Part shown: piece after piece, positions 1 through 64,000 of the stretch
Numbering within the stretch: the stretch's first letter is position 1
How the letters are laid out: every line of letters starts with the position of its first letter
Assembly (NCBI RefSeq): GCF_003932895.1
Contig: NZ_RQYW01000005.1
Location: 62,001-126,000 of the forward strand
Source of the DNA: Leptotrichia sp. OH3620_COT-345
Lineage (GTDB): Bacteria; Fusobacteriota; Fusobacteriia; Fusobacteriales; Leptotrichiaceae
DNA length: 64,000 bases
Reading direction: 5' to 3'
Translations under genes and position numbers: made by a program
Notes under the pieces: generated by a model
The model's input: only the letters and a program-made list of their open reading frames with translations
Told to the model about the DNA's origin: nothing
The model's database searches: none

Positions 1-693
1 CTGGAAGCAAAGAGAGTCAGTTCAGAAGATATAAAAAACGGAATTTTAAAAACAACAGATATATTTGTAATCCCGGGAGGAGCAGACATACCTTACTGTA
101 AAAAATTGAACGGTGAAGGAAATCGGAAAATAATCGAGTATGTAGATGCAGGAGGTCTATATATAGGTATTTGTGCAGGAGCTTATTATGCTTGCCGAAG
201 AATAAATTTCAAAGGTGAGGAGTATACTATTAAAGGTGAAAGGGAACTCGGATTTTTTCAAGGAACTGCAAAAGGTTCTCTGGCTTCATTGACAAATGGG
301 AATTATTTTAATGAAAAAAGCAATTCCAAGAAAATGGTTTCATTAAAATTCAAAGGAAAATCTGAAATATATAAAAACGAAGTGTATTATTATCATGGCG
401 GACCTACATTTATTCCGGATAAGGAAGGGAAAATTGATAATAAATATAGCGAGAGAAATTATCAAATAATAGCCCGATTCAGAAATGGAATGCCTGCAAT
501 AATAGCAGGTACAAAAGGTAAAGGAAAATATTTTTTATCAAGTATACATTTCGAATTACAGAAAAATATCTATGAGGAACTGGTTGTAAAAAAAACAGGT
601 AAAGCTGACTATCCCATAGAAAAAGAAATATGCAAATATATGAAGAGTAACTACGGAGACAGAATTTGGGAAGAAATAAGAAAAATAATCTGA
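1..693 (+). CDS. BPL_N domain (glutamine amidotransferase-like) protein, 5' partial
   Basis: The reading frame is open from base 1, so the N-terminus lies outside the window; 230 codons are visible. The visible protein has the class I amidotransferase-like pattern of the BPL_N family: a VIPGGADIPY segment early on, then GLYIGICAGAYYAC, whose Cys sits at the nucleophile-elbow position. The C-terminal half contains YYHGGPTF and a GKGKYFLSSIHFEL stretch that fits the His-containing end of this fold. BPL_N is named after the N-terminal domain of eukaryotic biotin-protein ligase, but the free-standing bacterial proteins have no settled function. No biotin-ligase catalytic domain follows. The gene ends 174 bases before rpoC. 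Family assignment is fairly sure; substrate is unknown. Confidence 0.75.
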   Translation: MEAKRVSSEDIKNGILKTTDIFVIPGGADIPYCKKLNGEGNRKIIEYVDAGGLYIGICAGAYYACRRINFKGEEYTIKGERELGFFQGTAKGSLASLTNGNYFNEKSNSKKMVSLKFKGKSEIYKNEVYYYHGGPTFIPDKEGKIDNKYSERNYQIIARFRNGMPAIIAGTKGKGKYFLSSIHFELQKNIYEELVVKKTGKADYPIEKEICKYMKSNYGDRIWEEIRKII

Positions 694-817
694 TAAAAAT
701 TTAAAAATTATCAATTTTATAAAAAATATATCGAAAACATACTGTAAATAACAAATTCAAAATTATAAATTATTTAAAATTTACAAAAATTATTCAAACT
801 TTAAAGATATAGTTTTG

Positions 818-838
818 CCGTTTTTAATTAAAAAACGG
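818..838. other. Near-perfect palindrome in the rpoC leader
   Basis: CCGTTTTT and AAAAACGG arms flank a 5-base centre, ending 14 bases before the rpoC ribosome site. There is no T-run after it, so it is not a standard terminator. A weak promoter candidate (TTTACA at 780-785, AAAGAT at 803-808) lies just upstream, so the hairpin could form in the 5' end of the rpoC transcript. Confidence 0.35.
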
Positions 839-867
839 AAAATAAAGAATTGAGGAGGCTCTTATTA

Positions 868-3800
868 ATGAGTATAAGAGATTTTGACAGTATTCAAATC
901 AAATTGGCATCACCTGAGAAAATTTTGGAATGGTCTTATGGTGAAATAACAAAAGCCGAAACAATAAACTATAGAACTTTGAAACCTGAAATGGATGGAC
1001 TGTTCTGTGAAAGAATATTCGGACCGTCAAAGGACTATGAATGTTCATGTGGAAAATACAAAAGAATGAGATACAAAGGAATGACTTGTGAAAAATGCGG
1101 TGTTGAAGTTACAACTTCAAAAGTGAGAAGAGAAAGAATGGGTCACATCAAACTTGCTACACCTATTGCACATATATGGTACTCCAAGGGAACTCCAAAC
1201 AAAATGAGCCTTTTATTGGGTATAAGTACAAAAGAGCTTGAATCGGTTCTCTATTTTTCAAGATATATTGTAACGGACAAAGGAGATACTGAACTTGAAA
1301 AAGGTCAAATATTGACTGACAGAGAATATAAGATGTATGAAAGTCAGTATAAAAACGGATTTACTGCAAAAATGGGAGCAGAAGGTATATTAAAACTTCT
1401 TGAAGAAATAAATTTACAGGAACTTGAAAAAGAACTTGAAAAAGAAATGGAAATTGTAAATTCTTCCCAAAAAAGAAAGAAAATAATAAAGAGATTAAAA
1501 ATAGTAAGAGATTTAATACTGGCAGAAAACAGACCTGAATGGATGATTTTAACAGTTCTACCGGTTATACCTGCAGACTTGAGACCCATGGTACAGCTTG
1601 ATGGAGGAAGATTTGCAACATCAGATTTGAATGATTTGTACAGAAGAGTTATAAATAGAAATATAAGATTAAAGAAACTGATGTCCATTAAAGCACCTGA
1701 AATAGTAATAAAAAATGAGAAAAGAATGCTTCAGGAAGCTGTTGATGCACTCATAGATAACGGGAGAAGAGGAAAACCTGTAGTTACACAAAATAATAGA
1801 GAGTTGAAATCACTTTCAGATATGCTTAAAGGAAAACAGGGAAGATTTAGACAGAATCTTTTGGGAAAAAGGGTGGATTATTCAGGAAGATCGGTTATAG
1901 TAGTGGGACCTAACTTGAAAATGAATCAATGTGGACTTCCTAAAAAGATGGCACTTGAGCTTTATAAGCCATTTTTAATGAGAGAACTTGTTAAAAGAGA
2001 ATTGGCCACAAATATAAAAACTGCAAAGAAAATGGTTGAAGAAGAAGATGAAAATGTATGGGAACTCATAGAAGAAATTATAAAAAATCATCCTGTACTT
2101 TTAAATCGAGCTCCGACACTTCACAGACTTTCAATACAGGCATTTGAACCTACATTGATTGAAGGAAAAGCCATAAGACTCCATCCTTTAGTATGTTCTG
2201 CATTCAATGCTGACTTTGATGGTGATCAGATGGCGGTTCACCTTGTATTGTCCAATGAAGCGCAAATGGAAGCCAAACTTCTGATGCTTGCTACAAACAA
2301 TATACTTGCTCCGTCAAGCGGGAAACCTATTGCCGTGCCGTCACAGGATATGGTTATGGGGTGTTACTATATGACAAAAGAAAGAAAAGGGGAAAAAGGG
2401 GAAGGAAAATCATTTTCCAATAAAAATCAGCTAATTACCGCATATCAGAGTAAACAGGTAGACACTCATGCTCTGGTTAAAGTAAGAATAGACGGGGAAA
2501 TTATAGAAACAACTCCCGGAAGACTTATATTCAATACAATGCTTCCGAAAGAAGTAAGAGATTATTCAAAAACTTTCGGAAAAGGAGAACTTGGGAAGCT
2601 GATAGCCGATTTATATAAAAAGTTTGGGTTTGAAAAAACATCTGAGCTAATAGATAAAATTAAAAACTTCGGATTCCATCATGGAACTCTTGCAGGAATT
2701 ACAGTAGGAATAGAAGACCTTGAGATACCTGAATCCAAAAAGGGAATTTTGGAACAGGCAGAAAAAGATGTTGCTGAAGTTGAGGAACAGTACAAATCGG
2801 GAGAAATCATAGATGCTGAAAGATACAGAAGAACAGTCGCCATATGGTCTGAAGCGGTAGATAAGGTTACTCACGAAATGATGGACAACCTTGATGAATT
2901 TAACCCTGTGTATATGATGGCAAATTCAGGAGCCAGAGGTTCAGTAGCTCAGATGAGACAGCTCGGAGGGATGAGAGGACTTATGGCGGATACTCAAGGA
3001 CGAATAATAGAAATACCTATAAAAGCCAACTTCAGGGAAGGACTGAATATACTGGAATTTTTCATGTCATCTCACGGAGCGAGAAAAGGTCTGGCAGATA
3101 CAGCATTAAGAACTGCCGATTCGGGATATCTTACAAGAAGACTTGTAGATATTTCTCACGAAGTTATAGTAAATCATGATGATTGCGGATGTGAAGAGGG
3201 TATTCTAGTTTCGGATCTGATTGATGCAGGGAATGTTATTGAAAGATTAAGCGAAAGAATATATGGAAGAACTCTAGCAGAAGATCTTGTACATGAAGGT
3301 GAAGTTATAGCGGAAAGAAATACAATGATAATGGAAGATCTTATTAAGAAAATAGAAGAGCTTGAAATAAGAGAAGTAAAAATAAGAACACCGTTGACAT
3401 GTAAGCTGGAAAAAGGAGTATGTAAAAAATGTTACGGCCTTGATTTATCTAATCATAAGGAAATTCTTAAAGGAGAAGCGGTAGGAGTTATTGCCGCTCA
3501 GTCAATAGGAGAACCGGGAACGCAGCTTACAATGCGTACTTTCCATACAGGAGGAGTTGCAACTGCGGCGGCAGTACAATCTAATTATAAAGCTGATGTG
3601 TCAGGAAAAGTAAAACTGAAAGATATTACAACCCTTGAAAATGAAAAAGGAGTAGAAGTGGTAGTATCTCAGACAGGAAGAATAATAATAGGAAAACATA
3701 GATATGAAATACCGTCAGGAGCTGTTTTAAAAGTGAAAGATGGAGAAAATGTGAAAAAAGGTCAAATTTTAGTGGAATTTGATCCGTATCAGGTTCCTAT

Positions 3801-4884
3801 AATTACATCTGAAGCAGGAAAAATAGAATTCAGAGATATTTATGTAAGAGAAAATATAGATGTGAAATACGGAGTTACAGAAAGAATTGCTATAAAACCT
3901 GTAGAAAGTAACGATGTAAACCCGAGAATAATAATATATAATAAAAATAAGAAAGTTGCTGAATACAACATACCTTACGGAGCGTATCTTATGGTAAAAG
4001 AAGGAGATAGTGTAAAAAAGGGTCAAATAATAACAAAAATACTTAAAACGGGAGAAGGAAATAAAGATATTACAGGAGGTCTGCCAAGAGTACAGGAATT
4101 ATTTGAAGCAAGAAATCCTAAAGGAAAAGCGACTTTATCCGAAGTATCGGGACGTGTTATTTTTTCTGACAAGAAGAAAAAAGGGATGAGACTTATTACA
4201 ATAGAAGATCCTGAAAACGGGAAAGTAATAAAAGAATACACTGTTCCCGTAGGAGAGCATCTTGTAGTGACAAATGAAATGCTGATTGAGAAAGGAGCAA
4301 AAATAACGGACGGTCCTGTATCTCCTCACGATATACTTAAAATAAAAGGTCTCGTTGCAGCCCAGCAATTTATCCTTGAATCAGTACAACAGGTATATAG
4401 AGAGCAAGGCGTACCTATAAATGATAAACATATAGAAATAATAGTAAAACAGATGTTTCAGAAAGTAAAAATAAAAGAAGCGGGAGATTCCCTTTTTCTT
4501 GAAGATGAATTAATTGACAAAAAAATTGTGGAAAGAGAAAATGAAACTTTGGTTTCTAAAGGGAAAAATCCTGCAACTTATGAACCTGTGATACAGGGGA
4601 TAACTAAAGCCGCTGTAAATACGGAAAGCTTTATTTCCGCAGCTTCTTTCCAAGAAACAACAAAAGTTCTTGCAAATGCTGCAATTGAAGGAAAGATAGA
4701 TAGACTTGAAGGGATGAAAGAAAACGTAATTATCGGTAAGAGAATGCCGGGAGGAACAGGCTTTAAAGATTATAAACATATTAAAGTGGAACTGAAAAAT
4801 GGAGATTCCGGTAACATTGATATTGAAAATATTAGAGAAGAAAAAAATGGAAATATTTCAAATGCGGAAATTATAGAGGAATAA
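868..4884 (+). CDS. rpoC: DNA-directed RNA polymerase subunit beta'
   Basis: Encodes the beta' subunit of RNA polymerase, 1338 residues. ATG at 868 is chosen because AGGAGG (853-858) sits 9 bases upstream and the protein then begins MSIRDFDSI, as in other beta' subunits; a longer TTG-started frame exists from 850. The N-terminal zinc ribbon has Cys59, Cys61, Cys74 and Cys77. The catalytic loop NADFDGDQ has the three Mg2+-binding Asp at 449, 451 and 453. The second zinc site uses a Cys at 773/775 with Cys845, Cys852 and Cys855. The gene is complete. The following gene starts 2 bases after the stop, so rpoC leads a long transcript. No rpoB lies immediately upstream, which is unusual. Confidence 0.98.
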
Positions 4885-4885
4885 T

Positions 4886-5128
4886 ATGAAAACTTTAAAT
4901 ATAGGATTTAATAATTTTGTTATTGATGAACATGTTATAAGTATAATTGTTCCTGATACAGCACCGGCTAGAAGATTGAGAGAAGATGCCAAAAACCGTG
5001 ATTCTCTTATAGATGCCACAGCAGGAAGAAAAACAAGGGCAATAATAATAATGGATAACGGTTTTGTCATCTTATCTGCAGTAAATGTTGATACATTGAT
5101 CCAGAGAATAGAGCAGAATAATAAATAA
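4886..5128 (+). CDS. RemA/DUF370 family regulator
   Basis: An 80-residue protein with the DUF370 hallmark: an NIGFNNFV start, a SIIVPDTAPARR segment, then LIDATAGRKTRAIIIMDNGFVILSAV. In Bacillus subtilis the founding member RemA is a DNA-binding activator of extracellular matrix genes, and its gene also lies directly before gmk, which matches the order here. The family is small, basic and oligomeric. The gene starts 2 bases after rpoC and is clearly translated as part of that operon. Targets in this organism cannot be read from the sequence. Family assignment is strong; the biofilm role is only known from Bacillus. Confidence 0.9.
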   Translation: MKTLNIGFNNFVIDEHVISIIVPDTAPARRLREDAKNRDSLIDATAGRKTRAIIIMDNGFVILSAVNVDTLIQRIEQNNK

Positions 5129-5152
5129 TGTTTGTCAGAGGCGGTTCAAGTT

Positions 5153-5701
5153 ATGAAAAAAGGTAAACTTATTATAGTGTCGGGACCAAGCGGTTCGGGC
5201 AAATCTACAGTAACGAAAATAGTAAAAGACAGACTGAATGTTCCTTTGTCGGTTTCGGCAACTACAAGAAAACCGAGAACGGGAGAAATTAATGGAAAAG
5301 ATTATTTTTTCCTGACAGAAGAGGAATTTAAGAAAAAAATTGAAAATGATGAATTTTATGAATATGCTAACGTTCACGGAAATTATTACGGTACATTAAA
5401 AGAAACTGTACAAGAAAATCTTAATAAAGGTCTTGATGTAATATTGGAAATAGATGTTCAGGGTGCATTGATTGCGAAAGAAAAAAAGAAAGATGCGGTT
5501 CTTGTATTTTTTAAGACAAAAGATATACACGTATTGGAAGACAGACTCAGAAAACGTAAAACAGATTCTGAAGAAATTATAAAAGTAAGGTTGAAAAATG
5601 CCTTGAAAGAATTGAAATATGAAAGCAGATATGATTTTACTATAATAAATGAAGATATAGAAAATTCCTGCCAGGAACTTATTGACATAATTAATAGATA
5701 A
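5153..5701 (+). CDS. gmk: Guanylate kinase
   Basis: Transfers phosphate from ATP to GMP to give GDP, 182 residues, cytosolic. The start chosen is ATG 5153, with AGAGGCGG about 9 bases upstream, which puts the P-loop GPSGSGKS at residues 11-18; a TTG start at 5132 would add seven residues with no ribosome site. The GMP-binding region shows SVSATTRKPRTGEINGKDYFF and EYANVHGNYYGT, and the lid LRKRKTDSEE. The length is slightly below the usual 200 residues but complete. It lies between the remA-like gene and rpoZ, a very common order. Confidence 0.96.
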   Translation: MKKGKLIIVSGPSGSGKSTVTKIVKDRLNVPLSVSATTRKPRTGEINGKDYFFLTEEEFKKKIENDEFYEYANVHGNYYGTLKETVQENLNKGLDVILEIDVQGALIAKEKKKDAVLVFFKTKDIHVLEDRLRKRKTDSEEIIKVRLKNALKELKYESRYDFTIINEDIENSCQELIDIINR

Positions 5702-5714
5702 AATGGAGGAAAAA

Positions 5715-5894
5715 ATGAAAAAAGATAAAATAACTATTGATGATTTGCTGACAAAAATACCTAATAAATATGAACTTGCAATAGTTGCAGGTAAAGTTGC
5801 AAAAGAAGAGTTTATAAAGGGTCATGATAAATTTAAAATAATGGATAATGTATTCCGTGATATTATGGATGATGAAATTGAAGTGAAAAAATAA
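5715..5894 (+). CDS. rpoZ: RNA polymerase omega subunit
   Basis: A 59-residue protein with the omega pattern: ITIDDLLTKIPNKYELAIVAGKVAKE. Omega helps fold and hold beta' in RNA polymerase. The start is the second of two in-frame ATGs. GGAGGA at 5705-5710 lies 4 bases before ATG 5715, whereas the ATG at 5703 overlaps that ribosome site. The protein is short because it lacks the C-terminal tail of the E. coli subunit, as is usual in low-GC bacteria. It follows gmk by 13 bases. Confidence 0.9.
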   Translation: MKKDKITIDDLLTKIPNKYELAIVAGKVAKEEFIKGHDKFKIMDNVFRDIMDDEIEVKK

Positions 5895-5914
5895 ATAAAT
5901 TTGAATTAAAGACA

Positions 5915-5942
5915 TTGACTATTAAAAAATATAAAATATACT
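5915..5942 (+). promoter_or_regulatory. Promoter of dnaG-rpoD
   Basis: TTGACT (5915-5920), a 16-base spacer and TATACT (5937-5942) form a good sigma-70 type promoter about 35 bases before the dnaG start. It would give the macromolecular-synthesis genes a transcript independent of rpoC. Confidence 0.7.
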
Positions 5943-5976
5943 TATAGTGAAAAGTTTAATGTTTGGGAGATCTTAA

Positions 5977-7785
5977 ATGTATAAAGATACCGAAATACAG
6001 AAACTTATAGATAATTTGGATATAGTTCAAGTTATCGGGGAATACGTCACATTAAAAAAAACAGGTGCAAATTATAAGGGGTTATCTCCTTTTAAAGAAG
6101 AAAGAACGCCTTCATTTGTAGTAAGTCCCACAAAAAATATATTTAAAGACTTCAGTACTAATATAGGAGGAAATGTAATTTCTTTCTATATGAAAATTAA
6201 TAATATCAGTTTCTATGAAGCAATAGAAGAGTTGTCCAGAAAATATAACATTTCATTAAATAAAATAAATAACGATCGAAAAAAAGAAGACCATGATTTT
6301 CGTTATTATGAAATAATGAAAGAAGCTCATCTATTTTTCAAGAAGAATATATTCGATTCTGATAAAGCCATGGAATATATGAATAATCGAGACTTTTCCA
6401 AAGAAGAGATACAAAAATTTGAAATAGGATTTTCACCTGATTCATGGGACAGCTTATTTACTTACCTTAAAGAAAAAGGGTATAATGAAAAGGAACTTTT
6501 AGAATTGGGATTAATACGGAAAAATGATAAAGGGAATGTATTTGATTATTTCAGGAATAGAATAATATTCCCTATTTACAACAATATGATGAAATTAACA
6601 GGATTCGGAGGAAGGACTATAGAAAATAGTTCAGACATTCCTAAATATCTTAATTCTCCTGATTCAAAAATATTCAAAAAAGGAAAGGAACTTTTTGGAT
6701 TATATAATAGGGGAGAAAATATAAAGAAAAAGGGACTTGCTATTTTAATGGAAGGTTATCTCGATGTATTAACTGCTCAAAAAAACGGTTTCATAAATTC
6801 TGTTGCTAGCCTTGGTACGGCGTTTACTCAAGAACAGGCACAGCTATTAAAAAAATATACGAATAATGTTATAATAGCCTATGATAATGATAACGCAGGA
6901 AAAGAAGCAGTAATAAAAGCAGGAAATATACTTAAAAAATACGATTTTAATGTGAGATGTCTTCAAATTGAAGGAGAAGTAAAAGATCCTGATGAATATT
7001 TAAGGAAATATGGTAGAAAAAATTTTCTTGAAATACTGAAAACATCAAAAAATATTTTTGAGTTTCTATATGATTATTTTTCAGAAAATCTTAACCTAAA
7101 TGACATATCAGGAAAAAAAGAAATCATTAAAAAATTTAAGGAATTTTTTTCAAATATAACCAATAAAACCGAAAGCAATTTATATTTGAATAAACTGTCC
7201 ATAGAATTAAGTGTGGATAGGGAAATTCTTTCAGAGGAACTTTCCGGTAATCTGTTAAAAAAATATAGATATAAAAATTCAGCATTAAAAAGAAAAAAGG
7301 AAACAGTCATGACAAAGCTTCCTAAAGAGGAAAAATACGATAAACTTGAAAAGGAAACTTTGAAATTTATGCTGAAATATAAAAATGACAGCGGATTAAA
7401 AAGTAAAATATATTGTGAACAGTTTGAAAAAAAAATTTTTTCAAATATTATTTATGGAGAAATTTTTGAAAAATTAAAGGAAATAGAATTTAATATAGGA
7501 AGTTTGAATAATTTGATGTTGGAAGAAGAAGAAAAAGAACTTATAACAACGCTTAAATTACAAGCAGAAATTGAAATGTTTAATGAAGAAAGACAATATA
7601 AAGATATTTTCGTGGGATGGTTTTTGAGGGAAGTTGATTTCATGAAAGAAATTATTGAAAAAAAAGATAAATCTTATATAGTACTCCAACGATTAAAATC
7701 CGAATTAAAAACAATTCATAACATTAATGAAATTGAAGAAATGTATAAAGAATTTAAATTGATAAGGAGATCAGATTATGTCTGA
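5977..7785 (+). CDS. dnaG: DNA primase lacking the zinc-finger ligands
   Basis: Makes RNA primers for replication, 602 residues, the usual length. TGGGAGA lies 7 bases before ATG 5977. The N-terminal CHC2 domain is recognisable ([20 protein letters not shown], then GGNVISFYM), but all four zinc ligands are gone: the CPFH motif reads SPFK (Ser37, Lys40), and the CxxC pair is replaced by Asp58 and Thr61. The Toprim core is intact: EGYLDV with Glu259, and the acidic pair Asp303/Asp305 in AYDNDNAG. The C-terminal helicase-interacting part is present but poorly conserved, as usual. The gene overlaps rpoD by 8 bases. Identity is certain; how the first domain keeps its fold without zinc is open. Confidence 0.96.
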
Positions 7786-8956
7786 GAAAAAAGAAAATCT
7801 AAAAAATAGTCTCGCAAATTTAATAAAACAGGCAAGAGAAAAAAAAGTAGTCAGCTATGAAGAGATTAATTCAATCTTATCGGTCGGATTTTCAACACAG
7901 AAAATAGATCAGTTAATAAAAAAACTTCAAGATGACGGAGTAAACATTGTCGATACCTTAAAGGAGAAGGAAGAGCTTGTAAAAGTTTTAGAAATTCCTG
8001 AAAATTCTCAAAAAATTGGAGTTATAGCTCTTGAAGATACTGAAGATGAATTTATTGAAAGTGAAATAGATGATTCTGAAGTTGATAAATTATTACAGAC
8101 TGATTTACTTAAAATAGCTGAAAGTATGGACGTAGATGAGCCTATAAAAATGTATTTAAGAGAAATAGGACAGATACCTCTGCTCAGTTATGAAGAAGAG
8201 ATAGAATATGCTCAGAGAGTTCTTAACGGGGACGAAGAAGCGAAACAGAAGTTAATTGAATCTAACCTTAGGCTTGTTGTAAGTATTGCTAAAAAGCATA
8301 CAAATAGAGGTCTTAAAATGTTGGATCTCATACAAGAAGGAAATATGGGACTGATGAAGGCTGTAGAAAAATTTGAATATGAAAAAGGATTCAAGTTTTC
8401 AACATATGCTACATGGTGGATAAGACAGGCAATTACTCGTGCTATAGCTGATCAGGGAAGGACTATAAGAATTCCTGTACATATGATAGAAACAATAAAT
8501 AAAATAAAAAAAGAAAGCAGGATTATTTTACAGGAAACAGGGAAAGAGCCTACTGCCGAAGAATTGGCTAAAAAACTTGAAATACCTGTAGATAAAGTAA
8601 AAAATATACTTGAAATGAATCAAGATCCCATATCTCTTGAAACTCCTGTAGGAAGTGAAGAAGACAGTGAACTTGGAGATTTTGTAGAAGACGATAAATT
8701 TTTAAATCCTTATGATGCAACAACACGTGTATTACTTAAAGAACAACTTGATGAAATTTTAAAAACTTTAAATGAAAGAGAAGAAATGGTTCTCAGATAT
8801 AGATATGGTTTAGATGACGGTTCTCAGAAAACATTGGAGGAAGTAGGGAAAATATTTAATGTTACAAGGGAACGTATCAGACAGATTGAAGTAAAGGCAT
8901 TAAGAAAATTAAGACATCCAAGCAGAAGAAAAAAATTGGAAGATTATAGGAGCTGA
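7778..8956 (+). CDS. rpoD: Primary RNA polymerase sigma factor
   Basis: The housekeeping sigma-70, 392 residues. A region 1.1-like N-terminus (1-70) is followed by an acidic stretch, region 1.2 (about 118-150), region 2 (about 155-230) with [20 protein letters not shown] and the promoter-melting [14 protein letters not shown] (207-220), region 3, and region 4 (about 325-385) with a helix-turn-helix ending [15 protein letters not shown]. It is compact like Firmicutes SigA and lacks the large non-conserved insert of E. coli. ATG 7778 overlaps the end of dnaG, with AAGGAGA upstream, so the two are translationally coupled as in the classic dnaG-rpoD unit. Confidence 0.98.
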
Positions 8957-9019
8957 GTATTTACAAGGCTCCTTTAATAATAAGCGTTTTTAAATTATAA
9001 CATAGGACAAGGGGAGAAA

Positions 9020-9982
9020 ATGTTAAGAAGAATAATAGATGATATAAAGAAAAAGGGAAATTTCAGTTTTGAAAAAATAATAGAAGATAATAATTTGTCA
9101 GATGATGATTTTTTTGAGATATTAAAGTATATTTATGTCGAAAACATACCGGAAATAAGAACTTCTGTTGATAATAATGATTTTATAGTTCTGGAAAATG
9201 AAAATTTCTATATTGAGGAAAAAGACATTATAAAGTCATATTTGGAAGATATAAAAGAAAAATATAAAAAATGTAATAAATCAGAAAATAAAAAAGAAAA
9301 CAGTAAAATTGAAAATGAGGAATTAATAGACAAATATCTGAAGGTAGCTGTAAAAGAAAGTCTACTTTATTCAAAATTCGGATTTTCCTTTTTAGACACT
9401 GTACAGGAAGCTACTTTGGGTATAATGTCGGGAATTAATTATTATGATAGGATAATGGAAATATCAAAAGAACCTGAATTTTTTGTGAAAAATTTTGCAG
9501 TAAAGTATATTCTTGAATTTCAGAAAAATTTATTGAAAGATATAAAAGCTTCAGAGCTTTCATATATTCTTTATCTAAAAGTAAAAGCAGATAGAGAAAC
9601 AGGAAAAAATATAGAAGAAATAAGCAGGCAAATGAATGTGACTTCCGAATATATAGAAGATTTAGAAAGACTTTTTGATGGGATAAAACCTGAAGAATTG
9701 ATAGGAAATGAAGAAATTCTTGAAAAAGCTGATAAAATAACACAGATGTATATACTTGAAAATATTCCTAAAAAATTAAATTATTTAGATGAAAAAATTC
9801 TTGTTATGTCTTATGGATTGGAAGATAAAGTATATAATGAAAAAGAAATAGCAAAAATTCTTAATATTTCAACTCATAATGTAAATATATTAAAAGAAAA
9901 AGCGATAAACAAACTATCTATAGATTTACTGAAAAATGAATTTACAAGAAATACTGAAGAAAAAGATTATATAATAAATTAA
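9020..9982 (+). CDS. Degenerate sigma-70-like protein downstream of rpoD
   Basis: A 320-residue protein not assigned to a named family. Comparison with the neighbouring sigma factor shows a diverged copy. SFLDTVQEATLGIMSGINYYD (about 123-143) matches region 2.2, and LNYLDEKILVMSYGLEDK through LKEKAINKLS (about 253-300) matches region 4 up to the end of its helix-turn-helix. The aromatic melting motif of region 2.3-2.4 is missing: where sigma has [10 protein letters not shown] this protein reads EFFVKNFAVKY. The basic recognition helix is also changed. The N-terminus (1-100) is acidic/lysine-rich and unmatched. GGGGAG precedes ATG 9020. It lies 63 bases after rpoD and 14 before the NIF3 gene. 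It may bind core polymerase or rpoD without recognising normal promoters; that is inference. Confidence 0.7.
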   Translation: MLRRIIDDIKKKGNFSFEKIIEDNNLSDDDFFEILKYIYVENIPEIRTSVDNNDFIVLENENFYIEEKDIIKSYLEDIKEKYKKCNKSENKKENSKIENEELIDKYLKVAVKESLLYSKFGFSFLDTVQEATLGIMSGINYYDRIMEISKEPEFFVKNFAVKYILEFQKNLLKDIKASELSYILYLKVKADRETGKNIEEISRQMNVTSEYIEDLERLFDGIKPEELIGNEEILEKADKITQMYILENIPKKLNYLDEKILVMSYGLEDKVYNEKEIAKILNISTHNVNILKEKAINKLSIDLLKNEFTRNTEEKDYIIN

Positions 9983-9996
9983 AAGGAGAAAGTCCG

Positions 9997-10806
9997 ATGA
10001 AATTAAGAAAAATAATGGGAGAATTGTTCTCAATATATAATCCGAAAGTTGCTGAAGAGTGGGACAATGTCGGCTTGCTACTGGGAAATGAAAATTCTGA
10101 AATAAATAAAATAATGGTATGTCTTGATATTACTGAAAAAGCTATAAATGAAGCAATAAGCAGAAAAGTGGACCTTATAATTTCTCATCACCCGTTTATA
10201 TTTTCAGGGATAAAAAGAATAACTGATGAAACGGAATTGGGAAGGAAAATATTGAAATTGGCTGAAAATAGGATAGCAGTTTATTCTATACATACAAATG
10301 CTGATTTCGCCATAAACGGATTAAATGACTTTGTTATGGATAAACTTAAATTAGATGGAGAAATGTATATATTCAATGAATTTGAATTTGATGATTACAA
10401 TTATATAAAAAATAAAAATGAAAAAATAAAGTGTGGTTCGGTAAGAATAAAAGTTCTTAACAATGAAATGGAATTAGTAGATTTGATTGAGCAAATAAAG
10501 ACAAATCTCGGTCTTGATTATGTGAGATATGCGGGGGAAAATAGAAATATTCGGAAAATAGGTCTTGTAACAGGAGGAGGAAGTTCTTTTCTGAAAGATA
10601 TAAAAAAAGATATTGATGTTTTTTTGACAGGAGATTTGAGACATCATGAAGCACTTGACACAATTGAAGAAGGAGGGATACTTGTTGATATAGGTCATTA
10701 TGAAAGTGAGTATCTTTTTGTTGATCTTATGGAACTTCAATTATCAAAATTTTTTGAAGGTGAAATAATAAAATATTTTGGAGAAGTAGTTTTTAAATTA
10801 GGGTAA
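9997..10806 (+). CDS. NIF3/DUF34 family dinuclear metal protein
   Basis: A 269-residue protein of the NIF3-like (YqfO/YbgI) family. Family features visible are NPKVAEEWDNVGLLLG near the N-terminus, the metal-binding LIISHHPFIFSGIKRI with paired His, HTNADFAINGLNDFV, and the C-terminal VDIGHYESEYLFV with the last His and Glu ligands. Known structures are hexameric rings with two metals per subunit; the biochemical role is still debated. The dnaG-rpoD-(other gene)-NIF3 order is common in low-GC bacteria. The length lacks the extra middle domain found in some Firmicutes members. Confidence 0.92.
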   Translation: MKLRKIMGELFSIYNPKVAEEWDNVGLLLGNENSEINKIMVCLDITEKAINEAISRKVDLIISHHPFIFSGIKRITDETELGRKILKLAENRIAVYSIHTNADFAINGLNDFVMDKLKLDGEMYIFNEFEFDDYNYIKNKNEKIKCGSVRIKVLNNEMELVDLIEQIKTNLGLDYVRYAGENRNIRKIGLVTGGGSSFLKDIKKDIDVFLTGDLRHHEALDTIEEGGILVDIGHYESEYLFVDLMELQLSKFFEGEIIKYFGEVVFKLG

Positions 10807-11231
10807 AATTGGAATTTTTTTCGTGAGGGCTCACACCTTCCAGCTATCAACTATAAAATTTTTTAAATCTCAAAAATAATCATTATACTTAAAAAAAACA
10901 GAAAATTCAATGTGTTCAGACAATTATTTTTTTAATCGGTATAATTCATATTTTTTCAGAAAAAATTTCGGATGTCGGGGGATTAACAAAGAGTAACATA
11001 ATTTATAGTTAAAATTGAAAATCTTATATGAGAATACAGGATTTTCTTTTTTATATTTTTACAAAAAAGTTTACAAAAGATTTGTTAGAGTTTTTTCAAA
11101 AAGTATCAAAAATAGGTTTATAAGTTTGAAAAAAATTTTAAAATAATAAAAAATAAAGGAGTAGCTAACCCGGAAAAAATTTTTAAAAGTTATGATTACT
11201 TATAAATAATTTTAAAAAATTTGGAGGTAAA
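10807..11231. other. Non-coding stretch after the NIF3 gene
   Basis: AT-rich with no supportable gene in any frame. It holds a terminator-like hairpin at 11017-11052 and ends at the decayed ORF at 11232. Confidence 0.6.
11017..11052 (+). terminator. Rho-independent terminator candidate
   Basis: GAAAATC (11017-11023) and GATTTTC (11040-11046) are perfect 7-base arms, followed by a run of six T. It lies 210 bases after the NIF3 stop and could end the rpoC-NIF3 block. Confidence 0.5.
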
Positions 11232-11417
11232 ATAAAAGTTTTATTACAAATATTAACAGTATCAACAAGTGTATCAAATATTTTAAAAATAACTGTAGAT
11301 ATACCAAAGCATATTTCAGAATTCTATGGGAAGCAACGAATAAAAACAGAAATTGTAAAGGATAAAGGCTGAAATGAAATAGAAAAATGTAAACTAAAAA
11401 TGAAAAGCAGTGAATAA
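11232..11417 (+). pseudogene. Decayed small ORF with lost start codon
   Basis: GGAGG (11223-11227) is correctly placed before an ATA codon at 11232 that looks like a mutated ATG. The frame then reads (I)KVLLQILTVSTSVSNILKI and on for 46 codons, to a TGA at 11370-11372, and resumes as NEIEKCKLKMKSSE to a TAA at 11415-11417. The combination of a ribosome site, a lost start and an internal stop argues for a relic gene. I do not recognise the protein. Translation from ATA is possible in principle but would still give only 46 residues. Confidence 0.4.
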
Positions 11418-11566
11418 ATGGGAATATTACAAAGGAAATAATTTTAATAAAACTAAAGAGTATAAAAAATAAAAAAACGGCAAAATGAAAAAAGAACACA
11501 TAAAAAATGGAAAAATATAGAAATAAATTTTACAATATTATAGATAATAAAAGTAGAGGTAAGATA

Positions 11567-11701
11567 ATGACTAAAAGAAGAATTTTAATATTATTAACAG
11601 TAATTTTACTTTTAAATTCATGTGTAGCTGTGGTTGCAGGAGCTGCAGGAGGTGCAGTAGGCTATTATTGCGGAACTACATCAAAATGTGATGGAAAATA
11701 A
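11567..11701 (+). CDS. Very small lipoprotein
   Basis: A 44-residue product with a basic start (MTKRR), a hydrophobic helix and a lipobox LLNSC, followed by VAVVAGAAGGAVGYY. AGAGGT lies 6 bases before ATG 11567. After signal removal at Cys19 only 26 residues remain. The CVAVVAGAAGGA run resembles the start of longer outer-membrane-type lipoproteins (DUF3568-like), so this may be the truncated head of one; no continuation is found downstream before the RNase P gene. Real lipoprotein export is plausible, function unknown. Confidence 0.55.
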   Translation: MTKRRILILLTVILLLNSCVAVVAGAAGGAVGYYCGTTSKCDGK

Positions 11702-11716
11702 AAATATAATTTAGTA

Positions 11717-11745
11717 TTTATTTTCATCTCAAAAAATGATAAAAT
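11717..11745 (+). promoter_or_regulatory. Promoter of rnpB
   Basis: An extended -10, TG-A-TAAAAT (11737-11745), lies directly before the RNA, with a weak TTTATT at 11717-11722 as -35. The expected start is within a few bases of the first P1 base. Confidence 0.6.
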
Positions 11746-11746
11746 A

Positions 11747-12088
11747 ACGAAGGTTTCGGAGTCAATCGCCTGATTTATTTTAGGAGGAAAGTCCGGACTT
11801 CATAGGGTAAAAGAGGCAGCTAACGGCTGCTGGGAGAAATCCTAAGGAAAGTGCCACAGAAATAAACCGCTCGTAATGAGTAAGGGTGAAAAGGCGGTGT
11901 AAGAGACCCCCGGTAATTTAAGAAATTAAGTTAGCCAAGGTAAACCCCTCTTGAAGCAAGAATAAATAGAAAGCAGTATAGAAGCGACCCGTTTCTGCTT
12001 ATAGGGTAATTCGCTGAAATCGTGAAGTGATTCACGGTTTAGATAAATGATTGATAAAAACAGAATCCGGCTTATCCCGAAACCTTTT
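11747..12088 (+). ncRNA. rnpB: RNase P RNA (class A)
   Basis: The catalytic RNA that trims the 5' ends of tRNA precursors. The conserved GAGGAAAGTCCGGAC core begins at about 11783. The other universal region, ACAGAATCCGGCTTAT, begins at about 12060. The two ends pair as helix P1, with GGTTTCGG near 11752 against CCGAAACC near 12078. Internal signatures include GTGCCACAGAAA and TAGGGTAATTCGCTG. The size and helix order fit the ancestral A type. The ends are set by the P1 pairing and are good to a few bases. Confidence 0.95.
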
Positions 12089-12094
12089 TAAATT

Positions 12095-12138
12095 AACTGT
12101 TCTAAATAAATTTATATTTATTTAAAAACAGTTTTTTT
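12095..12138 (+). terminator. Terminator of rnpB
   Basis: A long stem (AACTGTTCTAAATAAA against TTTATTTAAAAACAGTT, one mismatch) is followed by a run of seven T. It starts a few bases after the RNase P RNA. Confidence 0.85.
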
Positions 12139-12405
12139 ATATCTCCAGATTTTGATTATATAATATTTTACGAGAGTCAAAAGGAAATAAAAAAGAATAT
12201 TAAAAAATAAATTTATTGTATTATGTTTTTATAATGAATATTAAAAAAATTAATTTAATTGATAATACTTATCATATATTTGAAAATAGAATTGATAAAG
12301 GATAGAAATATCGTCGAAATAAAATTTACAATTTAAATTATTTAGTAGAAAAAATCAGCTAAAAATGTTACAATTACAATAAATAAATTAAATTAAGAGG
12401 CGAAT

Positions 12406-13245
12406 ATGGAAAAAACTTCAAAAAACAGTAGCCCGGAATATAATAAAATACTAAACAAAGTCAAAAAAGTAAAAATAATAAAGAATAAATTTGTGAAGGA
12501 AGAGTTGTTGACAGAGTTTTATATTTACATGAAAAAGAATAAAATAATAGAAGTTGTAGACGTGAAAAACGCAGATTTGATAGTATCTTTTGGAGGTGAC
12601 GGAACTATTCTCATTGCAGCTAAAGAAACAATAAAAAAAGATATTCCCATATTAGCTGTAAATATGGGAACAGTAGGGTATATGGCAGAAATAAAACCTG
12701 AAAATGCTGTGGAAATGCTTGAAAAATATGAAAGAAGTCAATGCATAATTGATGAAAGGGCATTTCTTGAGATAGAATACAACGATAATATTTTTTACGC
12801 ACTAAACGAACTGTTAATAATAAAAGGAGGCCTTGTTTCACATTTAATCAATGTGGAAGTATATTCAAATAGTATTTTGGTAAATAAATATCGAGCAGAT
12901 GGTGTTATAGTAGCAACGCCTACAGGTTCTACAGCATATTCACTTTCAGCCGGAGGCTCAATAGTACATCCAAGCCTGAATGCAGTGTCTATCACACCTC
13001 TGCTTCCTCAAAGTCTTACCGCAAGACCGATTATAGTCGATGGAAAAGATAAATTGAGCTTTAAAGTATACACGAGGGATAATGATGCACATTTGAATAT
13101 AGATGGAAGCCAATGTTTTCATATAAAACCTTCAGATAAGATAAATGCCGTTTTATCTCAAAAAAGGGTAAAAATTATAAGAACTGAAAATAGCGATTAT
13201 TACAATATATTGAGGGAAAAATTGAAGTGGGGGAAAACCCTTTAA
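12406..13245 (+). CDS. nadK: NAD kinase
   Basis: Phosphorylates NAD to NADP, 279 residues, cytosolic. The GGDGT motif is at residues 63-67, followed by NMGTVGYMAEI. The second conserved block reads DGVIVATPTGSTAYSLSAGGSIVHP, and the C-terminal NIDGS is present. The start ATG 12406 has AGAGGCG 4 bases upstream. The N-terminus begins directly with a lysine-rich segment rather than the usual beta strand, so the first 20 residues are atypical. The gene is 35 bases before recN, a conserved neighbourhood. Confidence 0.95.
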   Translation: MEKTSKNSSPEYNKILNKVKKVKIIKNKFVKEELLTEFYIYMKKNKIIEVVDVKNADLIVSFGGDGTILIAAKETIKKDIPILAVNMGTVGYMAEIKPENAVEMLEKYERSQCIIDERAFLEIEYNDNIFYALNELLIIKGGLVSHLINVEVYSNSILVNKYRADGVIVATPTGSTAYSLSAGGSIVHPSLNAVSITPLLPQSLTARPIIVDGKDKLSFKVYTRDNDAHLNIDGSQCFHIKPSDKINAVLSQKRVKIIRTENSDYYNILREKLKWGKTL

Positions 13246-13280
13246 AACAAAGTGGGATTAATAGAAAAGGTGAGAGGAAA

Positions 13281-14939
13281 ATGCTAAGAGAATTAAGACT
13301 GAATAATTTAGCAATAATAAAGAATCTTGATTTGGAATTCAACGAAAATTTAATAGCTCTTACAGGAGAAACCGGAGCCGGAAAGTCAATTATATTAGAT
13401 GGAATTTCTTTGCTTATAGGTGAAAGAAATCAGGCAGATATGATAAGGACAGGGGAAGAGAGCCTTCTAGCAGAGGGAGTTTTTGATTTGAACCAAAATC
13501 AAATAAAAAGGCTGAATAGGCTTGGATTTGACATAGAAGATAACGAACTTATAATTTCAAGATATTTTGATAGAAATTCAAAATCAAAAGTAATTGTAAA
13601 CGGAATAAGAATGACAGTTTCAAAGTTGAAAGAACTTATGGGGAATATTCTTGATTTAGTAGGGCAGCATGAGCATCAGTTTCTTTTAAATAAAAATTTT
13701 CATATGAATTTGCTTGACAAATTTTTAGGGAAAGAAGGTATAGAGCTAGCAAAAAAAATGAAAGAAAATGTTTCTGATTTAAAAAAACTGAAAAATAAAA
13801 TAGAAGAAATTGAAACGGAAAAAGAAAAAATAAGTGAAAAAAAAGATATACTGGAATTTCAGTTTAATGAAATCAATAATCTTAATTTAAAGGTAAATGA
13901 GGATAATGAGTTAGAAGCCGAATATAAAGTACTATTCAATGCAGGAAAAATAGGTGAGAAATTGGAAGACTCTCTACAAAGGCTGAAAGAAGGGGAGTAT
14001 TCGATTTTAAATTCTTTGGGAAAAATAAAGAAAAATTTTGAACAGCTTTCAAGTATATCAGAAACATATACTGAACTGAAAGAAAAAGTTGAAAGTATTA
14101 TATATGATGTAGAAGATATTTCTTATACTATTGAAGATTTTACAAGGGAAACACAAACGGATGATGCAAGATTGGAAAAAGTTGTTGAAAGAATAGATCG
14201 GATTAATAAACTCAAGCTGAAATACGGAGCCACAATAGAAGAAATACTTACCTATAAAGATAATATTGCAAAAAAGCTGTCACTTATAAATTTTGAAAAT
14301 GATGAACTTGAACAACTTAAAAAAGAAAAAAAGGAAAAAACACAGGAATACTTTGTATACAGCGGAAAATTGAGCGGATTGAGAAAAAATATAGCTGAGA
14401 AACTTGAAGATACTATAAATAAACAGCTGAAAGATTTAAATATGGAAAATGCACAGTTTAAAGTGACTTTTTCTGAAAAAAGAGTTATAAGCTCCAGAGG
14501 GACTGATGATGTGGAATTTATGATGACTACAAATCCGGGGGAAAGTTTTAAATCACTTTCAAAAATTGCTTCAGGAGGTGAAGTTTCACGAATAATGCTT
14601 GCGTTAAAAACTGTATTTTCAACTGTTGATAATATATCAGTTCTGATATTTGATGAAATAGATACAGGAATTTCAGGAGAAACAGTAAGAAAAGTAGCTG
14701 AAAAACTGAAAGAACTTTCCAAAAATGTACAGGTAATATGTGTTACACATTCACCTCAAATTGCCGCAAAGGCAAATCAACAGTTTTTCATAAAAAAACA
14801 AATTGAAAATAATTTGACCGAAACGAAAGTCTATGAATTGAATACGGAAGAACGTATAAAGGAAATAGCAAGAATAATATCAGGGGATAATATAACCGAG
14901 ACTTCTATTAATCATGCCAAAGAGATTATGGAGCTGTAA
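13281..14939 (+). CDS. recN: DNA repair ATPase RecN
   Basis: An SMC-like protein acting at DNA double-strand breaks, 552 residues, full family length. The start ATG 13281 is preceded by GAGAGGA; an upstream in-frame start at 13227 lies inside nadK and is less likely. Walker A GETGAGKS is at residues 29-36, the LVGQHEHQFLLN segment follows, then a long charged coiled coil (about 160-370). The ABC signature region reads SLSKIASGGEVSRIMLALK and Walker B is VLIFDEIDTGISGE. The last base of the stop codon is the first base of the next gene's ATG. Confidence 0.96.
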   Translation: MLRELRLNNLAIIKNLDLEFNENLIALTGETGAGKSIILDGISLLIGERNQADMIRTGEESLLAEGVFDLNQNQIKRLNRLGFDIEDNELIISRYFDRNSKSKVIVNGIRMTVSKLKELMGNILDLVGQHEHQFLLNKNFHMNLLDKFLGKEGIELAKKMKENVSDLKKLKNKIEEIETEKEKISEKKDILEFQFNEINNLNLKVNEDNELEAEYKVLFNAGKIGEKLEDSLQRLKEGEYSILNSLGKIKKNFEQLSSISETYTELKEKVESIIYDVEDISYTIEDFTRETQTDDARLEKVVERIDRINKLKLKYGATIEEILTYKDNIAKKLSLINFENDELEQLKKEKKEKTQEYFVYSGKLSGLRKNIAEKLEDTINKQLKDLNMENAQFKVTFSEKRVISSRGTDDVEFMMTTNPGESFKSLSKIASGGEVSRIMLALKTVFSTVDNISVLIFDEIDTGISGETVRKVAEKLKELSKNVQVICVTHSPQIAAKANQQFFIKKQIENNLTETKVYELNTEERIKEIARIISGDNITETSINHAKEIMEL

Positions 14940-15886
14940 TGAAAAATAATAATAAAATAATTATTGATGAAATGAAAATAAAACAGGAAAAGGAAACTAA
15001 AAGGGAAAATAGAGTTGAACGCCGAAATAGTTTACTTATAAAGGAATTTTTAGATTATTTATACTTTGAAAAGGGAAGCTCTAAGAATACAGTTGCAGGA
15101 TACGAAAGAGATTTGAAACTTTTTTTTTCCTATGTAGAAAAAACCGCTACAGATATAAAAGAAGATGACATTTACAAATATATAGAAGAAATCGGAAAAG
15201 AGCTAAAAAGAAATTCAGTTCTTAGAAAAATAGCTTCAATCAGGACATTTTATAAATTTTGTTACTTGAATAAAATAATGAGAGAAGATCCGGCGGGAAT
15301 GATAAAAAGTCTTAAAAGGGAAAAAAGGCTTCCTGAAGTTTTAAGTTTAAAAGAAGTAAAAATGATAATAGATAATTTTAATCATACCGCTGAAGGAATA
15401 AGGGATCGGCTTATTATAAAGTTTTTAATAGCGACAGGAGCAAGAATTTCCGAAATACTCAATCTTGAAATAAAAGATGTGGAAAATCAAGGGTATGAAT
15501 TTATAAAAGTTCTTGGAAAAGGTTCAAAATATAGGATAATTCCTATCTATGACAATCTGGAAAAAGAAATAAAGGATTATCTTCTTAATTACAGACCGAA
15601 ATTGAAAAATATAGAAAAAAATTTTAAACTTTTTCCTAATATAAGAAGGGAAAATTTCTGGAAGAGATTAAAAAAAGCTTCTAAAAATGCAGGAATAGAA
15701 AAAAATGTATATCCACATATATTTAGACATTCGGTAGCGACAGTTCTTTTAAGTAACGGAGCTGATATAAGGATTGTTCAGGAAATTTTAGGACATTCAA
15801 ATATAAGTACGACTGAAATTTATACTCATGTGGAGAAATCTGCTCTAAAAGAAATTTACAATAAAATCAAAATTGGAGACAAGTAG
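14939..15886 (+). CDS. Tyrosine recombinase of the XerC/XerD family
   Basis: A 315-residue site-specific recombinase, probably one of the pair that resolves chromosome dimers at dif. All catalytic residues are visible: Arg169 (GARISE), Lys197 (GKGSK), His260 and Arg263 (HIFRHS), His286 (GHSN) and Tyr295. The N-terminal SAM-like DNA-binding domain spans about 33-115. There is an extra charged N-terminal extension of about 30 residues compared with XerD. ATG 14939 overlaps the recN stop (TAATG). The chromosomal, housekeeping setting argues for Xer rather than a phage integrase. Whether it is XerC or XerD cannot be decided here. Confidence 0.88.
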   Translation: MKNNNKIIIDEMKIKQEKETKRENRVERRNSLLIKEFLDYLYFEKGSSKNTVAGYERDLKLFFSYVEKTATDIKEDDIYKYIEEIGKELKRNSVLRKIASIRTFYKFCYLNKIMREDPAGMIKSLKREKRLPEVLSLKEVKMIIDNFNHTAEGIRDRLIIKFLIATGARISEILNLEIKDVENQGYEFIKVLGKGSKYRIIPIYDNLEKEIKDYLLNYRPKLKNIEKNFKLFPNIRRENFWKRLKKASKNAGIEKNVYPHIFRHSVATVLLSNGADIRIVQEILGHSNISTTEIYTHVEKSALKEIYNKIKIGDK

Positions 15887-15922
15887 TTGAATTACTTTAC
15901 TGAATAATAAACAGGAGGAGAA

Positions 15923-16333
15923 ATGGCAGTAGAAAAAAAACAGGAAAATAAAAAGAACATAATGCCGTTAATACTTATATTACTATGGGGATGTGTTTTT
16001 TTACTTATGAAATCCAATATAATTAAAATATATGTAGGGACTTTTATACTGACTTTACTGTATATATATCTGAATTTCAATTTAATAAATATTTATTTTT
16101 TAAGTAAAAGAACTACATTTAAAATATATGTCTTTATGCTTCTTGATTTAATTTATTTTTTGAGAGGTTCGTTTAATTTGTTTTCCATTATGATATATTT
16201 AATATCAATGACAGTTTTAGTATTTCTTATAATGAAAGATGAAGGAAAAAACGAATTGTCAAAGATATATCAATTTGCAGGCTTTTATACAGTGCTTAAA
16301 GTAATATTTATTTTAATGCTTGTATTTTTGTAG
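15923..16333 (+). CDS. Small integral membrane protein of unknown function
   Basis: A 136-residue protein with a lysine-rich start (to residue 12), then about four hydrophobic segments (about 13-28, 34-55, 65-105 as two close helices, and 118-136). AGGAGGAG precedes ATG 15923, so it is certainly translated. I do not recognise a family. It lies between the xer gene and the YueI-like gene and probably ends the nadK-recN-xer transcript. Confidence 0.7.
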   Translation: MAVEKKQENKKNIMPLILILLWGCVFLLMKSNIIKIYVGTFILTLLYIYLNFNLINIYFLSKRTTFKIYVFMLLDLIYFLRGSFNLFSIMIYLISMTVLVFLIMKDEGKNELSKIYQFAGFYTVLKVIFILMLVFL

Positions 16334-16395
16334 TATTTATGGACAATTTTATCCTGACGGAAAAAATTCAAGTAAAGGAGAATTCAAAAAAGTAT

Positions 16396-16423
16396 TTGAA
16401 AATTTTACGTTTTATGATAAAAT
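16396..16423 (+). promoter_or_regulatory. Promoter of the YueI-like gene and murA
   Basis: TTGAAA (16396-16401), 16 bases, then an extended -10 TG-A-TAAAAT ending at 16423. It lies 22 bases before the ATG at 16446 and separates this pair from the preceding operon. Confidence 0.7.
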
Positions 16424-16445
16424 TTCTATTATGGACGGAGAAAAA

Positions 16446-17036
16446 ATGAAAAGTGACAATAATGAAGCAAATGTCGAACTTATTAAGCATATTGAAAAAT
16501 TTAAAGATAGAGTAAGAGAAGTTAAACTTGAGAAAAATGTGTTTTTAGGTGAATATAAAGAGAGAGTACTTGGGGCACTGACAAGAGAACAGGTAAAAGA
16601 AAAAGGAATATATCCTGAAATAGAGAAAATTTTAGAAAATAAAGAAGCTGAAAAAATGATAATTTCCAGAGAAATAGATTTTAATGATATAAAAAAATAT
16701 ATAAGCCTGGCTAAAAAAAAGAATATTTCTTATAAAATGATAGACGGATTACTTTATACGGGAGAAATAGGGTTAGTTATTGCATCAAGTGATGCTTTAA
16801 GTAAACCTCTTGAAAATCCTGTTATTAAAACAAAAAAAGAAAAATTTGAAGAAAAGAAATTATCGGAAATTTACTATCAGTCAATGGGAAGTAAAATATG
16901 CGATTTTCATAAAGAAATAATTGATAAAGAACTTCCCGAATATAAACATGGTTATGAAAAAATAGGAATTATGGACAGCCTTTTTGGGACAAAATGTCCA
17001 ATTTGTGAAAAATTAGGAGGAAAAAAACGTGGTTGA
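16446..17036 (+). CDS. YueI/DUF1694 family protein
   Basis: A 196-residue protein. Its middle matches the DUF1694 (YueI) pattern: FLGEYKERVLGALTREQVKEKGIYPEI, MIISREIDFNDIKKYISLAKKKNISYKMI, then GEIGLVIASSDAL. These cytosolic proteins have no proven function. The C-terminal 60 residues are extra and end in a CPICEK motif with a second upstream CDFHKE, possibly a metal site. ATG 16446 was chosen because CGGAG sits 5 bases upstream and the start follows a promoter; the frame is open further upstream but inside the previous gene. It overlaps murA by 8 bases. Confidence 0.75.
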   Translation: MKSDNNEANVELIKHIEKFKDRVREVKLEKNVFLGEYKERVLGALTREQVKEKGIYPEIEKILENKEAEKMIISREIDFNDIKKYISLAKKKNISYKMIDGLLYTGEIGLVIASSDALSKPLENPVIKTKKEKFEEKKLSEIYYQSMGSKICDFHKEIIDKELPEYKHGYEKIGIMDSLFGTKCPICEKLGGKKRG

Positions 17037-18297
17037 CGGATTTAAAATTAAAGGAAAAACACCATTAAACGGCATAATAAAAGTAAGTGGAGCTAAAAAT
17101 GCAGCTCTTCCCATAATAATAGCAACACTTGTAGCTAAAGGAGAATATACTTTAAAAAATGTACCTAATCTGAGAGATATAAGAATATTGATGAAACTGC
17201 TTGAAGATTTGGGAATGGAAACTGAAAAAATAGACGATACTACATATAAAATAACAAACAGTGGATTTAAAAGAAATGAAGCAAGTTATGAAATAGTAAA
17301 ACAGATGAGAGCTTCTTTTTTAGTTATGGGACCTATGATTGCAAATCTTGAAGAATCTGTAGTTTCCCTTCCGGGAGGATGTGCAATAGGTTCGAGACCT
17401 GTAGATCTGCACTTAAAAGGGTTTGAAGCATTAGGAGCTGAAATAACGAGAGTCCATGGATATATTCACGCCAAATCGGATAAATTAAAAGGAGCTGTAA
17501 TACCGTTAGGATTCCCCAGTGTAGGGGCCACACAAAATCTTATGATGGCAGCTGTAAAAATTCCGGGAAAAACTATCATATCCAATGCTGCAAGAGAGCC
17601 GGAAATTGTGGACTTGGGGAATTTTCTTATTAAAATGGGAGCAAAAATAACAGGACTTGGAACAACGAATATTGAAATTGAAGGAGTAGAAGAACTACAT
17701 GCAGTGGAGTATTCTATAATGCCTGATAGAATTGAAGCAGGAACTTATGTTATTGCTTCACTTATTACCGAAGGAGACTTAAAAATTGAAAATATAAATC
17801 TGGAAGATTTAGGAGTATTCAAATCTGAATTGGAAGCAATGGGAGTTGAATTTCAATATAACGGAAACACTTTAACTGTAATAGGAAATCTTAAGGAACT
17901 TAAACCTTCTAAAATAAGAACAATGCCTCATCCCGGATTTCCTACTGACATGCAGCCTCAGATGATGTTACTACAGACATTGATAAACGGAGCAAGTTCA
18001 ATGGAAGAAACGGTATTTGAAAATAGATTTATGCATGTTCCTGAATTTAACAGAATGGGAGCGGATATTTCCATAAGACATGGAGTAGCTATGATAAACG
18101 GGGGAGTACCTTTAACAGGAGCTGAAGTAATGTCGTCAGATTTAAGAGCGGGGGCTGCACTTGTGCTGGCAGGACTAGTTGCAGATGGAGAAACGGTGGT
18201 AAACAGAGTCTATCATATTGATCGTGGATATGATAAGCTTGAGGAGAAACTCAATGCCGTAGGTGCCGAGATTAAAAGGGTTAAGCTTGAGATATAA
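17029..18297 (+). CDS. murA: UDP-N-acetylglucosamine 1-carboxyvinyltransferase
   Basis: The first committed step of peptidoglycan synthesis: it adds enolpyruvate to UDP-GlcNAc, 422 residues. GTG 17029 is the start, with AGGAGG 8 bases upstream. Lys23 (GAKNAALP) and the active-site Cys118 in LPGGCAIGSRP are present, so it is of the fosfomycin-sensitive type as far as that residue goes. The C-terminal DLRAGAALVLAGLVADGET motif is intact. It is translationally coupled to the YueI-like gene. Only one copy is in the window. Confidence 0.97.
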   Translation: MVDGFKIKGKTPLNGIIKVSGAKNAALPIIIATLVAKGEYTLKNVPNLRDIRILMKLLEDLGMETEKIDDTTYKITNSGFKRNEASYEIVKQMRASFLVMGPMIANLEESVVSLPGGCAIGSRPVDLHLKGFEALGAEITRVHGYIHAKSDKLKGAVIPLGFPSVGATQNLMMAAVKIPGKTIISNAAREPEIVDLGNFLIKMGAKITGLGTTNIEIEGVEELHAVEYSIMPDRIEAGTYVIASLITEGDLKIENINLEDLGVFKSELEAMGVEFQYNGNTLTVIGNLKELKPSKIRTMPHPGFPTDMQPQMMLLQTLINGASSMEETVFENRFMHVPEFNRMGADISIRHGVAMINGGVPLTGAEVMSSDLRAGAALVLAGLVADGETVVNRVYHIDRGYDKLEEKLNAVGAEIKRVKLEI

Positions 18298-18512
18298 TTT
18301 CAAAATTTATTTTGATAATCATTTGATATAGAAAATCAATAATTTTAGATAATGAAGGAATGATTTTCATATTTTATAGATTCCAAATATCCGGTATTTT
18401 TACAATTTTAATGGTGTGTAAATCTAAAATATAAGATTTATTACATTAGAAAGAGATCTCGGAGATTTTTCAAGCTTAAACAAATAGTAAAAAAACTTGA
18501 AAATAAAGATGT

Positions 18513-18534
18513 CGGAGTAAAGAGATTTACTCCG
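18513..18534. other. Perfect 9-bp hairpin with GAGA loop
   Basis: CGGAGTAAA and TTTACTCCG enclose GAGA, a GNRA-type tetraloop. There is no T-run, so it is not a terminator. Confidence 0.45.
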
Positions 18535-18761
18535 GATAAAAAATTACGGATGGATAATCAAATAATTTGATATAAACGGATTGTCATGTTTATAATATAT
18601 ATAAGTATATAAAAAAGAGTGAATAATCCTGTTATATTTGGTAGTAATTACAATATGGAACCTGTATGAAATAAATTTTTACAAAGAAAAATAATAATTT
18701 TATTTGTAAGATCTTATAAAAAATATCCAGTATTAAAAATTAATAATATTAAATTGATTTT

Positions 18762-18787
18762 AAAAAGAGGTGTAAGCCTCTTTTTTT
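18762..18787. terminator. Bidirectional rho-independent terminator
   Basis: AAAAAGAGG, a 6-base loop and CCTCTTTTT followed by more T. It lies 465 bases after murA with no gene in between, so it may mark the end of a lost gene or of a long murA 3' region. Confidence 0.75.
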
Positions 18788-18923
18788 AAATTGATATTTG
18801 TCTTATTTTGAATATTATTTATCTTTGTAAAAGACATAAAAAATTTTATATATTAAAAAAATAATATTTTTATATTTGATTAATATATGTGGCTTTATAA
18901 TTAATATGATTTTCTTAAATTTG

Positions 18924-19077
18924 CTTAAGATATGTCTAAAAACTGCCAAAATGAAAAATTTTAAGGGATATTTTTAAAAAATAAATAATAAAATATTAAT
19001 TTTATTATGATTCTGTTAATTTAAAAAGTAAAAAATTTAAAATATAGTAAATTTTAAGTTTTCAGACATACTTTAAG
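18924..19077. repeat. Long-range imperfect inverted repeat (MITE-like)
   Basis: The 20 bases at 18924-18943 (CTTAAGATATGT...) match the reverse complement of 19058-19077 at 16 of 20 positions, enclosing 114 bases of A/T-rich DNA. No transposase and no clear target duplication are visible. Confidence 0.3.
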
Positions 19078-19304
19078 AAATAAGAATAATTAAAATAAGA
19101 TATCATAATTGTGTTAAACGAATTACTGAATGGTACATAATAATTTTTATCTATTTAAAAAATTATATAACTATTTACATAATTAAATGAAAATAAAAAT
19201 TTAAAATATAAGTAAATATTCAAAAATTGAAAAAATAATATTATAATAAAATAAAATTTAAAAATTAAGATAAGAAAATATATTAAAAACAAAAGGAGAC
19301 AGAA

Positions 19305-19961
19305 TTGCAGATAATAGGAAGAGGAATGCAATTTTTATTAACAGGAATATGTTTGTTAATAAAAATTATTATAAATGTTTTTTGGAAATTGTATATTTTT
19401 GTAATTGGAATATTATTATTTTTTACAGTGTTAATGAATATTAACAGTTGGAAATTATTTTGGGAATTTTTATTTTTAGGATTTCAAGTGCTTGTAGCAG
19501 GGTTTCTGACAGATTTTGTAAATAGTTGGACAGGAAAAATTTTTGGTAATATATTAAATGAAGAAGAGGAAGATAAAGATATTTTTGAAAAATATAAGAA
19601 ACAATTTTTTTATCAAAATAAAAGAAGTGAATATAATTCAGAACAGTCAAATTATTCGAGTTCCGGATATTCAAATTATTCAGGGTATTCTGAATATAAA
19701 GAAAATAAATATGAAAATTATTCAAAAGCTCGGGATGATATTGTAAAAAAATATGAAGAATATTTAGAATATTTCGGAATAAATACGAAAATGAAAATAA
19801 CATTGAAGATAATAAAAAAAGCATATAAAACAAAAATTAAAGAAGTACATCCTGATAAAAATCCTGGAAAAGACACTACCGAAGAAACTGTAAAAGTAAA
19901 CGAAATAAAAGAATTCCTGGATATAAATTTGGAATATTATTTAATGAAAAGAGGTTTTTAA
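19305..19961 (+). CDS. Membrane-anchored J-domain protein
   Basis: A 218-residue protein with a TTG start at 19305 supported by AAGGAGA 5 bases upstream. The N-terminal 75 residues form two or three hydrophobic segments (about 10-46 and 50-72). An acidic patch (EEEEDKD) and a Ser/Tyr/Asn-rich linker (about 105-140) follow. The C-terminal J domain starts near 150 (YLEYFGINTKMKITLKIIKKAYK) and has the diagnostic HPDK at 182-185. J domains stimulate DnaK-type Hsp70 ATPase, so this probably recruits DnaK to the membrane. It lacks the Gly/Phe and zinc regions of true DnaJ. Client and partner are unknown. A GTG-started small gene follows without a gap. Confidence 0.8.
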   Translation: MQIIGRGMQFLLTGICLLIKIIINVFWKLYIFVIGILLFFTVLMNINSWKLFWEFLFLGFQVLVAGFLTDFVNSWTGKIFGNILNEEEEDKDIFEKYKKQFFYQNKRSEYNSEQSNYSSSGYSNYSGYSEYKENKYENYSKARDDIVKKYEEYLEYFGINTKMKITLKIIKKAYKTKIKEVHPDKNPGKDTTEETVKVNEIKEFLDINLEYYLMKRGF

Positions 19962-20123
19962 GTGGTTATAAAAAACTTTAAATATGTAAAATTGGCCTTA
20001 ATATGTCCTTATATAATAATATTCCTATGGGAAGTATATATTTACTATCTTTATCAAAGTCCTGATTCATCTGTTATGGTAATTCCTTTTGTAGGTTTGT
20101 TAATAATGTTTAAAAGATCTTAG
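19962..20123 (+). CDS. Small two-helix membrane protein
   Basis: A 53-residue frame starting with GTG immediately after the stop of the J-domain gene, with AGAGG 8 bases upstream. It has two hydrophobic segments (about 10-31, LALICPYIIIFLWEVYIYYL, and 38-50) separated by YQSPDSS, and ends KRS. No family recognised. The zero-gap junction and ribosome site favour real translation together with the membrane J protein. Confidence 0.55.
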   Translation: MVIKNFKYVKLALICPYIIIFLWEVYIYYLYQSPDSSVMVIPFVGLLIMFKRS

Positions 20124-20140
20124 GACTTGGAGAGATAATA

Positions 20141-20401
20141 ATGAAAAGAGAACTTTATCGAAGAATAGTCAAATTACCTATTTCCAAATTTAATATAATG
20201 AACTGGAATGTTAATAAAAATATCGGGATATCATTTGTTGATTTTGAAGGAAATACATTCTGGTTTTGCGGAACACGGACTGATTTTGAAATGCATATAC
20301 TTTCATTGAAAAATATATATAGTAGGGAATATAATGATTACATTATATTTAAAGATATAATTAATAATAACAGTTATGTAGTTTATAAGTATACTGAGTA
20401 A
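20141..20401 (+). CDS. Small hypothetical protein
   Basis: An 86-residue protein without signal or membrane segment, rich in aromatic residues and Asn (MNWNVNKN, GNTFWFCGTRTDFEMHI). GGAGAG lies upstream of ATG 20141. It follows the two-helix membrane gene by 17 bases and is probably its operon partner. I do not recognise the family. A terminator candidate lies 220 bases downstream. Confidence 0.6.
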   Translation: MKRELYRRIVKLPISKFNIMNWNVNKNIGISFVDFEGNTFWFCGTRTDFEMHILSLKNIYSREYNDYIIFKDIINNNSYVVYKYTE

Positions 20402-20619
20402 ATAAAAATATTTATCTAATATAAATAAAAAATCTTGATTTTTCAAAAAATAGAGATACAGTTTATTAAGATATAAAAAATATATATAAATATATATCTA
20501 AAAAGAAACTTGCTCATAAATTTTGGAAAAATTATTTGAATAATAATTAAAAATGACGGATAAATTATTAATTTGATTAATATTAAAGATAATAATCGAA
20601 AATAAAACTGTAAAAATTT

Positions 20620-20660
20620 AAAATGCTTTTCTATAATTAAAATGGAAAGGTATTTTTTAT
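20620..20660 (+). terminator. Rho-independent terminator candidate
   Basis: A 12-bp stem with two G-U pairs (AAAATGCTTTTC with GAAAGGTATTTT), a 13-base loop and trailing T. It would end the J-domain operon. Confidence 0.5.
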
Positions 20661-20867
20661 TATATTATGAAATGTCGATTATAATAAAAAATATTATAAC
20701 TATTAGTATTGTTTTCTGTTAGAAGTCCTTTCAAAAATATATATTATATGCTGTATTAATTTGATAATGATTAAAATAAAACAAAATAAACAGAAATTTT
20801 ACAAAAAAATCATAAAATTATATTCCAAAAAAAATATTTTTTTTGAAAAGTTAAAAAATAAAATATA

Positions 20868-20876
20868 TGATATAAT
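20868..20876 (+). promoter_or_regulatory. Extended -10 of the ROK regulator promoter
   Basis: TG-A-TATAAT without a good -35 at normal spacing. It gives a leader of about 115 bases that contains the repeated motif. Confidence 0.5.
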
Positions 20877-20912
20877 AAATAATAATAATATATTTTTTAG
20901 AAATTAAAAAAA

Positions 20913-20966
20913 GTTAAAAAAGTTAATGAAAAAAAACAAACTTTTTTTTGAAAAGTTAAAAAAGTT
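20913..20966. promoter_or_regulatory. Repeated operator-like motif
   Basis: GTTAAAAAAGTT occurs at 20913-20924 and again at 20955-20966, exactly 42 bases apart (four helical turns), with a partial copy at 20850. The second copy forms a 9-bp inverted repeat with an AACTTTTTT just before it (from 20939). This suits autoregulation by the ROK protein. Confidence 0.4.
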
Positions 20967-20998
20967 GGGTATATTTGTTATAGAAGAGGATGATTGAA

Positions 20999-22246
20999 AT
21001 GCAGGAAGAAAAAAAAGCAAAAGTCAGGAAGTTGAATAAAACTGATTATCAGATACTTGAGAAGACAATGAAAAATTCCAAAATTTCCAGAACGGACTTA
21101 TCAGAACAGTTGGAACTTACTCCCGCAGCAATTTCAAAAGCAATAAAAAAACTAATTTCTCATAATCTTATAGAAGAACATCACAATTTAAACTCTACAG
21201 GAGGAAGACCAAGAACAGTCTTAAGAATAAACAGAAAATATAAGAAAATTATAGGTATTAATCTGGGAGTAGGATTTATAAGTATAGCAGTTAGTTATCT
21301 GAATGGTGAGATACTGCAAATCGGCGAAAGGAAATTTGCTTTTAAAACTCAGGAAAAAGTACTTGATTTATTAGATGAGGAAATATCAAATATTATTGAA
21401 AAATTCAGTATAGATTCCATTGCCGGGATAGGTCTTGCAACTCATGGTCTTGTAGATAGGAAAAAAGGAACGGTAATATTTTCCCCGCATTTCAAATGGA
21501 GGAAACTGGAAATTCGTAAAAGACTTGAAAACAAGTATAATATTCCGGTTGTAGTTGAAAATGATGTAAGAGCCATGTTGACAGCAGAGCATATGTATGG
21601 GCGTGCAGGAAAAATGAAAAATTTTATGCTCTTATATATAAGAAACGGTGTAGGTTCTGCTATTTTCCTAAATGGGAAAATATTTGAAGGAAGCAATTAT
21701 GGAGCCGGTGAAATAGGGCATTTTATTGTAAAGGAAAATTCGACCGTACAATGTCGATGTGGAAAATATGGCTGTCTGGAAACTGAATATTCGGAGCAGG
21801 CACTTATAAACAGGACAATTTGGGAATTGGAAAAAAGAGAAAGCAGGGAAATAAAAGGAAAATTAACTATAGATCATGTGTATACTAAATTTAAAAATAA
21901 AGAAGAACCCTATTTTTCCATAGTAAAAGAAGCAGCATATGAAACGGGAAAAGTTGTCGGTAATATTTTGAATGTATTGGATATTAACGATGTAGTAGTT
22001 TCAGGAGATACGGTAATGGCTGAAAAACTGTTTCTTGATAATTTTAAAAAAGGTGTGGACAGGATGATACTTGAAGAATTCAATAAAAGAATCAGAATTG
22101 TTCCATCGGGACTTAGTGATATGATAGGCATTTATGGGGCGGTATCATTGATTACAAGTAATCTGTTTACAGGAGAAAAGCTCCTTAAAATAAAAAAAGA
22201 AAATGAAGTTCCCGAAAGTTTTACAGATATGGAAAAATTTTATTAA
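20999..22246 (+). CDS. ROK family transcriptional regulator (probable galactose regulator)
   Basis: A 415-residue protein: an N-terminal winged helix-turn-helix (about 12-70, SRTDLSEQLELTPAAISKAIKKL), then GGRPRT and a ROK sugar-kinase-like domain from about 80. The ROK zinc motif reads CRCGKYGCLE, preceded by GAGEIGHF. ATG 20999 is preferred because AGAGGA lies 9 bases upstream; the ATG at 20990 abuts that site. NagC/XylR/Mlc relatives are repressors released by sugars. Its place 41 bases before mglB and upstream of all gal genes suggests control of galactose uptake and use; that is inference from context. Confidence 0.85.
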   Translation: MQEEKKAKVRKLNKTDYQILEKTMKNSKISRTDLSEQLELTPAAISKAIKKLISHNLIEEHHNLNSTGGRPRTVLRINRKYKKIIGINLGVGFISIAVSYLNGEILQIGERKFAFKTQEKVLDLLDEEISNIIEKFSIDSIAGIGLATHGLVDRKKGTVIFSPHFKWRKLEIRKRLENKYNIPVVVENDVRAMLTAEHMYGRAGKMKNFMLLYIRNGVGSAIFLNGKIFEGSNYGAGEIGHFIVKENSTVQCRCGKYGCLETEYSEQALINRTIWELEKRESREIKGKLTIDHVYTKFKNKEEPYFSIVKEAAYETGKVVGNILNVLDINDVVVSGDTVMAEKLFLDNFKKGVDRMILEEFNKRIRIVPSGLSDMIGIYGAVSLITSNLFTGEKLLKIKKENEVPESFTDMEKFY

Positions 22247-22287
22247 ACTAAGGTTATAAAAAAAATTATTTTATAGAGGTGAAAAGG

Positions 22288-23307
22288 ATGAAAAAAATTT
22301 TATTGGTTATGTTGGGAATGTTTATGTTACTGGCATGCGGAGGAGAGAAAGAAGAAGCGAAAGGAGGTCAAGTAGAGGGAGGTAAGAAAATTAAAATTGG
22401 GGTTACTATTTACAAGTATGATGATAATTTTATGGCAACATTGAGAAAAGATCTTGAAGCATTTGCCAAAGAGGACGCCAATGTGGAATTGATTATGAAT
22501 GATTCTCAAAATAATCAGGCAACACAAAATGAACAGGTAGATACAATGATAGCAAAAGGTGTAAATGTATTGGCAATCAATCTGGTAGATCCTGCAGCGG
22601 GACAGACTATAATTGATAAAGCTAAAGCTGCCAATGTACCGGTTATATTTTTTAATAAGGATCCGGGAACTGCTGCATTACAATCATATGAAAAAGCTTA
22701 TTATGTAGGAACTAAACCTGAAGAATCAGGAGTAATTCAGGGACAGTTAATTGAAAAAAACTGGAAAGCCGATCCGAAAGAAGACCTGAACGGTGATGGA
22801 ATTATTCAATATGTACTTTTGAAAGGAGAACCCGGACATCCTGATGCTGAAGCAAGAACAACATATGTAATAAAAGAATTAAATGATAAAGGTGTTAAAA
22901 CAGAAAAATTAAATGAAGATACAGGAATGTGGGATGCAGCTCAGGCAAAAGATAAAATGGACGCATGGCTTTCAGGACCTAATGCTTCAAAAATAGAAGT
23001 AGTTATTTCAAATAATGATGGAATGGCACTTGGAGCATTGGAAGCATTGAAAGCTCATCAGAAACAGTTGCCTATTTATGGAGTTGACGCTTTAGCGGAA
23101 GCATTGACACTGATTGAATCAGGGGAATTAAAAGGAACTGTGTTGAATGATGGTAAAAATCAGGCTAAAGCAGTTCTTGAGCTGGCAAAAAATTTAGGAA
23201 ACGGAAAAGATCCTCTTGAAGGAACATCATGGAAATTTGAAGAAAAATCAGTTAGAATCCCTTATGTAGGTGTAGACAAAGACAACTTGGCAGAATTCAA
23301 AAAATAA
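22288..23307 (+). CDS. mglB: Galactose/methyl-galactoside-binding lipoprotein
   Basis: A substrate-binding protein of the MglBAC ABC transporter, 339 residues. ATG 22288 follows AGAGGTG by 6 bases. The signal peptide ends in a lipobox LLAC, so it is membrane-anchored through Cys19 ([10 protein letters not shown]). The periplasmic-binding-protein fold of the galactose type is shown by [29 protein letters not shown] and the calcium-binding loop DLNGDGIIQ, a feature of galactose/glucose-binding proteins. Anchoring as a lipoprotein, instead of a free periplasmic protein, differs from E. coli. The complete transporter follows. Confidence 0.9.
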
Positions 23308-23328
23308 TTGGAGTAAATAAAAATTAAT

Positions 23329-23374
23329 GATACCGCTGATGAGCTCTTTGCAGACTTATTTGCGGTATCTTTTT
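23329..23374 (+). terminator. Intercistronic hairpin between mglB and mglA
   Basis: GATACCGC (23329-23336) and GCGGTATC (23362-23369) are perfect 8-bp arms with a 25-base loop, followed by TTTTT. It likely acts as a partial terminator or mRNA 3' stabiliser, giving more binding protein than transporter, as is common for such operons. Confidence 0.65.
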
Positions 23375-23389
23375 AAAAAGAGGTGAAAA

Positions 23390-24904
23390 ATGAAAAGTTC
23401 TGATAAAAAACATGAGTATGTTCTCAGAATGGAAGGTATAAGTAAGGAATTTCCCGGAGTAAAAGCATTGGACAAAGTCAATTTAAAAATAAGACCAAAT
23501 AGTGTTCATGCATTAATGGGAGAAAACGGAGCGGGGAAGTCTACACTTATGAAATGTTTGTTCGGAATATACAAAAAAGATACAGGGGCAATTTATCTTG
23601 AAGGGGAAAAAATAGAGTTCAGAAATTCTAAAGAAGCACTTGAAAAAGGTGTATCAATGGTACATCAAGAATTAAATCAAGTTGTACAAAGAAATGTAAT
23701 GGACAATATATGGTTAGGAAGATATCCGAAAAAAGGACTATTCATAGATGAAGAAAAAATGTACAAAGATACAAAGGAAATATTTGACAGACTTGAAATA
23801 AAGATAGATCCGAGAACTAAGGTAAGCAATCTTTCAGTATCTCAAATGCAGATGCTGGAAATTGCCAAAGCAGTTTCTTATGATTCAAAAGTACTTATAC
23901 TTGATGAACCGACTTCATCATTGACTGAGAATGAAGTAAAACATCTGTTTCATATAATAAAAAAATTACAGGGAAGTGGTATAGGAATAGTATATATTTC
24001 CCATAAAATGGAAGAAATTACTGAAATATGTGATGAGATAACAATATTAAGAGACGGTCAATGGGTTACAACAGAAAAAGTAAAGGATCTTACAACTGAT
24101 GAGATTATTAACCTTATGGTCGGAAGAGATTTGACAAGCAGATTTCCCGATAAGAACAATATTCCCTCCGATGTAATAATGGAAGTGGAAAATCTGACTG
24201 CCAAAAGGAAAAATTCAATTGAAAATGTTTCATTTACTTTGCATAAAGGAGAAATTTTAGGAATAGCCGGACTTGTAGGTTCTAAAAGAACAGATATAGT
24301 TGAAACCGTGTTTGGGGTAATGGAAAAAAAATCCGGAATGATAAAAATACACGGTAAGGAAGTGAATATAACCAGTCCGAAAGAAGCTACAAAAAACGGA
24401 CTTGCACTTATTACCGAAGAAAGACGTTCTACCGGAATATTTTCAATGTTGGACATAAAATTTAATTCAATAATTTCAAATACAAAAAGTTATAAATCGA
24501 AAATAGGGTTGCTTGATGACAAAAGAATACAAAAAGATACAGGTTGGGTTATAGAAAGTATGAGAGTGAAGACACCGTCTCAGAAAACTCATATAGGAAG
24601 TCTTTCAGGCGGAAATCAGCAGAAAGTAATAATAGGAAGATGGCTTCTGACGGAGCCTGAAATACTTCTTATGGATGAGCCTACAAGGGGGATAGATGTC
24701 GGAGCGAAATTTGAAATATACCAGTTAATGGTAAATCTGGCAAAAAAAGATAAAGGAATTATTATGATTTCATCGGAAATGCCGGAACTTCTGGGAGTTA
24801 CCGACAGAATTTTGGTGATGAGTAATGGTAAAGTGGCGGGAATAGTCAAGACATCTGAAACAACTCAGGAAGAAATATTGAAATTAACGGCAAAGTATTT
24901 ATAG
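23390..24904 (+). CDS. mglA: Galactose ABC transporter ATP-binding protein
   Basis: A double ATPase of 504 residues, typical for MglA/RbsA. The first half has Walker [10 protein letters not shown] (44-52), signature [14 protein letters not shown] and Walker [11 protein letters not shown]. The second half has the degenerate P-loop [12 protein letters not shown] characteristic of this family, signature [14 protein letters not shown] and Walker [22 protein letters not shown] precedes ATG 23390. It energises sugar import with MglC. Confidence 0.94.
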
Positions 24905-24913
24905 GAGGAAAAA

Positions 24914-25945
24914 ATGACGGAAAAAATATTGAGCAAGGATAAGAAAAGTATAAATCCAAAAGAAATAATAATGAATGGAGGGATATATCTCGTTTTAGTG
25001 TTACTTTTAATTATGATAATAGTAAAAGATCCATCATTTTTAAGTTTGAGAAATTTTCAGAATATTCTTACACAGTCATCGGTAAGAATAATAATAGCAT
25101 TGGGAGTGGCAGGAATTATAGTAACTCAAGGAACGGACCTTTCAGTAGGAAGACAGGTCGGAATGGCTGCATTGCTTTCAGCTACATTATTACAGGCAGT
25201 AACTAATCCGAACAAAGTTTTTAAAGGACTTGCAACTTTACCTATACCTCTCGTTATACTTATAGTAATAATTTTAGGAGCAATATTTGGACTGGTGAAT
25301 GGTCTTATAGTTGCAAAACTTAATGTTGTACCTTTTGTTACGACAATGGGGACAATGGTTATAGTGTATGGGATAAATTCTCTTTATTTTGATTATGTAG
25401 GTGCTTCACCTGTTGCCGGATTTTCTCCGAAATATTCTGAAGTTGCACAGGGATATTTGTTCAAAATAGGTCAGCTAAGTCCTTCAAAACTTATATTGTA
25501 TGCTGTAGTAGCGATAATATTTATGTGGATATTGTGGAATAAGACAGTGTTCGGAAAAAATCTGTTTGCAGTAGGAGGAAACCCTGAAGCGGCAAGAGTT
25601 TCAGGAGTAAATGTGGCAAGAACACTTATAACAGTGTATATATTATCAGGAATTATGTATGCACTTGGAGGATTTCTTGAAGCGGCGCGTATAGGTTCTG
25701 CTACAAACAATCTCGGATTTATGTATGAAATGGATGCTATTGCCGCATGTGTAGTAGGAGGAGTTTCTTTTAGCGGGGGAGTAGGAAAAATTTCGGGAGT
25801 AGTTGCGGGAGTTATTATATTTACTCTTATAAATTATGGATTGACTTATGTTGAAGTAAGTCCATACTGGCAATATATTATAAAAGGAATAATAATTATA
25901 GTGGCAGTTGCAATAGATGTATTGAAATATAAGAAAAATAAATAA
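24914..25945 (+). CDS. mglC: Galactose ABC transporter permease
   Basis: A 343-residue membrane permease with eight to ten hydrophobic segments. Family motifs include SLRNFQNILTQSSVRIIIALGVAGIIVTQGTDLSVGRQVG and GGNPEAARVSGVNV, the loop that contacts the ATPase, and GGVSFSGGVGKISG. AGGAGG lies before ATG 24914, 9 bases after mglA. Together with mglB and mglA it completes a galactose/methyl-galactoside importer. Confidence 0.93.
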   Translation: MTEKILSKDKKSINPKEIIMNGGIYLVLVLLLIMIIVKDPSFLSLRNFQNILTQSSVRIIIALGVAGIIVTQGTDLSVGRQVGMAALLSATLLQAVTNPNKVFKGLATLPIPLVILIVIILGAIFGLVNGLIVAKLNVVPFVTTMGTMVIVYGINSLYFDYVGASPVAGFSPKYSEVAQGYLFKIGQLSPSKLILYAVVAIIFMWILWNKTVFGKNLFAVGGNPEAARVSGVNVARTLITVYILSGIMYALGGFLEAARIGSATNNLGFMYEMDAIAACVVGGVSFSGGVGKISGVVAGVIIFTLINYGLTYVEVSPYWQYIIKGIIIIVAVAIDVLKYKKNK

Positions 25946-25956
25946 TTGAAATATGT

Positions 25957-25975
25957 GAGGGCTGTTATTGCCCTC
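25957..25975 (+). terminator. Small GC-rich hairpin after mglC
   Basis: GAGGGC and GCCCTC arms with a 7-base loop, but only a weak T-run. It could reduce read-through into galK or protect the mgl mRNA end. Confidence 0.4.
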
Positions 25976-26066
25976 GTATTTCGCTATATATGAAATTTTG
26001 ATTTTATTTTAATAATAATAGTGAGATAAATAAAATAAAAATTTAATTTTTCAGGAGGAAACAACA

Positions 26067-27224
26067 ATGTCTGATTTAAAGAGAAAATTTTTGAAAGTAT
26101 TTGGAGAAACACATGAAAAGGAATTTTTCTCTCCGGGAAGAGTAAATTTAATCGGAGAGCATACAGACTATAATGGAGGGAATGTATTTCCCTGTGCTAT
26201 AGACAGAGGAACTTATGCCTTTGTAAAATTAAGGAATGATAATAACTTTAGAATGTATTCTGAAAATTTTGAGAAATTAGGTGTAATAGAATTCAGTTTG
26301 GATAAACTTGAAAATGAAAAAGAACATAACTGGGCTAATTATCCTAAAGGAGTTATAAAAATGTTTACGGAAGCAGGGTATGAAATAAATAGAGGATTTG
26401 ATATACTGTTTTACGGAAATATACCTAACGGTGCAGGACTTTCATCGTCAGCTTCTATTGAAATACTTACCGGAATAGTATTAAAAAATTTATTTAATCT
26501 GAATATAGATATGATAGAAATGGTAAAATTATGTCAAAAAACAGAAAACTTATTTATCGGAGTGAATTCAGGAATAATGGATCAATTTGCAGTGGGAATG
26601 GGTAAAAAAGATCATGCAATTTTACTTGACTGTAATACATTAAAATATGAATATGTACCTGTTATACTTAAAGATGAAGTAATAGTAATATCGAATACTA
26701 ATAAAAGAAGAGGTCTTGCAGATTCAAAATATAACGAAAGACGTGAAGAATGTGAACAGGCATTGAAAGATTTACAGAAAAAACTTAATATAAAAGCATT
26801 GGGAGAACTGTCAACTGAAGTTTTTGAAGTAAATAAAAAATTAATAGAAAATGAAGTAAACAGAAAAAGAGCGAAACATGCAGTTTATGAAAATCAGAGA
26901 ACTTTAAAAGCTCAACAGGAATTATCAAAAGGAAATTTGGAAGAATTCGGAAAATTAATGAACCGGTCTCACGAATCACTCAGAGATGATTATGAAGTTA
27001 CGGGAAAGGAACTTGATACATTAGTGGAATTGGCATGGAAACAGGATGGAGTAATAGGTTCAAGAATGACAGGTGCAGGATTTGGAGGATGTACCGTAAG
27101 TATAGTGAAAAAAGATAAAGTCGATGAATTTATAAATAATGTGGGAAAAGAATATAAAGAAAAAATAGGATATGATGCTGATTTTTATATTGTAAAAGTA
27201 AGTGAAGGACCGAGAATGTTATGA
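26067..27224 (+). CDS. galK: Galactokinase
   Basis: Phosphorylates galactose to galactose-1-phosphate with ATP, 385 residues, the first step of the Leloir pathway. The galactokinase signature [15 protein letters not shown] is at residues 24-38. The GHMP-kinase ATP motif is [13 protein letters not shown] (about 125-137), and the C-terminal motif is [21 protein letters not shown] precedes ATG 26067. The gene overlaps galM by 4 bases. Confidence 0.97.
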
Positions 27225-28270
27225 TAAGTGTAGAAAAAAAACTGTTTGGAATATATAAAGGGGAAAAAATATTTAGATATGAGTTGAAAAACAGCAACGG
27301 ATTTCAAGTGAATATCTTAAATTTAGGAGGGATTATAACGGGAATATATGTGAAAGACAAAAAAGGAAACATTAAAAATACAGTATTAGGTTATCAAGAG
27401 ATTGAAAAATATATCGGAAATTCGGCATATCCCGGTGCTATAATAGGAAGAACTGCAGGAAGAATAAAAAATGGAGAATTTTCGATTGACGGAGTAAAAT
27501 ACAGTTTGGGAAAAAATGACGGTAAAAATTCTTTGCATGGAGGGAAAGAGGGTCTTAATGACAAAATTTACAATGTAAAGGAATTAGGTAACGGGATAGA
27601 ACTGTCTTATATAAGTCCTCATATGGAAGAAGGGTATCCGGGTACGGTAGAATTTAAAATTTTATATTTAATAAATGAAAATAACGGATTATCTCTTGAA
27701 TATAATGCCGTTTCAGACAGGAAAACTTATATTAATCTGACTAATCATACATATTTTAATTTGTCCGGAAATCTTGAAAAAAATGGAGATGAGCAGATAT
27801 TAAAAATAAAAGCGGATAATGTATGTGAATTAGGTTCAGGGCTTATACCTACAGGAAATTTTATCAGTGTTGAAAACACCGTGTTTGACTTTAGAGAAGG
27901 ATTGAAAATAAAGGATGGTATAGAAAAGGGACATTCCCAGTTTAAAATAACAAGGGCATATGATCATCCTTTCATTTTGAATTATAGTGGAGTCGAGAAT
28001 GAACCTCAAATTATACTTTACTCTGAGTATAGCGGCATAGAAATGGAAATCAGGACAACTGAAAGATCGGTAGTAATATATACAGGAAATTATCTTGATG
28101 ATGTTTCTGAATTTCAGGAAGAAAAAGGACAGAATAGGCGTTATCTTGGAGTAACGATAGAAACACAGGATTTTCCTGACGGAATAAATATAAAAAACTT
28201 CAATGTAAAACCTCTTAAAGCAGGAGAAAAATATTATAGTAAAACTACATATAAATTTAATATAGTTTAG
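27221..28270 (+). CDS. galM: Aldose 1-epimerase (galactose mutarotase)
   Basis: Interconverts alpha and beta galactose so that galactokinase receives the alpha form, 349 residues. Conserved features are [22 protein letters not shown] with a catalytic-region His, [12 protein letters not shown] with the catalytic His, and [12 protein letters not shown] with the catalytic Glu. ATG 27221 overlaps the galK stop (ATGA), so the two are coupled. Confidence 0.95.
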
Positions 28271-28564
28271 TATTAAAAAAGTCCAAAATATTGTGAGTTA
28301 TATGAAAAGATTGCTATTATATTGAAGATAAAAAATAGAAATTCAATAAATAAAAATGATATTTACTTTTATAAAAGAAATTTGCAGATAAGAATATATG
28401 AAATTGAGAGTCAATATTTTATTAATTTCAAAAAATAGAAAGATATATAAAATTTATATACTTTTATAATTCTTAAAATATTTAAAGTAGTTTGGACAGT
28501 AATATATTCCAAGAGAATTGATTTTTACAGCAACAAATCAAAAAATAGAAAAGGAGTCATTAAA
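28271..28564. other. Gap between galM and galE
   Basis: No gene. TATAAT at 28465-28470 could be a -10 but lacks a convincing -35. A small inverted repeat, TTGGA (28492-28496) with TCCAA (28508-28512), is the only operator-like element. galE-galT may therefore have their own weak promoter. Confidence 0.4.
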
Positions 28565-29542
28565 ATGAATGTACTTGTAGTAGGAGGAGCCGGATATATA
28601 GGATCACATACTGTAAATCTGCTTAAGAAAAATGGTTACACTCCGATAATTTATGATAATTTATCAAAAGGTTATGAAAATGTGGCTGAAATATTAAATG
28701 TCAAAATTATAAAAGGAGATCTCGGAGACAGGGAAAAACTGAAACAGGTTTTTGAAGAGGAAAAAATAGATGCAGTTATGCATTTTGCAGCATTTATAGA
28801 AGTAGGAGAATCTGTACAGAAACCGTCTGAATATTATGACAATAATGTAGTAAAAGTTATAAAATTACTGGATCAGATGGTAGAGTCAGGAGTGAAATAT
28901 TTTATATTCAGCTCTACAGCTGCAACTTTCGGTGAGCCTCAAAAGGAAAAAATAGATGAAACTCATATTCAATTACCTATAAATCCTTATGGAAAAACAA
29001 AATTGGTAGTGGAAAAAATACTTGAAGACTATGACACGGCTTATGAACTTAAAAGTACAGTACTTAGGTATTTCAATGCAAGCGGGTGTGATAAAGATGG
29101 GTTGATAGGAGAAAGTCATATACCTGAAACTCATTTAATCCCTCTCATATTACATGCGGCAAGCGGTAAAAGGGAAAGCATAAAAATATTCGGAAATGAT
29201 TATAATACTAAAGATGGTACATGTGTAAGAGATTTTGTACATGTATATGATTTGGCAAAAGCACATATTCTGGGAATGGAAAAAATGTTTAAGGAAAACA
29301 GAAGTTTGAACTATAATCTCGGAAGCGGAGAAGGATATACAGTAAAAGAAGTTATTAACAAAGTCAGAGAAGTTACAGGAAAAGACTTTAAAGTGGAAGA
29401 AGTAGAAAAAAGAGCGGGAGATCCTGCGATTTTAATAGCTGATTCCACAAAAGCCGAAAAAGAGTTGGGTTGGAAACCTGAATATAATCTTGAGGAAATT
29501 ATAAAATCAGCATGGAAATGGGAAACAGATAAAAAATATTAA
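28565..29542 (+). CDS. galE: UDP-glucose 4-epimerase
   Basis: Interconverts UDP-galactose and UDP-glucose, 325 residues, an NAD-dependent SDR enzyme. The nucleotide-binding motif is GGAGYIGSH (7-15). The catalytic set is the SSTAA segment (116-120) and Tyr142xxxLys146 in NPYGKTK. Family signatures LRYFNASGCD and GDGTCVRDFVHV-like (DGTCVRDFVHVYDLA) are present. AAGGAG precedes ATG 28565. It works with GalT in the Leloir cycle. Confidence 0.97.
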   Translation: MNVLVVGGAGYIGSHTVNLLKKNGYTPIIYDNLSKGYENVAEILNVKIIKGDLGDREKLKQVFEEEKIDAVMHFAAFIEVGESVQKPSEYYDNNVVKVIKLLDQMVESGVKYFIFSSTAATFGEPQKEKIDETHIQLPINPYGKTKLVVEKILEDYDTAYELKSTVLRYFNASGCDKDGLIGESHIPETHLIPLILHAASGKRESIKIFGNDYNTKDGTCVRDFVHVYDLAKAHILGMEKMFKENRSLNYNLGSGEGYTVKEVINKVREVTGKDFKVEEVEKRAGDPAILIADSTKAEKELGWKPEYNLEEIIKSAWKWETDKKY

Positions 29543-29567
29543 TTAAAACAGACAGGATGTAGATAAT

Positions 29568-31160
29568 ATGGACATATATTCAGAAATAGAAAAGCTTATG
29601 GAATATTCCATAAAAAACGGATTTGTAAATGAAGACGACAAAATACTCGTAAGAAATCAGGTATCTGAAGCACTGGAACTAGATACTTTCAGAGAATTTT
29701 CAGAAGAGGAAGCTGAGAACATAAGAAAAGAAGCTGAAAATACAGTGTATCCTTGTGAAATATTGGACAATTTGGTGAAATGGGCAGGAGAAAACGGAAA
29801 ACTGAAAAGTGATACCGTTACTTTTCAGGATTTGATGAATTCAAAAATAATGGGTTGTATAGTCCCGAGAACATCCGAAATACGTAAAGAATTTTGGGAT
29901 AAATATGATAATTACGGAATAGATAAGGCAACTGAGTATTTTTATGAATTATCAAGAAAAAGTAATTATATAAGAATGGACAGAATATCTAAAAATATTC
30001 ACTGGACTTATGAAAATGAATATGGAGACCTTGAAATAACAATTAACCTTTCGAAACCTGAAAAAGATCCGAGAGATATTGCAATGGCAAAGGACAGAAT
30101 TTCCACAAATTATCCCAAAGGACTTCTAGATAAGGAAAATGAAGGATATATGGGAAGAGTAGATCATCCGGGAAGGCAAAATCACAGGACGGTTAAGTTG
30201 GATCTGCTGAATGAAAAATGGTATTTTCAGTATTCTCCTTATATCTATTATAATGAGCATTCCATAGTGTTTTCACATGAACACAGACCTATGAAAATAA
30301 ATAAGTCTACATTTGAAAGACTTTTGGAATTTGTGAAAATGTTTCCTCATTATTTTATCGGTTCAAATGCTGATTTACCAATTGTAGGAGGGTCAATACT
30401 TTCCCACGACCATTTTCAGGCAGGAAGGCATATTTTTCCGATGGAAAAAGCAAAAATAAAAGAAAAGATATTTTTTACGGGGTATGAAGATGTAAATGCA
30501 GGAATTGTAAATTGGCCTATGTCTGTCATAAGATTGTGCGGAGAAAAAAACAGGCTTGTAGAATTGGCAGATAAAATTTTAAAAAAATGGATAGAATATA
30601 ATGCCGAAAAACTTGATATATATGCTTATACAAAAGGAGAACGACATAATACGATTACACCCATAGCAAGATTTAAAGACGGAAAATACGAGCTTGATTT
30701 AGTTTTGAGAAATAATCTTACAAATAAAAATCATCCTTTAGGTATTTTTCATCCTCATGATGAGCATCATAATATTAAAAAAGAAAATATCGGATTAATA
30801 GAAGTAATGGGACTTGCCATATTGCCGGGAAGATTAATGGAAGAAACCGGACAGATAAAAGAAATACTTTTAAAAGTAAGAAGTTCCGAAGAATTTAAAA
30901 ATAACAGAAGTTATAAATCCTGTTATGAAGAAATGAATAAAAGTGAGCTATTAAAAAAACACACAGAATGGCTGAAATACTACCTTGAAAAAGATAAAAT
31001 AAAATATATGGTTGAAGAAGATGTTGAAATATTTATAAAAAACGCCATAGGAGAAACTTTTTCAAAAGTTTTGGAAAATTGTGGAGTATTTAAGAATAAT
31101 GAAGACGGAGAAAAAGGATTTAGAAAATTTATAAAAAAAGTAAATGAGTATGAAGTTTAA
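29568..31160 (+). CDS. galT: UDP-glucose--hexose-1-phosphate uridylyltransferase, class II
   Basis: Exchanges UMP between UDP-glucose and galactose-1-phosphate, 530 residues. It belongs to the longer class found in Firmicutes and relatives, not the E. coli-type enzyme. The signature SHDHFQAGRHIFPME contains the active-site His region in place of the HPH motif of class I. Other family blocks are KIMGCIVPRTSE, NHRTVKLDLLNEKWYFQYSPY and HPLGIFHPHDEHHNIKKENIGLIEVMGLAILP. It follows galE by 25 bases and completes the galactose pathway. Confidence 0.95.
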   Translation: MDIYSEIEKLMEYSIKNGFVNEDDKILVRNQVSEALELDTFREFSEEEAENIRKEAENTVYPCEILDNLVKWAGENGKLKSDTVTFQDLMNSKIMGCIVPRTSEIRKEFWDKYDNYGIDKATEYFYELSRKSNYIRMDRISKNIHWTYENEYGDLEITINLSKPEKDPRDIAMAKDRISTNYPKGLLDKENEGYMGRVDHPGRQNHRTVKLDLLNEKWYFQYSPYIYYNEHSIVFSHEHRPMKINKSTFERLLEFVKMFPHYFIGSNADLPIVGGSILSHDHFQAGRHIFPMEKAKIKEKIFFTGYEDVNAGIVNWPMSVIRLCGEKNRLVELADKILKKWIEYNAEKLDIYAYTKGERHNTITPIARFKDGKYELDLVLRNNLTNKNHPLGIFHPHDEHHNIKKENIGLIEVMGLAILPGRLMEETGQIKEILLKVRSSEEFKNNRSYKSCYEEMNKSELLKKHTEWLKYYLEKDKIKYMVEEDVEIFIKNAIGETFSKVLENCGVFKNNEDGEKGFRKFIKKVNEYEV

Positions 31161-31266
31161 AGAAAAGTTTGAAATAAAAAATTACAAAAAAGCAAAACTG
31201 TAAAAAGGAAATTATGAAGGAAGTTTTAAATAAAAAAGTTCCAATTTTAAATCAATATTATTGTAT

Positions 31267-31307
31267 AAAAGACCTTTAGGTGAAATTACGCATAAGGGTC
31301 TTTTTTT
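31267..31307 (+). terminator. Terminator of the gal genes
   Basis: AAAAGACC (31267-31274) pairs with GGTCTTTT within a T-rich run ending at 31307; 22-base loop. It closes the galactose block. Confidence 0.75.
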
Positions 31308-31552
31308 GTTGAAATTTTGGATTTAATATTAAGAGTAGGAGTGAAAATATAAAAAAACTAAGTTATATTATTTTCGTTCAATTTATAAGATATATTTTTT
31401 ATTTTATTATTTTTTCCTTTTAGAAATCAATATTTATACCATTTTTTAATTCTTTTGAATATTTTAATTGTTAAATAAATATTAAATTTAAAAATGCTTT
31501 ATATTCTTAAAAATATCATGTATAATAAATAAAAAAGGGAGATTGTAAAATT
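31308..31552. other. Gap between the gal terminator and the TPR gene
   Basis: Part of a 390-base gene-free stretch after galT. Only the promoter at 31498-31526 stands out; nothing else is seen. Confidence 0.6.
31498..31526 (+). promoter_or_regulatory. Promoter of the TPR protein gene
   Basis: TTTATA (31498-31503), a 17-base spacer and a perfect TATAAT (31521-31526), 26 bases before the ATG. Confidence 0.6.
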
Positions 31553-32362
31553 ATGGGAAATAATAATAACACAAACATTGAAAAAACTAATAAAAAGAAA
31601 ATAATGGAAAAGTATGATGCACATACAGCAAACGAAAAAGGAATATTCCATTATGGAGAAAAGGAATACTTAAAAGCTGAAGAATATTATCTTTTAGCTA
31701 TTGAAAAAGGAAGTGATGAAGCATTATATAATTTAGGTCTTCTTTATCATCATACAGGAAAGATTGAGAAAGCCGAGGAGTATTATAAAAAATCAGCTGA
31801 AAAAGGTAATGCTGATGCAATTAACAGTTTGGGAATGATAAGAAAAGCCCAAGGAAAATATGAAGAAGCCGAAAAATATTATCTTGAAGCAATGGGAAAA
31901 GGAGATGGATTTGCAGCTTACAATTTGGGGAATTTATATGAAATCCTTGAAAATTATGAAGAAGCGGAAAATTATTATTTAAAAGCCCTTGAAATTGAAA
32001 ATAAAAATACTCCTGCTGTAATGAATAACTTGGCTTTTATGTATTACAGACAGGGGAAAAAAGAAGAGGCCGAAAAAATGTTCATAAAAGCTGTAGGAAA
32101 GAATCATACAGGGGCAATGAACAATCTTGGATATTTATATTTGAATGACGGAAATTATGAAAAAGCTGAAAAATATTGTCATAAAGCCTTAAAAATGGGA
32201 AGTGATGATGCTCTGTATAATCTTGGAGTCTTATCTGAAATTTTAGGAAAATATGAAGAAGCTTTAAAATGGTATGAAAAAGCTGTAGAAAAAGGCATAA
32301 AACAGGCAGAAGAAAGAATAGAACTTATAAATAAATGGGAGAAAAATAATGTTGTACTTTGA
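31553..32362 (+). CDS. Tetratricopeptide repeat protein
   Basis: A 269-residue protein built almost entirely of TPR/Sel1-like repeats of 34-36 residues. The repeating pattern A-x-x-x-L-G-x-L-Y and E-E-A-E-x-Y-Y-x-K-A-x-E-K-G appears about six times from residue 25 on. No signal peptide, so it should be cytosolic. Such repeats are protein-binding scaffolds; the partner is unknown. AAAGGGAG precedes ATG 31553. It overlaps the following aldolase gene by 14 bases. Confidence 0.85.
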   Translation: MGNNNNTNIEKTNKKKIMEKYDAHTANEKGIFHYGEKEYLKAEEYYLLAIEKGSDEALYNLGLLYHHTGKIEKAEEYYKKSAEKGNADAINSLGMIRKAQGKYEEAEKYYLEAMGKGDGFAAYNLGNLYEILENYEEAENYYLKALEIENKNTPAVMNNLAFMYYRQGKKEEAEKMFIKAVGKNHTGAMNNLGYLYLNDGNYEKAEKYCHKALKMGSDDALYNLGVLSEILGKYEEALKWYEKAVEKGIKQAEERIELINKWEKNNVVL

Positions 32363-33374
32363 AAATGATTATGCAGAAGGGGCTCATGAGAAAGTACTGA
32401 ATGCACTTTTAAAAACCAATAATGAAAAACATTCAGGTTACGGGAGAGATGCATATAGTTTGAAAGCAAAAGAAAAAATAAAAAAAATGTGTGGTCGTGA
32501 CGATATAGATATATATTTTCTCACAGGGGGAACTCAGACTAATTTGATTGTAATAGGTTCCCTTTTAAAATCTTATGAAGGAGTAATAGCTGTCGAAACA
32601 GGACATGTGAATGTTCATGAGGCGGGAGCTGTGGAACTGACAGGTCATAAAGTTCTGACATTGCCTCAGCATAACGGGAAAATAAATATTAATGAACTGA
32701 AAAAATACATAGAAATTTTCTATAATAATAAAAATAAGGAACATATGGTTTATCCGGGAATGGTTTATATTTCCCATCCAACAGAATACGGAACATTGTA
32801 TACAAAAAAAGAACTAAAAGAAATTTCGGAAATATGCCGAAAATATGAAATGCCGTTATTTTTAGATGGTGCAAGATTGGGATATGGCTTGGTAGTTGAA
32901 AATACTGATGTAGATTTGCCTTTTTTAACTGAAATTTGTGATGTGTTTTATATAGGTGGAACCAAAGTAGGAGCATTATGCGGAGAAACAGTGGTTTTTA
33001 CTAAAAATAATACACCGAAGAATTTTACCACAATTATTAAACAGTATGGAGCATTGCTGGCAAAAGGTCGATTATTGGGAATCCAGTTTGATACTTTGTT
33101 TACTGACGGACTTTATTTAAAAATAAGTAGAAATGCCATTGAAACAGCTGAAATTTTGAAAAGAGGTCTAAAAGAAAAAGGCTACAGATTTTATATTGAT
33201 TCTCCTACAAACCAGCAGTTTATAATATTAAAAAATGAAAAAATAAAAGCACTGGAAAAAGAAGTAATATTCAGTTTTTGGAAAAAATATGATGAAAATC
33301 ATACTATTGTCAGATTTGTAACAAGTTGGTCAACTTCAAAAAAAGATGTGGAAAAATTAATCAAATTATTATAA
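32349..33374 (+). CDS. Low-specificity L-threonine aldolase family PLP enzyme
   Basis: A 341-residue fold-type I PLP enzyme that cleaves threonine/allo-threonine to glycine and acetaldehyde, or a close relative. The PLP lysine is Lys206 in YIGGTKVGAL. Asp173 (FLDGARLG) contacts the PLP ring nitrogen, and His90 (NVHEAGA) stacks on the cofactor. FLTGGTQTN binds phosphate. ATG 32349 overlaps the TPR gene. The usual alternative in this family is a beta-eliminating lyase, so substrate preference is not certain. Confidence 0.85.
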   Translation: MLYFENDYAEGAHEKVLNALLKTNNEKHSGYGRDAYSLKAKEKIKKMCGRDDIDIYFLTGGTQTNLIVIGSLLKSYEGVIAVETGHVNVHEAGAVELTGHKVLTLPQHNGKININELKKYIEIFYNNKNKEHMVYPGMVYISHPTEYGTLYTKKELKEISEICRKYEMPLFLDGARLGYGLVVENTDVDLPFLTEICDVFYIGGTKVGALCGETVVFTKNNTPKNFTTIIKQYGALLAKGRLLGIQFDTLFTDGLYLKISRNAIETAEILKRGLKEKGYRFYIDSPTNQQFIILKNEKIKALEKEVIFSFWKKYDENHTIVRFVTSWSTSKKDVEKLIKLL

Positions 33375-33459
33375 AATAGAAATCAAAATAAAAATTAACG
33401 AAGAAAAATGGAAATACGGCAATATCTCAAAAATCTAAATAAAAACGGAGGATTTAAAA

Positions 33460-34272
33460 ATGAAATATAAACTTATAGGGACTGATATGGACGGAACTCT
33501 TTTAAATGATAATCATGAACTTACAGAGGGAAATATAAAAGCTATAGTTGATATACAGAAAAAGGGAGTTAAATTTGTTCTTGCAAGCGGAAGACCCAGT
33601 TTTGCAATGCTAAATTATGCAAAACAACTGGAAATGGACAAATATAATGGATATATAATTGCATTTAACGGAGGACAGCTTATAGATATGTCCAATGGAA
33701 AAGTTATTTTTCATGAAGGATTGGATAAGAACGATATAGAAAAAATATATGAAGTTTCTGAAGAAACAGGAATTCCAATGGTGCTATATGCAGGAGATAC
33801 TCTTTATTCAAATAAAAATACTGAGCTTGTACAATTTGAAGTAAGTCAATGCGGCATGAAATTTTATGAGTTTAAGAGTATAGATGAACTTTTCGGTCTG
33901 GGAATAAAAGAAACTACAAAATGTATGTTTATAGATGAATCGCAAAATATTCTGAAAGTCGAAGAATATATGAAGTCAAAGTATGGAAAAGACTATTTTA
34001 TTGCAATTTCCGCTCCAATATTTCTTGAGATTGCCAATAAAAATGTTGATAAAGGAAAAACGATGAAAAAGCTTGGGGAAATAACCGGGATATCTTTAAA
34101 TGAGATGATAGCCGTAGGAGACGGAAATAATGATGTTCCAATGCTTGCCGTTGTGGAAATGCCTGTAGCGGTTTCCAATGCTAACTCAAGAATAAAGGAA
34201 ATGTCTAAATTTGAAAGTTCGGATAATAATAATGATGCTTTAAAAATTGTAATAGAACATTTTTTTAAATAG
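33460..34272 (+). CDS. Cof-type HAD phosphatase
   Basis: A 270-residue sugar-phosphate or flavin-phosphate phosphatase of the HAD IIB group. Motif I GTDMDGTLL gives the nucleophile Asp9 and Asp11; motif II is LASGRP; motif IV is VGDGNNDVPML. The C2 cap lies between (about 85-190). CGGAGG precedes ATG 33460. These enzymes have broad substrate ranges, so no specific substrate is claimed. Confidence 0.9.
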   Translation: MKYKLIGTDMDGTLLNDNHELTEGNIKAIVDIQKKGVKFVLASGRPSFAMLNYAKQLEMDKYNGYIIAFNGGQLIDMSNGKVIFHEGLDKNDIEKIYEVSEETGIPMVLYAGDTLYSNKNTELVQFEVSQCGMKFYEFKSIDELFGLGIKETTKCMFIDESQNILKVEEYMKSKYGKDYFIAISAPIFLEIANKNVDKGKTMKKLGEITGISLNEMIAVGDGNNDVPMLAVVEMPVAVSNANSRIKEMSKFESSDNNNDALKIVIEHFFK

Positions 34273-34415
34273 TTTAACAGAATTTGTCAAAAAAGTTGAG
34301 AAAAATATAGAATATAAAGTGCTATGTAAAGTAAATGATAATCTAATAAATAATGAAATAAGTTATAGAAAAGAACTATAAAAATGTTCAAAGCAAATTT
34401 ATCAAAAAAGGAGAA
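34273..34415. other. Gap before the relic gene
   Basis: The start of an 815-base stretch without an intact gene between the Cof phosphatase and tpiA. The rest of it is filled by the pseudogene at 34416-34870 and the tpiA promoter region. Confidence 0.5.
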
Positions 34416-34870
34416 TTGAAGAATTTTTCAAAAATATGGTTTGAACCTAAGAAAAATCGTAAAAAATCCACTATAGTTTTTTAGATGCAGAGATTCAGGA
34501 TTCGTTGTTTGATTATCCAAACCGGAAACTAAGGGATATGTTAAATCAGAAAGTAATTAATAAAAATGACATTGAAAAATTCTAAAACATCTATTTTGAA
34601 ATAAATTTTTACATCAATTTGCCAATAAAGGAAAATGAATTTATGAACTGTATCGGAGAGAAATAGAATCTTTTAAATATCCTTTTAATATATGAAAATT
34701 CAATGCTGACAAAGTTACTTTAAAATGCTTTAAAAGAAAAAATCATAAGTTTATCGGATTTTGAAATGACTGATGATACAATAGTTGAAAAAGTAGAAAG
34801 TCTTCATAAAAAAAACTTGGAAAAAATTTTTTATAAATTTTCAATTTTTGAAAGTTTGAGAACAAATTAA
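34416..34870 (+). pseudogene. Decayed gene with one frameshift and three stops
   Basis: A TTG start with GGAG just upstream opens MKNFSKIWFEPKKNRKK and on, which stops at a TAG beside a run of six T (34477-34482). Shifting frame there gives LDAEIQDSLFDYPNRKLRDM and continues for about 130 codons to TAA 34868-34870. That frame is interrupted by TAA 34583, TAG 34664 and TAA 34721. The continuous amino-acid character across the stops (NIYFEINFYINLPIKENEF, then SLSDFEMTDDTIVEKVES) shows a former protein of about 150 residues. I do not recognise it. It is not expressed as a whole protein. Confidence 0.75.
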
Positions 34871-35013
34871 ATATAAAAAACAGATATATAAATCCATATA
34901 TTTCAATTGAATAAATAATATAAAGATGATTTAAACTTGAGAGATATATAAAATATATTGTAAAATCAGCATAAGGCGATATTATAACAAAGAAAATTTA
35001 TTAAAAACACAGT

Positions 35014-35042
35014 TTGATAATTATTCAAAATTGTGATAAAAT
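35014..35042 (+). promoter_or_regulatory. Promoter of tpiA
   Basis: TTGATA (35014-35019), 17 bases, then an extended -10 TG-A-TAAAAT ending at 35042. This is one of the best promoters in the window; the leader is about 40 bases. Confidence 0.8.
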
Positions 35043-35087
35043 ACATTGAAAATAAAAAAACAGATTATATAAAATGGAGGAAAAATA

Positions 35088-35849
35088 ATGAGAAAAGTCA
35101 TAGTTGCGGGAAACTGGAAAATGAATAAAACAGTAAAAGAAGCTGCAAAATTTTTATCTGAGTTAAAAGCTTTGACAACAGATGTAAAAAATGCCGAAAT
35201 AGTTATAGGAACTCCTTTTACTGCATTGGAAACGGCAGTTAGAGAAACAGAAGGGAGTAATATAAAAATTGCTGCACAGAATATGAATGCAAATGACAGC
35301 GGGGCATATACAGGAGAAATTTCACCTCTGATGTTAAGAGATTTAGGAGTGGAATATGTAATATTGGGGCATTCTGAAAGAAGGGAATACTACGGAGAAA
35401 CTGACGAAATAGTAAATGAAAAAGTAAAAGCTGCTTTAAAACATAATTTAAAGCCTATTTTATGCATAGGTGAAAAACTGGAAGAAAGAGAAAACGGAAT
35501 CACTGAAAAAATAGTAAAAGAACAGACAGAAAAAGGTTTAGCAGGAGTTTCTGAAGAAGATATGTCTAGTGTTGTCATAGCTTATGAGCCTGTATGGGCA
35601 ATCGGAACAGGAAAAACCGCTACACCTGAGCAGGCACAGGAAGTACATGCATTTATAAGAAAGCTTCTGACTGATATGTATGGATCTGAAGTTGCTGAAA
35701 AAGTAACTGTGCAGTATGGAGGTTCAATGAAAGCGGATAACGCATTGGAACTCATTTCTCAAAAAGATATAGATGGAGGACTGGTTGGAGGAGCGAGCCT
35801 TGAAGCTTCAAGTTTTGCAGAAATAGTAAAAGCCGGGAATTCTATATAA
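35088..35849 (+). CDS. tpiA: Triosephosphate isomerase
   Basis: Interconverts dihydroxyacetone phosphate and glyceraldehyde-3-phosphate, 253 residues, a TIM barrel. Catalytic residues are in place: Asn9 and Lys11 (AGNWKMNK), His95 (ILGHSERR) and Glu167 (AYEPVWAIGTGKTA). The flexible loop 6 and the QYGGSM phosphate-binding segment are intact. GGAGG precedes ATG 35088. secG follows 46 bases on. Confidence 0.98.
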   Translation: MRKVIVAGNWKMNKTVKEAAKFLSELKALTTDVKNAEIVIGTPFTALETAVRETEGSNIKIAAQNMNANDSGAYTGEISPLMLRDLGVEYVILGHSERREYYGETDEIVNEKVKAALKHNLKPILCIGEKLEERENGITEKIVKEQTEKGLAGVSEEDMSSVVIAYEPVWAIGTGKTATPEQAQEVHAFIRKLLTDMYGSEVAEKVTVQYGGSMKADNALELISQKDIDGGLVGGASLEASSFAEIVKAGNSI

Positions 35850-35895
35850 AATTATGTGAAACTTTATAATTGTTAAATTTAATGTAGGAGGATTA

Positions 35896-36099
35896 ATGTT
35901 AGAAAATTTTTTAGTAGTGGCTCTCGTAATTTTGGCTGTAATTATGATAGGAGTAATTTTACTTCAGCCTGATAGAAGTCAGGGATTGGCTAAGAACTCC
36001 AATGTCCTTGATCAGGAAAAAGAAGGAATAGAAAAATTTACTGAAATTATAGCAACGGCTTTTTTAGTAGTTGCAGTTTTATTTCAAATAGTAAGATAA
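35896..36099 (+). CDS. secG: Preprotein translocase subunit SecG
   Basis: A 67-residue membrane protein with two hydrophobic helices (about 3-23 and 48-66) joined by the conserved VILLQPDRSQGLA loop. SecG assists SecYE during protein export. GGAGG precedes ATG 35896 (ATG AGG ATTA context). Being next to glycolytic genes is common in other bacteria. It ends just before a terminator. Confidence 0.9.
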   Translation: MLENFLVVALVILAVIMIGVILLQPDRSQGLAKNSNVLDQEKEGIEKFTEIIATAFLVVAVLFQIVR

Positions 36100-36132
36100 A
36101 ATTTAATTTTTAAACTTTGTATATTTTGACTA

Positions 36133-36176
36133 AGCGTCCATCTTTCATAATAAAGGAGTGGACGTTTTAATTTTTT
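36133..36176 (+). terminator. Terminator of tpiA-secG
   Basis: GCGTCCA with CTTT pairs with AAAG and TGGACGT across a short loop and is followed by a T-rich tract. Confidence 0.75.
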
Positions 36177-36734
36177 AATAAAATTTGATAAAAATAATAA
36201 TTTTGGCATTTTTAAGTATTTATATTTACAGTTATAGAACTCTTTTTGAGTTATAAGAAAGTTCCTAAAAAATATTTCAGATTTTGAGATGAATAATAGT
36301 AAACTTTTTGTATAATTTTTTATTTTGAATATAGTGAAGTAAAACGGAGTCATATTAAAAATTTCAAATATCTGTTTACGGTAGAAAGAAAATCACAAAG
36401 TAGAAAATTTTTCTTGAAAAAGCTGACTGATGTACTCATGTTATTTTTAGAGGATATAAAATGAAATATAGAAAAATTATTTTGAAATTAATCTGAATTG
36501 TAGAAAATGTTAATTAAAATAATTTATATTAAGTAAGAAAAATAATATAAATCTATTAGAAACTAATATTTGATATAAATACAAATAATAAAGCACAATA
36601 AACATTTCAAATATAAAGCATGAAAATATATTGTAATATGGATATTTTCATCAGTATATGATATTATATCGGTAGAAGTGAAAAGTTAGGCAATATTAAA
36701 AAATAAACATAAAATTAGTCAGGAGAGAGAAAAA
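36177..36734. other. Gene-free AT-rich stretch before the methyltransferase
   Basis: About 560 bases with no supportable gene. The only element is an extended -10, TG-A-TATTAT (36659-36667), about 70 bases before the TTG start of the methyltransferase, with no good -35. Confidence 0.5.
36659..36667 (+). promoter_or_regulatory. Extended -10 candidate for the methyltransferase/ATP synthase operon
   Basis: TG-A-TATTAT. It is the only promoter-like element found upstream of the ten-gene ATP synthase unit, so it may drive the whole block. A clear -35 is missing. Confidence 0.4.
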
Positions 36735-37460
36735 TTGCATAAAGAATTTGCAGAAATTTACGATGTTTTTATGAAACATGTAGATTATAAAGGATGGTAT
36801 AAGTTTTTAAAAAGTTATATGAAAAATAAAGGAGAAGTTCTTGATTTAGGATGCGGAACGGGAGAATTTATTTACAGGTTTCTGAAAGACGGATTTTCAG
36901 TGACAGGAGTAGACATATCGGCAGATATGCTAAAAATTGCAGAAGAGAAAATAAAAAGTAAAAATATAAAGATTAGCAGTTATAAGCTTATAAAAGATAA
37001 TATAGTAAGTTACAGCCATATAAAAAAAGTTGATTATGTTATATGTAACTTTGATACTGTCAACTATCTCGAAAATAAAAAGGAATTTGAAAAGTTTATT
37101 GATAAATCAGCCGAAAATTTGAAAAAAGGAGGGTATCTTATATTTGATGCTGTAACTGAAGAAATATTTGAAGAAATATTTGAAAATGGAATATTTTTAG
37201 ATGAAGAGCCTGAATATACAAGTATATGGAGATATGAAAAATTAAGTTTCGAAAAGTATTTTGTGGAAATAGATCTTTTTATAAAGCAAAAGGAAGAAGA
37301 AAATTTATTCAGGAAATATAATGAACAGCATAATAAATTTATCTATGATCCTCAATGGATAGTGAAAACTGTACAAAGTAAAGGATTTGAAATTTTTGAT
37401 GTAGCAAAAAATCCTGATTTTGGAGAAAGCAGAATATTTTTTATATTTAAAAAACTCTAA
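36735..37460 (+). CDS. Class I SAM-dependent methyltransferase
   Basis: A 241-residue enzyme with a TTG start supported by AGGAGAG 7 bases upstream. SAM-binding motif I is VLDLGCGTGEFIY (about 36-48); motif II is VTGVDISADML; motif IV is YVICNFDTVNYL. The rest resembles small-molecule methyltransferases of the UbiE/TehB-like kind, but the substrate cannot be told. It lies 28 bases before atpZ and probably shares its transcript. No special link to ATP synthase is known. Confidence 0.8.
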   Translation: MHKEFAEIYDVFMKHVDYKGWYKFLKSYMKNKGEVLDLGCGTGEFIYRFLKDGFSVTGVDISADMLKIAEEKIKSKNIKISSYKLIKDNIVSYSHIKKVDYVICNFDTVNYLENKKEFEKFIDKSAENLKKGGYLIFDAVTEEIFEEIFENGIFLDEEPEYTSIWRYEKLSFEKYFVEIDLFIKQKEEENLFRKYNEQHNKFIYDPQWIVKTVQSKGFEIFDVAKNPDFGESRIFFIFKKL

Positions 37461-37487
37461 AAATCATACTAAAATAGAGGTGAAAAT

Positions 37488-37811
37488 ATGACTGAAAAAT
37501 TTGAAAGTGAAAAAAGCGAAACGAATAAAAAATCTGAAAAGCTTTATGAATTGGAGAAAAGATTGGGAAGGCATAATAAAGAAAAAGAATTAAAGAAAAA
37601 AAAAGATAGAATATTGTTAAAATATTTTTTAATTGCTACAAATATGATTTATACTTTGGCGGGTTCTGTCCTTCTTATGCTCGGGCTCTATCTTTTAATG
37701 GAAAAATATATTTTTAAAAGGCAACAGCCTATTGTACTGATTCTATTTCTGGTAACAGGGGCATTTGCAGGATATTGGACATTAGTAAAACAGGTTACGG
37801 GTATTAAGTAA
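37488..37811 (+). CDS. AtpZ-like F0F1 ATPase accessory protein
   Basis: A 107-residue protein: a charged N-terminus (to about 45) and two hydrophobic helices (about 47-70 and 80-100), the second reading LILFLVTGAFAGYWTLVKQV. This matches the AtpZ/'ATPase gene 1' group found at the head of atp operons. Such proteins help assemble the c ring or carry divalent cations; the role is not settled. AGAGGTG precedes ATG 37488. Confidence 0.7.
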   Translation: MTEKFESEKSETNKKSEKLYELEKRLGRHNKEKELKKKKDRILLKYFLIATNMIYTLAGSVLLMLGLYLLMEKYIFKRQQPIVLILFLVTGAFAGYWTLVKQVTGIK

Positions 37812-37834
37812 GAAAAATTAAAATAGGAGAAGAA

Positions 37835-38233
37835 ATGTTTGGAAATATACCTGAATCAATAAAAGAATCTTATGTAATTTCATTATTTTTAACGATAATA
37901 TCTCTGATTTCGGGAATGTTTTTAAAAAGACCGGAATTGTATGTCGGTTTTTTTTCAGGTTCGATAATTTCAATGATAAATGTATATTTAATAATAATCG
38001 GAGCATATAAAACAATAAATCAAGGATATACAGGACAATTCAGAGGCATGTTTGAATATTTAAAAAGAATTTTAATTTATTGTGGAGGAATGTATGCGGT
38101 TATATTTATAAGTCGGAAATTTTATCCTGATTATGTAATAAATAATATAGTTGCAACAGGAGCGGGATTTTTAAATTTAAAAATTTCATTATACATAAAT
38201 CGTATAATATTAAAGTTTGCAAAAAAGCAATGA
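37835..38233 (+). CDS. atpI: AtpI-like ATP synthase subunit I
   Basis: A 132-residue protein with four hydrophobic segments in two pairs (about 14-31, 36-57, 74-94 and 103-125), the layout of ATP synthase protein I. AGGAG precedes ATG 37835. AtpI is a non-essential assembly factor for the c ring. Identification rests mainly on layout and position between atpZ and atpB; sequence conservation in this family is always low. Confidence 0.7.
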   Translation: MFGNIPESIKESYVISLFLTIISLISGMFLKRPELYVGFFSGSIISMINVYLIIIGAYKTINQGYTGQFRGMFEYLKRILIYCGGMYAVIFISRKFYPDYVINNIVATGAGFLNLKISLYINRIILKFAKKQ

Positions 38234-38307
38234 TTGGAGTATAATAGAATTTGGAATTTAAACACATATATTTATATTTTATAAACATAAGGAGGATAGA
38301 GGATAAA

Positions 38308-39222
38308 ATGGGAAAAGGAAAAAAAATAACAGTTTCATTGATTATATTATTTTTGATGATACTTATTGTTAATTTGATATTATCATTAATTTCAACTTTT
38401 CTTCCTATAAAATTTGTAATGCCTGAAAGCCTTATTGAAGCACCGAAATATTATAATTTTTTCATAGGAAATATGAAAATTCCTATTAGTCAGACAGTGC
38501 TGAATACTTGGGTAATTATGGCTCTAATGGCATTTATAATAAAAAAGGGGACAGATAAACTAAGTGTGACAAACCCGGGGAAATTGCAGATTATTCTTGA
38601 AGAATATTATCATTTTATAGAAAATATGTTTTTGGGAACATTCGGAAAATACAAGAAAAAATTTATACCATTTTTTTCAGCATTATTCGCATTTATACTT
38701 TTTTCAAATTTAAGCCTGTTTTTGTTTCCATTTATCATAACAATATCAAAAGGAGAGCATGGAGGATACTATATTAAGCCTTTTTTCAGAACCCCTACGG
38801 CAGATCCGAATACAACAATAGGGTTATCTCTTGTAGTAGTAGTGCTTTTTATATCTATAGCCATAAAAAAGGGTGGAATTACAGGATATGTAAAAAGTCT
38901 GATGCACCCTGCATGGTTTATGCTTCCTGTAAACATAGTAGGAGAGCTTTCAAAACCTTTAAACACTTCGATGAGGTTATTTGGTAATATGTTTGCAGGT
39001 CTTGTAATCGGAGGTCTTTTATACAGTCTTGTAGGAAGAGGGATAATACAGTCCGCAACAAGAAATATATTACATGGACAGTTTTCATTCTCAGTAGGCT
39101 GGGCAGGAATATTGCAGTTATATTTTGACGGTTTTGTAGGACTGATACAGGCATTTGTATTTACAGTACTTTCATCAGTATATGTAAGTGAAGTTTTAGG
39201 CGAGGAAATTGAAGAAGAATAG
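38308..39222 (+). CDS. atpB: ATP synthase F0 subunit a
   Basis: The stator membrane subunit that forms the ion half-channels, 304 residues. ATG 38308 is chosen (AGAGGA upstream); a longer frame from 38251 overlaps the end of atpI's region and has no ribosome site. The essential Arg is Arg223 in TSMRLFGNMFAG. The family end LQLYFDGFVGLIQAFVFTVLSSVYVSE is intact. Five to six membrane helices are visible. An insert-rich loop (HGGYYIKPFFRTPTADPNT) precedes the channel helices, as usual. Confidence 0.95.
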   Translation: MGKGKKITVSLIILFLMILIVNLILSLISTFLPIKFVMPESLIEAPKYYNFFIGNMKIPISQTVLNTWVIMALMAFIIKKGTDKLSVTNPGKLQIILEEYYHFIENMFLGTFGKYKKKFIPFFSALFAFILFSNLSLFLFPFIITISKGEHGGYYIKPFFRTPTADPNTTIGLSLVVVVLFISIAIKKGGITGYVKSLMHPAWFMLPVNIVGELSKPLNTSMRLFGNMFAGLVIGGLLYSLVGRGIIQSATRNILHGQFSFSVGWAGILQLYFDGFVGLIQAFVFTVLSSVYVSEVLGEEIEEE

Positions 39223-39280
39223 AAAATATAAAAAATTTATAAATTAATAAAATAGATATTAAAATTTTAGGAGGCAAGAA

Positions 39281-39517
39281 ATGGAAGGATTAGTACAGGC
39301 GGCAGCATTATTAGGTGCCGGAATAGCAGCAATAGGGGGTATAGGTGCAGGACTTGGACAGGGTATGGCGACAGCATATGCAGTAGAAGCGGTATCAAGA
39401 CAGCCCGAAGCGAAACAGGATATTATGCAGACACTTATTATAGGGTTGGCAATTACTGAATCAACCGGAATTTATGCTTTAGTAATATCTTTTCTGCTAA
39501 TATTCTTAAAAGGTTAA
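39281..39517 (+). CDS. atpE: ATP synthase F0 subunit c, Na+-type residues
   Basis: The rotor-ring subunit, 78 residues, a two-helix hairpin. The ion-binding carboxylate is Glu60. Gln27 in GLGQG, Ser61, Thr62 and Tyr65 in the TESTGIY motif match the Na+-binding set worked out in Ilyobacter tartaricus and Propionigenium modestum, both fusobacteria. The polar loop reads [14 protein letters not shown] lies before ATG 39281. A Na+-driven enzyme is predicted from these residues. Confidence 0.95.
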
Positions 39518-39560
39518 ATTTATAAGTTTTTAAAATCATCTGAAGGAGCGGAAATAGAAT

Positions 39561-40055
39561 ATGTCGGAAGGATCAAATTTAATTAATATAGATTTTACAA
39601 TGGCAATCCAAATAGTAAATTTTTTAATACTTATATATATTTTTTGGAAAGGATTTGCCAAAAAAATCGGAAAAGTAATAGAAGAAAGAAAAGCGTTGGC
39701 TTTATCAGAAATGGAAATAGTAGATCAGGAGAGAGAAAAATTGGAAGAACAGAAAAAAATTTCTGAAAAACTGAAGAAAGAATCCAAAAGAAGAGCCAAT
39801 GAGATTTTAATCAAGGCTGAAAGACAGGCTGATGAAAGAAAAGATCAGATTATATCAGCTGCTATGATGAACAGAGAAAGAATGATGATGAAAGCTGAAG
39901 CCGATATTGAAAAAATGAGACAAAATGCAAAGTTTGAACTTCAAAAAGAAGTAGGAGAAATAGCTGTAGAGCTTGCAGAAAAGATTATAAAAGAAAATAT
40001 AAAAGATAAAGAAGATCGGATAATTGACAATTTCATTGATAAAATAGGAGATTAA
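39561..40055 (+). CDS. atpF: ATP synthase F0 subunit b
   Basis: The peripheral-stalk subunit, 164 residues. One N-terminal hydrophobic helix (about 12-30, AIQIVNFLILIYIFWKGF) is followed by a long charged coiled coil to the end. A single b gene indicates a homodimeric stalk. GGAGCGG precedes ATG 39561. It is 5 bases from atpH. Confidence 0.94.
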   Translation: MSEGSNLINIDFTMAIQIVNFLILIYIFWKGFAKKIGKVIEERKALALSEMEIVDQEREKLEEQKKISEKLKKESKRRANEILIKAERQADERKDQIISAAMMNRERMMMKAEADIEKMRQNAKFELQKEVGEIAVELAEKIIKENIKDKEDRIIDNFIDKIGD

Positions 40056-40060
40056 TATTT

Positions 40061-40588
40061 ATGGACAAAAAGGGAATTGCTAAAAGATATGCTTCAGCTA
40101 TTTATGATGTAGGAAAGGCTTCGGATAACATAGGAGAAATCCGTGAAGTTCTGAATCTTCTGATGGAAAAGTATGAAGAAGAGGAAGAATTTAGAAAATT
40201 TTTATCTGATCCTGTTGTTAAAATAGAGGAAAAAGAAGATTTTTTGAAAAAGTCCTTTGATTTTGTAAGTAAAAAAGCATTAAGAATAGTCAACTATATT
40301 GTGAGAAAAGGAAGGTTGCCTTTAATTTCTCATATAAAAGAAGAATTTTTAAAAATTTATTATGCTGAAAATGACAAACTACCTGTAACTGCAACGTTTA
40401 CAAAAGAACTTTCGGAAAATCAGAAAGAGAAGTTAATAAAAAAACTGGAAAGCAAATACGGGAAAAAAGTGGTTTTAAATCTCAAAGTTGATAAAAGCCT
40501 CATTGGAGGAGGAATTGTCAAAATACGGAATGAAGTAATAAACGGTTCTATAAAATATCAGATTGAAGATTTGAAAAAAATGTTCTAA
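40061..40588 (+). CDS. atpH: ATP synthase F1 subunit delta
   Basis: Connects the peripheral stalk to the F1 head, 175 residues. It starts with [16 protein letters not shown], the family opening, and the C-terminal block [25 protein letters not shown] is the delta signature. No strong ribosome site is close to ATG 40061, so translation is probably coupled to atpF. Confidence 0.93.
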
Positions 40589-40607
40589 AAATTGGAGGTG
40601 CTTTTTC

Positions 40608-42113
40608 TTGAGAATTAAACCGGAAGAAGTAAGTAAAATAATTCGTAAAGAAATTGAAAATTATAATACGGTTCTCGATATTTCCAATATAGGAACTGTA
40701 CTGGAAGTAGGAGACGGAATAGCGAGAATATACGGACTGGGCAATGTAATGTCAGGAGAATTGCTTGAGTTTGAAAACGGGGCAACTGGAATGGCACTGA
40801 ATCTTGAAGAAAATAATGTAGGTGCCGTAATTTTCGGAGAAACAAGGGGGATAAAAGAAGGAAGTGCAGTAAAAGGAACTGGGACAATAGCCGGTGTTCC
40901 TGTAGGAAAGGAAATTCTCGGAAGAGTAGTGAATGCACTTGGAGAGCCTGTAGACGGAAAAGGGTCTATTGATGCTGAAAAACATATGAATGTTGAAAGA
41001 AAGGCTTATGGAATTATTGACAGGAAACCTGTAAACGAGCCTCTTCAGACAGGAATAAAAGCCATAGACGGAATGGTGCCTATCGGAAAAGGTCAGCGTG
41101 AACTTATAATAGGGGATAGACAGACAGGGAAAACGGCAATCGCCATAGACTCGATAATTAATCAGAAAACGACGGGAGTTTATTGTATATACGTAGCAAT
41201 CGGGCAGAAAAGATCTACAGTAGCTCAGATATATAAAAAGCTTGAAGAGGAAGGGGCAATGGAATATACGGCAATAGTTGCAGCAACAGCTTCTGAAGCG
41301 GCACCTCTCCAGTATCTGGCACCTTATGCCGGAGTAGCAATGGCGGAGTATTTTATGGAGCAGGGAAAACATGTGCTTATTGTATATGATGACTTGTCGA
41401 AGCATGCAGTAGCCTATAGGGAAATGTCTTTGTTACTTAGAAGACCTCCGGGAAGAGAAGCATATCCGGGAGATGTATTTTATCTTCATTCAAGACTTCT
41501 TGAAAGAGCTGCAAAATTAAGTGATGAACTGGGGGGAGGCTCGATAACGGCTCTTCCTATTGTAGAAACCAAAGGGGGGGATATATCGGCATACATTCCT
41601 ACAAATGTTATTTCCATAACTGACGGACAGATATTTCTCGAAACGGATTTATTTAATTCAGGTTTCAGACCGGCTATAAACCCCGGAGTATCAGTTTCAA
41701 GGGTAGGGGGAAGTGCTCAGATAAAGGCGATGAAGCAGGTTTCTTCAAAAGTAAAAATAGAGCTTGCACAATATAATGAACTTCTTGCTTTTGCACAATT
41801 CGGTTCGGACCTTGATAAAGCTACGAGAGATCAGCTGAATAGAGGAGCGAAAATAATGGAAGTGCTGAAACAGAAACAGTACAACCCTTATAAAGTTGAA
41901 GAAGAAGTAGTGTCTTTCTACTGTGTTACAAATGGATATTTTGATGATATTTCTACTGAAAAAGTATCTGTTTTTGAACATGATCTTATTGAAAGTTTGA
42001 GGACTAATAGCGAAATTTTAAATATAATAAGGGATGAAGAAAAATTAACCGATGAAGTAAAAAATAAACTTGATGAATATATAGTAAATTACAAACAGGA
42101 CTATGTATGGTAA
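40608..42113 (+). CDS. atpA: ATP synthase F1 subunit alpha
   Basis: A non-catalytic nucleotide-binding subunit, 501 residues. TTG 40608 is the start, with GGAGGTG 7 bases upstream and no ATG nearby. Walker A is GDRQTGKTA, and the family motif [17 protein letters not shown] is intact, including the arginine-finger region. Three alpha subunits alternate with three beta in the F1 head. Confidence 0.97.
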
Positions 42114-42126
42114 GTAGGTGTATTAT

Positions 42127-42987
42127 ATGGCTGCGAATATGAAAGAAATAAAAGAAAGAATTGACAGTGTTAAAAATACGGGTCAGATTACAAATGCAAT
42201 GAATATAGTTTCATCTACAAAATTTAAGAAATTTCAGGAACTCACTTTAAGATCCAGAAGTTACTCAGATACTCTTGATATAGCTTTTGACAATCTTGTT
42301 GCAAGTTTAAAAGGAAAAAAACATATTATATTTGATGGAAAATTTGAAGTGAGAAGAATAGGTATTGTAATAATGACATCAGACAGGGGACTTTGCGGAA
42401 GCTTTAATTCAAATATGCTGAGAAGAATGGAAGAAATGATAAAAAGTTTTCAGAAAGATGGAAAAGAAGTCAGTATAGTGTCTATCGGGAAAAAAGCAAG
42501 AGACTACTGTAAAATCAGGAATATATCAGTAGATAGTGAATATATTCAGTTGATTCCTGAAACTATGTTTGAAAAAGCAAAGAAAATAAGTGAAGATATT
42601 GTACAGTTTTATCTGAATGACTTTTATGATGAAGTATATCTGTTGTATTCAAAATTTATTTCGGCAATTGAATATAATATTCAAGTAAAAAAAATACTTC
42701 CAATAGAAAAAAAGGAAGGACTTCCTACAAAGGAATATATATTTGAACCGTCTGAGGACGAAGTATTAAGGGCATTTATTCCTAAAGTATTAAATATAGA
42801 GCTATATCAGGCTTTGCTTGAAAGTGCGGCAAGTGAGCACTCAGCAAGAATGTCCGCAATGAAAAAAGCAAATGACAATGCAGATGATATGATAAAGAAA
42901 CTGACAGTTCAGTATAATAGGGAAAGACAAGGTCAAATTACTCAGGAATTGTCGGAAATTGTCGGAGGATCGGAAGCTCTGAAGTAA
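42127..42987 (+). CDS. atpG: ATP synthase F1 subunit gamma
   Basis: The central rotor shaft, 286 residues. ATG 42127 follows TAGGTG; a GTG at 42118 would add three residues. N-terminal [23 protein letters not shown] and C-terminal [25 protein letters not shown] helices form the coiled shaft; [12 protein letters not shown] is the family motif. Confidence 0.96.
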
Positions 42988-43001
42988 ACAAAGGAGGCTA
43001 A

Positions 43002-44402
<1,401 letters not shown>

Positions 44403-44420
44403 TTTATTAGGAGATGGGAA

Positions 44421-44810
44421 ATGGCTACAGAATTTATTTTAAAAGCAGTTACACCTGAAGGTCTTGTATTTGAAAAGCCTGTAACATTTGTAAAAGTGAA
44501 AACTGAAAATGGAGATGTGGGAATTCTTGCTAAACATGCTAATTTTGTTTCTTCACTGGGAGCAGGAGAAATGATAGTCAGGGAAAAAGAAAATATTGAA
44601 ACCACGTATTATCTTGAAGGAGGATTTCTCGAGGTAAGGCAAGATAAAGTAGTAATTTTAGGAGAAGATATGATGGAAGCTACAACAGCCGAAGCGGTAA
44701 AACTCGCAAAAAAAACTGCAATTGAACTTGCAAAACAGCATAAATTAAGAGAAGATCAAGATATTCTCGGGACAAAGAAACGTATACAGGAAAATTTAAC
44801 TAGGAAATAA
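44421..44810 (+). CDS. atpC: ATP synthase F1 subunit epsilon
   Basis: A 129-residue rotor subunit with the N-terminal beta barrel (TPEGLVFEKPVTFVKVKTENGDVGILAKHANFVSSL) and a C-terminal helical hairpin ending in KRIQENLTRK. Epsilon inhibits ATP hydrolysis and couples the shaft to the c ring. Last gene of the operon. GGAGA precedes ATG 44421. Confidence 0.95.
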   Translation: MATEFILKAVTPEGLVFEKPVTFVKVKTENGDVGILAKHANFVSSLGAGEMIVREKENIETTYYLEGGFLEVRQDKVVILGEDMMEATTAEAVKLAKKTAIELAKQHKLREDQDILGTKKRIQENLTRK

Positions 44811-44895
44811 TTGTAATTCATCAGTATTTAAAATATACATAAATTTTAAGCAGTTGAAAAATGTATAAAAATATAATAAAAAACGGAGGCCGTGT

Positions 44896-46107
44896 ATGAA
44901 GTATTTGGATGAAATGACAAAAGAGGAACTTATTGATTGTGCTAAGAAAGAAAAAATTTTTTTGGGGCTGACATTTAATAGAGAAAAAATTATGACAAAA
45001 CTTGAAAAAAAAGGATATAAGCGTAATTATTTCCTAAATGAAAATGCAAAAAAATCTGATAATTCTGACAATAAGGAAAAAGAAATTATTACAGGAGAAA
45101 AAAAATCTGTAGTTAATAACGATATGTCAGTGATATCGAATAAAAAGGAAAATATAGCTGAAAATACGAAAAATTCCCCTAATGTTGAAAATTCCTATAA
45201 TCAAGGCAAGGAACAGGAAGAAAAAAACATAATTCAAATAATGGAAGAAGCGGAAATTTTTTCAGAAGCCTCTTTTATTTACAGAAGCAGAAGTTATTAC
45301 AGAAATTATCCTAATAAAAAATTAATGAAAAGCTTGAGAAAAAAATATAGAAAATATAGAAATGATCTTCAAAAAGAAATAGACTTTATATATAAAGGGA
45401 TAAATGAAGAAGAAATTAAGAAAAGAGAAAAAGAAACTGAAATTAACAGATCCAAATTTGCTAAAGGTGCTGAATATGAAGGACAATCAAGCCCCGAGGA
45501 TATTTATTTTGATAAAGCTCCTTTACCTGCTGCATATTTTGTAGATGAAGTAGTTTTAATGCCCAAAAATCCCACTACACTTTATATTTATTGGGAAATA
45601 AGAGACGATACTTTTGAAAAGCTGGCTGAAAATCCTGATATAGTAGATAATATAGTAATAAAACTTTTCAAAGACGGTAGTGAATATAGAAAAATAATAA
45701 GACATGAAAGAATAGGCTCCCATTATATAGGAGAAGTCGATACTGATCAGAATTATGAAGTATTTATCGGATATGAAGATAGATACGGAAATTTTTCAGA
45801 AGTTGCTCATTCTACTCGGGCAATATCCCCATCTGATAAACTGTCCGACAATATGGAACTGGTTTGGGGAACTGTCAGAGAAGATAAAAATACAAATCAA
45901 ATAATAAAATATGTAAACAGTCCGATTCCTACTGAAGAAAACAGAGAATTTATAGAACTTATAAAAAATCCTGAAAATGACGAGGAATTTACGGTAGAAA
46001 TACTCGAAAGACTCTTAAAAATAGGTTCTTCAGAAAATGTAACAGAAAAAGGGGCCAAAAGGACTTCTCCTGACAAACTTATAATGACAGGTGTCGGAAG
46101 TTCATAA
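44896..46107 (+). CDS. DUF4912 domain protein
   Basis: A 403-residue protein. The N-terminus (1-60) is Rho-N-like (MTKEELIDCAKKEKI), the middle is a low-complexity Asn/Lys/Glu stretch and a basic RSRSYYRNYPNKKLMKSLRKKYRKYR patch, and the C-terminal half (about 200-320) is the DUF4912 domain with LPAAYFVDEVVLMPKNPTTLYIYWEI. A tail of about 80 residues follows. CGGAGG precedes ATG 44896. DUF4912 proteins often pair a Rho-N or SAP-like helix with this beta domain, suggesting nucleic-acid or glycan binding, but none is characterised to my knowledge. Confidence 0.8.
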   Translation: MKYLDEMTKEELIDCAKKEKIFLGLTFNREKIMTKLEKKGYKRNYFLNENAKKSDNSDNKEKEIITGEKKSVVNNDMSVISNKKENIAENTKNSPNVENSYNQGKEQEEKNIIQIMEEAEIFSEASFIYRSRSYYRNYPNKKLMKSLRKKYRKYRNDLQKEIDFIYKGINEEEIKKREKETEINRSKFAKGAEYEGQSSPEDIYFDKAPLPAAYFVDEVVLMPKNPTTLYIYWEIRDDTFEKLAENPDIVDNIVIKLFKDGSEYRKIIRHERIGSHYIGEVDTDQNYEVFIGYEDRYGNFSEVAHSTRAISPSDKLSDNMELVWGTVREDKNTNQIIKYVNSPIPTEENREFIELIKNPENDEEFTVEILERLLKIGSSENVTEKGAKRTSPDKLIMTGVGSS

Positions 46108-46254
46108 AATATTTTATTCCGATTTGTAATTAAAAATATTTGAATAAAAGTTTTTTAACGGAAAAATTATTAATTCAAGTATTAAGAAAGTTTGTTGTAA
46201 GACACGATGTTTAGATAATAAAATGATTTTGTAAATAAAAGAAATTAAAAATAA

Positions 46255-46292
46255 AAAGGAGCTGTTAAATTTTTATGATAACAGCTTCTTTT
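46255..46292 (+). terminator. Terminator after the DUF4912 gene
   Basis: AGCTGTTA (46260-46267) and TAACAGCT (46279-46286) with flanking AAAGG/CTTTT pairing and trailing T. Confidence 0.75.
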
Positions 46293-46398
46293 ACTATTTA
46301 TGTAAAATGTATGTACAATAATTTTGAAAAATAATTTAACACTGAAAATGAGGTGAAAAAGTTGATAACCTTAAGAAATTCTAAGTTGCATTAACTTT

Positions 46399-47010
46399 TT
46401 ATTTTTTGAATTTTCTCTTTTTAATAATTGAAGTAATTAAGAAAAATATACTCATAGTTACAAATGAAGAAAATAGAACTAAAAGAATACTGCTAAGTAC
46501 AAGATTATCAAAGTCTATACTTTCATTTCCAAATTTTCCGTATTTATTTAAAAACTTTGACGGATTTGTATATTTTATATTTTTTCCGAATTTCTGTTCA
46601 ATTTCTTTTTCAGTAAGGTTTAAATGCTCATCAGCATAACTGTCTTTTTTTATGTAAAAGTACCCTTTACATTTTTTATTATTTTCTCCTATAATATATC
46701 CCACATAGTAATCATTAATTATTGTAATTTTAGAGATGGAATAACAGTTAATATCATTTTCTTTTAGGTGAGTAGACTTTTTATCTTCTTTCATTTTTTT
46801 TAATTTTACATTTTTTAAAATAATGTCGGAATCATCGGTTTTAAGAGGATCTTTTCTTTCAAAAGCGTATGTTTTATTTGCTCTCAGGTATTCATTTTTT
46901 CTGTAACTGTCTCCTATAAATCCGAATAAAAAATAAAAAACTCCAATGATAAAGCCTATTATGGAAGAAAGTAGAAAAATTAAAGTAAAGTTATCAATTT
47001 TCTTTTTCAT
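46399..47010 (-). CDS. Two-helix membrane protein of unknown function
   Basis: A 203-residue protein starting at 47010: GGAG lies 8 bases upstream. The frame is open further upstream, but that part belongs to another gene in a different frame. An N-terminal helix (about 8-30, TLIFLLSSIIGFIIGVFYFLFGF), a hydrophilic exposed domain of about 130 residues with a Cys pair region (NDINCYS, NKKCKGYFY), and a C-terminal helix (about 172-195), then KKRKFKK. The stop of the preceding broken gene sits inside its ribosome region, so the two were one operon. No family recognised; an immunity-protein role is only a guess. Confidence 0.6.
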   Translation of the reverse strand: MKKKIDNFTLIFLLSSIIGFIIGVFYFLFGFIGDSYRKNEYLRANKTYAFERKDPLKTDDSDIILKNVKLKKMKEDKKSTHLKENDINCYSISKITIINDYYVGYIIGENNKKCKGYFYIKKDSYADEHLNLTEKEIEQKFGKNIKYTNPSKFLNKYGKFGNESIDFDNLVLSSILLVLFSSFVTMSIFFLITSIIKKRKFKK

Positions 47011-47014
47011 CTTG

Positions 47015-47971
47015 TCATCTCCGATATTTTTTTGTAGCCATGTTTTGTAGAAAATTTGATGCTTCTTTTTCATTTTTAAATACTCTATCAACAATAATTT
47101 TTTGTTTATATCCGTCAGACATACTATAAGGTATTCCTGTTTCTTTTGAAGTTGGAAATCTATTTTTAATATTATAAGGTTCTTTAAATTCATCATATAA
47201 TTTATATTTTTTTATAATCTTTAAATGTACACCATCTTTTTTTATCTGTTTTTATTAATGTCCGACTACGTAAAGTTGATGTTCTTAATGTTATAGGAAG
47301 TCCTCCGGAATCAGCCATATTTCTAATTCCCCCATCAGAAAAATTTGGATGAAAACTTTCATTGTTTATTTTTATATTTTCAGAATTTTTAAAACCATTT
47401 TTTTTAAAATATTTAGCTGCCGTAAAATAAATTAAAGTATCTAAATCTTTCATTGCTTTTTTATATTCTTTTGAATTTATAAGATTTATCCTTCAGGATC
47501 TATTTTATCAATTCTTAATTCTCCTCTTTTTTGTAATTTGTTTTCAATTCTTGAAGTATCTTCCTCTTTTTTTAAATATTTATTTTGAATTTCTAAAGGT
47601 AAAAAATAAAATCCGAAGTATATTGATTTAATTCCGATATCTTTTATTTGGGATAAGAATTTCAATTGGTTTCTTAGCTTTTCACTATTAATTGGATAAT
47701 TTTTATTTTCTATATCTTTTATAATTCGATTTCTTGAACTATTGATATTATTATGTATTCTTTCTTTTGGATATGAGGTAGAGTTATTTGATCTTATTAT
47801 TTTGGGATTTATTGTTATAAGTTTATTATTTAAAAGACTATTTCCTTCATAGTCAGGAGTTTTTTAAATAGATATTTTTCTACTTTTATTAATAATATTT
47901 TCAGATTTTTTCATTTTATCAAGTGTTTCAAGTAAATCATTAAAAGCTTTACTTTTTATATCATTAGGCAT
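47015..47971 (-). pseudogene. Broken gene: one stop and two frameshifts
   Basis: Reading the minus strand from ATG 47971 gives MPNDIKSKAFNDLLETLDKM and on, meets TAA at 47866-47864, continues in the same frame (KTPDYEGNSLLNNKL...) to about 47490, and then needs a frameshift to reach SKEYKKAMKDLDTLIYFTAA. A second frameshift at a run of seven T on the plus strand (47207-47213) leads to YKLYDEFKEPYNIKNRF and a TGA at 47015-47017. Restored, the protein would be about 315 residues, soluble, Lys/Asn-rich. I do not recognise it. Codon character is protein-like throughout, so decay is recent, or some indels are sequencing errors. Confidence 0.7.
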
Positions 47972-48160
47972 ATAGTTTCTCTTTTTTTATTTAAAACATT
48001 ATTTTTATTATACATTAAATTTTGAAAATTTTCAACATATTCGGAAATAAGACTGATAAAAATATTTGAAGTATTGGAAAAGTTGATATAATAAAAAATA
48101 TATTATATATTAAAGTAGCATCATTTTATTATAAATCATTTTTCTAAGCATTTTATAAGA

Positions 48161-48176
48161 TTTACAAAAGTGTAAA
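48161..48176. promoter_or_regulatory. Palindrome at the dapB promoter
   Basis: TTTACA-AAAG-TGTAAA, perfect 6-base arms. The right arm doubles as a possible -35, so a bound protein would block transcription. Confidence 0.4.
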
Positions 48177-48197
48177 CAAAGTGGCTAATTCTATAAT
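48171..48197 (+). promoter_or_regulatory. Promoter candidate of dapB
   Basis: TGTAAA (48171-48176) and a perfect TATAAT (48192-48197) with a short 15-base spacer, 30 bases before the ATG. Confidence 0.45.
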
Positions 48198-48227
48198 AAA
48201 TAGAATGTAAAAAGAATAGGAGTAATT

Positions 48228-48956
48228 ATGAAAATAATTATTTACGGTGCCGGAGTAATGGCAACTTACGTAAAAGAAGCGATTATAAATTCAGGGAATG
48301 AATTTACAGGCTTTGTAGATCCTTTAGGAAATGGAGATTTTGAAACTTTAAAAAATATAAATGAAGATTATGATGGAATTATAGACTTTTCACATTTCAG
48401 TTTACTTGACGAGATATTGGAGACAGCTATCGAAAAGAAAGTTCCTGTTATTATTGCGACAACGGGGCATACAAAGGAACAGACGAAAAAAATTGCAGAG
48501 GCGGCGGAAAAAATACCGATAATAAAAGCTACAAACACGTCAGTAGGAGTAGCAGTGCTGAATGAAATTACAGCTTATGCGACAAGACTGTTAAAAGGAT
48601 TTGATATAGAAATTATTGAAAAACATCATAACAGAAAACTGGATGCACCAAGCGGAACTGCAAATACACTTCTTGAAATTATAAATCAAAATACAAATGA
48701 TGAATACGAAATTGTTTATGGAAGAGAAGGTCAGAAAAAAAGAACTGGAGAAGAAATAGGTGTTCATTCAATAAGAGCAGGTAATATTGTCGGAGAACAT
48801 ACGGTAATTTATTCAAAAAATGATGAAATAATAGAAATAAAACATGAAGCATTGTCCAGAAAAATATTTGCTGACGGTGCTGTGAAAGCAATATTATATT
48901 TAAAGAAAAAAAAGTCGGGAATGTATAATATGAAAGACGTACTTAGTATAAAATAA
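48228..48956 (+). CDS. dapB: 4-hydroxy-tetrahydrodipicolinate reductase
   Basis: Reduces hydroxy-tetrahydrodipicolinate in lysine/diaminopimelate synthesis, 242 residues. Cofactor motif GAGVMA at 7-12; the substrate signature EKHHNRKLDAPSGTA spans 131-145 with His133/His134, Lys137 and the SGT loop. TATTGHT (77-81 region, ATTGH) is also conserved. It pairs with dapH downstream, giving two steps toward meso-diaminopimelate for cell wall or lysine. ATAGGAG precedes ATG 48228. Confidence 0.95.
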   Translation: MKIIIYGAGVMATYVKEAIINSGNEFTGFVDPLGNGDFETLKNINEDYDGIIDFSHFSLLDEILETAIEKKVPVIIATTGHTKEQTKKIAEAAEKIPIIKATNTSVGVAVLNEITAYATRLLKGFDIEIIEKHHNRKLDAPSGTANTLLEIINQNTNDEYEIVYGREGQKKRTGEEIGVHSIRAGNIVGEHTVIYSKNDEIIEIKHEALSRKIFADGAVKAILYLKKKKSGMYNMKDVLSIK

Positions 48957-49008
48957 AGGAAAATATAATAAAAAATATATGAAAGAATAAATAATGGAGG
49001 ATAAAATA

Positions 49009-49704
49009 ATGACAGAACTTGAAAAATCAAAAGCAATAATACAATTTATATCTGAATCTGAAAAAACAACTCCTGTGGAACTTTATACTGATGATGAAAT
49101 AAAAGATGCAGGTTCTTGTAGAGTAATAGGGAAAGATCATCTGAAGCTGGTTGTAGGAGATTGGAAAGATGTGGAAAAAGTCATTGAAAACAATAATCTG
49201 AAAAATTATTACTTGAAAAATGACAGAAGAAATTCCGGAGTACCTATGCTTGATATAAAAAATATAAATGCAAGAATAGAGCCGGGAGCAATAATAAGAG
49301 ACAAAGTTTCAATTGGAGATAGAGCGGTCATTATGATGGGGGCAGTTATAAATATTGGAGCTGAAATAGGTGAAGGTACAATGATAGATATGAATGCAGT
49401 ACTTGGAGGAAGAGCAAAAGTAGGGAAGAATTGTCATATCGGAGCGGGAACTGTACTTGCAGGAGTTATTGAACCGCCTTCGGCAGATCCTGTAATCATC
49501 GAAGATAATGTGGTAATAGGAGCTAATGTTGTTGTCTTGGAAGGGGTGAAAATAGGTAAAGGTGCTGTAGTAGCAGCAGGGGCTGTAGTAACAGAAAATG
49601 TTCCTGAAAAAGTGGTAGTAGCGGGAATGCCTGCTAAAATTATAAAAAATGTTGATGATAAAACAGCTTCAAAAACTGAAATTGTTGAAGATTTGAGAAA
49701 GTGA
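49009..49704 (+). CDS. dapH: Tetrahydrodipicolinate N-acetyltransferase
   Basis: Acetylates tetrahydrodipicolinate, so lysine synthesis uses the acetyl branch as in Bacillus, not the succinyl branch of E. coli. 231 residues. ATG 49009 follows GGAGG by 8 bases; an earlier ATG at 48994 overlaps that site. The N-terminal domain has [28 protein letters not shown], followed by left-handed beta-helix hexapeptide repeats ([40 protein letters not shown] in pieces). The end [10 protein letters not shown] is typical of DapH. Confidence 0.94.
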
Positions 49705-49741
49705 TCAAAAATTTAGAAAGCAAAAAAATTAGGAGGATAAA

Positions 49742-50893
49742 ATGAAAAAAATATTACTGGTATTAGGAATTTTAAGCATAAGTGCATTAGGCTTTGCCGA
49801 TGCAAAATCTGATTTTGAAAATGCACAAAAACTGGCAGGTCAGAAAAAAATAAATGAAGCTGTAAAGGTATTGGAGGGAGTAGCAAGTTCAACGGACAAA
49901 GCGTATTCAGTAAAAGCTAATTTTCAGTTGGGAGCATATTATTTACAGAATAATAACAGAGTAAATGCAAAAAAATATTTATCAGCAGCCTGGAAAGATC
50001 CAAATTATGTAGTTGAAGAAACTTTAGAAGCGGCAAGACTTCTTTATTTGATTTCCCTTCAGGAAAAAAATATGAAGGAAGCCGAAAAATATATAACATG
50101 GGCTGATGAAAAGACAAACGGAAAAGATATAGATACAGTATCAAGTCTTATTATATTCTATTTTGACAATAATATGCAGTCGAAAGGTCAGGCAAGATAT
50201 GCAGCTGCAAATAAATCAGGAGACAAGGAATTTATATCTGAAATGAATTTCAATATAGGACAGTATTATTTGGGGAAAAATAATAAAACTGCTGCGAAAA
50301 AATATTTACAGGATTCATATAACCAGTCGCCGAATGCAGTATTACCTGCAGGATATTTGTTATCTCAAATAGCACTTTCAGAAAAGAACAATGCAGGGGC
50401 TGAAAAAATTCTCCTTGAAATGAATACTAAAACAGGTAATAAAAATGCTGAAATACTTGGAATGTTGGGGTCATTCTATTTACAAACAAACAATCTTGTA
50501 AAGGCCGAAGATTATTTGAAAAAATCTGCAACAGTTGACAGAAATAATACGGATGCAAGATTATTATTATTGGCATTGTATGAATCAAAAAATGATGCTG
50601 CAAAAGCAACTGCAACGTATAATGAAATAAAAGGAACAAAAGGTGTAAATGCAAAAACATTGAATAAAGAATTGGGAGTATATTTTGCTCAGTTCGGAAA
50701 TGGTGCAATGGCTGAAAAATACCTGAAAAAATCCATAAATGAAGATAAAGATAATGAAGCGAAAGTAGTATTGGGACAGGTTTACTTCGGAATGGGGAAA
50801 AAAGCTGAAGCTGTAGCTATATTAAAAGAAGCTGTAAATAATAAAGTAAAAGGTGCAGCAGAAGTTCTGAAACAAGTTGAATCTGCAAAATAA
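49742..50893 (+). CDS. Exported tetratricopeptide repeat protein
   Basis: A 383-residue protein with a signal peptide (MKKILLVLGILSISALGFA, cut near Ala19-Asp20) and about eight to ten TPR-like repeats through the rest (LGxYYLQxNNxxxAxKYL pattern). It should be periplasmic or outer-membrane associated and act as a protein-binding scaffold. GGAGG precedes ATG 49742. It follows dapH by 37 bases, and a terminator ends the unit. Confidence 0.85.
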   Translation: MKKILLVLGILSISALGFADAKSDFENAQKLAGQKKINEAVKVLEGVASSTDKAYSVKANFQLGAYYLQNNNRVNAKKYLSAAWKDPNYVVEETLEAARLLYLISLQEKNMKEAEKYITWADEKTNGKDIDTVSSLIIFYFDNNMQSKGQARYAAANKSGDKEFISEMNFNIGQYYLGKNNKTAAKKYLQDSYNQSPNAVLPAGYLLSQIALSEKNNAGAEKILLEMNTKTGNKNAEILGMLGSFYLQTNNLVKAEDYLKKSATVDRNNTDARLLLLALYESKNDAAKATATYNEIKGTKGVNAKTLNKELGVYFAQFGNGAMAEKYLKKSINEDKDNEAKVVLGQVYFGMGKKAEAVAILKEAVNNKVKGAAEVLKQVESAK

Positions 50894-50920
50894 ACAAAAA
50901 CGGAATAAAATAAGAAAAAT

Positions 50921-50946
50921 AAAAGGGCGTTTTGCTCTTTTTATTT
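50921..50946 (+). terminator. Terminator of the dap-TPR unit
   Basis: AAAAGGGC, a 5-base loop, GCTCTTTT (one G-U pair) and more T. Confidence 0.75.
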
Positions 50947-50957
50947 TTGAGAAATTT

Positions 50958-50966
50958 TGTTATAAT
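50958..50966 (+). promoter_or_regulatory. Extended -10 of the recA promoter
   Basis: TG-T-TATAAT with no good -35. It implies a recA leader of about 120 bases carrying an unused-looking AGGAGGTG at 50977-50984. No LexA-type box was recognised. Confidence 0.55.
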
Positions 50967-51094
50967 ATAAAAAAGACAGGAGGTGAAAAATTAATTGAGG
51001 TTTTATCAGTTTAATTGAGCTTAGAGTTGATTGGAAAATGAATTATGCTTTATAATAAAAAAATTAATTGTAAATAAAAAATTAAGGAGAAAAA

Positions 51095-52243
51095 ATGGCA
51101 AGAAAAAAAGCGGTAGAAGAAAAAGAAGATAAGGGACAATCTGAAAAAGAGAGAGTACTGAATTTGGCACTTACCCAGATACAGAAAGAATTTGGAGAGG
51201 GTTCTATAATGAAGCTCGGAGAAAATCAGAAAATGAATGTAAAAACTATATCTACAGGGAGTATAAACTTGGATATGGCTCTTGGCATAGGAGGAGTTCC
51301 GAGAGGAAGGATTATAGAAGTTTATGGAGCGGAATCATCAGGAAAGACAACACTGGCACTGCACATAATAGCTGAAGCACAGAAAGAAGGTGGAATAGCT
51401 GCGTTTATTGATGCGGAACATGCTCTTGATCCTGTGTATGCAAAGGCATTAGGAGTAAATATTGATGAACTTTTAATTTCTCAACCCGATACGGGAGAAC
51501 AGGCACTTGAAATAGCTGATATGCTTGTAAGAAGTGGAGCTATGGATGTAATAGTAGTGGATTCCGTTGCGGCACTTGTTCCAAAAGCTGAAATTGAAGG
51601 AGAAATGGGAGATCAGCAAATGGGATTACAGGCAAGACTTATGTCTAAAGCACTTAGAAAGCTGACAGCAAATATATCAAAATCAAATACGGTAATGGTA
51701 TTTATAAACCAGATTAGGGAAAAGATAGGAGGATTTTCTTTTACTCCCGGACCTCAGACTACTACTTCAGGAGGAAGAGCATTAAAATTCTTTTCTACAG
51801 TAAGAATGGAAGTTAAAAGAATAGGTTCTATAAAACAGGGAGATGATGTTATTGGAAATGAAGTTTTAGTAAAAGTGACTAAAAATAAAGTAGCACCTCC
51901 TTTTAAAGAAGCAAGATTCAATGTAATGTATGGAATAGGAATTTCAAGAATAGCTGAGATACTCGATGCTGCCTTGGAGCTGGGACTGGCTTCAAAAAGC
52001 GGGGCATGGTTCAGTTATGGTGATGAAAGACTGGGGCAAGGAAGAGTAAATGTAGAAAAAATGCTTCAGGAAAATAAAGAATTATATGATAAAATAGAAA
52101 GCGAAGTTCTTGCAGCTATAAGACCTAAAAATGATGAAAATGAAGTTGTAAGTGAAAATACTAAAGAAGAGGAAGTAAAGCCTAAAAAAGCAACTACTAA
52201 AAAAAATTCCAAAATGACTGAAGAAGAAATGGAAATTGAATAA
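51095..52243 (+). CDS. recA: Recombinase A
   Basis: The strand-exchange protein of homologous recombination, 382 residues. Walker A GAESSGKT is at 78-85; [10 protein letters not shown] and [11 protein letters not shown] follow; the DNA-binding loop region contains [29 protein letters not shown] (in family order). The C-terminal tail is acidic and lysine-rich. AAGGAG precedes ATG 51095. recX overlaps the stop, a classic regulator pair. Confidence 0.98.
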
Positions 52244-52830
52244 TGATAATAGAAAAGATTCAGAAGAACAAATTATATCTGTCTAATGGAGAAATAATGG
52301 ATATTACTCCTTTAATAAGACAGAAATACGGATTAAAAACTAACAACAATATTGAAAGCCTCTATGACGATATTTCATACGAGGCTTCTCTTGAAAAAGG
52401 AATATTTCTTCTTTCTTTAAAAGACAGAACCGAAAAAGAGATGCAAATGAAGTTGAATGAAAAATATTCAAATCATAAAATGGTTGCAAAAGCAGTTATG
52501 AAATTATCTGAATTAGGTTATATAGATGACTTGAATTATGCGATTTCTTATATAAATACCAGAAAATATGGTGTACAAAGAATAGTTTATAATCTTTCCC
52601 AAAAAGGGATAAAAAAGGAAAAAATAGAAGAAGCGTATGAAATTATTCAACAGGAAACAGGGAAAAATATTGAAGATGAAAAACTTGAAAAGGCAATTAT
52701 GAAAAATATAAAAAAAGAAGAACATAAATTAATACAATATCTTGTAAGACAGGGATTTGAACCGAGAAAAATATTTCAGAAAATAAAAAAGTATAAAGAG
52801 AATAGGGAATTTGAAAATTATGATGAATAG
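52243..52830 (+). CDS. recX: Regulatory protein RecX
   Basis: A 195-residue RecA modulator that binds in the RecA filament groove. The helical three-repeat pattern is visible: LKDRTEKEMQMKLNEKY, LSELGYIDDLNYAISYINTRKYGVQRIVYNLSQKGI, and LVRQGFEPRKIFQKI. ATG 52243 overlaps the recA stop codon (TAATG). It has an N-terminal extension of about 55 residues, as in Gram-positive RecX. Confidence 0.9.
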   Translation: MIIEKIQKNKLYLSNGEIMDITPLIRQKYGLKTNNNIESLYDDISYEASLEKGIFLLSLKDRTEKEMQMKLNEKYSNHKMVAKAVMKLSELGYIDDLNYAISYINTRKYGVQRIVYNLSQKGIKKEKIEEAYEIIQQETGKNIEDEKLEKAIMKNIKKEEHKLIQYLVRQGFEPRKIFQKIKKYKENREFENYDE

Positions 52831-52847
52831 AAAGGAAGAGGAATAGA

Positions 52848-53603
52848 ATGAGGACAATATTTTATCATTTTATATTAGCAGGAACATTCATATATGGAAC
52901 TTTTGTTCATTACTGGTATCTTTTATTAAATAAAGGAGAAAAAAGATATAAGTATGTATGTAAAGTTGGAAAAAACTGGGGTAAAAACATTATTTGGGCT
53001 TCCGGAAGTAAAGTAAAACTGATTTATAAAAATCAAAGTGAAGAAGATATAAAAAAAATAAAAGAAACAGGAGAAGCTGTAATTCTTATTTCTAACCATC
53101 AAAGTAATGTAGATATTCCTACACTTTTAGGATATTTTCCTTTGAATTTTTCATTTATTGCTAAGAAAGAAATGAAGAAATGGCCGTTGATAGGCCGATG
53201 GATGAGATCCTTTGATTGTATTTTTCTTGATAGAAAAAATCCCCGTCAAGGAATGAAAGATATGAAAGAAGCTATTCACAAAATACAAAATGGACATTCT
53301 TACGTCATTTTTCCTGAAGGAAGCAGAAGTTCCGATGGGGAAATAGGGGAATTTAAAAAAGGAAGTTTTAAATTGGCAACTGATACAGGGGCAAAAATAG
53401 TACCTATTACATTAGTAGGAACGTATGAAGTACAAAGTAAGAAAAGTCTGAAAGTTAAACCAAATAAAAATATAAAAGTAATAATTGACAGTCCTATAAA
53501 TTTGGAAAATTTAACTAAAGAAGAACAGAAAGAAATACATGAAATTGTAAATAAAATAATAAAAACCAATTTTGAAGAATTTAAAAATGAAAAAACAAGA
53601 TAA
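52848..53603 (+). CDS. plsC: 1-acyl-sn-glycerol-3-phosphate acyltransferase
   Basis: Transfers a second acyl chain to lysophosphatidic acid in phospholipid synthesis, 251 residues, membrane-bound. An N-terminal hydrophobic helix (about 7-28) is followed by the catalytic HxxxxD motif as HQSNVD (84-89), and then FPEGSRSSDGEIGEFKKG and VPITLVGTYE. GGAAGAGG precedes ATG 52848. Other acyltransferases share these motifs, but the length and motif set fit PlsC best. Confidence 0.9.
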   Translation: MRTIFYHFILAGTFIYGTFVHYWYLLLNKGEKRYKYVCKVGKNWGKNIIWASGSKVKLIYKNQSEEDIKKIKETGEAVILISNHQSNVDIPTLLGYFPLNFSFIAKKEMKKWPLIGRWMRSFDCIFLDRKNPRQGMKDMKEAIHKIQNGHSYVIFPEGSRSSDGEIGEFKKGSFKLATDTGAKIVPITLVGTYEVQSKKSLKVKPNKNIKVIIDSPINLENLTKEEQKEIHEIVNKIIKTNFEEFKNEKTR

Positions 53604-53623
53604 TAAAGCAGAAAGGAAATGAG

Positions 53624-54214
53624 ATGAAAATTTTTCTTGCCACAAAAAATAAAGGAAAAATAAAAGATTTTGAAAAATTGATAGAGGGATTGGATATACA
53701 AATACTAACAATACTGGATAATATAAACATTCCTGATGTAATAGAAGATAAAGAAACATTTGAAGAAAATTCGGCTAAAAAGGCTTCAGAAATAGCAAAA
53801 TATACAGGAATTATAACTATTTCGGATGATTCGGGATTATGTGTTGATGTTTTAAACGGTGAACCGGGAGTGTATTCAGCGAGATATTACGGTGAAGGAG
53901 CAACGGACGAATTGAATATTAAAAAACTTCTGGAAGAACTTAAAAGTATAAAAAAAGATGACAGAACAGCTTATTTTGTATCTGTTGTCAGTATAGCCTT
54001 TCCGGATGGAACTGTAAAATCTTTTAGAGGAGAAACTAAAGGAGAAATTTTATTTAAAAAAGAGGGAAATAATGGTTTCGGATACGACCCTGTATTTTAT
54101 TCATATGATTTGAATAAATCTTTCGGACTTGCAACTCCTGAAGAGAAAAAAAGTGTCAGTCATAGAGGACGTGCATTTAGAAAATTGAGAGAGGAAATTT
54201 TGGAAAGGTTGTAA
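53624..54214 (+). CDS. rdgB: XTP/dITP diphosphohydrolase
   Basis: Removes non-canonical purine nucleotides (XTP, dITP) from the pool, 196 residues. Family motifs: ATKNKGKIKDF at the start, ENSAKKASEIAKYTG, SDDSGLCVDVLNGEPGVYSARY with the metal-binding acids, and GFGYDPVF near the C-terminus. AAGGAAATGAG precedes ATG 53624. A decayed DJ-1 gene follows 5 bases on. Confidence 0.95.
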   Translation: MKIFLATKNKGKIKDFEKLIEGLDIQILTILDNINIPDVIEDKETFEENSAKKASEIAKYTGIITISDDSGLCVDVLNGEPGVYSARYYGEGATDELNIKKLLEELKSIKKDDRTAYFVSVVSIAFPDGTVKSFRGETKGEILFKKEGNNGFGYDPVFYSYDLNKSFGLATPEEKKSVSHRGRAFRKLREEILERL

Positions 54215-54219
54215 GGAAT

Positions 54220-54780
54220 ATGAAAAAAACGGCAGTCCTAATATATAATTCATTTTGTAATTTTGAATTTAGTATATTATTGGAAATATCAGCAATGAAT
54301 AAAAAATCTATTACAGTTTTTTCCAAGGATATTTCTCCTATAAGAAGTGAAGAGGGAGCCCGATAAGAGAATATCTGAACTTGATATTAATGAATATAAT
54401 TCATTGATTTTGACAGGAGCCTATGATATAAGGGAAGCCATTGAAGATGATGAAATTATAAATTTTATTAAAAAATTTAACGTGGAAAGTTATGTCATAG
54501 GTGCTGTTTCTATAGCTCCGATATTACTTTTAAAAGCAGGAATTTTTAAAAAAAAATTCATAGCGGGAGTAAATAAAGAAGAACTGCATGAAGAAGGTTT
54601 TCTTGAAAAAGATCTTAAATATATGATAAACTGGAATGAAGCTTTGGAAAATCCAATGATTGAAGGATATATTAAGGACAAAAATATTATTACAGCTGTT
54701 TCTTATGGCTTTATAAATGGTCAATGGTTATTGCAAAAGAACTTGCTTTAAACGTAAATCCTAAGTCTTTCGGATTATAA
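54220..54780 (+). pseudogene. DJ-1/PfpI family gene with two frameshifts
   Basis: The first frame (ATG 54220, AAGGA upstream) reads MKKTAVLIYNSFCNFEFSIL to SEEGAR and stops at 54364-54366. The family sequence then continues one base out of frame as RISELDINEYNSLILTGAYD through VIGAVSIAPILLLKAGIFKKK to NGQW (about 54725). It returns to the first frame as VIAKELALNVNPKSFGL, ending at TAA 54778-54780. The elbow position of the fold reads AVSIA, with Ser where many DJ-1 relatives have Cys. Two opposite single-base shifts 360 bases apart break it. Restored length would be about 186 residues. Confidence 0.75.
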
Positions 54781-54851
54781 AATCATCAGAAATGACATAA
54801 AGATATAATATAAAATAAAATAATTATTTAAAAGTATTAACAGTGTTATAC

Positions 54852-54908
54852 TCGGATAAGTATTTTAGATTATCGGATAAGTAAAAATAAGGATTTATTC
54901 GGATAGTT
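54852..54908. repeat. Three short direct repeats
   Basis: TCGGATAAGTA occurs at 54852-54862 and 54873-54883 (exactly 21 bases apart), and TCGGATAGTT at 54899-54908. They lie in a gene-free gap between the DJ-1 relic and the gntR terminator. Iteron or protein-binding site possible. Confidence 0.4.
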
Positions 54909-54995
54909 TTGGAAGATGATAAAAACTTAAAAAGGAAAAATTATTTTAAAAAATCATAAAAACAAATAAAGATAATTTAATATGAATAAATGAAA

Positions 54996-55043
54996 AAAAC
55001 AGCTCTTAATAATTTTAATTTACTTAAAATAAAGAGCTGTTTT
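54996..55043. terminator. Bidirectional terminator at the end of gntR
   Basis: A perfect 12-bp stem (AAAACAGCTCTT with AAGAGCTGTTTT) with a 24-base loop. On the minus strand it is followed by a longer T-run and starts right after the gntR stop. Confidence 0.85.
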
Positions 55044-55044
55044 G

Positions 55045-55707
55045 TTATATGTTCAAATTGTCCAGATTCTTAAAAAAGTCCATTTGTGCAGCTTCTACAT
55101 GTTTTTCACATAATTCTTTAATAGTTTCAATAGGAGTTTTATCATTTAAAATTAAATTTATAATATTTATATGTTCTTCTATGGCTTCTAATCTACGATT
55201 GTCAGGACCGTATAAAACTTTTCTTATACGTTCCAGATGATCATAAACCAGCGTCATCTGTTTTGAAAAAAAGAAGTTTCCACAATTTTCAGCAAAAAAA
55301 TATTTATATCCTCCATAAAGTTTATCAAATTCTGCTCCGCTTACATTATCTTTCCGTTCCATTTTTTCAAACTTTTTTCTAAAATCCAAAAGAGAAGATT
55401 TAAGTTCAGTCCTATCCAGAAATAAAATTGTCAGTTCCACTAAAAGAGGTTCGATTCTTGAACGAACTTGAAAAACATCTTTTATAAGTTTTAAATCTAT
55501 TTCGGTTACAGATACTGATTTTCTAGGATTAATAATAACAAAATTTTCATTTTCCAGTTGAGAAAGAGCTTCCTTTACGGGAGTTTTACTTATGGAAAGC
55601 TCTTCAGCTATTTTTCTTTCATGTATAATTTCCCTTTCTTTATATTCGTTGTTCATTATTTTACTTTTTATATATTCGTATGCTAATGTATCCAATTTTT
55701 TTTTCAT
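55045..55707 (-). CDS. GntR family regulator (FadR/FCD type)
   Basis: A 220-residue regulator. The N-terminal winged helix-turn-helix shows IIHERKIAEELSISKTPVKEALSQLENENFV (about 23-53); the C-terminal all-helical FCD ligand domain (about 75-210) binds small carboxylic acids in relatives, often with a metal. ATG 55707 is used because the promoter's expected start point near 55760 excludes the longer frame from 55776; AAGAG is 8 bases upstream. It is divergent from the FdrA-YlbE operon and very probably controls it in response to an operon metabolite. Confidence 0.88.
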   Translation of the reverse strand: MKKKLDTLAYEYIKSKIMNNEYKEREIIHERKIAEELSISKTPVKEALSQLENENFVIINPRKSVSVTEIDLKLIKDVFQVRSRIEPLLVELTILFLDRTELKSSLLDFRKKFEKMERKDNVSGAEFDKLYGGYKYFFAENCGNFFFSKQMTLVYDHLERIRKVLYGPDNRRLEAIEEHINIINLILNDKTPIETIKELCEKHVEAAQMDFFKNLDNLNI

Positions 55708-55766
55708 ATTTTGTACTCTTATAATGAGCTTCTCCTCTCCATATCCATATTTTTTTGAACAGTTAT

Positions 55767-55795
55767 AAGTTATCACAGCTTTATTATAATGTCAA
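55767..55795 (-). promoter_or_regulatory. Promoter of the gntR gene
   Basis: On the minus strand: TTGACA (55795-55790), 17 bases, TAACTT (55772-55767) preceded by TG-A. A perfect -35 and an extended -10. Confidence 0.65.
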
Positions 55796-55868
55796 CATTT
55801 TTAAAGAAAAAAAATAAAATAAAAAAATAAAATTGAAAATAGCTTTAAATATTGAGTTTTTATTAATC

Positions 55869-55878
55869 TGAAATATCA
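55869..55878. promoter_or_regulatory. Second GntR-type half-matching operator
   Basis: TGAAATATCA differs by one base from the perfect palindrome at 55925-55934, 56 bases away, and lies between the two divergent promoters. Confidence 0.4.
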
Positions 55879-55915
55879 CATATAACAAAAAATAAAAATA
55901 TTTTTAATAATAATA

Positions 55916-55943
55916 TTGACTATTTGAAATTTCATACTATAAT
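55916..55943 (+). promoter_or_regulatory. Promoter of the FdrA-YlbE operon
   Basis: TTGACT (55916-55921), a 16-base spacer and a perfect TATAAT (55938-55943), 47 bases before the ATG. The spacer holds the palindrome TGAAATTTCA. Confidence 0.8.
55925..55934. promoter_or_regulatory. Palindromic operator between -35 and -10
   Basis: TGAAATTTCA is a perfect 10-base palindrome lying wholly inside the promoter spacer. A repressor bound here would block RNA polymerase; the divergent GntR protein is the natural candidate. Confidence 0.55.
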
Positions 55944-55989
55944 AATAATAGAAAATGAATTTAAAATTATAAAATAAAGGAGGAGTAAA

Positions 55990-58989
55990 ATGCTTTATAC
56001 AGTATTAAAGGAAAACAGTTATCAGGATTCAATAAATCTGATGTTGTTGACAAATCATATCAGTATAATGAAAGGGATAAACAAAGTACAGGTTATGATG
56101 GGGACCGATGCCAATAAAGATATTTTCAACACTGCGGGACTTCTTTCAGAAGAAGCCGCAAAAGCAAAACCGAGTGATATGGTGGTAGTAATCGATACAG
56201 ACAATGAGTCGGTTGTGAAAGAAGCTTTGGAATCAATTGATAGATTTTTATCCGATTTATCTGTAAAAAAAGAAACAGGGATTCAGAAATCAGTAAGAAA
56301 TTGGTCACAGGTAAAAGAAGTAATGCCTGATGCCAATATGGCATTGATTTCAGTGCCGGGAATTTATGCTGCTGTGGAAATAGAGAATGCAATTGATAAT
56401 GGGTTACATGCTTTTGTTTTCAGTGATAATGTTCCAAAAAGCGAAGAAGTGAGATTGAAAAAAAAGGCACATGAAAAAGGACTTCTGGTGATGGGACCTG
56501 ATTGCGGAACAGGGATTATAAGTAATGTGCCTCTTGCTTTCACAAATGTTGTTCGTCCGGGAAATATAGGAATAGTCGGAGCTTCAGGAACAGGAATACA
56601 GGAAATTTCTACAATTATTGAAAAACTTGGAGGAGGAGTTATTCATGCAATTGGTACGGGAGGACGTGACTTGTCAACAGAAGTAGGAGCCGTAACTATG
56701 AAAGATGCTTTAGTGGGACTTGCACATCATGATCCGACAGATGTAATAGCAGTTGTTTCCAAGCCTCCTGCAAAAGAAGTTAAAGATGATGTAATACAGT
56801 TGTTACATTCACTAAAAAAACCCGTAGTTGCCATCTTCTTGGGAGAAAAGCCTGAATATCATGAAGGAAATGTTTATTTTGCTCATACATTGGAAGAATG
56901 TGCAAAAATTGCAACAGATCTTGCTAAAGGAGAAAAAGTCAAAGCAAATTATCAGAAGAAGCTTGATATAACTGCTCAGGACAATAGCATTTCAGGTAAA
57001 ACTGTAAAAGGATTATATTCAGGAGGAACTTTGGCATACGAGGCTGCAATGCTTGTAGGAGAAGCTTTGAAATTATCTTCGTCAGCAAAGGAAGAAGGAT
57101 ATATGCTGAAAACTGACGGATTTGAAATAATGGATTTAGGAGATGACATTTATACTCAGGGAAAACCTCATCCTATGATTGATCCGAGTGTGCGTATTGA
57201 AAAGCTTCGTGAATTTGGAGCAGATTCTAAAACAGGAATTATTTTGTTGGATGTAGTTTTAGGATACGGAGCACATGATGATATGGCAGGAGAACTAGCT
57301 CCGGTTATAAAAGAAATATTGAAAAAAGCTGAAGCTGAAAACAGAAAACTTTACGTAATCGGAACAGTGTGTGGAACAAAAGGAGATCCTCAAAATTACG
57401 AAAAATCTCAAAAAATTCTGGAAGAAGCAGGAATGCTTGTTAAAGAAAGTAATGCTGCTGCATTGAGATTGGCATTGAATTTAATGGGAACCGATATTGA
57501 TGAACCTGATAAAGAATTTAAAGAATATACAGGAAAAGTAAATGATTTACCTGGAATAAGTGGAGCAATAAGTGAGCTTCTTTCTACTAAACCTAGAGTT
57601 ATCAACATAGGAGTTGCAGGATTTGCTGAACCTGTAATACAGTATGGAGGAACTTGTACACAATTTGAATGGAAACCTATAGCAGGAGGAAACCAGAAAC
57701 TTATTAAAATTTTACAACAGCTAAAACATATGGAAAATCTTGAAAAAGAAAATGATATAGTAGTTGAAGCTATGAAAAATTCAGCTCCTTACTTAATAGA
57801 TGTCGTACCTGCACATACTGTAATACCGGAAATAAACGGAAAAGCACTTTTACATGCAGGATCGCCTATAAAGTATGAAGAAATGACAGGACCTATGCAA
57901 GGTTCATGCATCGGTGCCGCATTATTTGAAGGTTGGGCAAAAGATGAAGCTGAAGCACGAAAACTTTTAGAAACAGGCGGAGTGACATTTATCCCTTGTC
58001 ATCATGTGAAAGCTGTAGGACCTATGGGAGGGATAACTTCCGCAAATATGCCTGTACTTGTAGTTGAAAACAGACTTACAGGGAATCACTCTTACTGTAC
58101 ATTAAACGAAGGAATAGGAAAAGTCTTGCGTTTCGGTGCTTATTCCGAAGAAGTTGTAGACAGACTGCACTGGATGAAAGATGTATTAGGTCCTGTTTTA
58201 GGAAAAGCGGTAAGACAGGTTGAAGGCGGAGTAAACTTAAATGTAATCATTGCTAAAGCTATTACAATGGGTGATGAATTCCATCAACGTAATATTGCGG
58301 CAAGTTTACTGTTCCTGAAAGAAGTGACACCGCTTATAGTGACACTTGATATGGATGATAAAATGAAAAAAGATGTTATACAGTTTTTAGCAAATACAGA
58401 TCAGTTTTTTCTTAATATTATGATGGCGACAGGAAAAGCGGTTGTAGACGGAGCCCGTGTCAATAAAATGGGAACTATAGTTACAACTATGACACGTAAT
58501 GGAAAAGATTTCGGAATACGTGTGAGCGGTCTTGGAGATGAATGGTTTACTGCTCCTGTAAATACCCCTAAAGGACTTTTCTTTACAGGATTTACTCAAG
58601 ATGATGCAAATCCTGACATAGGAGACAGTGCAATTACTGAAACAGTAGGTGTAGGAGGAATGACAATGATAGCTGCTCCGGGAGTAACGAGATTTGTTGG
58701 AGCGGGAGGCTTCAAGGATGCTTTAAAAGTCAGTGATGAAATGTCTGAAATATGTACTACACATAACCCTAATTTTGCAATACCTACTTGGGATTTCAAA
58801 GGAGCACCTCTCGGAATAGATATAAGAAAAGTAGTTGAAACAGGAATTACTCCTATTATAAATACAGGAATAGCTCATAAAAATGCAGGAGTCGGACAAG
58901 TAGGAGCAGGAACTGTAAGAGCACCGTTAGCATGCTTTGAACAGGCATTAATAGCATATGCAAAACATATCGGTCTGGACATTGATTAA
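55990..58989 (+). CDS. FdrA-YlbE (DUF1116) fusion, probable oxamate carbamoyltransferase component
   Basis: A 999-residue protein joining two genes that are separate in E. coli (fdrA and ylbE, now allF and allG). Residues 1 to about 515 are FdrA: a succinyl-CoA-synthetase-like fold with GNIGIVGASGTGIQEIS (191-207), IGTGGRDLS (221-229), SKPPAKEV and GLYSGGTLAYEA (341-352). A short linker (about 505-530) leads into the DUF1116 half (about 533-999), with NIGVAGFAEP, PAHTVIPEINGKALLHAGSPIKYEEMTGPM (in pieces), PCHHVKAVGPMGG and GNHSYCTLNEGIGKVLRFG. In E. coli the FdrA, YlbE and YlbF products are reported together as the oxalurate/oxamate carbamoyltransferase of allantoin use. No stop or frameshift at the join. 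GGAGGAG precedes ATG 55990. Confidence 0.88.
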   Translation: MLYTVLKENSYQDSINLMLLTNHISIMKGINKVQVMMGTDANKDIFNTAGLLSEEAAKAKPSDMVVVIDTDNESVVKEALESIDRFLSDLSVKKETGIQKSVRNWSQVKEVMPDANMALISVPGIYAAVEIENAIDNGLHAFVFSDNVPKSEEVRLKKKAHEKGLLVMGPDCGTGIISNVPLAFTNVVRPGNIGIVGASGTGIQEISTIIEKLGGGVIHAIGTGGRDLSTEVGAVTMKDALVGLAHHDPTDVIAVVSKPPAKEVKDDVIQLLHSLKKPVVAIFLGEKPEYHEGNVYFAHTLEECAKIATDLAKGEKVKANYQKKLDITAQDNSISGKTVKGLYSGGTLAYEAAMLVGEALKLSSSAKEEGYMLKTDGFEIMDLGDDIYTQGKPHPMIDPSVRIEKLREFGADSKTGIILLDVVLGYGAHDDMAGELAPVIKEILKKAEAENRKLYVIGTVCGTKGDPQNYEKSQKILEEAGMLVKESNAAALRLALNLMGTDIDEPDKEFKEYTGKVNDLPGISGAISELLSTKPRVINIGVAGFAEPVIQYGGTCTQFEWKPIAGGNQKLIKILQQLKHMENLEKENDIVVEAMKNSAPYLIDVVPAHTVIPEINGKALLHAGSPIKYEEMTGPMQGSCIGAALFEGWAKDEAEARKLLETGGVTFIPCHHVKAVGPMGGITSANMPVLVVENRLTGNHSYCTLNEGIGKVLRFGAYSEEVVDRLHWMKDVLGPVLGKAVRQVEGGVNLNVIIAKAITMGDEFHQRNIAASLLFLKEVTPLIVTLDMDDKMKKDVIQFLANTDQFFLNIMMATGKAVVDGARVNKMGTIVTTMTRNGKDFGIRVSGLGDEWFTAPVNTPKGLFFTGFTQDDANPDIGDSAITETVGVGGMTMIAAPGVTRFVGAGGFKDALKVSDEMSEICTTHNPNFAIPTWDFKGAPLGIDIRKVVETGITPIINTGIAHKNAGVGQVGAGTVRAPLACFEQALIAYAKHIGLDID

Positions 58990-59780
58990 TGGCGGAATTA
59001 TATCGAAAATACAAAGATGATAAAGAAACAGGGAGTATCAGTAAGCTGGTACTCCTATATCTGAAAAAGTATAATACAGGATATATTCACAGTGTGTTTA
59101 ATCATTCTCTAAATATACGGTTTGGTGAAAATTTAATTCATATTTCAGGAGAAAACAGGGGATTAGTGAGTTTCGGGTGTTCCATATCGGAAAAGAAAGT
59201 AAAAGAACTTATATTAAATGTTGATATAGATAATATTGTAATGAAAAAAGGGGAAAGTTTGCTTTTTTATAAGCGGTCGGGAATTGAAAAATTAAATCTT
59301 TCAGGATTAAAGACAATAAATTTAGAAATCAAAAATATAAAAAAATCAGAAGGAATATTGAAAAAAATATTCGAATATCTGAAAAATATAGATTTTAATC
59401 AGAAAACAGGAATAAAAACAGATAAAGTTATAAAATATTTACAAAACGGAATTACGACGGAAAGCCAGAAATATTTAACAGGAAGAGGAAAAGGACTTAC
59501 TCCAAGTGGTGATGATATTTTACTCGGATATGGTTTAGTATCCTGTATATATGTTGAAAATGTCAAACTGATATATGGGGATTTGACTACAGATATAAGT
59601 AGACAGTATTTTGATGCATTTAACAGAGGCTATGTAAATCAAACTTTATTTGAATTATTTTCCGGAAATATTGAAAATTCAGTTTCAAATATTACTAAAA
59701 TAGGGCATACTTCAGGATATGACATATTATTCGGAATTTTTTTGGGAATAAAAAATCTTTTGGAAAAATGGAGGAAATAA
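58989..59780 (+). CDS. DUF2877 (YlbF/AllH-like) protein
   Basis: A 263-residue protein. The DUF2877 signature is GRGKGLTPSGDDILLGYGL (about 163-181); the C-terminal helix GHTSGYDILFGIFLGIK is also conserved. In E. coli the homologue YlbF works with FdrA and YlbE. ATG 58989 overlaps the stop of the fusion gene (TAATG), so the products are made in coupled amounts, as expected for subunits of one enzyme. The N-terminal 100 residues are less conserved. Confidence 0.85.
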   Translation: MAELYRKYKDDKETGSISKLVLLYLKKYNTGYIHSVFNHSLNIRFGENLIHISGENRGLVSFGCSISEKKVKELILNVDIDNIVMKKGESLLFYKRSGIEKLNLSGLKTINLEIKNIKKSEGILKKIFEYLKNIDFNQKTGIKTDKVIKYLQNGITTESQKYLTGRGKGLTPSGDDILLGYGLVSCIYVENVKLIYGDLTTDISRQYFDAFNRGYVNQTLFELFSGNIENSVSNITKIGHTSGYDILFGIFLGIKNLLEKWRK

Positions 59781-59781
59781 G

Positions 59782-61050
59782 ATGAGCAGTATGTTGGAAA
59801 AACGATATAAAGCGATGAACGTATCGGAGCGTTATTGGTGGAAAGTAGTGGCATTATGTTTTGTAGGATGGATTTTAATGTATGCTGACAGAACAATTTT
59901 AAATCCTGTTATGGGAAAAATAGCAGAGCAATTTAACTTAAGTAATACTCAGTTGGGAGCTCTTAACAGTGTATTTTTCCTGACTTATGCAATAATGCAG
60001 ATTCCTTTCGGGATAGCGGGAGATATTATAGGAAGAAGAATTGTAATTACACTTGGATTTATATTATTTGGAGTAGGTACATTTTTAAGCGGAATAGCAA
60101 GTGGAATAGGGATTTTAATGATTTATCGTGCTATAACGGGAATAGGTGAAGGAGCATATTATGGACCTCAGTATGCATTATCAGGAGAGGCGATACCGGC
60201 TAAAAGTTTGACTTTGGGAACAGCTATAATAAATAGCGGTATGGCATTTGGAACTTCGGGAGGATATCTTCTTTCAAGTTATTTAGTTCTTGAAAAGGGA
60301 AATCACTGGAGTTTACCATTTTTCATTATGTCGGTTCCTACTATTATAATAGGGATAATGTTTATGTTTTTAAAAGAAAGAGTTATAAAGCCAGAAGATG
60401 CTGACAAAAAGAAAGAAGAAGTCAATAAAGAGGAAACTGTAAAAGCTAAAAAATCCGGATTGTCAGTATTTAAGAATAAAAACTTGTTATGTGCATTCCT
60501 GTTACTTTTCTGTTCAATTTATGCAAATTTTGTAATACTTACATGGTTACCTAAGTTTTTACAGGCTGAAAGAGGATTTGAAGGGACAAGTGTCGGATTT
60601 ATAGCTTCATTGGTTCCATGGGCTTCAGTACCGGGAGCATTGATAATTTCAAGACTGTCAGATAAGCTTAAAAAGACAAAATTGTTTGTTTTCTCTTTAG
60701 TTCCTTTGGCATTAATTTCCACATTCGGAATGGCGTTTGTAACAGATAGGGGATTACTCATATTTATGCTTATATTATACGGATTAACGGGAAAATTGGC
60801 ATTGGATCCTATATTAGTAGCGTATGTAACGAAAAATTCTCCTAAAGAAGCCTTGGGAACAGCTTTAAGTGCATACAATTTTATAGGTATGTCGGCAGCG
60901 ATTACAGCACCTATCGTAACAGGATGGATAGCGGATAAGTTCGGTTCAATGCAAGCAGGATTTTATCTTGCAGCAGTTCTTTTACTTGTAGGTATGTTTA
61001 TATTCAGTGCAGCAAGTGAAAGTGGAAGTCAGGAAAGTGTTAAAGCATAG
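59782..61050 (+). CDS. MFS transporter (anion:cation symporter-like)
   Basis: A 422-residue carrier with twelve membrane helices and a cytosolic loop of charged residues in the middle (about 205-230). The MFS loop 2-3 motif reads GIAGDIIGRRIV, after YADRTILNPVMGKIAEQFNLS and LGALNSVFFLTYAIMQIPFG, the pattern of the ACS family that moves carboxylate anions. GGAGG precedes ATG 59782, 2 bases after the DUF2877 gene. Its place in the operon suggests import of a ureido acid or related organic anion; the substrate is inferred only. Confidence 0.85.
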   Translation: MSSMLEKRYKAMNVSERYWWKVVALCFVGWILMYADRTILNPVMGKIAEQFNLSNTQLGALNSVFFLTYAIMQIPFGIAGDIIGRRIVITLGFILFGVGTFLSGIASGIGILMIYRAITGIGEGAYYGPQYALSGEAIPAKSLTLGTAIINSGMAFGTSGGYLLSSYLVLEKGNHWSLPFFIMSVPTIIIGIMFMFLKERVIKPEDADKKKEEVNKEETVKAKKSGLSVFKNKNLLCAFLLLFCSIYANFVILTWLPKFLQAERGFEGTSVGFIASLVPWASVPGALIISRLSDKLKKTKLFVFSLVPLALISTFGMAFVTDRGLLIFMLILYGLTGKLALDPILVAYVTKNSPKEALGTALSAYNFIGMSAAITAPIVTGWIADKFGSMQAGFYLAAVLLLVGMFIFSAASESGSQESVKA

Positions 61051-61111
61051 AAAAAGTTAAAGAAGATTGAAAAGGGATAAAAAATAATATATTTTATATG
61101 AGGTGAGATAA

Positions 61112-62179
61112 ATGAGTGATGTAGTTATAGTATCGCCAAAGGAATTACACAATCTTATTCAAAATAAATTGGAAAAAGCGGGATTGAAATCGGAACATGC
61201 AGATGAAGTGGCAAGGCATTTGGTATTTGCCGACAGCTGCGGTATTCATTCACATGGGGCTGTCCGTGTAGATTATTATGCTGAAAGAATAGCAAAAAAA
61301 GGGGTTACTATAGAACCGGAAATGTATTTTGAAAAAACGGGACCGAGTACAGGGATTTTCCATGGAGATAATGCAATTGGACAATATGTTGCCAATGAGG
61401 CATTGAAATATGCCATAGAGATGGCAAAAGAAACGGGAGTATCTGTAGTTGGAGTTTCAAAATTAAGTCATAGTGGAACCATGGCTTACTATTTAGAAGA
61501 AATTACAGCAAATGACCTTATAGGTATTTCTATCTGTCAATCAGACCCTATGGTAGTACCTTTTGGCGGAAGAGAACCTTATTACGGAACAAATCCTATA
61601 GGATTTGGAGCACCGTCTGCCGGGAAATTACCTATTATATTTGATATGGCAACTTCCGTTCAGGCATGGGGGAAAATTCTGGATGCCCGTTCAAAAAATC
61701 TTGAAATTCCTGATACATGGGCAGTGGATAGAAGAGGTGTACCTACTACAAATCCTCAAGATGTGGGAGCGTTATTACCTATTTCAGGACCGAAAGGATA
61801 CGGTTTGATGATGATGGTAGATATTCTTTCAGGATTAATGTTAGGATTGCCTTTCGGAGGACATGTATCGTCAATGTATGATAAAATGTCTGAAGGAAGA
61901 GATTTAGGTCACACATTTATAATAATTGATCCTGCGAAATTTATGGACATAAATAAATTTAAAGAAAATATAGCAAAAACCCAGGAAGAACTTCACAATA
62001 TTCCTGCAGCTGAAGGATTTAAACAAGTTTATTATCCGGGAGAAACATCTCAACTTACATATGAAAAATATCAGAAAGAAGGAATTCCTGTTGAAAAGGG
62101 GATATATGAATATTTAATTAGCGACATAGTCCATTACGATAAATTCGGAGGACAGAGTGCTTTTGCAAGTAAAAAATAA
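61112..62179 (+). CDS. allD: Ureidoglycolate dehydrogenase (AllD-like)
   Basis: An NAD-dependent enzyme of the malate/L-lactate dehydrogenase type, 355 residues. It follows E. coli AllD closely along its length: ADSCGIHSHGAVRVDYYAERI, SICQSDPMVVPFGG, YYGTNPIGF, FDMATSVQAWGKILDARS, IPDTWAVDRRGVPTTNP, GPKGYGLMMMVDILSG and a final YLISD. Active-site residues His46, His48, Arg52 and His120 match AllD His42, His44, Arg48 and His116 by alignment from memory. AllD oxidises ureidoglycolate to oxalurate, the substrate of the FdrA-YlbE-YlbF enzyme, so the operon forms a two-step route. GAGGTGAG precedes ATG 61112. Confidence 0.88.
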   Translation: MSDVVIVSPKELHNLIQNKLEKAGLKSEHADEVARHLVFADSCGIHSHGAVRVDYYAERIAKKGVTIEPEMYFEKTGPSTGIFHGDNAIGQYVANEALKYAIEMAKETGVSVVGVSKLSHSGTMAYYLEEITANDLIGISICQSDPMVVPFGGREPYYGTNPIGFGAPSAGKLPIIFDMATSVQAWGKILDARSKNLEIPDTWAVDRRGVPTTNPQDVGALLPISGPKGYGLMMMVDILSGLMLGLPFGGHVSSMYDKMSEGRDLGHTFIIIDPAKFMDINKFKENIAKTQEELHNIPAAEGFKQVYYPGETSQLTYEKYQKEGIPVEKGIYEYLISDIVHYDKFGGQSAFASKK

Positions 62180-62221
62180 TTATAGTTTACTCCTAAAATA
62201 TAAGAAAAGGAGAGATAATAA

Positions 62222-63481
62222 ATGCCTGAAAATAAAAAAATGTTTCATTTGTCATTAACTAATCAGATATTGATAGCTACTTTTGGAGGTATTATATTCG
62301 GAGGTATTGTTGGAGAATGGTCCTCAAATTTAAAGGTGTTTGGAGATATATTTTTAAGACTTATCCAAATGTCTGTTATAATGTTAGTTATGTCTGCCGT
62401 TATAGTAGCAGTAGGTAGAGGAAACAGCAGTGATACTGGAAAAATGAGTATTCATACTTTTAAATGGATCATATTTTTTACTCTTATTTCGGCTTTTATG
62501 GGAGCGGGACTTGCATATCTCATTCAGCCCGGAACAGGAGTTGCACATATGACTGAAGTAGGTAAAAATGTAACAACTGCGGGTCCGATTCAGGACAGCT
62601 CACTAAAAGATACAATACTTGCTTTTTTTACGACAAATGTATTTTCAGCTATGGCAAGCAGTGCAATGGTACCATGTATAATATTTTCGCTGTTTTTTGG
62701 AACAGCAATGTCTCAATATATAAAAGATACAGGAAAAACTATTATTTTAGACTGGGTTACGGCTATTAATGAAATTATAGTTAATATAATAAAAAATGTA
62801 ATGAAAATATCACCTATAGGAATATTTTGTCTATTAGCGGATGTGACAGGAAGTAAAGGATTTACAGTAGTAATACCTATGATAAAATTTCTTGGGATAT
62901 TAATTATAGGAGGGATTCTCCAATTAATAATTTATGGTTTTATGACAGCTTTCATATGTAAAGTAAGTCCGTTTAAAATGCCTAAGAAATTTGCCAAAAT
63001 GTCTATTATAGCTCTTACAACTACATCAAGTGCCATAACCCTTCCTACAAAAATGGAAGATTCGGTGACAAAATTCGGCGTCAGCAGAAAAGTAGCCGAT
63101 TTTACAGGGCCGATAACAATGTCTATGAATTCATCAGGCTGGGCATTATGTAATGTCACTGCAATATTTTTCATGGCTCAATTTTCAGGAGTACATCTTA
63201 CAACTTATCAGATGGTAATGGCTGTAATACTTTCCTGTTTGATGTGTATGGGTAGTGTTGTTGTACCGGGGGGAGCAATTATAGTTTATACATTTTTAGC
63301 AACTTCTATGGGGCTACCTCTTGACAGTATAGCTGTTCTTATAGGAATAGACTGGTTCTCAGGAATGTTCAGAACGTTAAATAATGTTGATATAGATGTA
63401 TATGTCGCTATGCTTGTGGCAAATAAAATAAATGAATTTGACAGAGATGTGTATAATGATCTTAAAATTGTAGAATATTAA
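62222..63481 (+). CDS. Dicarboxylate/amino acid:cation symporter family (DAACS) carrier
   Basis: A 419-residue carrier of the GltP/DctA fold with about eight helices and two hairpin loops. Hairpin 1 reads TTTSSAITLPTKM; the C-terminal helix reads DWFSGMFRTLNNVDIDV. Compared with the aspartate transporter GltPh, Arg397, Thr398, Asn401 and Asp405 have counterparts, but Asp394, which holds the substrate amino group, is Gly, and the NMDGT motif is NSSGW. A substrate without an amino group is therefore likely. GGAGAG precedes ATG 62222. Last gene of the operon; an organic acid linked to the pathway is the probable cargo. Confidence 0.85.
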   Translation: MPENKKMFHLSLTNQILIATFGGIIFGGIVGEWSSNLKVFGDIFLRLIQMSVIMLVMSAVIVAVGRGNSSDTGKMSIHTFKWIIFFTLISAFMGAGLAYLIQPGTGVAHMTEVGKNVTTAGPIQDSSLKDTILAFFTTNVFSAMASSAMVPCIIFSLFFGTAMSQYIKDTGKTIILDWVTAINEIIVNIIKNVMKISPIGIFCLLADVTGSKGFTVVIPMIKFLGILIIGGILQLIIYGFMTAFICKVSPFKMPKKFAKMSIIALTTTSSAITLPTKMEDSVTKFGVSRKVADFTGPITMSMNSSGWALCNVTAIFFMAQFSGVHLTTYQMVMAVILSCLMCMGSVVVPGGAIIVYTFLATSMGLPLDSIAVLIGIDWFSGMFRTLNNVDIDVYVAMLVANKINEFDRDVYNDLKIVEY

Positions 63482-63651
63482 AATTCTATATGGGATTTCT
63501 ATATAAGTATGCAGTAAAAAGTTAATTTTTATTATGTAGAGACTCGATGTCAAGAAAGATAAAATATATAAAAACTTTAAAAATTTAAGCTGTATTAATT
63601 TTTTAATTTTTTGTTTATATATTAAATATAAATTATTTAAAAATACAGATT

Positions 63652-63694
63652 AAGAAAAAACCGCCTTCAGAATATTTTCGGGCGGTTTCTTTTT
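63652..63694. terminator. Bidirectional terminator between convergent genes
   Basis: AAAAACCGCC pairs with GGCGGTTTCTTTTT across a 15-base loop; A- and T-runs on both sides serve both directions. It separates the operon from the YciI-like gene. Confidence 0.85.
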
Positions 63695-63710
63695 AAACCT
63701 TATAAAATAC

Positions 63711-64000
63711 TTATTTAATAAATGTTTCAAATTTTTCTGCATATTTTGCAGGGGTAAATTCAATTATTTCAAAATCTGCAAGTTCATTTATGTAGAAGGG
63801 ATCTTCTTTTAAAATAGCTTCCAGTTCTTCTTTTGTAACATTATGAGCTAATATTACACCTCCAACCGGAGGAGTCTGCCTTCCTGAAACAATAAATTTT
63901 CCTGTTTTGTAATATATATCTAAAAAATCCAGATGTGCCGGGCGAAATTTACTTATTTCATCTAATGGTTTTTTATAAGTCAGTATTGCTATAAATATAT
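63711..64000 (-). CDS. YciI-like protein, 5' partial
   Basis: The minus-strand frame is open from the window end to TAA at 63713-63711, giving 95 visible residues; the start lies outside. IFIAILTYKKPLDEISKFRPAHLDFLD at the visible start and GKFIVSGRQTPPVGGVILAH followed by EAILKEDPFYINELADFEIIEFTP are typical of the YciI family (ferredoxin-like alpha/beta barrel with a conserved His-Asp pair, here HLD). Most members have no proven activity. Confidence 0.88.
   Translation of the reverse strand, partial: IFIAILTYKKPLDEISKFRPAHLDFLDIYYKTGKFIVSGRQTPPVGGVILAHNVTKEELEAILKEDPFYINELADFEIIEFTPAKYAEKFETFIK

Follow-up and report, generated by a model that had tools for sequence, protein, structure and literature searches.

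A sigma-70-derived protein encoded between rpoD and nif3 in Leptotrichia is a candidate promoter-blind paralogue that may still bind core RNA polymerase

The window analyzed here, a stretch of 64,000 nucleotides from Leptotrichia sp. OH3620_COT-345, contains between rpoD and nif3 a gene whose product is, as judged from profile and pairwise comparisons, a member of the sigma-70 superfamily by descent. The name S2 is used for the ORF at 9020-9982 (+) and for its orthologues. Our leading interpretation, to which we give a probability of about 0.5, is that S2 is a promoter-blind sigma paralogue that would still bind core RNA polymerase and compete with, or modulate, sigma. We infer core binding from the selective retention of residues that contact beta', and with it the competition with sigma and a regulatory role.

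S2 is an intact ORF of 320 aa with an ATG start (9020..9982, + strand), and the ribosome-binding site AGGGGAG was read from the sequence just 5' of this codon (9010..9016, +). Internal stops are absent, so that the initial annotation was right in treating the ORF as real and well provided with a ribosome site. Upstream lies rpoD, which encodes the primary sigma factor (7778..8956, +; matched by the NCBIfam RpoD models, with TIGR02393 at 402 bits), and downstream lies nif3 (9997..10806, +). S2 occurs as a single copy in its genome; further sigma-type matches there were to RpoD, to a sigma of 281 aa encoded on contig C4, and to some shorter sequences with region 4 similarity. At the S2 locus no RNA element was found in Rfam and no terminator was detected, and a promoter scan gave 13 sites vs. 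8.1 expected, which is uninformative. Between nif3 and the NAD kinase gene lies a stretch that is gene-poor apart from a small 64-aa ORF (window 11507-11701) with a lipoprotein-like signal, LLLNSC.

The relationship of S2 to sigma-70 was apparent in several comparisons. Pfam Sigma70_r4 matched residues 253-299 with an E-value of 2.3e-7, above the curated cut-off, and blastp against the RpoD of the window gave 24% identity over regions 1.2-4 (E 6e-11). Solved SigA proteins were matched at 3.5e-7, several RpoD/SigA models gave weak but significant matches, and a profile of the Leptotrichiaceae S2 proteins aligned with an RpoD/RpoS profile over residues 68-296, i.e., regions 1.2-4, with 96.7% probability (E 3.4e-10). 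Region 2 alone fell under the Pfam cut-off in the window S2 but passed it in L021, a relative within the S2 family (27.6 vs. a cut-off of 24 bits). Hence the similarity to sigma-70 in region 2.2 and region 4 that had been proposed from the sequence was recovered, both in the alignment and in the Pfam match to region 4, and S2 matched no other family, including the tRNA methyltransferase TrmK (PF04816). The AlphaFold2 model of S2, built on a five-sequence alignment, was poor (mean pLDDT 52), and its fold matches therefore carry little weight; sigma factors ranked first among them and region 4 superposed best, none with an E-value <0.001.

S2 was found in 95 of 96 Fusobacteriales genomes and in one genome outside the order, and the check for orthologues at the same locus located it directly upstream of nif3 in 89/89 genomes that had both genes on the fetched stretch. 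The commonest spacing is a 4-base overlap, and in the window's own family the two genes mostly do not overlap. In some genomes rpoD is located elsewhere, and S2 and nif3 are still together. S2 is missing in G049, in which rpoD and nif3 are direct neighbors. In G097, the genome from outside the order, S2 likewise immediately precedes nif3; it has DLLQEG but no WW. The 0.8-Mb genome G096 lacks nif3, and its two sigma-type matches look like RpoD and another sigma. A tRNA methyltransferase had been expected in this slot, which did not hold: TrmK (PF04816) reaches the cut-off in 3/96 genomes only and is missing from nearly all Fusobacteriales, the genome of the window included, and S2 therefore takes the TrmK slot before nif3.

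A near-canonical S2 of ~344 aa is encoded in 11 genomes, which represent several genera of the Fusobacterium-side family as well as two minor families. WW has been retained in these proteins along with regions 2, 3 and 4, and their N-terminus is region 1.1-like. A phage or defense origin was considered and rejected, the PHROG sigma match being weak only and the PADLOC result for the window S2 blank; a PADLOC call of MzaA on a canonical relative came through sigma homology only. The length of NIF3 also varies, being ~326-366 aa where S2 is canonical and also in one additional genus, vs. ~255-277 aa elsewhere; the long forms (L036:4319-5392, L037:5565-6569 and similar) match in two pieces, as if carrying an insert. 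In G012, nif3 (L015:2495-3303) is split into two overlapping frames of 175 and 100 aa, through a frameshift or a sequencing error. In the single-contig genome G014 (L071:5052-7930), an insert of ~1.9 kb interrupts S2 after about residue 55. It carries an IS605-type TnpB (417 aa), and the two S2 flanks together still span the protein; the ~500 nt located 5' of tnpB look by eye like a group I intron (IStron-like), with no intron match in Rfam.

Alignment to E. coli RpoD placed sigma regions 2.1-2.2, the core-binding helices, at residues 100-137 of the window S2 (9317..9430, +). Within these helices, the motif D126-T-V-Q129-E130-A (9395..9412, +) is the equivalent of E. coli D403/Q406/E407, which together with N409 are the region 2.2 contacts to the beta' coiled-coil (PMC8321222). 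Three of the four beta'-contact residues (D126, Q129 and E130) are kept, and N409 is replaced by T. On the side of the receptor, R275, E295, and A302 of the beta' coiled-coil are required for holoenzyme formation (PMC8321222), and alignment of the product of rpoC in the window (850..4884, +) to E. coli RpoC showed that they are kept as R270, E290, and A297. The segment that follows in S2, residues 138-187 (9431..9580, +), represents the former regions 2.3-3.0, from which WW and the -10 contacts have been lost, 0/15 DNA-contact positions being kept. Their place is taken by the sequence FAVKYILEFQK...KASELSYILYLK, which is strongly conserved within the family, and in the window lineage conservation is good across regions 2.3-3.0 and 4. 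The new conserved sequence on the former -10 face suggests a new contact, not decay.

Sigma region 4 spans residues 244-300 (9749..9919, +) and has an altered recognition helix. At Q437, T440, R584, and R588, positions of -10/-35 recognition, the window S2 has K, L, T, and N; the changes in region 4.2 are R584>T, E585>H, R588>N, and Q589>I (E. coli numbering), in agreement with the initial annotation, which had noted the lack of both the WW melting motif and the basic recognition helix. At the other end of the protein, residues 14-60 (9059..9199, +) align with the N-termini of canonical S2, which in turn match RpoD region 1.1 (88%, E 3.2e-6; reversed control unmatched). When the N-terminus of the window lineage was compared directly with RpoD region 1.1, no significant match resulted, and the N-terminus of the window S2 is regarded as region 1.1-like by transitivity through canonical S2.

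The retention of core contacts relative to DNA contacts was scored across the family. Apart from the four region 2.2 residues, the DNA- and core-contact positions scored are those that we take to be such from general knowledge of sigma-70; the labels Fusobacterium-, Sebaldella-, Streptobacillus-, and Sneathia-like are guesses made from kinship among other things. In 17 Leptotrichia/Sebaldella-like S2 proteins D403, Q406, and E407 are invariant and the 15 DNA-contact positions that are invariant in RpoD have all changed (core 0.68, DNA 0.00); Q406 and E407 are present in 42/42 Fusobacterium-like proteins (core 0.65, DNA 0.23); and nine Streptobacillus/Sneathia-like proteins show a weak pattern, the p values being 1.7e-5, 0.006, and 0.086, respectively, with positions taken as independent and kinship ignored. 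Alignment-free searches detected WW in 77/77 RpoD, 11/11 canonical S2 and 0/75 other S2, and [DE]xxQ[DE][GAS] in 70/75 non-canonical S2; among these 75, even a less strict motif lacking the final position would be expected in about 18 proteins. The Streptobacillus/Sneathia-like subgroup is the most eroded: DxxQE is missing in 3/9, and in one genus (G019, L120:1412-2224; G020, L121:951-1757) part of the region 4.2 helix-turn-helix is deleted, with the gene still located before nif3. For this reason, function may differ there.

A maximum-likelihood tree placed S2 on its own side of a 100/97 branch, apart from RpoD, RpoS, RpoH, and FliA, though the long branches call for caution. S2 did not group with the rpoD of its own lineage, and it is thus not a recent copy of this rpoD. 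The earlier description of a copy of the adjacent rpoD stands with regard to derivation from sigma-70 and falls with regard to a fresh duplication, since the split is ancient and orthologues occur order-wide. On the strength of the tree and the distribution, we regard S2 as an ancient, order-wide family that is paired with nif3. When mapped on the RpoD tree, the division into WW and no-WW genomes requires two or more changes, and the branches concerned are well supported. Provided that the canonical form is the ancestral one, stripping of S2 would have occurred at least twice independently, and G097 may add a third origin. In the gene tree, stripped S2 proteins from two families fall together, which is probably long-branch attraction, and independent loss was therefore judged from the RpoD tree. 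The pairwise dN/dS of S2 was 0.092 in a comparison with the one other genome of the genus that is well assembled, and the remaining pairs mostly gave 0.04-0.16; in most pairs nif3 had the higher ratio. The pair G027/G028 is an outlier at 0.24. As had been anticipated, these ratios indicate that S2 is under purifying selection and is not drifting. A pseudogene was ruled out by the low dN/dS together with a frame that is intact in nearly all genomes.

We propose that S2 was originally an alternative sigma factor made up of region 1.1-like, 1.2, 2, 3, and 4 parts, and that in several Fusobacterial lineages, including that of the window, it would have become a promoter-blind, RNA polymerase-binding protein. 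Its region 2.1-2.2 helices, through D126/Q129/E130, would dock on the clamp coiled-coil of beta' at the site used by region 2.2 of RpoD, and its region 4 may rest against the beta flap. Being presumably unable to capture the -10 strand or to read the -35, S2 would lower or reshape the occupancy of core by RpoD, as a sigma competitor or holding factor, or alternatively would act on polymerase after initiation. Several points speak against the docking: folding could be what preserves the region 2.2 residues, changes in them are reported only to weaken beta' binding (PMC8321222), N409 is not among the residues kept, and the pattern is weak in the Streptobacillus/Sneathia-like proteins. Since region 4 is well conserved in the window lineage, some DNA binding is possible. 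A wider formulation, in which S2 would be an order-wide housekeeping decoy or modulator of sigma that is chromosomal, beside rpoD and paired with nif3, fills the sigma docking site without promoter function and evolved repeatedly from a true alternative sigma, is more tentative and falls somewhat short of an even chance.

Could S2 instead be a working alternative sigma that serves unusual promoters by means of different residues? The canonical proteins of 11 genomes look like complete sigma factors with changed 2.4 and 4.2 residues, region 4 of the window S2 still matches Pfam, and its lineage shows good conservation of regions 2.3-3.0 and 4. We nonetheless consider this unlikely, as 15/15 DNA-contact positions in regions 2-3.0 and the tested -35 residues have been changed, WW is found in none of the 75 non-canonical proteins, the region 3.2 finger is absent in the window lineage, and the positive charge in region 4.2 drops from +3.9 to +1.6. 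The conserved new sequence on the former -10 face would also suit a mimic that binds a sigma regulator (an anti-sigma or similar) and not polymerase, like PhyR-NepR, and mimicry by a sigma-like domain has a precedent (PMC4598750). However, S2 has no receiver domain in Pfam, no anti-sigma gene adjoins it in the window, and its best-kept residues are the beta' contacts, which makes such a role improbable.

The constant pairing with nif3 bears on two further readings. One is that S2 is half of a two-part sigma, as in SigO-RsoA, with NIF3 or another sigma as its partner, split sigma factors being precedented in B. subtilis (PMC10141391). The similarity of S2 to both region 2 and region 4 speaks against such a division, which we hold to be very unlikely. 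We also know of no role of NIF3 in transcription, and this counts against it as well. The other and least credible reading takes S2 for a decaying relic, kept by joint transcription/translation with nif3. The fixed position before nif3, commonly with a 4-base overlap, would fit, as would the outright loss of S2 in G049 and its interruption by an insert in G014; against this stand a dN/dS that is low and mostly below that of nif3, strong conservation within genera and the mostly non-overlapping arrangement in the window's own family.

Among known systems, S2 is homologous over regions 1.2-4 to RpoD/SigA and the group 2 sigma factors (TIGR02997, TIGR02393), and canonical S2, with WW kept, scores up to about 199 bits to TIGR02997. 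The window S2, in contrast, lies under every curated cut-off for a named RpoD family, and proteins of its lineage differ from RpoD/SigA in having lost the region 3.2 finger together with the contacts for melting and for the -10 and -35 elements. The sigma-like domain of PhyR is comparable in that it derives from a sigma factor but presumably does not function as one (PMC4598750). It is, however, of ECF origin, is joined to a receiver domain, and has the anti-sigma NepR as its binding partner, whereas S2 is RpoD-like and retains the beta'-contact motif. SigO-RsoA of B. subtilis resembles S2 in that sigma functions are divided or reduced in a sigma-related protein (PMC10141391); its subunits are small and separate, while S2 combines both similarities in one chain beside nif3. 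The eroded sigma factors of the strict endosymbionts Hodgkinia and Carsonella are likewise sigma-70 proteins with functional residues lost; all four beta'-contact residues are changed in Hodgkinia, and endosymbionts keep the melting aromatics (PMC8321222). The pattern in S2 is the reverse, with beta' contacts kept and aromatics lost, and an intact RpoD is present alongside. Sigma mimicry and split sigma factors are thus already known; a Fusobacterial rpoD paralogue or sigma decoy like S2 was not described in the literature searched, although a subscription paper could exist.

Few studies have addressed transcription in Fusobacteria and Leptotrichia, and the published work that we found deals with the ECF sigma-E (PMC11005410). 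With a conserved sigma-like protein next to rpoD, the view of sigma competition in Fusobacteria could change, and binding of this protein to core without promoter recognition would be directly testable. The intact-looking and stripped S2 orthologues in related genera would offer a natural series of a sigma factor turning into something else.

Follow-up and report, generated by a model that had tools for sequence, protein, structure and literature searches.

The window, a stretch of 64,000 nucleotides from Leptotrichia sp. OH3620_COT-345 (GCF_003932895.1, NZ_RQYW01000005.1:62001-126000), derives from a 2.52-Mb draft genome (referred to as G000) that comprises 247 contigs and is 99.6% complete. 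Located between positions 55045 and 63481 are six open reading frames. A regulator of the GntR/FCD type, encoded on the minus strand, diverges from five plus-strand genes (55990-63481) specifying, in order, an AllF-AllG fusion, AllH, an MFS carrier, AllD, and a DAACS carrier. The stated coordinates were reproduced for every reading frame, and the families were confirmed. The assignments of AllD, of an FdrA-YlbE fusion, and of a DUF2877 protein in the original prediction are supported by matches to TIGR03175, NF004760, PF06545, and PF11392. The features of the locus are as follows.

55045-55776, minus strand: GntR/FCD transcriptional regulator, divergent (Pfam GntR, 1.3e-12; FCD, 1.1e-07)
55868-55943, plus strand: putative promoter and twin operator (blocks identical across four species; promoter-like match)
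55990-58989, plus strand: AllF-AllG fusion, predicted oxamate carbamoyltransferase subunits (NF004760, 693 bits; PF06545, 323 bits)
58989-59780, plus strand: AllH (DUF2877), predicted third oxamate carbamoyltransferase subunit (PF11392, 9.7e-15, 55.6 bits versus a cut-off of 25)
59782-61050, plus strand: MFS carrier, candidate ureidoglycolate/oxalurate importer or oxamate exchanger (MFS_1, 1.3e-75)
61112-62179, plus strand: AllD, predicted ureidoglycolate dehydrogenase (TIGR03175, 582 bits versus a cut-off of 496.2)
62222-63481, plus strand: DAACS (SDF) carrier, atypical subfamily (PF00375, 1.1e-92)
63658-63694, unstranded: probable terminator, AAACCGCC / GGCGGTTT stem with a 15-nt loop (read directly off the sequence)

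The distances between the five plus-strand genes are, in order, -1, +1, 61, and 42 bp. This spacing is typical of an operon, and the five-gene run is a real one. The stem at 63658-63694 is flanked by a T tract on one side and an A tract on the other, and probably marks the operon end; the terminator scan permits only shorter loops and therefore did not list it. A glutamate dehydrogenase just 3' of the window was considered as part of the system and dropped, the frame at a similar place in the congener G002 being unrelated.

In Escherichia coli, AllF, AllG, and AllH (formerly FdrA, YlbE, and YlbF) were assigned in 2024 as the oxamate carbamoyltransferase, which converts oxalurate and phosphate to oxamate and carbamoyl phosphate (PMC11326118). 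All three subunit types are encoded together in the operon, AllF and AllG as one chain with AllH adjoining. The chain is a single frame of 999 amino acids, with AllF delineated by residues 1-579 and AllG by residues 583-999, which display 38.5% and 63% identity, respectively, to their E. coli counterparts. The score against the FdrA model exceeds the cut-off (433 bits for NF004760), and both parts of the fusion resemble AllFG more than they do YahFG, paralogues that are uncharacterised: the AllG part scores 562 bits against E. coli AllG and 379 against YahG, and the AllF part 383 bits against AllF and 305 against YahF. Structures of relatives of AllF-AllG have been solved (3dmy and 3clq). The AlphaFold model of the fusion, with a mean pLDDT of 71, was set aside and no conclusion was drawn from it.

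The AllH of the window is divergent, with about 30% identity to E. coli AllH over 126 amino acids. A profile comparison nevertheless aligns 230 of its columns, most of its length, with the AllH/YahE set at a probability of 99.7, and it retains the GxGLTPxGDD and GHxSGxD motifs, which belong to the positions that never vary among 19 AllH sequences. Its AlphaFold model is of higher confidence (pLDDT of 88.9), and a fold search with this model (58989-59780) against the PDB returned no match at E <= 0.001; this subunit of the oxamate carbamoyltransferase is one without a recognised fold. On the basis of homology to the proven E. coli enzyme, AllFG and AllH are predicted to form an oxamate carbamoyltransferase. 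A natural one-chain AllF-AllG should be useful for the study of this carbamoyltransferase, which does not resemble the classical enzymes. Note that the N-terminus of E. coli YahG (L100:7326-8744), when compared with window positions 57568-57740, carries the C-terminal segment of AllF, which shows that the border between F and G is movable.

The score of the window AllD lies above the curated equivalog cut-off of NCBIfam, and all 14 of its catalytic, substrate, and cofactor residues are conserved. Nine residues whose mutation harms the E. coli enzyme (PMC3527362), namely Ser 43, His 44, Arg 48, Tyr 52, His 116, Ser 140, Asp 141, Met 251, and Arg 259, are all identical in the window protein. Three of these, Asp 141, Met 251, and Arg 259, set it apart from the related HcxB and YiaK, in which they differ. 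In addition, the protein groups with the AllD of a Trichococcus allantoin cluster. The homology thus argues strongly that it is an NAD+-dependent ureidoglycolate dehydrogenase. Together, the AllD and AllFGH assignments support the two-step route of the original prediction, in which ureidoglycolate would be converted via oxalurate to oxamate and carbamoyl phosphate.

The original prediction further held that the other enzymes of the pathway are missing from the window. This was borne out and extends to the genome as a whole for AllE, AllC, and an AllB (allantoinase) above the cut-off; it does not hold for carbamate kinase, whose gene lies outside the window as part of an arginine deiminase operon. 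AllE and AllA had no match in the seven genomes searched, namely the window genome, the congeners G001 and G002 (the latter closed), G005 as a member of a second genus, and three genomes judged to be Sebaldella-like from their size and kinship. AllC had no match at E <= 0.001, and AllB none above its cut-off, in the window genome or in either congener. A full-length allantoinase-like match in G002 proved to be a dihydropyrimidinase. A full allantoin pathway elsewhere in the genome, named beforehand as the result that would speak against scavenging and represented here by AllB, AllC, and AllE in one genome for the anaerobic route, was found neither in the window genome nor in the closed congener.

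It could be argued that the pathway is complete after all, its upstream steps being carried out by unrecognised or recruited enzymes such as a dihydroorotase-type amidohydrolase or an M20 hydrolase, in which case no scavenging would be needed. A dihydroorotase-like amidohydrolase of the window genome does share 27% identity with AllB over its length, but it fits the dihydroorotase model (303 bits, over the cut-off) better than that for allantoinase (223 bits, under the cut-off of 357.85). The remaining amidohydrolases belong to the NagA and the nucleoside/ammeline deaminase-like families, apart from L013 (G000:C5:19878-20927), an amidohydrolase-like frame with an internal TAG that received no family assignment. 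M20 hydrolases are plentiful, but the proteins scanned, a set that leaves out the weak M20 match L021, fit the PepT, PepV-type, His-dipeptidase, DapE/ArgE, or aminoacylase-type families. Given also the lack of an AllE, AllA, or AllC match, and of any upstream-pathway gene linked to the operon in the four genomes that carry it, we regard a complete pathway as quite improbable.

The carbamate kinase gene of the window genome lies in an arcA-arcB-arcC-antiporter operon, and its product scores 401 bits versus a cut-off of 358. Carbamate kinase is likewise encoded in G001, G002, and G005, and thus in every tested genome with the operon; its absence from the locus was accordingly rejected as a special feature. 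Fermentative bacteria gain ATP from carbamoyl phosphate via carbamate kinase, and the ATP yield suggested in the original prediction is plausible given the gene elsewhere in the genome. A different emphasis is that biosynthesis, rather than ATP formation, is the main purpose for which the operon yields carbamoyl phosphate or nitrogen. The genome encodes both a dihydroorotase and an ornithine carbamoyltransferase, and the operon has no dedicated AllK, unlike 64 of the 76 AllFG loci compared, a descriptive sample drawn with the window's own protein and containing one duplicate pair and some short contigs. An arcC-equivalog carbamate kinase is, however, present in each genome, and a mainly biosynthetic role seems unlikely to us, although it is compatible with ATP formation and the two are not mutually exclusive. 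The oxamate amidohydrolase family is not represented in G000, G001, G002, or G005, and oxamate is therefore probably an end product.

The gene set of the operon recurs in G001, G002, and G005, that is, in four genomes of two genera, as the comparison of relatives suggested in the original prediction reveals. In G005 the DAACS carrier and AllD have swapped positions, and the DAACS carrier is of a different type (37% identical). AllG was observed in seven of 98 Fusobacteriota genomes, all seven belonging to the window's own family. In the 76-locus sample described above, AllC is nearby in 55 cases and AllE in 58; the Leptotrichiaceae operons with AllD have neither of these, nor carbamate kinase, close by. 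A fused AllF-AllG was rejected as a novelty, because it is common in Lachnospiraceae. In the AllG tree the fused proteins of Leptotrichiaceae and Lachnospiraceae do not group as a single clade (AU p 0.0015), and thus either the joining of the two genes or its reversal took place repeatedly.

Several known systems provide a frame of reference. Like the window, the E. coli allECD/allFGHK genes encode AllD and three oxamate carbamoyltransferase subunits and pass carbamoyl phosphate to a carbamate kinase. The window genome differs from E. coli in the upstream enzymes that went unmatched or, for AllB, fell below the cut-off, and the operon in its fused AllF-AllG, the lack of AllK, two carriers of other families, and a GntR/FCD protein in place of AllS/AllR. 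The allantoin clusters of Lachnospiraceae and Butyricicoccus share the AllF-AllG fusion, the fused proteins being of a lineage separate from that of the window by the same AU test, and some have a DAACS carrier 57-65% identical to that of the window; most, however, carry AllC and AllK, and usually AllB, AllE, and AllD. Stand-alone allFGHK genes without upstream purine genes have been described in comammox Nitrospira and ammonia-oxidising archaea, where scavenging was proposed; they include AllK and are often located beside biuret/triuret genes (PMC12625717). These cover the last steps of allantoin breakdown, as does the window operon, which adds AllD and the MFS and DAACS carriers and belongs to Fusobacteriota.

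The Sebaldella-like loci L093, L094, and L095 encode, in addition to a GntR protein, AllF, AllG, AllH, carbamate kinase, a 450-residue hydrophobic protein, and an amidohydrolase. In the one locus scanned, the hydrophobic protein had no Pfam match and the amidohydrolase was cytosine-deaminase-like. This operon and E. coli yahEFGHIJ contain the same subunit types as the window, but unfused, with an amidohydrolase and without AllD. At the Sebaldella-like loci the regulator is again of the GntR type and the promoter is laid out in a similar way, whereas the membrane protein is different. Such clusters lend some weight to the notion that the operon acts on oxalurate or on another ureido or 2-hydroxy acid, such as oxalurate originating from parabanate or a plant or host ureide, and that the role of AllD is secondary; two of the stand-alone AllFG(H)-carbamate kinase-MFS sets of Bacillaceae described below, for which no AllD was found nearby, point the same way. 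Against this stand the presence of AllD in all four operons, its full set of ureidoglycolate-contacting residues, and its grouping with the Trichococcus enzyme. On balance, this reading is considered unlikely.

The MFS carrier has relatives of 41-49% identity in Bacillaceae, where they belong to clusters for allantoin or oxamate carbamoyltransferase. Those of Bacillus chungangensis, Neobacillus, and Lentibacillus are encoded behind AllF-AllG-(AllH)-carbamate kinase and a sensor kinase paired with a response regulator. These three loci (L132, L135, and L080), each encoding the carbamoyltransferase subunits, carbamate kinase, sensor histidine kinase, response regulator, and window-related MFS protein, suggest an independent scavenging module with sensing from outside the cell; dCache domains are present in both of the sensor kinases examined (L132 and L135). 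At the Bacillus chungangensis and Neobacillus loci, the upstream stretch that was read, about 11 to 12 kb, contained no AllD that could be found. The recurrence of the MFS protein beside oxamate carbamoyltransferase genes ties it to that enzyme itself, and from this neighbourhood its cargo is likely oxalurate, ureidoglycolate, or oxamate.

The DAACS carrier reads NSSG where DctA and GltP read NLDG, its subfamily having NSSG or NSCG, and it falls below the curated cut-offs for both (162 bits versus 638 for the GltP model and 144 versus 513 for DctA). The original prediction had the two carriers replacing the missing enzymes. This part was not sustained, given that in gut Firmicutes the 57-65% identical DAACS relatives sit within complete allantoin clusters, AllC among their genes; the DAACS carrier is thus not specific to scavenging. 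For both carriers, substrates and direction of transport are inferred. The literature consulted described no transporter for ureidoglycolate or oxalurate, and the operon offers two concrete candidates.

The true start of the regulator is most likely Met 24 of the listed frame, at about 55707, where the frame of a congener begins. In G001, G002, and G005 an orthologue occupies the same divergent position, as one does, at 45%, in the g9 genomes. The best promoter-like match of the region, TTGACT/TATAAT at 55916-55943, agrees with the consensus at 11 of 12 positions, and its 16-bp spacer contains the palindrome TGAAATTTCA (55925-55934). A second site, TGAAATATCA, is positioned at 55869-55878. Across the four species two upstream blocks of 12 bp and 24 bp (CTGAAATATCAC and AATATTGACTATTTGAAATTTCAT) are identical, the second of which holds the palindrome, in an alignment where 119 of 256 columns overall are identical. 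The 24-bp block exceeds any run in 5000 column shuffles, the longest of which was 19. The two sites are separated by 56, 56, 56, and 55 bp in the four species. The 10-bp motif alone is unremarkable, with three matches in the window versus 1.58 expected, and the case for operators therefore rests on conservation. A similar promoter/operator layout occurs at L093 and L095. From the conserved geometry we infer repression through twin putative operators, and the natural reading is that the divergent GntR protein is the repressor: it would bind the twin TGAAAT(A/T)TCA sites until an acid of the pathway bound to the protein.

We consider it probable that the operon is a regulated catabolic unit that covers the final part of allantoin breakdown and draws its substrate from the surroundings. 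In the proposed scheme, (S)-ureidoglycolate and/or oxalurate would be imported by the MFS and/or the DAACS carrier. AllD would oxidize ureidoglycolate with NAD+ to oxalurate, which AllFG and AllH would cleave by phosphorolysis to oxamate and carbamoyl phosphate, both steps being assigned by homology. ArcC of the arginine deiminase operon, whose gene is present, could then form ATP, CO2, and NH3 from carbamoyl phosphate and ADP; alternatively, the carbamoyl phosphate could feed biosynthesis. Oxamate would leave by the other carrier or by exchange. The net reaction would be ureidoglycolate + NAD+ + ADP + Pi -> oxamate + NADH + ATP + CO2 + NH3. A more specific version, offered tentatively, is that the MFS protein exchanges a ureido acid for oxamate, comparable to the arginine/ornithine exchange of the arginine deiminase pathway. 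With AllD, the oxamate carbamoyltransferase, and the shared ArcC it might thereby form a self-contained fermentation of a purine-breakdown intermediate, the same pairing of carrier and enzyme occurring in Fusobacteriota and Bacillaceae and a dCache kinase perhaps detecting the outside substrate in the latter.

All of the enzymes are of known type, and the scavenging idea for stand-alone allFGH(K) genes has already been published for nitrifiers (PMC12625717). The present operon goes further in having AllD, two candidate carriers, and a defined promoter, and in belonging to another phylum, the trimmed and transporter-equipped arrangement being new for Fusobacteriota. The host-associated Leptotrichiaceae that carry it probably import an intermediate which other microbes release, and make ATP from it. 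If so, ureidoglycolate or oxalurate would be traded among the microbes of animal surfaces, and purine nitrogen and energy would change hands there. The literature search yielded nothing of direct relevance to cross-feeding with ureidoglycolate or to allantoin in Leptotrichia. Finally, a metagenome-assembled contig from a closely related Leptotrichiaceae bacterium encodes an AllFG that is 97% identical to that of the window.

Follow-up and report, generated by a model that had tools for sequence, protein, structure and literature searches.

Does the long open frame near the end of this stretch of DNA encode one protein made from two, and if so, where do the two parts meet and what might the joint chain do? 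The window, that is, the whole 64,000-nucleotide stretch of Leptotrichia sp. OH3620_COT-345 DNA that was analysed, holds an open frame on its plus strand that runs from an ATG at 55990 to a stop at 58989 and encodes 999 aa with no internal stops. The earlier note had read this frame as spanning FdrA and YlbE, and full-length matches to both families bear this out. The NCBIfam FdrA model NF004760 matched from end to end (positions 1-555 against residues 1-579; 693 bits, cut-off 433), as did the Pfam AllG model PF06545 (positions 1-215 against residues 665-880; 322.9 bits, cut-off 27), and PDB chains 3dmy (FdrA) and 3clq (DUF1116) matched residues 100-579 and 582-990 of the fused chain, respectively. 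Thus, the 999-residue chain contains AllF (FdrA) and AllG (YlbE, DUF1116), each in full, and the fusion is one of two complete proteins.

The layout of the chain was derived from an alignment with AllF and AllG and with YahF and YahG of E. coli, and comprises the following features:

55977..55983, + strand: ribosome-binding site AAGGAGG, seen in the sequence 6 nt ahead of the ATG of the fused gene
55990..57456, + strand: AllF (FdrA) body, residues 1-489, with CoA_binding (190-284) and Ligase_CoA (342-496) folds
57457..57585, + strand: variable linker within AllF, residues 490-532, poorly conserved
57586..57729, + strand: module M, residues 533-580, motif INxGxxxF...W.P.AGGN..L..L
57730..57759, + strand: tether between M and AllG, residues 581-590 (10 residues), the true join
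57760..58980, + strand: AllG (YlbE, DUF1116) body, residues 591-997, placed by Pfam, PDB and alignment

In E. coli, and also in genus g9 of the window's own family, allF stops precisely where M ends, with allG starting 9-19 nt further on. Since the split allF ends there, the join lies at residue 580/581 (nt 57729/57730), and the tether that follows it measures 10-15 residues in all fused relatives. The earlier note had instead placed a linker near residues 505-530 and had taken membership of that linker in only one of the two families to speak against a fusion. Those residues do belong to one family only, as a variable stretch inside AllF between the CoA-ligase body and the conserved module at 533-580, which relocates the join and leaves the fusion standing; residues 501-532 are the least conserved part of the chain (dN/dS 0.65 versus G002 and 0.095 versus G001, two genomes of the same genus). 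Because of this shift of the border, sequencing reads over 57500-57620, as had been proposed, would miss the join.

A frame of this length could also be an artefact of assembly, sequencing or framing, or the read-through of two separate genes: E. coli and genus g9 keep AllF and AllG apart, and a GC-rich genome can hold a long open frame that only looks like a fusion (L181). However, the same fused frame is present in four independent assemblies, those of the window, of two congeners (G001 and G002, the latter one contig of 2.29 Mb) and of G005, from a different genus of the family, consistent with the earlier view that there is no sequencing join. Furthermore, the alignment with congeners covers 999 of 999 codons with zero gaps, dN/dS between congeners is low (0.033 and 0.086 overall; 0.022 and 0.045 in module M, before the join), and at 66 loci from several phyla the module is in frame with the tether and AllG. 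The gapless alignment and the low dN/dS argue that the join is translated and selected, and we regard an artefact as exceedingly improbable. As judged from these patterns of substitution, the fused gene is a translated and selected single chain. A second, internal start that would release free AllG was also considered and appears unlikely: the congeners have Ile or Leu in place of Met 582, and no Shine-Dalgarno-like motif precedes this Met at the usual distance.

The piece at the joint is less expected and more interesting than the fusion, which is fairly ordinary. Module M measures about 48 residues and over 196 loci has the core I/V-N-x-G...F...W-x-P...(A)GG. Good matches to it were limited to the C-terminus of FdrA and to 3dmy, and none of the Pfam models exceeded its cut-off on M. 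Four arrangements of its coding sequence occur: at the end of AllF (F-M/G, as in AllFG), at the start of the G protein (F/M-G, as in YahFG), within the fused chain (F-M-G), and as a gene of its own (F/M/G). The last arrangement, in which a gene of 57-61 aa lies between AllF-like and AllG-like genes, was found in several Clostridia, at these loci:

L102, L103, L104, L106, L107, L108, L110, L121, L122, L123: stand-alone M genes in Clostridia

A further stand-alone M gene, in a genome of the Pseudomonadota (L238:7547-7735), lies in the order AllH, M, G, F, carbamate kinase, and this gene order indicates that M is separable from F. The chain can thus be described as F-M-G, with M as an autonomous docking domain that would join the CoA-ligase-like and DUF1116 halves while its gene borders move; we consider this description about equally likely to hold or to fail. 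M would then be a small domain between the halves, which may contact each other through it, a proposal that comes from sequence comparison. If it is correct, M would be an essential and easily missed subunit, and the fused form would show how the pieces are ordered in all others. The moving module probably marks where the halves meet, and it draws attention to a small protein that may go unannotated.

We next considered how common the fusion is. The earlier note had implied that it is rare, a view that the wider comparison does not sustain, as the fusion is widespread and recurrent and is carried by many bacteria of the gut and many lactic acid bacteria; many lactobacilli and enterococci carry the order fused AllFG-AllH-MFS-kinase-SDF. 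Among the best 80 named loci, a set biased towards the query, 54 were fused (one with a frameshift) and 26 were split. When genomes were instead drawn evenly per taxon, with the seeded genome of each draw excluded and counts taken among the family-bearing genomes, the fused form was found in 2 of 18 Clostridia, 2 of 32 Bacilli, none of 14 Pseudomonadota, none of 42 Chloroflexota and none of 42 Actinomycetota, the last draw having yielded two long frames (917 and 857 aa) from genomes in which long open frames are common. Thus, the fused form is a minority in even draws. A candidate fused form in an actinomycetal genome (G838, an open frame of 1011 aa) was rejected, since its upstream part is a GC-rich open frame with no AllF match.

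Trees of the G half and the F half agreed: the AllF/AllG clade holds F-M/G and fused forms only, and within it a main fused clade of 31 rows had a support of 99 in both trees. The fused forms of Paenibacillus radicibacter and of a Lachnospiraceae group lie apart from this clade, beside split relatives. A single origin of all fused forms was rejected, as the AU test excluded one fused clade (p-AU 7e-7), so that the fusion must have been gained or lost three or more times. The window protein groups with fused proteins of Bacillota, away from the split version in genus g9 of its own family, which suggests gene transfer. Two loci from this comparison may be recorded: a Candidatus Adiutrix MAG (L090:997-4029) has a fused AllF-AllG with a frameshift in the F half and AllD, AllH and carbamate kinase around it, and Bacillus chungangensis has two allFG sets (L066 and L054) about 25 kb apart on the same contig. 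The fused protein is already public under the name 'acyl-CoA synthetase FdrA'. No publication describing the fusion or module M was found in a search that covered few subscription papers, a weak sign of novelty.

The genes around the fused gene bear on what the chain may do. They are arranged as follows:

55045..55776, - strand: GntR/FCD-family regulator, divergent from the operon (Pfam GntR and FCD)
58989..59780, + strand: AllH (DUF2877), third subunit of oxamic transcarbamylase (PF11392, 55.6 bits, cut-off 25)
59782..61050, + strand: MFS transporter (PF07690; no listed NCBIfam model over cut-off)
61112..62179, + strand: AllD, ureidoglycolate dehydrogenase (TIGR03175, 582 bits, equivalog cut-off 496)
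62222..63481, + strand: SDF-family dicarboxylate/amino acid:cation symporter (PF00375, 311 bits)

The ATG of AllH overlaps the stop of the fused gene by one base; AllH is diverged, with 30% identity to E. coli AllH over 126 aa. The same divergent regulator gene adjoins the fused gene in G001, G002 and G005. An arcC-family carbamate kinase over cut-off is encoded elsewhere in the host (contig C1:112700-113620), unlinked to the operon.

In E. coli, AllF, AllG and AllH together constitute oxamic transcarbamylase (OXTCase), a recently assigned enzyme of purine breakdown that is unlike other transcarbamylases; the activity was measured on purified AllFGH, and conversion of allantoin to oxamate required all three genes (PMC11326118). 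This enzyme and the presence of AllH beside the fused gene, in the window and in other genomes, support the claim of the earlier note that the two halves act together. Consistent with such a role, the AllG half has 63% identity with AllG of E. coli (over 415 aa) versus 43% with YahG, and the AllF half is 42% identical to AllF versus 37% to YahF. In separate trees, both halves fell in the clade that holds E. coli AllF and AllG and excludes YahF and YahG, with an SH-aLRT of 100. Thus, AllF and AllG are full length, AllH is adjacent, both halves belong to the AllF/AllG clade, and AllD and a carbamate kinase are encoded in the genome, as for an OXTCase; the features of the YahFG type, a border before M and a G half in the YahG clade, are not seen. 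We therefore consider it likely that the window protein is the fused AllF-AllG chain of an OXTCase that, with AllH, would convert oxalurate and phosphate to oxamate and carbamoyl phosphate, both its catalytic activity and its substrate being predicted.

The annotation 'acyl-CoA synthetase FdrA' and the CoA_binding and Ligase_CoA folds would instead fit a chain in which an acyl-CoA (oxamate-CoA) synthetase is joined to a partner of unknown function, and FdrA was put forward as a CoA-ligase by the CanOE authors (PMC3364942). However, a Pfam scan of the fused chain returned only CoA_binding, Ligase_CoA and AllG, with no match to the ATP-grasp domain of the ADP-forming type of acyl-CoA synthetase; furthermore, purified AllFGH is a transcarbamylase, and the E. 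coli conversion needs all three genes. We thus hold a synthetase to be very unlikely, and 'acyl-CoA synthetase FdrA' genes, including fused ones of about 1000 aa, are better read as encoding carbamoyltransferase subunits.

The substrate is the less secure part of the assignment. The AllB, AllC and AllE set of the anaerobic allantoin pathway of E. coli was not found in the host: profile searches of the genome detected neither AllC nor AllE, and no true allantoinase exceeded the cut-off (best 115.8 versus 357.9 bits). The E. coli allantoin route is therefore not run in the host, so that either the substrate is external or the enzyme may act on another ureido acid. A carbamoyltransferase of the same family that uses a ureido acid different from oxalurate, perhaps like the YahEFG paralogues, would fit the location of relatives beside other catabolic genes (on Klebsiella plasmids and in Clostridia) and the many fused cassettes with no AllC, AllE or AllD within 5 kb. 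However, both halves lie in the AllF/AllG clade, away from YahF and YahG, and an AllD over the equivalog cut-off is encoded in the operon, and we consider another substrate unlikely, though less so than a synthetase. With oxalurate as the substrate, the gene content suggests that the host ferments imported ureidoglycolate or oxalurate. Ureidoglycolate or oxalurate would be taken up via the MFS or the SDF transporter, AllD would make oxalurate from ureidoglycolate, and the fused AllF-AllG with AllH would carry out the phosphorolysis to oxamate and carbamoyl phosphate. Oxamate would be excreted as the end product, and the carbamate kinase encoded elsewhere would turn carbamoyl phosphate into ATP, ammonia and CO2.

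The earlier note had also treated the fusion as directly showing a fixed 1:1 complex. In this organism the ratio is 1:1 by construction: adjacent allF and allG would have become one gene, with the border precisely where M ends and a tether of some 10 residues that holds AllF and AllG at that ratio. The fusion makes contact between the halves likely, but it demonstrates neither that contact nor the stoichiometry of the split form. In E. coli, AllF and AllG appeared in similar amounts on SDS-PAGE, and dimers of each were predicted by the authors of that study (PMC11326118). Our PDB search returned FdrA and DUF1116 as separate entries only and none for AllH. For enzymology and structural work, a natural single-chain AllF-AllG offers a target of simple stoichiometry.

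Compared with allFGH of E. coli, the window keeps all three families and their order, AllD is again close by, and the AllF of E. coli likewise carries M at its end. In contrast, E. coli AllF and AllG are encoded by separate genes 9 nt apart, whereas here they form one polypeptide; allK lies inside the E. coli operon but the kinase is unlinked here; and AllC, AllE and allantoinase, present there, are absent here. YahF and YahG of E. coli, which occur with YahE and YahI as paralogous AllF-, AllG-, AllH- and carbamate-kinase-like proteins, are likewise separate genes, have their border before M, which starts YahG, and lie outside the AllF/AllG clade. A closer counterpart is found in Enterococcus faecalis (WP_002355249.1, NZ_CP143580.1), whose fused AllF-M-AllG is 64% identical over its full length and is likewise followed by DUF2877, MFS, SDF and AllD genes. 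Unlike the window, however, the E. faecalis cassette (fused fdrA-DUF2877-MFS-arcC-SDF-allD) has arcC in the operon and AllD last, and its nearby regulator is of the PucR family whereas that of the window is GntR/FCD. Genus g9 (L015-L017) encodes AllF with a terminal M, AllG and AllH in order from split genes, with carbamate kinase and a YahJ-like amidohydrolase adjacent, whereas the genus of the window has the fused form with AllD. The split g9 proteins were not sister to the fused ones in either tree, which suggests that the two sets were acquired separately.

Several other neighbourhoods were observed. An IncFII conjugative plasmid of Klebsiella pneumoniae (L242, NZ_CP023489.1) carries a ring-opening amidohydrolase, a nucleobase symporter, DUF2877, FdrA, DUF1116 and arcC, with IS26 downstream, and this cassette has matches of the same identity in plasmids of Citrobacter, Enterobacter and Leclercia. 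Clostridial AllH-F-M-G operons at L233, L234, L236 and L237, of whose neighbours the scan covered some, occur with a PucR regulator, a putative cyclase (PF04199) or a class III CoA-transferase, a context that differs from allantoin genes. Finally, a DJ-1/PfpI-family gene of the window (54224-54751) is broken: relative to G001 (L012), an 11-base gap near 54358 shifts the frame, and a 134-aa frame with a GTG start at 54347 is its remnant.
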